Below the pieces are notes generated by a model. The model did not search any database. It was not told the origin of the DNA and saw only the letters and a list, made by a program, of their open reading frames with translations. A program made the position numbers and the translations under genes. A stretch of 24,239 nucleotides of DNA from a virus, in the IMG/VR virus record IMGVR_UViG_3300030331_001356, positions 1-24,239 of that record; one strand, given 5' to 3'. Shown here piece after piece: positions 1 through 24,239 of the stretch (positions are counted from its first letter, which is position 1; each line of letters begins with the position of its first letter).

Positions 1-244
1 ATCCATAAACCATATGCGTTAATTTTTTATCCGTCTCCATGTTGCCATCTTTTAACCAATCAAGATTATACTTGTTGCAAAATTCCTTAACTGCTTCATA
101 ATGATTTTCAGCAGTATCAAGGGAATAATTCCAACCAATTATGACACTCCATGAATCTCGGTTATACGTATCAGTCCAACATTTTATTCTTTCGCCTTTT
201 GTATCTGTAGGCTTTAAAAATTTTGTTTTAATTACTAATGCCAT
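1..244 (-). CDS. Small conserved phage protein, partial (runs off left edge)
   Basis: This is the first gene of the window on the minus strand. It starts with ATG at 244 and is still open at base 1, so about 81 residues are visible and the C-terminus is missing. A strong ribosome binding site (AGGAGG) lies about 7 bases before the ATG and fixes the start. The N-terminus reads MALVIKTKFLKPTDTKGERI and the middle contains ENHYEAVKEFCNKYNLDW. From memory this K-x-L-x-P-T-(N/D)-T-(K/R)-G-x-R pattern, followed by an ENHxxA helix, recurs in short uncharacterised phage proteins; I know no function for them. It is separated from the next leftward gene by about 50 bases and is probably the distal member of the same operon. 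The call as a real gene is secure, the family link moderate and the function unknown. Confidence 0.75.
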   Translation of the reverse strand, partial: MALVIKTKFLKPTDTKGERIKCWTDTYNRDSWSVIIGWNYSLDTAENHYEAVKEFCNKYNLDWLKDGNMETDKKLTHMVYG

Positions 245-297
245 TGTCTATCCTCCTTAGTTAATAATATAACAAAAGTTAATTATTAAATCAATCA

Positions 298-510
298 TTA
301 AATTTTTTCTACAATATTTTTATATGTGTAGTCTATTAAAGTTGTATCATATTCTTTAAAAAATTTTATTAAATCTTTATTGGCATTCTCAGCGAACCAA
401 AAAAACCAATAATCCAACGTGTTCTCATTAAGCTCTTCATCATCTCCAAAGATTGTATTTTTTAAATCTATCTCCAGATCAAATTCTAAAGTAAATTTAT
501 ATTTAGACAT
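298..510 (-). CDS. Small acidic protein of unknown function
   Basis: This 70-residue protein is rich in Asp, Glu, Phe and Tyr (for example DLEIDLKNTIFGDDEELNE near residues 11-29, then YWFFWFAENANKD). It has no membrane segment or signal peptide and no family I recognise. The start at 510 is supported by a GGAG ribosome binding site about 10 bases upstream, which lies in the last codons of the preceding gene. The two genes overlap by 8 bases, so translational coupling is likely. The site lies within a 27-base tandem duplication (511-564), so two GGAG motifs precede this gene. It belongs to the leftward cluster of small acidic proteins, and its role is not predictable from sequence. Confidence 0.7.
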   Translation of the reverse strand: MSKYKFTLEFDLEIDLKNTIFGDDEELNENTLDYWFFWFAENANKDLIKFFKEYDTTLIDYTYKNIVEKI

Positions 511-691
511 TTTTCATCATCTCCGTTATGTAATCTTTTTTCACCATCTCCGTTATGTAATCTTTTATAGCTTTAGTTTTACCTAATTTATAATAATATT
601 TTATAATTCCTATTTGATAAACTGGTAAATCAAAAAGTTCAAAATTAAAAACATCATTAATATATTGTTTTAAGTTTTTATAATTATTCAT
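503..691 (-). CDS. Small YQxGxIKYYYK-motif protein, paralogue of the 1431-1616 gene
   Basis: This 62-residue protein starts at ATG 691. A longer reading from 718 is possible, but the strong GGAGGAGGT site 7 bases before 691 favours the shorter form. It contains LPVYQIGIIKYYYKLGKTKA, which resembles INIYQWGMIKYYYKHDLINE in the product of 1431-1616. Together with the shared NxxLKxL-type start, this makes them likely paralogues. The C-terminus carries two copies of the nonapeptide KKDYITEM(V/M), produced by an in-frame 27-base tandem duplication. The protein is lysine- and tyrosine-rich, unlike its acidic neighbours. It overlaps the upstream gene by 8 bases. No known family or function is recognised. 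Confidence 0.7.
   Translation of the reverse strand: MNNYKNLKQYINDVFNFELFDLPVYQIGIIKYYYKLGKTKAIKDYITEMVKKDYITEMMKNV
511..564. repeat. 27-bp tandem duplication, two copies, 26/27 identical
   Basis: Bases 511-537 and 538-564 differ at a single position. The period is 27 bases (nine codons), so on the minus strand it duplicates the peptide KKDYITEM(V/M) at the end of the 503-691 product without breaking the frame. Each copy contains a GGAG motif on the minus strand, and the copy nearer 510 serves as ribosome binding site for the next gene. The near identity implies a recent event. Confidence 0.9.
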
Positions 692-866
692 TTTCTTTGA
701 CCTCCTCCATCTCTTCAAAATATCTATTTATCTGAATAGGCACATTGTATCTTTTTCCTGTGGCTTCATCTAGCCATATTTCATATTCAACACCATCACC
801 ATCATGATATGTTAAATCACCATATTCAAATTTCCTTTCTATTATTCTTATTTCGTCCTTTGTCAT
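684..866 (-). CDS. Small acidic protein of unknown function
   Basis: This 60-residue protein begins MTKDEIRIIERKFEYGDL, then VEYEIWLDEATGKRYNVPIQ, and ends in a Glu-rich tail (EEMEEVKENE). The middle section alternates charged and aromatic residues and probably forms beta strands, but I recognise no family. The start at 866 follows a GGAGGATC ribosome binding site, and its ATG overlaps the stop of the upstream gene (TAATG). The Glu-rich tail is partly dictated by the GGAGGAGGT ribosome binding site of the next gene, which is embedded in its coding sequence. It is a member of the leftward operon. Confidence 0.7.
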   Translation of the reverse strand: MTKDEIRIIERKFEYGDLTYHDGDGVEYEIWLDEATGKRYNVPIQINRYFEEMEEVKENE

Positions 867-1111
867 TATTCTGATCCTCCATTATAATATTTTGATTCTG
901 TCATATTCCAATCTAAATAATCATCATCATCTAGATTATATTGTCTTAGTTCGAACCATTCCCAATCATCTAAATTTCTATATTCCTGAAATACTTGAAA
1001 AGCCCTTTTTTCATAATCTTCATCTGATTCGTTGTCTCCTCTTTCGATTTCATAAGATTCATCTATTTTGAAAGCTGAATCATTAACCAATACTCTATAT
1101 TCTATATTCAT
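866..1111 (-). CDS. Small, highly acidic protein of unknown function
   Basis: This 81-residue protein has roughly a third of its residues as Asp or Glu, for example in ERGDNESDEDYEKR and NLDDDDYLDW. It ends YYNGGSE; the GGS comes from the GGAGGATC ribosome binding site of the following gene. The start at 1111 has a GGAGGT site about 8 bases upstream, and its ATG overlaps the previous stop (TAATG). There is no signal peptide, membrane segment or cysteine motif. Strong acidity together with aromatic residues is seen in phage proteins that mimic DNA, but that is only a compositional resemblance and no family is recognised. Confidence 0.7.
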   Translation of the reverse strand: MNIEYRVLVNDSAFKIDESYEIERGDNESDEDYEKRAFQVFQEYRNLDDWEWFELRQYNLDDDDYLDWNMTESKYYNGGSE

Positions 1112-1434
1112 TACTCTTGACCTCCATCTTCATCAATTTCATAATCATAATCATATAAATCAATTTCAGGTTCTGAAAATCCCGATTGATTATGATTAAT
1201 ATAATCTTCTATTTCAGAATTATGTGATATTTTAGTTTCCATAGAACTTACAATTTTTGATATAAAATCTTTATTTTGATTTAATAAATCCCTAATTAAA
1301 AAAGTTTCTTTATCCCATCCTTTAGGTAAATCATCTTCATCAATTAAATTGACCTCTATTAAATCAATATCATCTGGTAAATCTAAAATATAATCATTTT
1401 GTAACGTTTCAGTATATGTTATATATAAACTCAT
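1111..1434 (-). CDS. Acidic protein of unknown function
   Basis: This 107-residue protein is the longest of the leftward cluster. It is acidic throughout (LDLPDDIDLIEVNLIDEDD near residues 17-35; a C-terminus of alternating Asp, Tyr and Glu) and ends in DEDGGQE. The start at 1434 is supported by a GGAGGATC ribosome binding site and an ATGA overlap with the upstream stop, so it should be translationally coupled. No conserved motif, membrane helix or signal peptide is visible. The end is coded by the GGAGGT site that serves the next gene. Function is unknown. Confidence 0.7.
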   Translation of the reverse strand: MSLYITYTETLQNDYILDLPDDIDLIEVNLIDEDDLPKGWDKETFLIRDLLNQNKDFISKIVSSMETKISHNSEIEDYINHNQSGFSEPEIDLYDYDYEIDEDGGQE

Positions 1435-1616
1435 TGTGCTGATCCTCCATAAATTTTATTTTCTCGTACTGTATTCTTAATATAATCAAGCATTTCATTT
1501 ATTAAATCATGCTTATAATAATATTTAATCATACCCCATTGATAAATATTAATATCATTTAAATCTTTTTGATTGTAATTATGAATTGCAACCAATAATG
1601 TTTTTAGTGTTTTCAT
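1431..1616 (-). CDS. First gene of leftward operon; YQxGxIKYYYK-motif protein
   Basis: This 61-residue protein has LKTLLVAIHNYNQ near the N-terminus and then INIYQWGMIKYYYKHDLINE, matching the motif of the 503-691 product, so the two are probably duplicates within one operon. The start at 1616 follows a good GGAGGT site 7 bases upstream. It is promoter-proximal in the leftward operon, with a candidate sigma-70 promoter at 1657-1683 giving a leader of roughly 30 bases. It ends YGGSAQ, where the GGS is coded by the ribosome binding site of the next gene. No known family or function is recognised. Confidence 0.7.
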   Translation of the reverse strand: MKTLKTLLVAIHNYNQKDLNDINIYQWGMIKYYYKHDLINEMLDYIKNTVRENKIYGGSAQ

Positions 1617-1656
1617 TTGTTGACCTCCAAGTCTATAAATTGTATTTACTATACAG

Positions 1657-1683
1657 TTTATAATATATTGTTAAATAAATCAA
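1657..1683 (-). promoter_or_regulatory. Candidate sigma-70 promoter for the leftward operon
   Basis: On the minus strand a TTGATT (-35, bases 1683-1678) is followed after 15 bases by TATAAA (-10, 1662-1657). Transcription would start near 1650, about 34 bases before the first leftward ATG. The spacing is short of the ideal 17 and the region is so AT-rich that chance matches are expected, so this is tentative. An ACTGTATA element also occurs here on the minus strand (about 1656-1649) and again at 1957 on the plus strand. Confidence 0.35.
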
Positions 1684-1814
1684 CAAATTTATTAAATAAT
1701 TTATTTATATTTATTATATTAATTTAAAACTTTAGCAGTTATAATTATATATAGATAGATTCTTATTATATTTATTACTAAATAATATTATTAACTACTT
1801 TAGTTAAACGGCCG
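1660..1814. other. Very AT-rich divergent intergenic tract with small palindromes
   Basis: Bases 1660-1808 are nearly all A and T. They contain a perfect 12-base palindrome at 1781-1792 (AATAATATTATT) and, next to it, a perfect 7-bp inverted repeat with a 3-base spacer, TTAACTA-CTT-TAGTTAA (1791-1807). A GC-only palindrome, CGGCCG, follows at 1809-1814. No gene is seen. It separates the leftward and rightward transcription units, so a shared control region, an operator or a replication origin are all possible; the sequence alone does not decide between them. Confidence 0.5.
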
Positions 1815-1842
1815 CCAATCTAGAAAAAGATTTAAAGCAATA

Positions 1843-1870
1843 TTGAAATGTTACTACAATCTAATATATA
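1843..1870 (+). promoter_or_regulatory. Candidate rightward sigma-70 promoter
   Basis: TTGAAA (1843-1848) is followed after 16 bases by TATATA (1865-1870), close to the sigma-70 consensus. It would start a transcript near 1877, just before a perfect ribosome binding site (AGGAGGT at 1889-1895) and the short reading frame at 1901. The AT-rich context makes chance -10 matches easy, but the -35 box and the downstream ribosome binding site add support. Confidence 0.45.
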
Positions 1871-1900
1871 TAAAATATAATTTAAGTAGGAGGTCTTAAC

Positions 1901-1996
1901 TTGGAGGATCTAAAAATTATGGTTTCCAACACACCCACACATTTATTTCCAGGGCTACTGTATAAAAAGTTTATACTGTACAAAAAGAAAGTATAG
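1901..1996 (+). CDS. Possible 31-residue leader protein (TTG start)
   Basis: An open frame of 31 codons starts at TTG 1901, preceded at a 5-6 base spacing by AGGAGGT, the best ribosome binding site on the plus strand of this intergenic region. An in-frame ATG at 1919 has its own GGAGGATC site and would give 25 residues. The product begins MEDLKIMVSNTPTHLFPGLL and continues YKKFILYKKKV, ending in an internal repeat (LYKKFI/LYKKKV). The repeat is an in-frame 18-base direct repeat whose TAT/TAC difference is synonymous. Ribosome binding site, promoter and synonymous change argue for translation; the length and lack of a known relative argue caution. Confidence 0.4.
   Translation: MEDLKIMVSNTPTHLFPGLLYKKFILYKKKV
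1957..1987 (+). repeat. Imperfect direct repeat ACTGTA(T/C)AAAAAG, period 18
   Basis: ACTGTATAAAAAG (1957-1969) and ACTGTACAAAAAG (1975-1987) differ at one base and are 18 bases apart. They either encode the repeated LYKK peptide of the 31-codon frame or are paired protein-binding sites; the related ACTGTATA on the opposite strand near 1649-1656 favours the second reading a little. Confidence 0.5.
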
Positions 1997-2081
1997 CTTA
2001 TAAGGGTACTACCCCCCAAAACGACAGCAACTGCTATATATATATGGATTCGATCACGCATTGTAGGGGTATTTTTAGGTG

Positions 2082-2108
2082 TTTACATAGGTATACAGGT
2101 TGTATATA
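2082..2108 (+). promoter_or_regulatory. Candidate promoter upstream of small terminase; rest of 1997-2138 without a gene
   Basis: TTTACA (2082-2087) and TATATA (2103-2108) with a 15-base spacer would start transcription near 2115, giving a short leader to the terminase ATG at 2139. Elsewhere in 1997-2138 I see only a short GGGT-ACT-ACCC inverted repeat (about 2008-2018), a run of six C and a TA repeat. A packaging (pac/cos) site is often near the small-terminase gene, but nothing here identifies one. Confidence 0.3.
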
Positions 2109-2138
2109 CAAGATAAAAGTGTTATAGTAGTAAAAACA

Positions 2139-2552
2139 ATGTACAAACAACTAACTGAAAAGCAAAAAGCGTTTATAGAACACTATTCTCAAACAGGTAA
2201 TGCAAAAGCGTCTGCAATAAAAGCAGGATATTCAGAAAAAACTGCAGAACAGCAGGGATATGAGCTAAAAAACAAACTATCTAATGAAATAACAGAACAT
2301 ACTAGAAAGTTAATGGCAAGTGCTGCACCTTTGGCTATAGATAAACTTATAAAACTGGTAGAAGATGATAAAACTACACAGTCAGTAAAGCTAGGTGCTA
2401 TCAATTCATTGCTTGACAGGACAGGTTATCAAACAGTTAACAAAATTGAAGATGTAACAAACAAAAAAACAGATGAAGAATTACAAGAAGAACTTGGTCG
2501 TTTATTGTCTGTAATCAAAATAACATCTCCTGACAAGGATGATCTAAATTAA
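2139..2552 (+). CDS. terS: Terminase small subunit
   Basis: This is the DNA-recognition subunit of the packaging motor; it binds the phage packaging site and hands DNA to the large terminase. The start at ATG 2139 gives 137 residues beginning MYKQLTEKQKAFIEHYSQTG. An upstream TTG at 2100 would add 13 residues unlike the family. The N-terminal segment LTEKQKAFIEHY...GNAKASAIKAGYSEKTA is the classic helix-turn-helix signature of the Terminase_2 small-terminase family. It is followed by a helical central region (residues 50-100) probably used for oligomer formation. The ribosome binding site is weak. The stop overlaps the next ATG (TAATG), and the large terminase follows one gene later, the usual order. 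Confidence 0.88.
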   Translation: MYKQLTEKQKAFIEHYSQTGNAKASAIKAGYSEKTAEQQGYELKNKLSNEITEHTRKLMASAAPLAIDKLIKLVEDDKTTQSVKLGAINSLLDRTGYQTVNKIEDVTNKKTDEELQEELGRLLSVIKITSPDKDDLN

Positions 2553-2749
2553 TGGACGAATACCTACTAGAAAACTGGCAAGAAAACAATTCAAGTGATG
2601 ATGAAGGATATTACAACTGTCCTTGTTGTGATTATGCTCTTGATATAATAGAGAAAGATGAAAGCAACTATGTATTTTGCTGGAATAAATGCTTATATAC
2701 TGAGGAAGAATTTTTAAATGAGTTTAGAAAGAGCAGTAGAAATAGCTAA
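2552..2749 (+). CDS. Small cysteine-containing (possible zinc-binding) protein
   Basis: This 65-residue protein contains YYNCPCCDYALDII (residues 21-34) and, 20 residues later, VFCWNKC, so Cys pairs are arranged roughly as C-P-C-C and C-x3-C. Together these could hold one zinc ion in a ribbon-like fold. The rest is acidic (N-terminal MDEYLLENWQENNSSDDEG). It sits between the two terminase genes, overlapping the first by one base and the second by 32 bases, so co-production with the packaging enzymes is likely. A role as terminase accessory factor is inference; I do not recognise the family. Confidence 0.7.
   Translation: MDEYLLENWQENNSSDDEGYYNCPCCDYALDIIEKDESNYVFCWNKCLYTEEEFLNEFRKSSRNS
2641..2649 (+). 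promoter_or_regulatory. Candidate extended -10 promoter before the large terminase
   Basis: TGATATAAT is a perfect extended -10 (TG-n-TATAAT), lying 69 bases before the large-terminase ATG and inside the preceding gene. It resembles the two intergenic elements at 8826 and 19700 (CTTGTGATATAATA here appears as CTTGATATAATA). A TTGTTG lies 15 bases upstream of the -10. Because it is within coding sequence it may be coincidental. Confidence 0.35.
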
Positions 2750-4130
2750 AGAATTAGAGAAAAGAAAAGCGACTAATACACTTAAACATTACAAACCATA
2801 TGAGTATCAAATAAACTTTCACAATACCATAGCATCTCAAAGATTACTTATGGCTGGTAATAGGATAGGAAAATCGTTCTGTGGTGCTATGGAGATGGCA
2901 TATCATTTAACTGGCAAATATCCTGACTGGTGGAAAGGCAAGAAGTTTGATAAACCTATAAGGGCCTGGGTAGGTGGTGTGTCAAATGAAACTACTAGAG
3001 ATGTATGTCAGAAAGAACTTGTAGGTCAACCAGATGATCCTGGTGCTAAAGGTACAGGATCTATACCACTTGATGATATAGGAGATACAACTAGAAAACC
3101 AGGTGTGCCAAATGCTATGAACAGCTTAGTTATTAAACACGTTAGTGGTGGATGGTCAAGACTTGCATTCAAAGCATATGAAATGGGTAAAGAAAAATGG
3201 ATGGGTGAAGCTGTAGATGTAGTCTGGTTAGATGAAGAACCACCAACCTCAATATATACTCAAGCACTTACAAGAACTGCAGACAGAGGTGGCATAGTGT
3301 ATATGACATTCACACCTGAGTCTGGCATGACAGAAACAGTAGCACAGTTTATGAATGACCTTAGACCTGGCCAAGCACTATTACAAGCTGGTTGGGATGA
3401 TGCACCTCACATGACATCAAATGTAAGAGAGCAAATACTTGCTGCGTTACCACCACACGAAAGAAAGATGCGTGAGCAAGGTGTACCACAAATAGGTTCT
3501 GGTCTTGTATTCCCTGTGGCAGAAGATGAAATAGTTTGTGAACCGATAGATATACCAGATCATTGGACAAGAATATGTGGGCTAGATTTTGGATGGGATC
3601 ACCCAACTGCTGCCGTATGGATTGCATGGGATAGAGATGCTGATGTAGCGTATGTTTATGATAGCTATGCTCTTAGACAAGAGGCTGTGCCAATTCATGC
3701 GAGTGCAATTAAATCAAGAGGTAACTGGATACCTGTGATCTGGCCTATGGACGGCAGACAAGCTGACAAAGGTTCTGGTAAATCTCTTACTGAGCAATAC
3801 AGAGCAGAGGGTGTAAACATGACAAGAGAACATTTTAGTAACCCACCAGCACAAGGACAAAAAGAAGGTTCAGGTGGTAACTCAGTTGAAGCTGGTATTA
3901 TGGAACTATATACAAGAATGCAAACAAAAAGATTGAAAATTTTTAAGAATCAAGATAAACTTTTAACTGAGCTTAGAATGTATCATAGGAAAAATGGTAA
4001 GATTGTTGCAGCTCATGATGATGTTATATCTGCTATGCGTTATGCAGTTATGTCATTAAGAAAAGCAAGAATTAAAAACTATGAACCTATGAACATACAA
4101 GCTGAATCGGAGTTTAATATTTTTGCATGA
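2718..4130 (+). CDS. terL: Terminase large subunit (packaging ATPase and nuclease)
   Basis: This 470-residue protein is a full-length large terminase, the motor that threads DNA into the procapsid and cuts it. The ATPase half shows a Walker A loop AGNRIGKS (residues 46-53), a Walker B strand DVVWLDEE (167-174) with the catalytic Glu, and the coupling-type motif MTFTPESG (196-203). The nuclease half begins at GLDFGWDHPTAAV (288-300), with metal-binding Asp290, and ends at AAHDDVISAMRYA (431-443), which supplies the distal acidic residues. The ATG at 2718 has GAGGAAG upstream and overlaps the preceding gene. The last bases overlap the next gene (ATGA). Nuclease and ATPase residues all appear intact. 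Confidence 0.95.
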   Translation: MSLERAVEIAKELEKRKATNTLKHYKPYEYQINFHNTIASQRLLMAGNRIGKSFCGAMEMAYHLTGKYPDWWKGKKFDKPIRAWVGGVSNETTRDVCQKELVGQPDDPGAKGTGSIPLDDIGDTTRKPGVPNAMNSLVIKHVSGGWSRLAFKAYEMGKEKWMGEAVDVVWLDEEPPTSIYTQALTRTADRGGIVYMTFTPESGMTETVAQFMNDLRPGQALLQAGWDDAPHMTSNVREQILAALPPHERKMREQGVPQIGSGLVFPVAEDEIVCEPIDIPDHWTRICGLDFGWDHPTAAVWIAWDRDADVAYVYDSYALRQEAVPIHASAIKSRGNWIPVIWPMDGRQADKGSGKSLTEQYRAEGVNMTREHFSNPPAQGQKEGSGGNSVEAGIMELYTRMQTKRLKIFKNQDKLLTELRMYHRKNGKIVAAHDDVISAMRYAVMSLRKARIKNYEPMNIQAESEFNIFA

Positions 4131-4411
4131 GAAAAGAACACAAGAGTAAAACTGGTGGACTTACTGCAGCAGGTAGAAGATACTTTAAAAGAAAAGAAGG
4201 ATCTAATCTAAAACCTCCTGTTAAGTCTGGCACAAACCCTAGACGTGTTTCTTTCGCTGCAAGATTTGCTGGTATGAAAGGACCTATGAAAGATAGCAAG
4301 GGCCGACCAACCAGAAAAGCCTTAGCCCTAAAAAAATGGGGTTTTGGTAGTGTTGAAGCAGCAAGAAATTTTGCTAATAAACACAAGAAGAAAAAAACTA
4401 GTAGAGCATAG
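4127..4411 (+). CDS. DUF6321-like basic protein
   Basis: This 94-residue, strongly basic protein starts at ATGA overlapping the terminase stop. It contains KTGGLTAAGRRYFKRKEGSN, followed by LKPPVKSGTNPRRVSFAARF, AGMKGPMKDSKGRPTRKALA and LKKWGF. From memory this series (GGLxxxGR..., LKPPV, RR.SF.AR..GMKGPM, GxPTRKALALxKW) is the pattern of the DUF6321 family, found in phages next to packaging genes. The C-terminal tail (residues 83-94) is almost all Lys/Arg/Ser. The biochemical role is not known; the composition suggests nucleic-acid binding. It is the first of six basic small genes between terminase and portal region. Confidence 0.75.
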   Translation: MRKEHKSKTGGLTAAGRRYFKRKEGSNLKPPVKSGTNPRRVSFAARFAGMKGPMKDSKGRPTRKALALKKWGFGSVEAARNFANKHKKKKTSRA

Positions 4412-4424
4412 GAGGGATATTATT

Positions 4425-4547
4425 ATGCCAATGGGAAAAGGAACATACGGAAGTAAAAGAGGTAAGCCATCTAAAAAAGCTAAAACAAAGATGACACCAG
4501 CCATGAAAAAGAAAATGATGATGAAAAAGAAAAAGGGGATGATGTAG
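4425..4547 (+). CDS. Tiny Lys/Met-rich basic protein
   Basis: This 40-residue protein begins MPMGKGTYGSKRGKPSKK and ends in a run of Met and Lys. The start at 4425 is fixed by AGGAGGG about 8 bases upstream; the longer in-frame reading from 4344 lacks a ribosome binding site and overlaps the previous gene. The MPMGKGTYGxxxGxPxKK start is one I recall from many virome small proteins of unknown role. Its net charge is extremely positive. It overlaps the next GTG start by one base. Confidence 0.65.
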   Translation: MPMGKGTYGSKRGKPSKKAKTKMTPAMKKKMMMKKKKGMM

Positions 4548-4678
4548 TGCCAGGTAAAAAATTATCACCAAAACAAAAAAAAATTGCTAGGGTTGCATCA
4601 CCAAGAAATAAAATTACTGGTGCTGATTTTGCAAAATTAAAAGGCAATAAAAAAAGAAATGGCAAAAAGAAAATTTAA
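4547..4678 (+). CDS. Tiny basic protein (GTG start)
   Basis: This 43-residue frame starts at GTG 4547, overlapping the previous stop (TAGTG). It has a GGGGATGATG ribosome binding site in the preceding coding sequence. The product begins MPGKKLSPKQKKIARVASP and continues with RNKITGADFAKLKGNKK, ending GKKKI. I recall similar short proteins with P-x-Q-K-K-I-A-x-V-A and N-K-I-T-x-A-D-F in marine phage genomes, so this is probably a genuine gene despite its size. Function is unknown; the very basic composition matches its neighbours. It overlaps the next gene by 20 bases. Confidence 0.65.
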   Translation: MPGKKLSPKQKKIARVASPRNKITGADFAKLKGNKKRNGKKKI

Positions 4679-4844
4679 AAAAGTACCTAAAACAAAAGGT
4701 GGTGTACCCACAAAATATGTTAGAGGTGCTAAGAATCCTAAAAAGCGTGAAGCAGAAATTAAAAGGACTCGTAAACTTTATAGAGAAGGCAAACTTACTC
4801 CAGCCATGATGGACAAAATTAGTAAGCAAAGGAGCAGAGGATAA
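4659..4844 (+). CDS. Small basic protein of unknown function
   Basis: This 61-residue protein begins MAKRKFKKVPKTKGGVPTKY and contains VRGAKNPKKREAEIKRTRKL. The VPxKYVxGAKNPxxREAEIKRT pattern is one I remember from phage small proteins of unknown function. It is extremely basic, has no cysteine and no membrane segment, and probably has one charged helix at residues 29-46. The ATG at 4659 has only a weak upstream AAGG and lies inside the end of the previous gene, so coupled translation is likely. Confidence 0.7.
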   Translation: MAKRKFKKVPKTKGGVPTKYVRGAKNPKKREAEIKRTRKLYREGKLTPAMMDKISKQRSRG

Positions 4845-5086
4845 TGGCAGTAAAAAAGAAAACAGGTAAGTATAGTGGCATATCTGGTTCTTCAAAATTT
4901 TCTAAATCAAAATTAGATGCTGTATATAAGCGTGGCCTTGGAGCATATTATTCTTCAGGTTCTAGGCCAAAAGTATCTGCACATCAATGGGCTATGGGTA
5001 GAGTTAAAAGTTTTGTAACAGGTAAGGGTGGAGCTAGAAAAGCAGACGCTGATTTATTAAGAAAAGGAAGTAAAAAGAAAAAATGA
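4844..5086 (+). CDS. DUF5824-like small basic protein
   Basis: This 80-residue basic protein contains the segment VYKRGLGAYYSSGSRPKVSA (about residues 27-46), then HQWAMGRVKSFVTGKGGARKADADLL. The K-R-G-L-G-A-Y-Y-S-S-G-S-R-P core followed by H-x-W-x-x-x-R-x-x-S-F and G-x-x-x-x-D-x-D-L-L matches my memory of the DUF5824 family in large and marine phages. The start has a GAGG site and a TAATG overlap. The C-terminus is a run of lysines. Molecular function is not established. Confidence 0.72.
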   Translation: MAVKKKTGKYSGISGSSKFSKSKLDAVYKRGLGAYYSSGSRPKVSAHQWAMGRVKSFVTGKGGARKADADLLRKGSKKKK

Positions 5087-5217
5087 AAAAACCAGGATTA
5101 TATGCAAATATTCATGCCAAGCGTAAGCGTGGTGAAAAAATGAGAAAAAAAGGAGCAAAAGGCAGTCCAACAGCTGCAGCATTTAAAAGAGCTGCAAAGA
5201 CTGCTAGGAGAAAATAA
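5083..5217 (+). CDS. Tiny basic protein, MKKPGLYANIHAKRKR type
   Basis: This 44-residue product begins MKKPGLYANIHAKRKRGEKM and continues RKKGAKGSPTAAAFKRAAKT. The start at 5083 overlaps the previous stop (ATGA) and the stop overlaps the next ATG (TAATG). The N-terminal KPGLYANIHAKRxR and the later SPTAAAFKRAAKTA are patterns I recall as widely conserved in virome contigs, in proteins with no known function. It is the last of the six-gene basic cassette. I am confident it is coding, not of its role. Confidence 0.7.
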   Translation: MKKPGLYANIHAKRKRGEKMRKKGAKGSPTAAAFKRAAKTARRK

Positions 5218-5468
5218 TGGGTTCAGTAGCATCAATAGTACCATCAATCATTGGTAGTGTAGTAGGCAGAGCAATAAGTGGTGTTGTAGGTATTGGTAAA
5301 AAGAAAAGAAAAGTACCAGAGCCAAAACAACTTATGGAAAAAATGCCAACTACAACACAGCCAGTCGCACAAAGACTTGCATCACAGTATGGTGGATCAA
5401 CCATGCTTACAGGTGCATCTGGTATTACAGAAGAAGCAACAACAAGCAAAACTTTATTAGGTGGATAA
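5217..5468 (+). CDS. Small protein with C-terminal LTG...EEATTS(K/R)TLLGG motif
   Basis: This 83-residue protein has an N-terminal hydrophobic, Gly/Val/Ile-rich stretch (residues 4-26, SIVPSIIGSVVGRAISGVVG), a basic patch (KKKRKVPEPK) and a conserved tail, STMLTGASGITEEATTSKTL, ending LLGG. Nearly the same tail ends the product of 5878-6111, on the other side of the acetyltransferase gene. The hydrophobic N-terminus may be a membrane or capsid-shell segment. I suspect a minor virion component docking through its tail, but that is inference. TAATG overlaps join it to both neighbours. Confidence 0.7.
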   Translation: MGSVASIVPSIIGSVVGRAISGVVGIGKKKRKVPEPKQLMEKMPTTTQPVAQRLASQYGGSTMLTGASGITEEATTSKTLLGG

Positions 5469-5896
5469 TGATAGAACCAGTTTTTGATCAGTTGCAAAAA
5501 GAAAAATTTTACAAATGGATTTCGCCTAGAGCAGATATTGAAGTAGATGATTATACAACTATTGGCTTTGTTAATGGAGATGAAATAGTAGGTGTAATAC
5601 TTTTTTGTAATTATGATGGTAACAATATTTATGTTCATATAGCTGCAGAGTACCCAGGTGCTGTACAAAGAAGATTTATTATATTAATGTTTGATTATAT
5701 TTTTAATCAAGCAAAATGTCAGAGAGTAACTGCTACTTGTCTTGCAAATAAGAAACGTAGTCAAAAGCTAATTGAAGGTGTAGGTTTTAAAAAAGAAGGA
5801 TTATTAAAGAATTTTGTAAAAAAAGATGATACACTATATGATATTATAATTTATGGAATGCAGAAAGAGGATTGTAAATGGGTAACATACCAATAA
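5468..5896 (+). CDS. GNAT-family N-acetyltransferase
   Basis: This 142-residue protein has a recognisable GNAT layout. It has a strand pair GDEIVGVILFCNY (residues 37-49), then an acetyl-CoA-loop region YPGAVQRRFIILMFDYIFNQ (62-81) that is degenerate relative to the usual R/Q-x-x-G-x-G/A. The ending QRVTATCLANKKRSQKLIEG, then VGFKKEGLLKNF, is the N-x-(R/K)-S-x-x-L-x-E-x-x-GF-x-x-EG signature of RimJ/RimL-like enzymes. It should transfer an acetyl group from acetyl-CoA to an amine, target unknown. GNAT genes recur near the portal in marine phages. It overlaps the next gene by 19 bases. The weak loop could mean lowered or lost activity. Confidence 0.78.
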   Translation: MIEPVFDQLQKEKFYKWISPRADIEVDDYTTIGFVNGDEIVGVILFCNYDGNNIYVHIAAEYPGAVQRRFIILMFDYIFNQAKCQRVTATCLANKKRSQKLIEGVGFKKEGLLKNFVKKDDTLYDIIIYGMQKEDCKWVTYQ

Positions 5897-6111
5897 TAGG
5901 ACCATTGTTAGCACCAAAAACGCCAAAGCTACCACCAGGTCCAGATGCAGAAATGCTTGAAAAAGAAAGACAAGCAGAAGCAAAATTAGAAAAAGAAAGA
6001 AAAAGACTTTTAGCTGGTAAAGCTATGGGAATGCAATCAACTATTTTAACTGGTGGTCAAGGTGTTGAAGAAGAAGCTACTACATCAAGAACATTACTTG
6101 GTGGTTATTAA
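5878..6111 (+). CDS. Small protein with C-terminal LTG...EEATTS(K/R)TLLGG motif, second copy
   Basis: This 77-residue protein begins MGNIPIIGPLLAPKTPKLPP and has a charged helix of Glu/Lys/Arg repeats at residues 21-44. It ends with STILTGGQGVEEEATTSRTL then LGGY, which aligns with the tail of the 5217-5468 product at 15 or more of 22 positions. The N-terminal halves do not align, so what is shared is a terminal motif, not a whole domain. The ATG at 5878 has an AGAAAGAGG site and sits within the end of the acetyltransferase gene. The stop overlaps the portal ATG. A connector- or tail-binding peptide is a reasonable guess. Confidence 0.7.
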   Translation: MGNIPIIGPLLAPKTPKLPPGPDAEMLEKERQAEAKLEKERKRLLAGKAMGMQSTILTGGQGVEEEATTSRTLLGGY

Positions 6112-7772
6112 TGGAAAAATACGATTACATTAAAAAAAGATATAATGAAATGAGTTCTAATAGAGGAACTTGGGAAGATCATTGGCAAGAAATTTTAGAT
6201 TACGTAATGCCACGTAAAGCTGACATAGTTACAAAAAGAATAAGTGGAGATAAAAGAACAGAGGTCTTGTTTGATTCTACAGCTATGACAGCAAATATGT
6301 TACTTGCTGCTAGTTTACAAGGAACCCTTACATCACCATCAAGGCAATGGTTTTTCTTAACTACAAATGATGATGATTTAAATCAAGACAGAGAAGTACA
6401 GCTATATTTAGAAGACTCTGCAAAAAGAATGTATGATGTTTTTAATCAAACTAATTTTAATACAGAAGTACATGAATTATATTTAGATTTGTGTTCAATA
6501 GGAACTGGTTGTTTGTTTGTTGAGGAAGGCAATAAAGGTTTTAAAGAAGATTCAATACATTTTCAAACTTTACATATTTCAGAATTTTATATACACGAAA
6601 ACATAAGTGGTTACATAGATACACTTTACAGAAAATATAAACTTACAGCTAGACAAGCAGTTCAAGAGTTTGGTGAAGACAATGTTGGGCCAAAAATATT
6701 AGAGGCTGCTCGTATGAAACCAGAAAAAAAATTTAATTTTATCCATGCTGTTGAACCAACAAAAGATTTTGAAAGAGTTTTTGGTGAATCTAATACAAAA
6801 TTACCATTTCATTCATGTCATGTATGTGAAGAAGATAAAATGATAAATAGAGTTGGTGGTTACAATGAATTTCCATATCTAGTTCCACGTTGGTCAAAAG
6901 CAACTGGAGAAATATATGGACGTTCACCATCTTACAATGCTTTGCCAGATATAAAAACATTAAACAAAGCTGTTGAAATAGGACTAAAGGCATGGTCAAA
7001 AGCTATTGATCCTCCGTTATTAGTACAAGATGATGGTGTTATAGGCAGAGTAAGAATGACACCTGGTGGTATTACAGTTATAAGAAATGATGCAGCAGTA
7101 AAACCATTTCAGTCTGGTGCAAACTTTCAAGTTACTACATTCAAAGAAGCTGAACTAAAAACAGCTATTAGACAAGCATACTACTCAGACCAATTGCAAT
7201 TGCAACAAGGACCACAAATGACTGCCACAGAAGTGCAAGTAAGATATGAACTAATGCAAAGACTGTTAGGTCCTACGCTTGGTAGATTTCAGTCAGAGTT
7301 TTTAAACCCACTTATTGAAAGGGTGTTTGGTATCATGGAAAGAAACAATGCTTTACAACCAGCACCACGAATATTAGAAGGAGAGGACGTTCAAATAGAA
7401 TATGTTGGTCCACTTGCAAGATCACAACGTATGGAAGAAGCAGTTGCAGTTGAAAGACTGTATCAACTTGCTATGCAACTTGCACAAGCTGATCCTTCAG
7501 TTATGGATATACTTAATCATGATGAAGCTATTAGAGCAAGAGCAGAACTTTTAGGAGTACCAAAATCTGTTCTTAGAGGTAGAGCAGAAGTTGATGAACT
7601 TAGACAAGCCAGAATGGAACAACAAGCTATGCAACAGCAGATGATGATGCAACAACAACAGGCTGAGATTGGTGCAAAACAAGCAGCATCACTTGAATCT
7701 CTTGCAAAACCAGAAACAAGAGCAGTTGCAGAGGAAGTGTCTGCTGAGTTAGAGGAAGATATTGAAGAATAA
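6111..7772 (+). CDS. Portal / head-to-tail connector protein (T7 gp8-like)
   Basis: This 553-residue protein is the dodecameric ring at the capsid vertex through which DNA enters and leaves, and on which the tail is built. The N-terminus NRGTWEDHWQEILDYVMPRK (residues 18-37), followed by DSTAMTANMLLAASLQGTLT (about 55-74) and SPSRQWF, is the signature of the T7-type head-tail connector family (Head-tail_con). The central segment YGRSPSYNALPDIKTLNKAV and the late TATEVQVRYELMQRLLGPTL also fit. The length is normal for the family. The C-terminus has a Gln/Met-rich stretch and an acidic tail. The start is a TAATG overlap, and the stop overlaps the next gene. Confidence 0.93.
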   Translation: MEKYDYIKKRYNEMSSNRGTWEDHWQEILDYVMPRKADIVTKRISGDKRTEVLFDSTAMTANMLLAASLQGTLTSPSRQWFFLTTNDDDLNQDREVQLYLEDSAKRMYDVFNQTNFNTEVHELYLDLCSIGTGCLFVEEGNKGFKEDSIHFQTLHISEFYIHENISGYIDTLYRKYKLTARQAVQEFGEDNVGPKILEAARMKPEKKFNFIHAVEPTKDFERVFGESNTKLPFHSCHVCEEDKMINRVGGYNEFPYLVPRWSKATGEIYGRSPSYNALPDIKTLNKAVEIGLKAWSKAIDPPLLVQDDGVIGRVRMTPGGITVIRNDAAVKPFQSGANFQVTTFKEAELKTAIRQAYYSDQLQLQQGPQMTATEVQVRYELMQRLLGPTLGRFQSEFLNPLIERVFGIMERNNALQPAPRILEGEDVQIEYVGPLARSQRMEEAVAVERLYQLAMQLAQADPSVMDILNHDEAIRARAELLGVPKSVLRGRAEVDELRQARMEQQAMQQQMMMQQQQAEIGAKQAASLESLAKPETRAVAEEVSAELEEDIEE

Positions 7773-7983
7773 TTTAGATGAAGAATTAAAACAACAAAAG
7801 ATAGATTACTTAACAACTTTTACAACACCAGAAGGTGAAAGAGTTTTGGCTGATCTTACATCAGCTTATTACCATAGGAGTTCTTTTAGTAAAGATCCCT
7901 ATGAAACTGCTTTCAAGGAAGGGCAAAGAGCAGTTATAGTCAGAATACTAAATCTTTTAAAGGAGGATATAACAAATGGCTGA
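7762..7983 (+). CDS. Bbp19-like phage protein
   Basis: This 73-residue protein starts at TTG 7762, the only plausible in-frame start. An AGAGGAAG ribosome binding site lies within the portal gene end just upstream. The core TPEGERVLADLTSAYYHRSS, then FSKDPYETAFKEGQRAVIVR and ILNLL, matches my memory of Bbp19-like phage proteins (F-x-T-x-x-G-x-R-V-L-x-x-L ... D-P-x-x-T-A-F-x-E-G-x-R-x-V-x-x-R-I-L). These sit between portal and scaffold genes in many podophages; the function is unknown, perhaps head assembly. The scaffold ATG overlaps its end by 8 bases. Confidence 0.72.
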   Translation: MKNNLDEELKQQKIDYLTTFTTPEGERVLADLTSAYYHRSSFSKDPYETAFKEGQRAVIVRILNLLKEDITNG

Positions 7984-8821
7984 CGAACAAACGACCACAG
8001 AAGTGGCAGACAATCCCGAACCAGCAACAGAGCAAAACTCTGAGTCTGTATTAGGATCTGGCATAAGTGATAATCAAACACAAACTGATTGGAAATCATC
8101 TTTGCCAGAAGAGTTGAGAAACGAACCTACTTTGCAAAATCTAAATGATGTAGAATCATTAGCAAAGACAGTAGTGCATCAACAAAAAATGATAGGTAAT
8201 AGAATACCTTTACCAAAAACAGAAGAGGAGAAAGTTGAATTGTATAACAAACTTGGTAGACCACAAGAACCAAGTAAGTATGAACTTAATATTCCAGATT
8301 CTCATAAACAACATTTTAATGAAACATCTGTAAATCAATTTAAAACTGTTGCACACAAAATTGGATTGAATAATGAACAAGTAAATGCTTTGATGGAATA
8401 TCAATTAAATGAAATAAACAACTCTGGTCAAATTCAAGAATCACAAATAAATGTACAACGTGAGGAAGCAGAAAAAACTTTGAAAGAAGAATGGGGTTAC
8501 GATTTTGATAAGAATTTACGTTCTGCAATGAGAGCTGTTGATGTTTATGGTGATGAAGAGCTTAAAGAAGTCTTAAATGGACCAGCAGGTAATAGTCCAG
8601 CAATGGCACGATTCTTAAATAGAATTGGTCAAGAGGTTACTGAAGAAATGGCAAAAAACACACAAAACAATACTATTGCTGCTTCTACTCTTGATGCAAA
8701 ACAAGAAATAGAACAAATTATGGCTGATCCTAAAAATCCATATTTCAACGCAAAACATAAAGACCATAAAGCAATGGTTGATAGAATGCGACAATTACAT
8801 GAAAAAGTTTATGGAAATTAG
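7976..8821 (+). CDS. Capsid assembly scaffolding protein
   Basis: This 281-residue hydrophilic, helical, acidic protein lies directly upstream of the major capsid gene, the standard scaffold position in T7-like phages. The N-terminus is disordered and acidic (MADEQTTTEVADNPEPATEQ). A conserved segment LPEELRNEPTLQNLNDVESL (residues 43-62) is followed by A-K-T-V-V-H-Q-Q-K-M-I-G. The motif LPKTEEEKVELYNKLGRPQEP and the KYELNIPD that follows are typical of phage scaffold proteins. It guides capsid subunits into the procapsid and then leaves. The start has an excellent AAGGAGGA site. Followed by an intergenic promoter, it probably closes the upstream expression unit. Confidence 0.85.
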   Translation: MADEQTTTEVADNPEPATEQNSESVLGSGISDNQTQTDWKSSLPEELRNEPTLQNLNDVESLAKTVVHQQKMIGNRIPLPKTEEEKVELYNKLGRPQEPSKYELNIPDSHKQHFNETSVNQFKTVAHKIGLNNEQVNALMEYQLNEINNSGQIQESQINVQREEAEKTLKEEWGYDFDKNLRSAMRAVDVYGDEELKEVLNGPAGNSPAMARFLNRIGQEVTEEMAKNTQNNTIAASTLDAKQEIEQIMADPKNPYFNAKHKDHKAMVDRMRQLHEKVYGN

Positions 8822-8825
8822 TTTT

Positions 8826-8839
8826 CTTGTGATATAATA
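8826..8839 (+). promoter_or_regulatory. Extended -10 promoter for the capsid unit
   Basis: CTTGTGATATAATA includes a perfect extended -10 (TGA-TATAAT, -10 at 8833-8838), just 5 bases after the scaffold stop. No good -35 is present at the expected distance, which extended -10 promoters tolerate. The identical 14 bases occur at 19700-19713, also at a gene boundary. Predicted transcription start is near 8845. Confidence 0.65.
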
Positions 8840-8979
8840 ACTTTACCAAAGTTCTGCCCTTCTTGGATAACAGATGTGGTGGCCATGATGGCCTTAAAAT
8901 CCGTTGGATAACTACGTTATGTTATAAGGTGTCCCTTTTAGGATAAATACCGAGGATATAAATTTAAGGAGGACATGAT
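8840..8979 (+). promoter_or_regulatory. Structured untranslated leader of the major capsid mRNA
   Basis: About 135 bases separate the predicted transcription start from the capsid ATG, exceptional in a genome where most genes overlap. The segment is richer in G+C than its surroundings and has no convincing reading frame. It contains two perfect short hairpins, GGCCA-TGA-TGGCC (8881-8893) and ATAAC-TAC-GTTAT (8908-8920). It also holds a direct repeat TTGGATAAC (8863-8871 and 8904-8912) and a possible third stem around 8931-8950. It ends in a strong ribosome binding site (AAGGAGG at about 8967-8973). A role in mRNA stability or translation level of capsid is inference. Confidence 0.55.
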
Positions 8980-9843
8980 ATGTCAGTACAAATAACTACA
9001 GCTTTTGTAGAACAATACAAAAGTAATGTATTTCATTTGTCGCAGCAAAAAGGTTCAAGACTTAGAGATGCAGTTAGAACTGAAACTGTAACTGGTAAAT
9101 CACATTTCTTTGAAAGAATTGGATCTACAGCTGCACAAAAAAGAACTTCCAGACATAGCGACACTCCGAGAGTCGATACACCTCACTCCCGTAGAAAAGT
9201 TACTATGGAAGATTACGATTGGGCAGACTTAATTGATCAAGAAGATAAAGTAAGAATGCTTATTAGCCCAGAGTCAGAATATGCACAAGCAGGTGCATGG
9301 GCAATGGGAAGAGCAATGGATGATGCAATTATTGATGCAGCTTCTGGTAACGCCTTTGGTGGCGTAGCTGGTGGCTCAACAGTAGCATTACCATCAGCAC
9401 AAAAAATTGTGCATGGCTCTGCTGGATTATCAGTTACAAAACTGATCGAAGCAAAAGAAATTTTAGATGCAAACAGCGTTGATCCTGAAGAACCAAGATA
9501 TTGCGTTGTAACATCAAAACAACTATCAGATTTGTTAGCAATAACACAAATTACATCTGCAGACTTTAACTCTGTTAAAGCATTAGTGCAAGGTGATATT
9601 AATACTTTCTTAGGTTTTAATTTTATTAGAACTGAAAGACTAGATACTAATTCATCTAGCAACAGATTAGTTTTAGCATTTGCAGAATCTGGTATAGGCC
9701 TCGCTGTCGGAGCAGATATTCAAACTAGAATAACTGAAAGAGCAGACAAAAATTATGCAACACAGGTGTTCTTATCAATGACAATCGGTGCAACTCGTAT
9801 CGAAGATGAAAAAGTTGTTGAAATAGAATGTACTGAAAGTTAA
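8980..9843 (+). CDS. Major capsid protein
   Basis: This 287-residue shell protein of the phage head has an expected HK97-like fold. The sequence SVQITTAFVEQYKSNVFHLS, then QQKGSRLRDAVRTE (residues 2-35), and later SRHSDTPRVDTPHSRRKVTM, then EDYDWADLIDQEDKVRML (about 57-94), match a marine podophage capsid family I recall well (Phage_capsid_2 type). The following AWAMGRAMDDAIIDAASGNA, then FGG, also fits. The start has AAGGAGG upstream. The gene has its own promoter and structured leader and is followed one gene later by a terminator-like hairpin, as expected for the most abundant virion protein. The length suits a small head. Confidence 0.9.
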   Translation: MSVQITTAFVEQYKSNVFHLSQQKGSRLRDAVRTETVTGKSHFFERIGSTAAQKRTSRHSDTPRVDTPHSRRKVTMEDYDWADLIDQEDKVRMLISPESEYAQAGAWAMGRAMDDAIIDAASGNAFGGVAGGSTVALPSAQKIVHGSAGLSVTKLIEAKEILDANSVDPEEPRYCVVTSKQLSDLLAITQITSADFNSVKALVQGDINTFLGFNFIRTERLDTNSSSNRLVLAFAESGIGLAVGADIQTRITERADKNYATQVFLSMTIGATRIEDEKVVEIECTES

Positions 9844-9857
9844 TAGGAGGAATTAAA

Positions 9858-10367
9858 ATGGCAACAGCTAAATCAGTCGAAATTACAGCACTAGACGCAA
9901 CGCCTAGAGAAGTCCTAGAAACTGGGAGTGCAGCAGGTAGAATGCGTGTAGCAAGTGGAACAATCGCAGCTGGAACTGGCGATATTGATAATGATGATGT
10001 ATTAATGATGGTACAAATTCCATCAAATGCAAAAGTATTATCAATTAAACTATTCAATGATGACTTAGATTCTAATGGCTCACCAACTTTGGCAGCCAAC
10101 GTAGGTCTTTACAAAGTTGATGGAACAGTTGTAGATGAAGATTGTTACGCAACAGCAATTACAGATTTACAAGCAGCAAATACTGCTGGTGTTGAAGTAG
10201 CTTTTGAAGCTAGAAATATCAATGCAGTTTCTAACTTTGCTTGGGAAGATGGTGGTTTATCATCAGATCCAGCAGAGCCTTTAAGAATTGCTTTGACTAT
10301 GTCTAACGTAGCAGCAACAGCAGCAGCTGGTGATGTAACTCTAATTGTTACATATGTTGTAGACTAA
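9858..10367 (+). CDS. Probable capsid decoration / minor structural protein
   Basis: This 169-residue, Ala/Thr/Val/Asp-rich, cysteine-poor protein probably forms beta sheets (MMVQIPSNAKVLSIKLFNDD at about 50-69; a closing strand VTLIVTYVVD). It directly follows the capsid gene with an AGGAGGA site 7 bases before ATG, and a terminator hairpin follows. Position and composition suggest a protein made in amounts similar to capsid that coats or stabilises the head; similar genes occur at this place in marine podophages in my memory. There is no sequence signature strong enough for a family name. A head-tail joining protein is an alternative. Confidence 0.6.
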   Translation: MATAKSVEITALDATPREVLETGSAAGRMRVASGTIAAGTGDIDNDDVLMMVQIPSNAKVLSIKLFNDDLDSNGSPTLAANVGLYKVDGTVVDEDCYATAITDLQAANTAGVEVAFEARNINAVSNFAWEDGGLSSDPAEPLRIALTMSNVAATAAAGDVTLIVTYVVD

Positions 10368-10378
10368 AAACAACAATT

Positions 10379-10404
10379 GAGGGTAGTTTCGGCTACCCTC
10401 TTAT
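10379..10404 (+). terminator. Terminator-like hairpin after the capsid unit
   Basis: A perfect 8-bp stem GAGGGTAG / CTACCCTC (10379-10386 and 10393-10400) encloses TTTCGG, which can be read as a UUCG tetraloop closed by a U-G pair. It is followed by TTAT, a short and poor U-tract. It is therefore probably a partial terminator or an mRNA 3'-end stabiliser, separating the capsid/decoration mRNA from the tail genes. The next gene begins 10 bases later. Confidence 0.75.
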
Positions 10405-10414
10405 AAGGTGAAAA

Positions 10415-10993
10415 ATGGCAACAGAAGTTTCAATATGTTCAAATGCACTTAGAAGATTAGGAGATGATCCTATAACCTCACTTACAGATGACACAGAAAG
10501 AGCTAGACTTTGCAATGCTTTTTATGCAGATGCAAGAGATTCTTGTCTTAGAAGTCATCCTTGGAACTTTGCAATTACAAGAGCTTCTCTAGCTCAATTA
10601 TCTGCTACACCTGTATATGGTTTTGATTATCAATTTGCTTTACCTACAGATCCTTTTTGCCTTAGAGTTTTATCTATGGAATTTGAGGATTACATATTTA
10701 AAGTAGAAAATTTATCAACACAAGGCAGAGTATTACTTACAGATCAGGAAACTGCTAAAATTATTTATATAGCGAGAGTTACTGACACAACACTATTTGA
10801 TTCTTTATTTGTAGACACATTAATTGCTAAACTTGCAGCAGACTTAGCATATCCAGTTACTAATAGTCTAAAAGTACAGGAACAAATGTATAAGCTATTT
10901 CAGCTTAAACTTTCTGAAGCTCGTAGTATTGATGGACAAGAAGGGTTTATTGATGATCTTGTTTCAGATACATTTACGGATTTTAGAAAATAA
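10415..10993 (+). CDS. Tail tubular protein A (T7 gp11-like adaptor)
   Basis: This 192-residue protein is the ring linking portal and tail nozzle in T7-like virions. The N-terminus EVSICSNALRRLGDDPITSL (residues 3-22) with the later ARLCNAFYADARDSCLRSHP, then WNFAITRASLAQL, is diagnostic: A-L-x-x-L-G-x-x-x-I, then a helix with Y-x-x-x-R-D-x-x-L-x-x-x-P-W-N-F-A. The C-terminal half (VDTLIAKLAADLAYPVTNSL, then Q-E-Q-M-Y-K-L-F) also fits. The length is normal. An AAGGTG site precedes the ATG, and the stop overlaps the next gene (TAATG), tail tube B, the usual partner. Confidence 0.93.
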   Translation: MATEVSICSNALRRLGDDPITSLTDDTERARLCNAFYADARDSCLRSHPWNFAITRASLAQLSATPVYGFDYQFALPTDPFCLRVLSMEFEDYIFKVENLSTQGRVLLTDQETAKIIYIARVTDTTLFDSLFVDTLIAKLAADLAYPVTNSLKVQEQMYKLFQLKLSEARSIDGQEGFIDDLVSDTFTDFRK

Positions 10994-13494
10994 TGGCAAG
11001 AACACATCCAATACAAACAAATTTTACTGCAGGTGAACTTAGTTCTAAATTATTTGGACAGACTAATCTTGACAGATATAGAAATGGTGTAGAAACATTA
11101 GAAAACATGATTGTGTTTCCACAAGGTGGTGCAACTAGAAGAAGTGGATCAAGATTTATTTGTGAAGTAAAAGATTCATCTGCAACTACAAGACTTATAC
11201 CATTTGAATTTAATGATGAACAAGCATATGTAATAGAGCTTGGAAACAATTACATGAGATTTTTTAAAGATCAAGGACAGATTACTGAAGCAACTAAATC
11301 CATATCTGCTATTACAAAAGCAAACCCAGCAGTTGTAACAGCAACTTCTCATGGTTACAGTAATGGCGACCATGTATGGATAAATGATGTTGTTGGTATG
11401 ACAGAAGTAAATGCTAGAAGATATACTATAGCCAATGTAACAACTCATACTTTTGAATTGTCAGGAGTAAATTCTACAAACTATACTACATACACTTCAG
11501 GTGGCACAGCAGCAAAAGTGTTTGAGATAACAACTACATACACATCAGCACAACTGTTTGATTTACAATTTGCACAATCAGCAGATGTTATGTACATAGT
11601 TCACGAAGCACATGAACCAGCAAAATTGTCAAGAACAGGGCATACATCTTGGACACTTACAGATGTAGATTTTGAAGCAACTGGTCCATATTTAGATCCT
11701 AACACTACAACCACAACTCTAACACCAGCATCAGCAAGTACAGGCACAGGTGTAGATATAACAGCATCTGCAACTACTGGTATTAATGGTGGTGATGGTT
11801 TTCAAACTACAGATGTAGGTAGACTTATAAAATTTAATAGTGGTGAAGCAGTCATAACTAGTAGGACAAGCACAACTGTGGTTGTTTGTACCATAACAAA
11901 AGCATTTGCAAACACAGATGCAACAGTAGCTTTTCAGCTTGGCACGTTTTCTGCAACAACAGGTTTTCCAAAAGCTGTAACTTTTTTTGAACAAAGGTTA
12001 ATTTATGGTGGCACAACATCATTTCCACAAACTATATTTGCATCACAGTCTGGATTGTTTGACAATTTTGATGTAGATGATTCAAGTGCATCTGATGCAT
12101 TTATTTACACTATTGCATCTAATAGAGTAAATGTAATTAGATCGTTAGCACCAGCAAGAGATTTAATAATTTTTACTGCAGGTGGTGAATTTAAAGTATC
12201 AAGACCTACTGGAGAACCACTAAAACCAGATAACGTAAACATAACAAGACAAACTACATATGGATCACATACTACACAATCAGTACAAATTGATGATGCA
12301 ATTATCTTTTTGCAAAAACAAAGACAAAAAGTTAGAGCTTTTGAATTTAGATTTGCAGATGATGCTTTTATAGCTCCTGATTTAACTTTGTTAGCAGATC
12401 AAGTTACAGGCACAGGTCTTGTTGATTTAGATTATGCACAAGAACCAGACAGAATTTTATTTGCAGCAAGAGATGATGGTCAACTTGTAGGACTTACATA
12501 TTTAAAAGATGAAAAAATACTTGCATGGCACAGACAAATTATAGGTGGCAAGGCACAATCTTGTACTGTTACAGTTACAGATTATAACAATACAATATCA
12601 GGAACAAAATTAACTTTTACAAAATCAGATGGCACAACAGTTACATTTACATCAACAACAACTAGTCCTGGAACAAATGAGTTTAGAACACAAACAAACA
12701 ACAACACAACAGCAAGTAATTTACAAACTGCTATAAATAGTCATGCAGATTTTACAGCTACAGTATCTAGTGCAGTTGTAACAATTAAAGAAACTACACC
12801 AGAAAGCACAGGATTTTTAACAGTAGATAGTCAAGATTCTGTTAGGTTAGCAACAACTAATGAATCACACGCAAAAGTAAAAAGTGTTACAGCTATATCA
12901 GAATCTACAGAGGATCAAGTTTATATAATTGTGCAAAGAATTATTAATGGCTCTACAGTACAATATGTAGAATATTTAGATAGTACACTAAATCAAGATT
13001 CTGGACTTGCAGGTACAGTAACTGGAGCATCTACAACAGTAACAAGTTTAGATCATTTAGAAGGTGAAACAGTACAAATACTTATAGATGATGCAGTATA
13101 TCCAAAACAAATTGTAACTAACGGAGCAGTTACAGTTAACCTCCCAAGTACATTTGCAAGTAAAACAATAGAGGTAGGTCTTGGTTATGTATCTACTATA
13201 AAAACTCTAAGACCAGAAGGCACTGCAGCAGCAGGTACTGCACAAGGCAGGAAAAAAAGGTATAATGAAATTATTGTAAGATTATTAGATAGTGTTGGCG
13301 TAACTATTAATGGTGATCAACTTCCATTTAGAAGTTCAGCAGATGAAATGGGTGAGCCAATACCAGCGTTTACAGGAGATAAGAGAGTTACTAATTTAGG
13401 TTGGAATAGAGATGGTCAAATTACTATCAAACAAACACAACCCCTACCTATGACAGTTCTAGCAGTTACTGGAACTATAGTAACAACAGATTAA
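10993..13494 (+). CDS. Tail tubular protein B (T7 gp12-like nozzle) with inserted domains
   Basis: This 833-residue protein is the hexameric tail nozzle. The N-terminus THPIQTNFTAGELSSKLFGQ (residues 4-23), then LDRYRNGVETLENMIVFPQG and GATRRSGSRFI, is the family signature, as is the late TEDQVYIIVQRIINGSTVQY, then VEYLD. Two segments look like insertions. Residues about 105-173 (VVTATSHGYSNGDHVWINDV, then VGMTEVN) resemble the FCCH-like module seen in marine nozzle proteins. Residues about 521-627 are a Thr/Ser-rich beta module (TKSDGTTVTFTSTT, NLQTAINSHADFTATVSS) sitting between HRQIIGG and AKVKSVTAISES, which I expect to be nearly adjacent in relatives. The start is a TAATG overlap. Confidence 0.92.
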   Translation: MARTHPIQTNFTAGELSSKLFGQTNLDRYRNGVETLENMIVFPQGGATRRSGSRFICEVKDSSATTRLIPFEFNDEQAYVIELGNNYMRFFKDQGQITEATKSISAITKANPAVVTATSHGYSNGDHVWINDVVGMTEVNARRYTIANVTTHTFELSGVNSTNYTTYTSGGTAAKVFEITTTYTSAQLFDLQFAQSADVMYIVHEAHEPAKLSRTGHTSWTLTDVDFEATGPYLDPNTTTTTLTPASASTGTGVDITASATTGINGGDGFQTTDVGRLIKFNSGEAVITSRTSTTVVVCTITKAFANTDATVAFQLGTFSATTGFPKAVTFFEQRLIYGGTTSFPQTIFASQSGLFDNFDVDDSSASDAFIYTIASNRVNVIRSLAPARDLIIFTAGGEFKVSRPTGEPLKPDNVNITRQTTYGSHTTQSVQIDDAIIFLQKQRQKVRAFEFRFADDAFIAPDLTLLADQVTGTGLVDLDYAQEPDRILFAARDDGQLVGLTYLKDEKILAWHRQIIGGKAQSCTVTVTDYNNTISGTKLTFTKSDGTTVTFTSTTTSPGTNEFRTQTNNNTTASNLQTAINSHADFTATVSSAVVTIKETTPESTGFLTVDSQDSVRLATTNESHAKVKSVTAISESTEDQVYIIVQRIINGSTVQYVEYLDSTLNQDSGLAGTVTGASTTVTSLDHLEGETVQILIDDAVYPKQIVTNGAVTVNLPSTFASKTIEVGLGYVSTIKTLRPEGTAAAGTAQGRKKRYNEIIVRLLDSVGVTINGDQLPFRSSADEMGEPIPAFTGDKRVTNLGWNRDGQITIKQTQPLPMTVLAVTGTIVTTD

Positions 13495-13497
13495 GAT

Positions 13498-14025
13498 ATG
13501 GATCCAATTACAATAGCATTAGCAGTTAGCACAGGAATTAGTTTTTTAGGCTCAGTACAACAAAGTAGACAACTTCGTAGAGCTGCAAGAGCTGACAAAA
13601 GACGAAGACAAATACAGGCAATGCAACAAAGAATACAAGCTAATGAAAAAGCTGCACTTATTTTGTCTGAAAAAAGAGCTTTACAAGCTGCAAGAGGAAT
13701 TGCAATGAATCAAGGCTCAAGTTTATTAGAATCAACGGAAGTTACTAAAAATTTAAATGATACTTTGTATTGGATAGAAAAAGGATTAATTTTAGACAAT
13801 GCTGATTTAGATTTTAGACTTGCTGGTGCTTTAACAAAAGAAGCGTACAATAGAGGAATTAATTTAGTTTCTGGAATTGCTAACACATATTATATAGGAA
13901 AACAAAGAGCAAGGATTCCTCGTGATGTAGGGACAGCAGGTGCAGCAACTGCTTTAGGTGGAAGTAAAATAGAGGGATTAGGTAGAACAGATTTGCCAAG
14001 TGGTCAAGGAACTTTATTAGGATAG
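13498..14025 (+). CDS. Internal virion protein (T7 gp14-like)
   Basis: This 175-residue protein has a hydrophobic N-terminal stretch (ITIALAVSTGISFLGSVQQS, residues 4-23) followed by an Arg/Lys/Gln-rich helix (QLRRAARADKRRRQIQAMQQ) and more helix containing ARGIAMNQGSSLLESTEVTK. This layout and its place immediately after tail tube B match the small ejection proteins that leave the head first and form a pore in the outer membrane. The protein ends GLGRTDLPSGQGTLLG, a terminal TLLG also found at the ends of the 5217-5468 and 5878-6111 products. The start lies 3 bases after the previous stop with a weak ribosome binding site. Confidence 0.8.
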   Translation: MDPITIALAVSTGISFLGSVQQSRQLRRAARADKRRRQIQAMQQRIQANEKAALILSEKRALQAARGIAMNQGSSLLESTEVTKNLNDTLYWIEKGLILDNADLDFRLAGALTKEAYNRGINLVSGIANTYYIGKQRARIPRDVGTAGAATALGGSKIEGLGRTDLPSGQGTLLG

Positions 14026-14034
14026 TGAAATTAT

Positions 14035-15801
14035 ATGTTAAGACCAAGAAATTTTAAAGGAGTAAGTCCAGAAATTGGTACAGTAGCTGTTAAGGGTAGT
14101 GATTTATTAGGATCTGCAGGTAGTGCAAAAACATCTGGCCTTGCTGATTTAGTAACTCAAATAGCACGTTATCAAACAAACCAAGATCTTCAGGAAGAAT
14201 CTATTAGAGTACAAAATAAAAATACTGTTGAAACTGCAAAGTTAGAAAGAAGATTACAACTTTGGATGGATAATTTAAAAGATCAAGATGATTTTGGCAC
14301 AATGACAGTTGAAGAATTTAACAGACGTTGGAATGAGAATGAACAAAAAGAGCTTAGATTTTTAAAAGATACTGTTTATAAAAATGATGATGCTGCATTT
14401 GCAAAATTTGAATCTGCATATTATACAGTTTTTAATAATAACAGACGTATTTTTAGAGCAGAAAAGCAAGATAAAATGATGCTTGATACTTTAATTACTC
14501 TTAATAATAAATCAATTAATAGAAACGAACAATTAAAAACTTTAGAAACAAAGCACAAAAATATTTTTGATAGCAACGCTATATGGACATGGTATGAAAG
14601 TGAAAAAGTTGCAATAGAAAATGATGCAAAACAAAAAAATAAAATTAATGGAACAGGAACTCAGCCTGAAATAGAAGCAGAAACAAGACTTTTAAGAGTA
14701 AATACATTTAAAGAAATATTTTTAAAAGCAGGGCAGTTTCAAAAACCTAATCCAGCATATAATCCAGCAGAAGAAGAATCTGAAACAAATAAATTAACGA
14801 TTCCTGATTGGCAAAAAATAAAAAAATACTTAAAGGACAATGATGAAATATATGGTGAATTTTGGTTGCCTGATGAATTGGAAGAACTTAACAGATGGGC
14901 TGGTAGCACACAAGATAATGATGATAAAATAAATGCTAGAGATTTATTAAATAAACAAAATAAAGGAAGAAAAATAATAACAGAAGCATTATTAAAAGAT
15001 CCAGCTAGTCAAGATTACATAACTGATGATAAGATTAGAGAGATTGGACAGCAATATAATCTTGAACTAAAAGAAATAAATCTTTTTGTAAAATCAAGAT
15101 TAAGTTTTACAACTGTAAAAGTAGACGAAAGTAGTAAGAAAAGATTTGCATTTTATTCTAATTTAATTTTAGCAGGACAAATAACTGATATAAATGAGGT
15201 AGTTGCAAATTCAAACCTTGATTTTGTTGAATCCCGAAAAATACCTTTTGATTCTAAAGTGGATAAAGCAGGTGATTTTTCTGTGCTTTCTGATCCTTTG
15301 TTAACTGCTGATGATAAAATTAGATTAGGAAATTTAATTGCAAGTGTAAAGAAAAATGCATCAGAAATAAAAGCATCAAATAATTTATTTAAAAACAAAG
15401 TTAAAACTTTTAAAAAAGCTATTCAAGGTACAATAGGTGCAAAGTCAGGTGGTGGAGATATTAGGTATGGTAATTTTGAGTATGAAGCACAAAAAAGATT
15501 TTATGAAAAATTAGGCACATCAAGAGATGATGGCACTACTATTACAGCTGATGATTTATTAAATCCAAATAGTAAAGATTATATTTTTACTGACGAGTTT
15601 GTAGGTTCTTATAAATTAGATATACAAGGGCAAATAACTGAAACTAACGAAATTAATTTTGATTTAAAAGATGATAAAAAAGACAAAGATTTTAATAAAG
15701 ATGGATTGCCAATTATAAATTCACAAGATGAATTTGAGGACTTAGCAAGTGGTACAAGATATGTTGATGGAAAAACTGGTAAAGTAGGACAAAAACCATA
15801 A
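14035..15801 (+). CDS. Internal virion protein (T7 gp15-like)
   Basis: This 588-residue hydrophilic and mostly helical protein is rich in Lys, Glu, Asn and Asp, with no membrane segment. Position (second of three) and size fit the middle ejection protein of T7-like phages, which helps build the periplasmic DNA channel; direct similarity to T7 gp15 is not visible by eye. The N-terminus contains a Gly/Ser-rich segment (KGSDLLGSAGSAKTSGLADL). Near the end is a DFNKDG stretch (552-557) like a calcium-loop start. The last 26 residues, SQDEFEDLASGTRYVDGKTG then KVGQKP, form a compact motif I recall from other phage virion proteins. The stop overlaps the next ATG. Confidence 0.75.
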   Translation: MLRPRNFKGVSPEIGTVAVKGSDLLGSAGSAKTSGLADLVTQIARYQTNQDLQEESIRVQNKNTVETAKLERRLQLWMDNLKDQDDFGTMTVEEFNRRWNENEQKELRFLKDTVYKNDDAAFAKFESAYYTVFNNNRRIFRAEKQDKMMLDTLITLNNKSINRNEQLKTLETKHKNIFDSNAIWTWYESEKVAIENDAKQKNKINGTGTQPEIEAETRLLRVNTFKEIFLKAGQFQKPNPAYNPAEEESETNKLTIPDWQKIKKYLKDNDEIYGEFWLPDELEELNRWAGSTQDNDDKINARDLLNKQNKGRKIITEALLKDPASQDYITDDKIREIGQQYNLELKEINLFVKSRLSFTTVKVDESSKKRFAFYSNLILAGQITDINEVVANSNLDFVESRKIPFDSKVDKAGDFSVLSDPLLTADDKIRLGNLIASVKKNASEIKASNNLFKNKVKTFKKAIQGTIGAKSGGGDIRYGNFEYEAQKRFYEKLGTSRDDGTTITADDLLNPNSKDYIFTDEFVGSYKLDIQGQITETNEINFDLKDDKKDKDFNKDGLPIINSQDEFEDLASGTRYVDGKTGKVGQKP

Positions 15802-18800
15802 TGGCATTAGATAGATTTGGTGGACAAATTATTGACACATCTACTGATAGATTTGGTGGCACTATAATTACTGATCAAAACAAAGGAGTTTTGGCAAAAG
15901 ATGCTTATGAAAAATCAAGAGATCGTGTTGCAAAAGAAGCTCGTGGTTTTTGGGAAAATATTTCTAATGCACTTGTAGGTGAAGAAGCAGAATGGGGAGA
16001 ATATTGGAACAGAGGTCTTGGAAAAACTAATATTTCTTTAATGAGCCAATATTATTTTAATAAAGAAATAGGATATGGATGGGAAAAAGCATTTGATGAT
16101 GAACCTGAAGATACAGGTATTTTAGAAAGATTATTAGAATCAGGTGTAGCTTTAATAGGCGATATACCAACTTTTGCAATAGGTGCTTTACCAGCAGCAG
16201 CTTTTCCTAACCCAGCAACAATAGGTTTTTCAGGTGCTTTTTTTAACGAAGCTCTTAAAACTACTTACTTAGAAGCATTACAAAGAGGTGATGTTGACAC
16301 TTTCACAGAATGGTGGGACATATTTATGAAAGAGGGTGTTAATAATGGTCTTAAATCAGGATTAATGTTAGGAACAAGTTTGGCTGTGCCTGGGTTGGTT
16401 GGAGCAAAAGGTTTGATTGCTTCTACTGTTACACAAAGTGCAGCTTTTGAGGCTATGGGTGTTTTGGTAAATGGCGAACTGCCTACTAAAGAAACTATAA
16501 TTAATGATGCTTTGTTGTTTGGTCTTTTTAATTTAGGCTCATTTGGAAGAAAAAAAGCTGCTAGAGAACAAATCAAAAACAATTTAAAAAATAGCTATCA
16601 AGTTGTAGAACAATTAACTATAGATACTACTAGATGGATGGAAACAACTGCTATTAATTTAAAAAGTTGGAGCAAGGGCAAAAAACCAGATGAAACTGCA
16701 AAACCATTAGAGCCAGATAATCCTAATTTAAGAATATTGTCTGGACAAACAAACCCAAAACTATATTTACAAAAAACATTAGAAAGTTGGGAAGCACTTG
16801 CAGAGAATATACATACTCATTGGTTTGATCAATTATATCCAATTAAAAAAGTAGTTGAACAAATGTATGGCAAAAAAACTAAATCAACTTTTGCACAGCA
16901 AACGTCAAAATTAGATCCTTATGAATTATTTAGAAATTTACCAGGAGCAATGGAGAAAGCCTTAATATGGGTTGAAGATGGTCCTTTTAGTATTTTTAGT
17001 GGTAATAAATATGATGCAAAAGGTTTAAACAAAGTATTTGAAACATTTAAAACACAAGAAGATTATGATGGTTTTATAGAATATAGAGGCTCTTTAAGAG
17101 CTTTAGATGAATTAAAAAAGGGTAGAAAAATTGTAGATGAAGATGGAACATCTTTCGAATATGAAAGAGCTAGAGAATTTATAAAAAACAATAAAGATAA
17201 ATATGATGATATTAACAATGAGTTTTCAAAATATAATAGAACACATTTATTTATTTTAGAAGAAGCAGGAATTTTAAGTCCTGAACTTAGAGTTGTTATT
17301 GATCTTTTAAACAGAAATCATTTTCCATTTCACCAATTAGATGAAGGGTTTGATTTGACAGGACCTTCAAGTAAAAGGGTAGCTTTTCCGTTGAAAAAAA
17401 CACCAAAAGTTATAAAAGGTCCTTTTAAAGATCCTATTGAAACTACTTATAAAAATACAGCTTATTACGTACAATTAGCAGAAAGAAATAAAGCACTTCA
17501 AGCATTTTTTGATATGATAGATTCTGATCCTGATACAGCTGCAGCTTTAGGTATTACAAAACAAAAAAAAGCTACAAAAAAAACAGACATTACAGAAAAA
17601 GAATTATCAAAAATTTTAGATATAGATGAGCAAATCATAAAGGATGCTGGTCTTGAGAATCTAAGTATATTTAGAAAAGAAGGCATTGTTTCTGGAAATG
17701 ATATTAGTGTTTTTAGAAATGGTAAAAAAGAAACATACACAGTACCGAAAGAATTAGTTGAACCACTTACAGGCACAAATTCTTTTTCAGCAACAGTAAC
17801 TTCTTCAGCATTAGCAAAAATAACAAAAGCTGCTAAGGTAAGTCAGGGTTTAAGATTAGGTGTTATTTTAGATATAGCATATTGGACCAAAAACTTTTTT
17901 AGAGATACTATTTTTACAGCAGTAGTAACAAGAAATGGATTCGGAGTGCCTTTTTTAAGAACTTGGGAAGGTTTTACAACTTTGTTATTTAAAAATAAAA
18001 ATGCACAAATTATTAAAGAATTTAGAATGAGTGGTGCATTAAGATCTACTTTTACACAATTTCAAAGATATGCTGATCCAGCTTTTAGAGAACAATTAAC
18101 ATCAAGAACTGTTGTAAATCAAGCATCAAAAAATCCTTTAAATAAATTTGTAGAACTTTTAAGAGCAGGTGCAGAATATTCAGAAATGTCTGCAAAAATG
18201 GGTGAATTTTTATATGTTAAAAGAAATTTAGAGAAATTAAATTTAACAAGAATTGATAAATTATCTAAATCTGAAATACTTGAAAGGGCTGGTTTTGAAG
18301 CTAGAGATTTATTTGATTTTGCAAAACAAGGTTATAGAGCTGAAGCAGTTAATAATTTTTCTGCTTTTTTTAGTTCACAACTTCGTGGCTATGACAAAAT
18401 GTTTGACGCTTTAAAAAACAGGCCAATAGAAACTACATTAAAAGCAGGTTTGTATATTACAACACCAAGTATTTTGTTGTGGATGGATAATCATGATGAT
18501 CCTTTATATGTTGCTTTACCTCAATGGAGAAAAGATTTGTTTTGGAATATATCTATTAATAAAGGAACAGAAGATCAATTTTTCTTAACTATACCAAAAC
18601 CTTTTGAATTAGGTTTATTATTTGGTACTTCTTTTGAAAGAGCTTTAGATTATGCTTATAAAACAAATCCAGACGTAACTAATAATTTTTTATTAGAAAA
18701 TTTAAAGAATATGGGTTCATCACTTACATTAGGTGCAACACCTGATTTACTTAGACCATTTGGTGAAATATATTTTAATAAATCTATTTTTACTGGCAGA

Positions 18801-19706
18801 CCAATAGTGCCAGAATCTCGTAAAAATGATTTGTTTCCTGAATTTGAAAAAGATTTATATACATCAGAATTTGCAAAAAGTTTGGGAAAAATTAATGGAT
18901 TGTTAAATTTACCAAAATTTTTACAAAGTCCTAAAAAATTAGATTATATAGCTGATGCTTGGTTTGGTGGATTAGGAAAACAATTAAGAGATTTATATGA
19001 TTTTACTGCAAAAAAATTAAATTTAATAGACAGCCCTACACCAAGTACTTTTAACAAAGATTGGATAAAAAATTTAGACAAACTTCCTTTTGTAAAAGCA
19101 TTTGTAATTAGACAACCTGGGATGTCATCTAGTCATATAGAAACATTTTATAATAATTTAAATAAATATAAAGACATGGATCGTGCTTATAATCAAGCTC
19201 TTACAATTCAAGATGAAGAATTACGAAATGATACAATAGCAAAAATACAAGCTGAAGATCCTTTAGGTTTTAGTAAATACATACTACTTAAAAACAACCA
19301 AGAAATTATATTAGAACTTAAAAAAATGAATGAACAAAATTACATATTATATCAATCAAATTTTGGTAAAAAAGAAATAGAAGTTATAAAAGAAATTAAA
19401 AAACAACTTGGTAAAAAATCAACACCTAAACAAATTTTACAAGAATTAAAGAAAAGAGTAAAAAGTAAAATTAATTATGAAGATGACACTTTGTTATTTT
19501 TAATTCAAGATGCAGTTGGAGATGGTACATTTATTGGTAAATTTTTACCAAGTACAAATGAGTTACAAGATTTATTAGATAGAAATTATAAATTAATGAT
19601 TGATGTAGCTAAAAACATAAATGAGCTTTTAAGACAAATAGATTCAAACACTGCTCCAAATGATGAATCATATAGAAATCCTGTTTTAAAATCAATAGGC
19701 TTGTGA
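15801..19706 (+). CDS. Large internal virion / polyvalent ejection protein (T7 gp16-like) with LPD38-like region
   Basis: At 1301 residues this is the largest product, presumably the long ejection protein that enters the cell with the first DNA. It opens with two copies of DRFGGxII (residues 4-11 and 16-23). Residues about 115-165 and 186-225 are hydrophobic, Gly/Ala-rich segments that could enter membranes. Residues about 780-930 (LRAGAEYSEMSAKMGEFLYV, ARDLFDFAKQGYRAEAVNNF, SAFFSSQLRGYDKMFDALKN, and DDPLYVALPQWRKDLFWNIS) match my memory of LPD38, a domain of large polyvalent virion proteins. I see no lysozyme or transglycosylase signature, unlike T7 gp16. The C-terminal 250 residues are charged helix. 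Confidence 0.82.
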   Translation: MALDRFGGQIIDTSTDRFGGTIITDQNKGVLAKDAYEKSRDRVAKEARGFWENISNALVGEEAEWGEYWNRGLGKTNISLMSQYYFNKEIGYGWEKAFDDEPEDTGILERLLESGVALIGDIPTFAIGALPAAAFPNPATIGFSGAFFNEALKTTYLEALQRGDVDTFTEWWDIFMKEGVNNGLKSGLMLGTSLAVPGLVGAKGLIASTVTQSAAFEAMGVLVNGELPTKETIINDALLFGLFNLGSFGRKKAAREQIKNNLKNSYQVVEQLTIDTTRWMETTAINLKSWSKGKKPDETAKPLEPDNPNLRILSGQTNPKLYLQKTLESWEALAENIHTHWFDQLYPIKKVVEQMYGKKTKSTFAQQTSKLDPYELFRNLPGAMEKALIWVEDGPFSIFSGNKYDAKGLNKVFETFKTQEDYDGFIEYRGSLRALDELKKGRKIVDEDGTSFEYERAREFIKNNKDKYDDINNEFSKYNRTHLFILEEAGILSPELRVVIDLLNRNHFPFHQLDEGFDLTGPSSKRVAFPLKKTPKVIKGPFKDPIETTYKNTAYYVQLAERNKALQAFFDMIDSDPDTAAALGITKQKKATKKTDITEKELSKILDIDEQIIKDAGLENLSIFRKEGIVSGNDISVFRNGKKETYTVPKELVEPLTGTNSFSATVTSSALAKITKAAKVSQGLRLGVILDIAYWTKNFFRDTIFTAVVTRNGFGVPFLRTWEGFTTLLFKNKNAQIIKEFRMSGALRSTFTQFQRYADPAFREQLTSRTVVNQASKNPLNKFVELLRAGAEYSEMSAKMGEFLYVKRNLEKLNLTRIDKLSKSEILERAGFEARDLFDFAKQGYRAEAVNNFSAFFSSQLRGYDKMFDALKNRPIETTLKAGLYITTPSILLWMDNHDDPLYVALPQWRKDLFWNISINKGTEDQFFLTIPKPFELGLLFGTSFERALDYAYKTNPDVTNNFLLENLKNMGSSLTLGATPDLLRPFGEIYFNKSIFTGRPIVPESRKNDLFPEFEKDLYTSEFAKSLGKINGLLNLPKFLQSPKKLDYIADAWFGGLGKQLRDLYDFTAKKLNLIDSPTPSTFNKDWIKNLDKLPFVKAFVIRQPGMSSSHIETFYNNLNKYKDMDRAYNQALTIQDEELRNDTIAKIQAEDPLGFSKYILLKNNQEIILELKKMNEQNYILYQSNFGKKEIEVIKEIKKQLGKKSTPKQILQELKKRVKSKINYEDDTLLFLIQDAVGDGTFIGKFLPSTNELQDLLDRNYKLMIDVAKNINELLRQIDSNTAPNDESYRNPVLKSIGL

Positions 19707-19713
19707 TATAATA
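19700..19713 (+). promoter_or_regulatory. Extended -10 promoter for the tail-fibre unit
   Basis: CTTGTGATATAATA is identical to 8826-8839 and contains TGA-TATAAT (-10 at 19707-19712). The TGA of the extended -10 is also the stop codon of the preceding gene. Transcription should start near 19719, only about 11 bases before the fibre ATG, so the leader is very short and the GAGGG ribosome binding site (19717-19721) is at its very 5' end. That makes efficient use of this start uncertain; readthrough from upstream may also supply the fibre mRNA. Confidence 0.55.
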
Positions 19714-19729
19714 GTGAGGGAATACATAT

Positions 19730-21709
19730 ATGGCAATATCAACAACAATTATAAAGAACAGCTATAGTGGTGATGGATCTACCGATACTTTTGCATATCA
19801 GTTTAAAATAACTGCAGATGCAGACTTACAGGTTATTATTAGGTCTTCAGCAGGTACAGAAACTGTAAAAACTTTAACAACACATTATACAGTAACTGGT
19901 GCTGGTAACGCATCAGGTGGTAATGTAGTTTTTGAATCTGGACATATACCTACAGCTACGGAAACAGTGGTTATTAGAAGATCTACAACACAAACACAAA
20001 CACTTGATCTTGTTGAAAATGATCCATTTACAGCAGACTCTGTAGAAGGTGCATTTGATAAAAACTTAGCAATAGCACAAGAACTTCAAGAACAAATAGA
20101 TAGAAGCATAAAAATTTCCAGAACAAATACTATGACCTCTACTGACTTTACCACATCTGCTACTGATAGAGCAAGTAAAATTCTTGCTTTTGATACAAGT
20201 GGTGAAATTTCAGTTACACAAGAACTAGGTACTTTTAAGGGTACAGACGCTACAGTAACTACTGAAGCCTATGTGCAAAGAGATATAATAAAATCAACAA
20301 CATCATCAGAACTAAATAACGTATATATTTGTGTAGCAGATGCAGTTGTAGGAGATTCTTTAACAGATACAGATCATTTTGCATTATTAGTAGATGCTGT
20401 AAGTGCAGCAACAAGTGCTACAAATGCATCTTCTTCTGCGACAGCAGCTGCCTCTTCAGCTACTACAGCAACAACAAAAGCATCTGAAGCATCTACAAGT
20501 GCATCAAATGCTTCTACTTCAGCTAGTACAGCAAGTACACAGGCAACTAATGCTTCTAATAGTGCAACTGCAGCAGCATCATCAGCTACTTCTGCTGCTA
20601 GTTCTGCAACTACAGCTACCTCTAAAGCATCTGATGCTGCAACATCTGAAACTAATGCAGGTAATTCAGCAACTGCGGCAGCCTCTAGTGCAACAAGTGC
20701 TAGTGGCAGTGCTACAACTGCAACAACAAAGGCTAGTGAAGCTAGTACCTCAGCTACCAATGCAGCAGCTAGTGCAACTACAGCTACCACACAGGCATCA
20801 ACAGCGACTACAAAAGCTAGTGAAGCAGCAACAAGTGCTACTAATGCAGCTACTTCAGCAACAAATGCTGGTAACTCAGCGACTGCAGCTGCGTCAAGTG
20901 CAACAAGTGCAGCAGCTAGTTTTGATAATTTTGATGATAGGTATTTAGGAGCTAAATCTTCTGATCCTTCTGCTGACAATGATGGAGATTCTTTAATTAC
21001 AGGTGCATTATATTTTAATAGTTCATCAAATGAATTAAAAGTATATAGTGGTTCATCATGGGCAGCCGTAGCACCAACTGCAACAAGTGCTAGTGATATT
21101 TCATCAGGAACACTAGCTGATGCTAGACTTAGTTCAAATGTAACATTAAATGATGGAACACAAACACTTACAAATAAAACTTTAACTACACCTGTTATTG
21201 CATCATTAAATCAAGCAAGTGGTAGCAATACATTAACAATGCCCGCTGCTACAGACACATTAGTTGGTAGAGCAACAACTGATACTTTAACAAATAAAAC
21301 ATTAGATTCAGCTACACTAACAAAACACGTGCAAGAAACTGCAACTATATCAGCGACTGCTGCAACTGGTACTATTAATTATGATCTTAAAACGCAATCA
21401 ATATTATATTTTACTAGTGATGCAAGTGGTAACTTTACAGTTAATTTTAGAGGAGATGGTAGTACAACATTAAATAGTATTATGGACACAGGTGATGTAG
21501 TTACTGCAGTATTTTTAGTTACAAATGGTAGTTCAGCTAAATTTAATAATGCTTTTCAAGTAGATGGTAGTAGTATTACTCCAAAAAATCAAGGAGGCTC
21601 ATCTTATTCAGCTGGTAATGCTAATAGTATAGACGTGTATACATATACTATAATTAAAACAGGAGATGCAGCTTTCACAATGTTGACAAGCCAGACACAG
21701 TTCGCATAA
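19730..21709 (+). CDS. Tail fibre protein (T7 gp17-like N-terminus)
   Basis: This 659-residue protein is a host-recognition fibre. The N-terminal 150 residues (SYSGDGSTDTFAYQFKITAD near 10-29; VVIRRSTTQTQTLDLVENDP; SVEGAFDKNLAIAQELQEQI) are the T7 fibre attachment domain that binds the tail. Residues about 226-398 are an Ala/Ser/Thr repeat shaft resembling lambda Stf-type fibres. Then GAKSSDPSADNDGDSLITGA, LYFNSSSNELKVYSGSSW (about 404-441) is a motif common in marine phage fibres. It is followed by two TLTNKTL repeats and a beta-rich C-terminus. The start has a GAGGG site and a promoter just upstream. The stop overlaps the next gene (TAATG). Confidence 0.9.
   Translation: MAISTTIIKNSYSGDGSTDTFAYQFKITADADLQVIIRSSAGTETVKTLTTHYTVTGAGNASGGNVVFESGHIPTATETVVIRRSTTQTQTLDLVENDPFTADSVEGAFDKNLAIAQELQEQIDRSIKISRTNTMTSTDFTTSATDRASKILAFDTSGEISVTQELGTFKGTDATVTTEAYVQRDIIKSTTSSELNNVYICVADAVVGDSLTDTDHFALLVDAVSAATSATNASSSATAAASSATTATTKASEASTSASNASTSASTASTQATNASNSATAAASSATSAASSATTATSKASDAATSETNAGNSATAAASSATSASGSATTATTKASEASTSATNAAASATTATTQASTATTKASEAATSATNAATSATNAGNSATAAASSATSAAASFDNFDDRYLGAKSSDPSADNDGDSLITGALYFNSSSNELKVYSGSSWAAVAPTATSASDISSGTLADARLSSNVTLNDGTQTLTNKTLTTPVIASLNQASGSNTLTMPAATDTLVGRATTDTLTNKTLDSATLTKHVQETATISATAATGTINYDLKTQSILYFTSDASGNFTVNFRGDGSTTLNSIMDTGDVVTAVFLVTNGSSAKFNNAFQVDGSSITPKNQGGSSYSAGNANSIDVYTYTIIKTGDAAFTMLTSQTQFA
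20404..20922 (+). repeat. Ala/Ser/Thr-coding repeat tract (fibre shaft)
   Basis: About 170 codons are almost only Ala, Ser, Thr, with regularly placed Asn, Lys-Ala-Ser-(Glu/Asp)-Ala and Gln. Longer units recur: NAGNSATAAASSATSA appears twice, and TTATTKASEA-type blocks several times. The roughly seven-residue pattern fits a trimeric helical shaft. At the DNA level it is a degenerate repeat of GCA/ACA/AGT codons, prone to slippage and recombination, and creates long spurious open frames on both strands. Confidence 0.85.
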
Positions 21710-22407
21710 TGGCACCAATAATTACAACAATAGGACAAGCAAGTGCTAATGCTTTTGGACAAAGAGCAGCTGGTGGTATAGAAGATGTAGTAGCTGGTAA
21801 TCAATCTTTTACAGCTAACGGAACATTTACATTACAATCAGATGTTCACTACAACAATCTTATATTTCGTGTATACGGAGCAGGTGGTAGTGGTGGTGGT
21901 GGAAACAGGTCTACTATTAAAAGTGGAAGTAATTTAGGTGCAGCAGGTAATTCAGGTGGGTTATCAAGTGTAGCTAAATCTGGCATTACAACTATACAAG
22001 GTAATGGTGGTGCAGGTGGAGCTGGTGGAAGTGCTGCTCCAGGTGGAGGAGGCACTGCATCTGGTGGCGATACAAATACTACAGGTAGTACTGGTGGTGG
22101 AAACTCAGGAACATCTGGTGGAGCAGGTGGCGACCCAGGTGGTACAGGTGAAACTGGTTACAACTCAGGAAGAGGTGGAGGAGGAGCTGGTGGAACTGGC
22201 CAAGGTGATAACAATGCCCAAGGTGGAGATGGTGGTGGAGGCGGTGGCTTTGCCAAAAAAACCTTTTCTGACTTTGATGGAGATGGAACAAGTTATACTA
22301 TAACTATAGGTACTGGTGGTGCAGCAACTGCTGCAACAGGTGGATTAGGAGATGCAAGTAAAGGTCAAGCAGGTGAAAATGGTTTTGTATACGTGGAGTG
22401 GAATTGA
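21709..22407 (+). CDS. Glycine-rich tail tip / adhesin-like protein
   Basis: This 232-residue protein has an N-terminal beta segment (GNQSFTANGTFTLQSDVHYN, about 30-49, then NLIFRVYGAGGSGGGG), which resembles the opening of phage glycine-rich domains. It is followed by about 130 residues dominated by Gly runs, with loops such as STIKSGSNLGAAGNSGG and TGETGYNSGRGGGG. It closes with YTITIGTGG and ENGFVYVEWN. This is the layout of polyglycine-helix sandwich proteins known from receptor-binding adhesins such as phage S16 gp38. Immediately downstream of the fibre gene with a TAATG overlap, it is a candidate receptor-binding tip. No enzyme motif is seen. Confidence 0.75.
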   Translation: MAPIITTIGQASANAFGQRAAGGIEDVVAGNQSFTANGTFTLQSDVHYNNLIFRVYGAGGSGGGGNRSTIKSGSNLGAAGNSGGLSSVAKSGITTIQGNGGAGGAGGSAAPGGGGTASGGDTNTTGSTGGGNSGTSGGAGGDPGGTGETGYNSGRGGGGAGGTGQGDNNAQGGDGGGGGGFAKKTFSDFDGDGTSYTITIGTGGAATAATGGLGDASKGQAGENGFVYVEWN

Positions 22408-22946
22408 TGAAAAAATATGCAGTAACTGAAAACGGAGTAATAATAAAAGTAATAAATAGTGATGTTGATCCTGTGCCTAGTAATTATATAGACATGACAA
22501 CAACAGATCCACATCATATTACAACAGAAGAAGCACAAGCATCTTATGATTTATTTAAAACAACAGATTATTTTCCTGGTTTAACAAACAAAGATGAGTT
22601 AAATGATTTAAAAATTATATATGATTCATCTATACCTATGACATGGTTTTATGAAATTTGGAGAGCAGGTGATGATTACAATGGAACAGGATATGTATTA
22701 GATGTGGATGCAGTATCTATAGCTTGTGTAACAGGCGATAACTCTGGCACAGCACATACGGAAGCCACTATTAACCTTATGAATTGGTTTAGAGATAGTT
22801 GGAATATACCTATAACCCTGTGTGAACCTCCTAAATCCAATGTTTTAGTACAAGCATGGTGTAAAAACTCGCTTGGTTTTACAGACACAGGTACACTATA
22901 TAATGTTGAAGGACATGAATTTTATATATATAGGAGAACAAACTAA
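22407..22946 (+). CDS. Possible GNAT-like protein downstream of fibre genes
   Basis: This 179-residue protein starts at ATG 22407, overlapping the previous stop, with GGAG about 9 bases upstream; an in-frame GTG at 22398 lies too close to that site. The C-terminal half reads FYEIWRAGDDYNGTGYVLDV (81-100), DAVSIACVTGDNSGTAHTEA (101-120), then WFRDSWNIPITLCEPPKSNV and AWCKNSLGFTDTGTLYNVEG, then HEFYIYRR. The final N-x-LGF-x-x-TGTL-x-N-x-x-G-x-E-x-Y pattern looks like the end of a diverged GNAT acetyltransferase fold, but I do not see a clear acetyl-CoA loop. It could equally be a fibre-associated or chaperone protein. The family is uncertain; it is definitely a coding gene. Confidence 0.7.
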   Translation: MKKYAVTENGVIIKVINSDVDPVPSNYIDMTTTDPHHITTEEAQASYDLFKTTDYFPGLTNKDELNDLKIIYDSSIPMTWFYEIWRAGDDYNGTGYVLDVDAVSIACVTGDNSGTAHTEATINLMNWFRDSWNIPITLCEPPKSNVLVQAWCKNSLGFTDTGTLYNVEGHEFYIYRRTN

Positions 22947-23143
22947 TGTCAATAATAGATAATTTGTTAAGAAGAATACAAAAACTAGAAGATGACATGG
23001 AAGGTATATACGATATACTAGAAATAACAGAACCTGAAGATGGAGATATCTATTCTGATGATGTGATCTGTGAAGACGCATATCCAGACTGTGAATGTAA
23101 TGATATGTGCGAGGATTGTGATGCCGAACATGTTGAGCAATAA
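22946..23143 (+). CDS. Small acidic protein with Cys-rich C-terminus
   Basis: This 65-residue protein has an N-terminal amphipathic helix (MSIIDNLLRRIQKLEDDMEG) that could form a coiled coil. It has an acidic middle and a C-terminal cluster of five cysteines (VICEDAYPDCECNDMCEDCD). The cysteine pattern C-E-C-x3-C-x2-C could bind a metal or form disulphides. TAATG overlaps the previous gene, AGGAG precedes it, and the next gene starts inside its 3' end. It sits at the border of fibre and lysis genes. I recognise no family. Confidence 0.65.
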   Translation: MSIIDNLLRRIQKLEDDMEGIYDILEITEPEDGDIYSDDVICEDAYPDCECNDMCEDCDAEHVEQ

Positions 23144-23342
23144 CGAGTTGACTGTAGAGATTGAACGCATGAAAGGTGATATACGTTTGATACACAAATC
23201 TATAGAAACTATAGAAAAAAACCATCTACGACACATAGAAGATGATATTAATAATATTAAAAAAATAATATGGACTGTTGCCTTAGTGGTGGGTACACAA
23301 ATGATTATTGTAATAAGAGAGCTAATTTTAAGGAGTACATAA
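23121..23342 (+). CDS. Coiled-coil plus single-TM protein (XhlA-like, lysis accessory?)
   Basis: The likely start is ATG 23121, 6 bases after a GAGG site; an ATG at 23130 is also possible, and a longer frame from 23070 lacks a ribosome binding site. The 73-residue product has a charged heptad helix (VEIERMKGDIRLIHKSIETI), then EKNHLRHIEDDINNIKK, and one membrane segment IIWTVALVVGTQMIIVI near residues 47-63. The coiled coil plus C-terminal TM helix is the architecture of XhlA-type phage proteins, which assist holins in lysis. The similarity is of layout, not clear sequence. It overlaps the upstream gene by 23 bases and the next by one. Confidence 0.65.
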   Translation: MPNMLSNNELTVEIERMKGDIRLIHKSIETIEKNHLRHIEDDINNIKKIIWTVALVVGTQMIIVIRELILRST

Positions 23343-23719
23343 TGTTTGGATTGTTAGGAGCAGTAGTATCAACAGCAGTAGATTGTTTTAAACAAAGACA
23401 AGAAACTAAGAAGTACGAAGCTATGGCAGAAAGAAACCATATGTATCGCATGGCTCAGGGAGAGATAGACTACCAAGCTCAAGTAAGAGCAGATAATAAT
23501 AATGGATGGAAGGATGAGTTTGTTCTTGTCATTGTATCATTACCAATTTTAGTATTAGCATATGCTGTATTTTTTGGTGATGACATGATGAAAGAAAAGC
23601 TAGACCTGTTCTTCCAATACTTTAATGGATTACCTCAATGGTATCAATGGTTATTGATAGGTATTTTTGGAGCTATATATGGACTTAAACCAGCAGCTGG
23701 TATGTTTGGAAAGAAATGA
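23342..23719 (+). CDS. Holin candidate (membrane protein)
   Basis: The start at ATG 23342 has AAGGAG upstream and a TAATG overlap, giving 125 residues; a longer in-frame reading from 23270 lacks a ribosome binding site. It opens MFGLLGAVVSTAVDCFKQRQ, followed by a helical charged region (ETKKYEAMAERNHMYRMAQG). Two hydrophobic segments follow, EFVLVIVSLPILVLAYAVFF (about 60-79) and WYQWLLIGIFGAIYGLKPAA (about 101-120). The NGWKDEF sequence before the first segment and P-x-W-Y-Q-W-L-L before the second match my memory of 3TM-type holin-like proteins of marine phages. A holin forms inner-membrane holes that trigger lysis. Confidence 0.72.
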   Translation: MFGLLGAVVSTAVDCFKQRQETKKYEAMAERNHMYRMAQGEIDYQAQVRADNNNGWKDEFVLVIVSLPILVLAYAVFFGDDMMKEKLDLFFQYFNGLPQWYQWLLIGIFGAIYGLKPAAGMFGKK

Positions 23720-24239
23720 AACATATAATTATTTTTTTATTTTTAACCATAGGTGTATATGCGACAGATAATAGTACGTCTAATCAGACCAATACTTCAG
23801 GCAGTAACACGTCTATATCGGGTGGTTACACGTCAACGACCACGAACACATACTCAGGAGGTCAAACTAACACCACGACCAATAGCACGAGTAACACGAC
23901 AGAAAGTCAAGCAATACCAGTAAGCTCTGCAATAGCACCTAGCATGAGTAGTTATTCACAAGACTTGTGTATAGTAGGTTTGTCAGGATCAATGCAAGTA
24001 ACTGGTTTTGGGGTAGCAGCAGGAAGCTATATAATAGATGAAAATTGTGAAAGAATGAAACTAAGTAAATTACTGTATGATTTTAATATGCGTGTAGCTA
24101 GTATAGCTATACTGTGTCAAGATGATAGAGTGTTTAGTGCCATGGAACACGCTGGATCTCCTTGCCCGTTTGAAGGACAGATAGGTGAAGCAGCAACTGA
24201 GCAATGGAAAAAGTATGATGTAGAAAGACCTGACTATAA
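23716..24239 (+). CDS. Secreted Ser/Thr/Asn-linker protein, partial (runs off right edge)
   Basis: The frame starts at ATG 23716, overlapping the holin stop (ATGA), and is still open at the window end, giving 174 codons. Residues 1-16 (MKHIIIFLFLTIGVYA) are a signal peptide with a plausible A/T cleavage site and no lipobox Cys. A low-complexity Ser/Thr/Asn/Gly linker follows to about residue 65. Then comes a domain with four Cys: DLCIVGLSGSMQVTGFGVAA, DENCERMKLSKLLYDFNMRV, ILCQDDRVFSAMEHAGSPCP. The C-E-R-x-K-x-(S/A)-K-x-L and D-D-R-V-F-x-A-M-x-x-A-G-x-P-C-P patterns recall uncharacterised proteins near lysis genes in marine phages. Periplasmic or outer-membrane action is inferred. Confidence 0.75.
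   Translation, partial: MKHIIIFLFLTIGVYATDNSTSNQTNTSGSNTSISGGYTSTTTNTYSGGQTNTTTNSTSNTTESQAIPVSSAIAPSMSSYSQDLCIVGLSGSMQVTGFGVAAGSYIIDENCERMKLSKLLYDFNMRVASIAILCQDDRVFSAMEHAGSPCPFEGQIGEAATEQWKKYDVERPDY

Follow-up and report, generated by a model that had tools for sequence, protein, structure and literature searches.

Why should a phage whose genes otherwise overlap one another keep a long gene-free stretch directly before its major capsid gene? The window analysed here, the whole 24,239-nt stretch of IMGVR_UViG_3300030331_001356, belongs to a podovirus-like, pelagiphage-like ocean phage, and its major capsid protein (gene at 8980..9843, + strand) has 77% identity to its counterpart in Pelagibacter phage EXVC032P Baldr and ~60% to those of HTVC010P-type pelagiphages. 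An earlier note on this DNA had pointed to 158 gene-free bases before the capsid ATG among overlapping genes, and measurement bore this out: the gap spans 8822-8979 (158 nt), no longer gap occurs in the rightward gene block, and the median gene junction in that block is a 1-nt overlap. The AAGGAGG said to close the gap is likewise present, as a predicted Shine-Dalgarno sequence at 8966-8972 (+ strand) ahead of the ATG at 8980. Judged from comparison with related sequences, the untranslated start of the capsid message is a conserved folded RNA, which is a larger finding than first noted. As to the records of two relatives used here, the locus tags of Baldr (L082) and Hodr (L090) seem swapped, with Baldr genes tagged EXVC031PHodr and the reverse.

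The gap opens with a putative promoter of the host type. The extended -10 element that had been assigned to the capsid gene, TGATATAAT at 8830-8838 (+ strand), recurs in relatives, with TGNTANNNT standing before the 5'-terminal helix of the RNA (P0) in 67/72 of them vs a background of 2.9%; a scan found no -35-like hexamer. In 56 of the 67 promoter-bearing leaders among these 72 relatives, the -10 ends exactly 6 nt before the first paired base, and because this spacing is constant the predicted mRNA would start inside the P0 stem, with transcription predicted to begin at about 8845, the first paired base of P0. In L086 (1227-1403) and other HTVC010P-type records, the likely promoter and the first RNA hairpin share bases with a small gene annotated 5' of the capsid gene, and this gene may not be real, because close relatives (L240, L273) seem to be without the frame.

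Downstream of the promoter, the conserved structured RNA of the capsid mRNA leader occupies 8845..8951 (+ strand), as delimited by relatives, covariation and a covariance model (R1) whose match in the window runs over 8834-8955 (97 bits, E 5.5e-22). Helix P0 pairs 8845-8848 with 8877-8880 (8845..8880, + strand) and encloses hairpin H1 (8853..8874, + strand), in which an outer stem UCUG/CAGA (8853-8856/8871-8874) surrounds an unpaired C8857, an inner CC/GG stem (8858-8859/8865-8866) and an AUAA bulge (8867-8870). There follow, all on the + strand, hairpin H2 (GGCCAUGAUGGCC, 8881..8893) and then UUAA; hairpin H2b (8908..8925), recognised by comparison as AUAAC...GUUAU pairing 8908-8912 with 8921-8925 and missing from a short form of the leader; and hairpin H3 (8928..8951), with a GGUGU/AUACC outer stem (8928-8932/8947-8951), an unpaired C8933, an inner CCU/AGG stem and an AUAA bulge at 8943-8946. 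H1 and H3 have one internal loop in common, a C opposite AYAA, and both are signature hairpins with the order outer stem, C, inner stem, ANAA, outer stem. Among the hairpins listed earlier from the single sequence, the one at 8881-8893 is real and conserved as H2, and the one at 8908-8920 is possible but relatives favour the register of H2b; the list overlooked both signature ANAA/C-loop hairpins (8853-8874, 8928-8951). The repeated TTGGATAAC is indeed found at 8863-8871 and 8904-8912, but the copies are structurally non-equivalent, the AUAA of the first being a bulge and the AUAAC of the second a stem strand. By eye, Baldr-type leaders (L082 1400-1500; L147-L157, L168, L170) have an additional long hairpin between H3 and the Shine-Dalgarno sequence, and an alternative pairing is possible because the 3' strand of this hairpin shows complementarity to that of P0/P1 as well.

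That this is a conserved RNA element of the phage group, as the earlier note had suggested, held when conservation and covariation were checked in relatives. A first capsid search returned a comparable leader in 80/80 loci, with gaps of 133 to 191 nt in the 79 of 80 loci with enough upstream sequence. RNAalifold, run on a sequence-only alignment of 17 long forms, gave essentially the structure previously drawn by eye; 92.7% of cells pair in this alignment, 15/28 pairs changed on both sides, no shuffle reaches the observed values, and shifting the partner by one column lowers pairing to 45%. Model R1 gave one match per locus in 72/72 loci, always single and 5' of the capsid gene where whole genomes were searched, and in the R1-derived alignment of these 72 loci 94.3% of cells pair and 23/28 pairs changed on both sides. 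Because the 72-locus alignment is fitted to the model, we wrote a tree-based null of the R-scape type, under which 10/28 pairs covary, in P0, P1, H2 and H2b: two pairs are significant in P0 (where 5 pairs changed on both sides), one in H2, and 4/5 in H2b (97% of cells paired). An all-pairs test yielded two significant pairs, both inside the structure and none outside, while H3 has little covariation power because its stem is mostly invariant. Since G-U pairs far exceed C-A mismatches (88 vs 18, and 49 vs 2 in the second family), the structured molecule is the + strand transcript. We weighed whether the sequence acts instead as DNA (a promoter or protein site), or whether the similarity is common descent without RNA function, and we give this hardly any credence: a conserved promoter does lie at the 5' edge, but the compensatory changes exceed the tree-based null, G-U stands far above C-A, and the stems vary around fixed loops across distant phages. 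What was found is a covariation-supported structure in fixed association with one downstream gene, as in a cis-acting leader. BLASTN of the leader alone found no related named phage, because the stems diverge too fast.

HTVC010P-type phages carry a second form of the leader, whose first hairpin reads GUAAG-ACAA-(UUC GNAA GAA)-C-CUUAC, whose second reads AGUCU AAC AGACU followed by UUAA, and whose third reads AGAGA-UGC-(CUGUC..GACGG)-AGAAC-C-UUUCU. In this form 98.8% of cells pair and 12/23 pairs changed on both sides, and in the tree-based test 3/23 pairs pass, with one significant pair outside the structure. In the first of these hairpins the C/ANAA loop has the opposite orientation with respect to the hairpin end, and so we treat this loop as a module in its own right. 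The two leader forms are bridged by L032 and L033, intermediate leaders that a second model, R2, detects in the expected position (E 0.0012 and 0.019, respectively), and R1 and R2 each find one clear copy per genome.

Folded as a single sequence, the window leader is not unusual (z -0.81), such that thermodynamics alone carries no signal and it is comparison that reveals the structure. Over 8845-8955 the comparative fold reaches -21 vs -28 kcal/mol for the computed minimum, and the conserved helices have a low computed probability in many relatives too; the predicted start puts the 5' end inside a helix of a comparative fold that is not the computed minimum. The window minimum-energy fold (8845-8990) contains an 11-bp pairing of 8858-8868 with 8962-8972 that hides the Shine-Dalgarno sequence. 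Predicted access to this sequence in relatives is variable and mostly higher than in the window (mean 0.35 unpaired), and we rejected the minimum-energy fold with its hidden Shine-Dalgarno sequence because hiding is no constant feature of relatives. A metabolite or temperature switch, with alternative leader folds that hide or expose the Shine-Dalgarno sequence, would have the 11-bp pairing of the window in its favour, but the inconstancy of that hiding and the lack of an Rfam match speak against it and make it very improbable; of 4227 Rfam models, none scores at or above its curated threshold, whether in the window or at twelve loci with the module, and a permissive Rfam search of four loci gave a single weak match, elsewhere. 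Either the conserved fold is stabilised by co-transcriptional folding, tertiary contacts or a bound factor, or the RNA is two-state.

The signature module recurs well beyond this group. Across 2.9 million viral contigs, the H3 pattern occurs in 50 stretches, and 50/50 lie 25-75 nt before a related capsid gene. Bacterial genomes hold 4 matches in all, of which 3, with no capsid relative nearby, look like chance and were rejected as real elements. The fourth (L145), labelled Verrucomicrobia TMED56, has a 77% identical phage capsid gene together with the RNA and is probably a phage contig binned with the bacterium. Vibrio phage CKB-S2, with a capsid protein of 31% identity, has two tandem modules in a leader of roughly 100 nt (L307 497-570), the first flipped, with a 10-bp outer stem, and the second, closely after it, in the normal orientation. 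Two freshwater-spring phages have one module each and a third has, by eye, an imperfect one. The module background rate is 0.027 per kb, and modules are absent from seven other scanned relatives, except for a coding-region match in Hodr. The same scan over the 24-kb window gave 4 matches, about the shuffled-sequence level, and for this reason a single module in one genome is no evidence, but association with the capsid gene is.

A broader search of viral contigs for the core GCCCG[AC]AAGGAYAAC, the GNRA-loop form, gave at least 240 matches, which we split by outer-stem length. Among the matches listed, 96/114 with an outer stem of at least 4 bp are followed by a capsid gene within 300 nt vs 24/126 with an outer stem below 4 bp, a split that is somewhat circular in that the capsid reference set was partly drawn from the same downstream genes. 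Free of that circularity is the enrichment of long stems itself, with stems of at least 4 bp making up 48% of the matches listed vs ~5% expected by chance (our estimate, from random pairing). PHROGs assigns representative downstream genes either to one of two families of major head protein or to proteins resembling scaffolds or proteases. L330, L334 and L372 each have two tandem modules upstream of a scaffold-like gene, and the related L321 gene is without a PHROG match. By eye, marine Autographiviridae (HTVC019P, HTVC131P, P-SCSP1p, P-SSP6, Ayaqvirus S45C18) have weaker look-alikes with short outer stems before their capsid genes, which the scanner left unscored. We propose, tentatively and leaning a little against it if pressed, that a wide range of tailed phages with different hosts may have in common, at their capsid genes, an undescribed module (outer stem, C, inner stem closed by a GNRA loop or another short one, ANAA, outer stem; flipped as well) that would be recognised by a common factor and serve as a general control point for capsid production.

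Such recurrence also brings up a protein-bound operator, in which the capsid or scaffold protein of the phage, or else an RNA-binding protein of the host, would bind the ANAA/C hairpins and adjust capsid translation, like coat-protein operators. The internal-loop letters are kept while the stems vary, the hairpins come in tandem, in several families they stand at capsid or scaffold genes, the loop is found in both orientations as expected of an autonomous recognition module, and the window RNA has alternative folds in which the Shine-Dalgarno sequence is hidden. That sequence, however, lies outside the conserved structure at a varying distance, and its predicted access varies among relatives around the mean given above, so that we regard an operator as possible though distinctly doubtful. 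The module resembles the MS2-type coat-protein operator of RNA phages, which has an outer stem, unpaired base(s), a two-pair inner stem and a small loop. The MS2-type operator differs in that it consists of one hairpin, located at the replicase gene, whereas the module usually has its large bulge on the 3' side and stands in tandem before DNA-phage capsid genes.

At the other end of the locus, the second gene of the unit (169 aa; 9858..10367, + strand, from the ORF list), for which Baldr has, at the corresponding position, a gene annotated as 'TonB-dependent receptor domain repeat protein', is followed by a GC-rich hairpin (10379..10400, + strand) with counterparts in relatives that sometimes have a U-tract like an intrinsic terminator. 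Over non-redundant relatives, this hairpin has a stem of at least 7 bp in 129/129, at least 4 GC pairs in 128 and a U-tract in 45; a 7-bp stem also occurs in 95/129 control windows, making stem length alone a poor discriminator, and so the weight of the hairpin lies in its GC content and position. Promoter and hairpin together delimit a unit of promoter, leader, capsid gene, second gene and hairpin. An extended -10-like sequence is also seen 3' of the hairpin in 25 of the 129 relatives. In the leader of T7, we take a 5' hairpin to have a role. The T7 record holds a comparable unit, with a promoter between scaffold and capsid gene 10A, an untranslated leader, and then terminator Tphi before the tail gene; T7 differs in that its phi10 promoter serves its own polymerase and its leader is without the ANAA/C module.

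A structured RNA at this position further recalls putL/putR of HK022, cis RNAs directly 3' of a sigma70 promoter, with bulged stem-loops and pairing from about the first bases (PMC9378689). A put-like antiterminator, whose nascent RNA would bind host RNA polymerase and give read-through of late-operon terminators, fits that likeness to putL (where pairing starts from about +1 to +3; PMC9378689), the hairpins or terminators that come after the second gene, and Skadi, an HTVC010P-type phage without its own RNA polymerase (PMC10504331). We nonetheless think it unlikely, in that put is about 70 nt with two stems and two copies at early operons, whereas the capsid leader RNA is about 95-125 nt with three or four hairpins and occurs once in each genome, ahead of the capsid gene; a set of several copies like that of a put or nut regulon was looked for and not found. 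With filters off, R1 and R2 had no significant match in HK022 27000-40700, a stretch presumed to include putL/putR. Weaker look-alikes precede the capsid genes of Autographiviridae too, and this family is defined by its own single-subunit polymerase. A phage polymerase was found in 1/21 module-bearing contigs, many of which are fragments.

Taking these observations together, the reading that we prefer, with a confidence that stops just short of even, is that the RNA is a 5' element working in cis to make capsid mRNA stable and high-yielding, with a specific partner. The RNA would act in cis on the capsid message: the helix closing the 5' end would guard it against decay that depends on that end (RppH, RNase E or RNase J), a common factor would find in the ANAA/C modules a specific fold or a surface to bind, a strong Shine-Dalgarno sequence would be left available downstream of the modules, and the capsid transcription unit would end at the hairpin before the tail genes, so as to give one long-lived, heavily translated message for hundreds of capsid subunits. 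Structures at the 5' end are known to stabilise mRNA, since RppH and RNase E require single-stranded 5' ends (PMC3997798). Favouring a stabiliser are the covariation, the single copy before the capsid gene, the constant promoter-to-helix spacing and the hairpin after the second gene, together with the strand asymmetry, the occurrence of the module ahead of capsid genes from many families and the order of elements shared with T7; the conserved internal-loop letters, which general 5' protection would not call for, make a specific partner likely. Against it stand a comparative fold that lies above the minimum and a predicted window ensemble that, unlike most relatives, hides the Shine-Dalgarno sequence.

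Conserved RNAs are known from marine phage sequences, as in the Rfam marine/phage motifs manA, wcaG and PhotoRC-II (PMC2864571), and for Skadi neither terminators nor riboswitches are reported (PMC10504331). We found no description of this RNA or its module in the openly licensed literature, and while a structured mRNA leader is a known kind of element, the RNA itself and its spread before capsid genes appear to be new. The recurrence of its signature hairpin before the capsid genes of many other tailed phages suggests an undescribed RNA element controlling capsid protein production. It gives a concrete point of attack on the question of how phages that have no polymerase of their own come to produce an excess of capsid protein, and it offers a new RNA family, a metagenome marker of capsid genes and possibly a new RNA-protein or RNA-ribosome contact.
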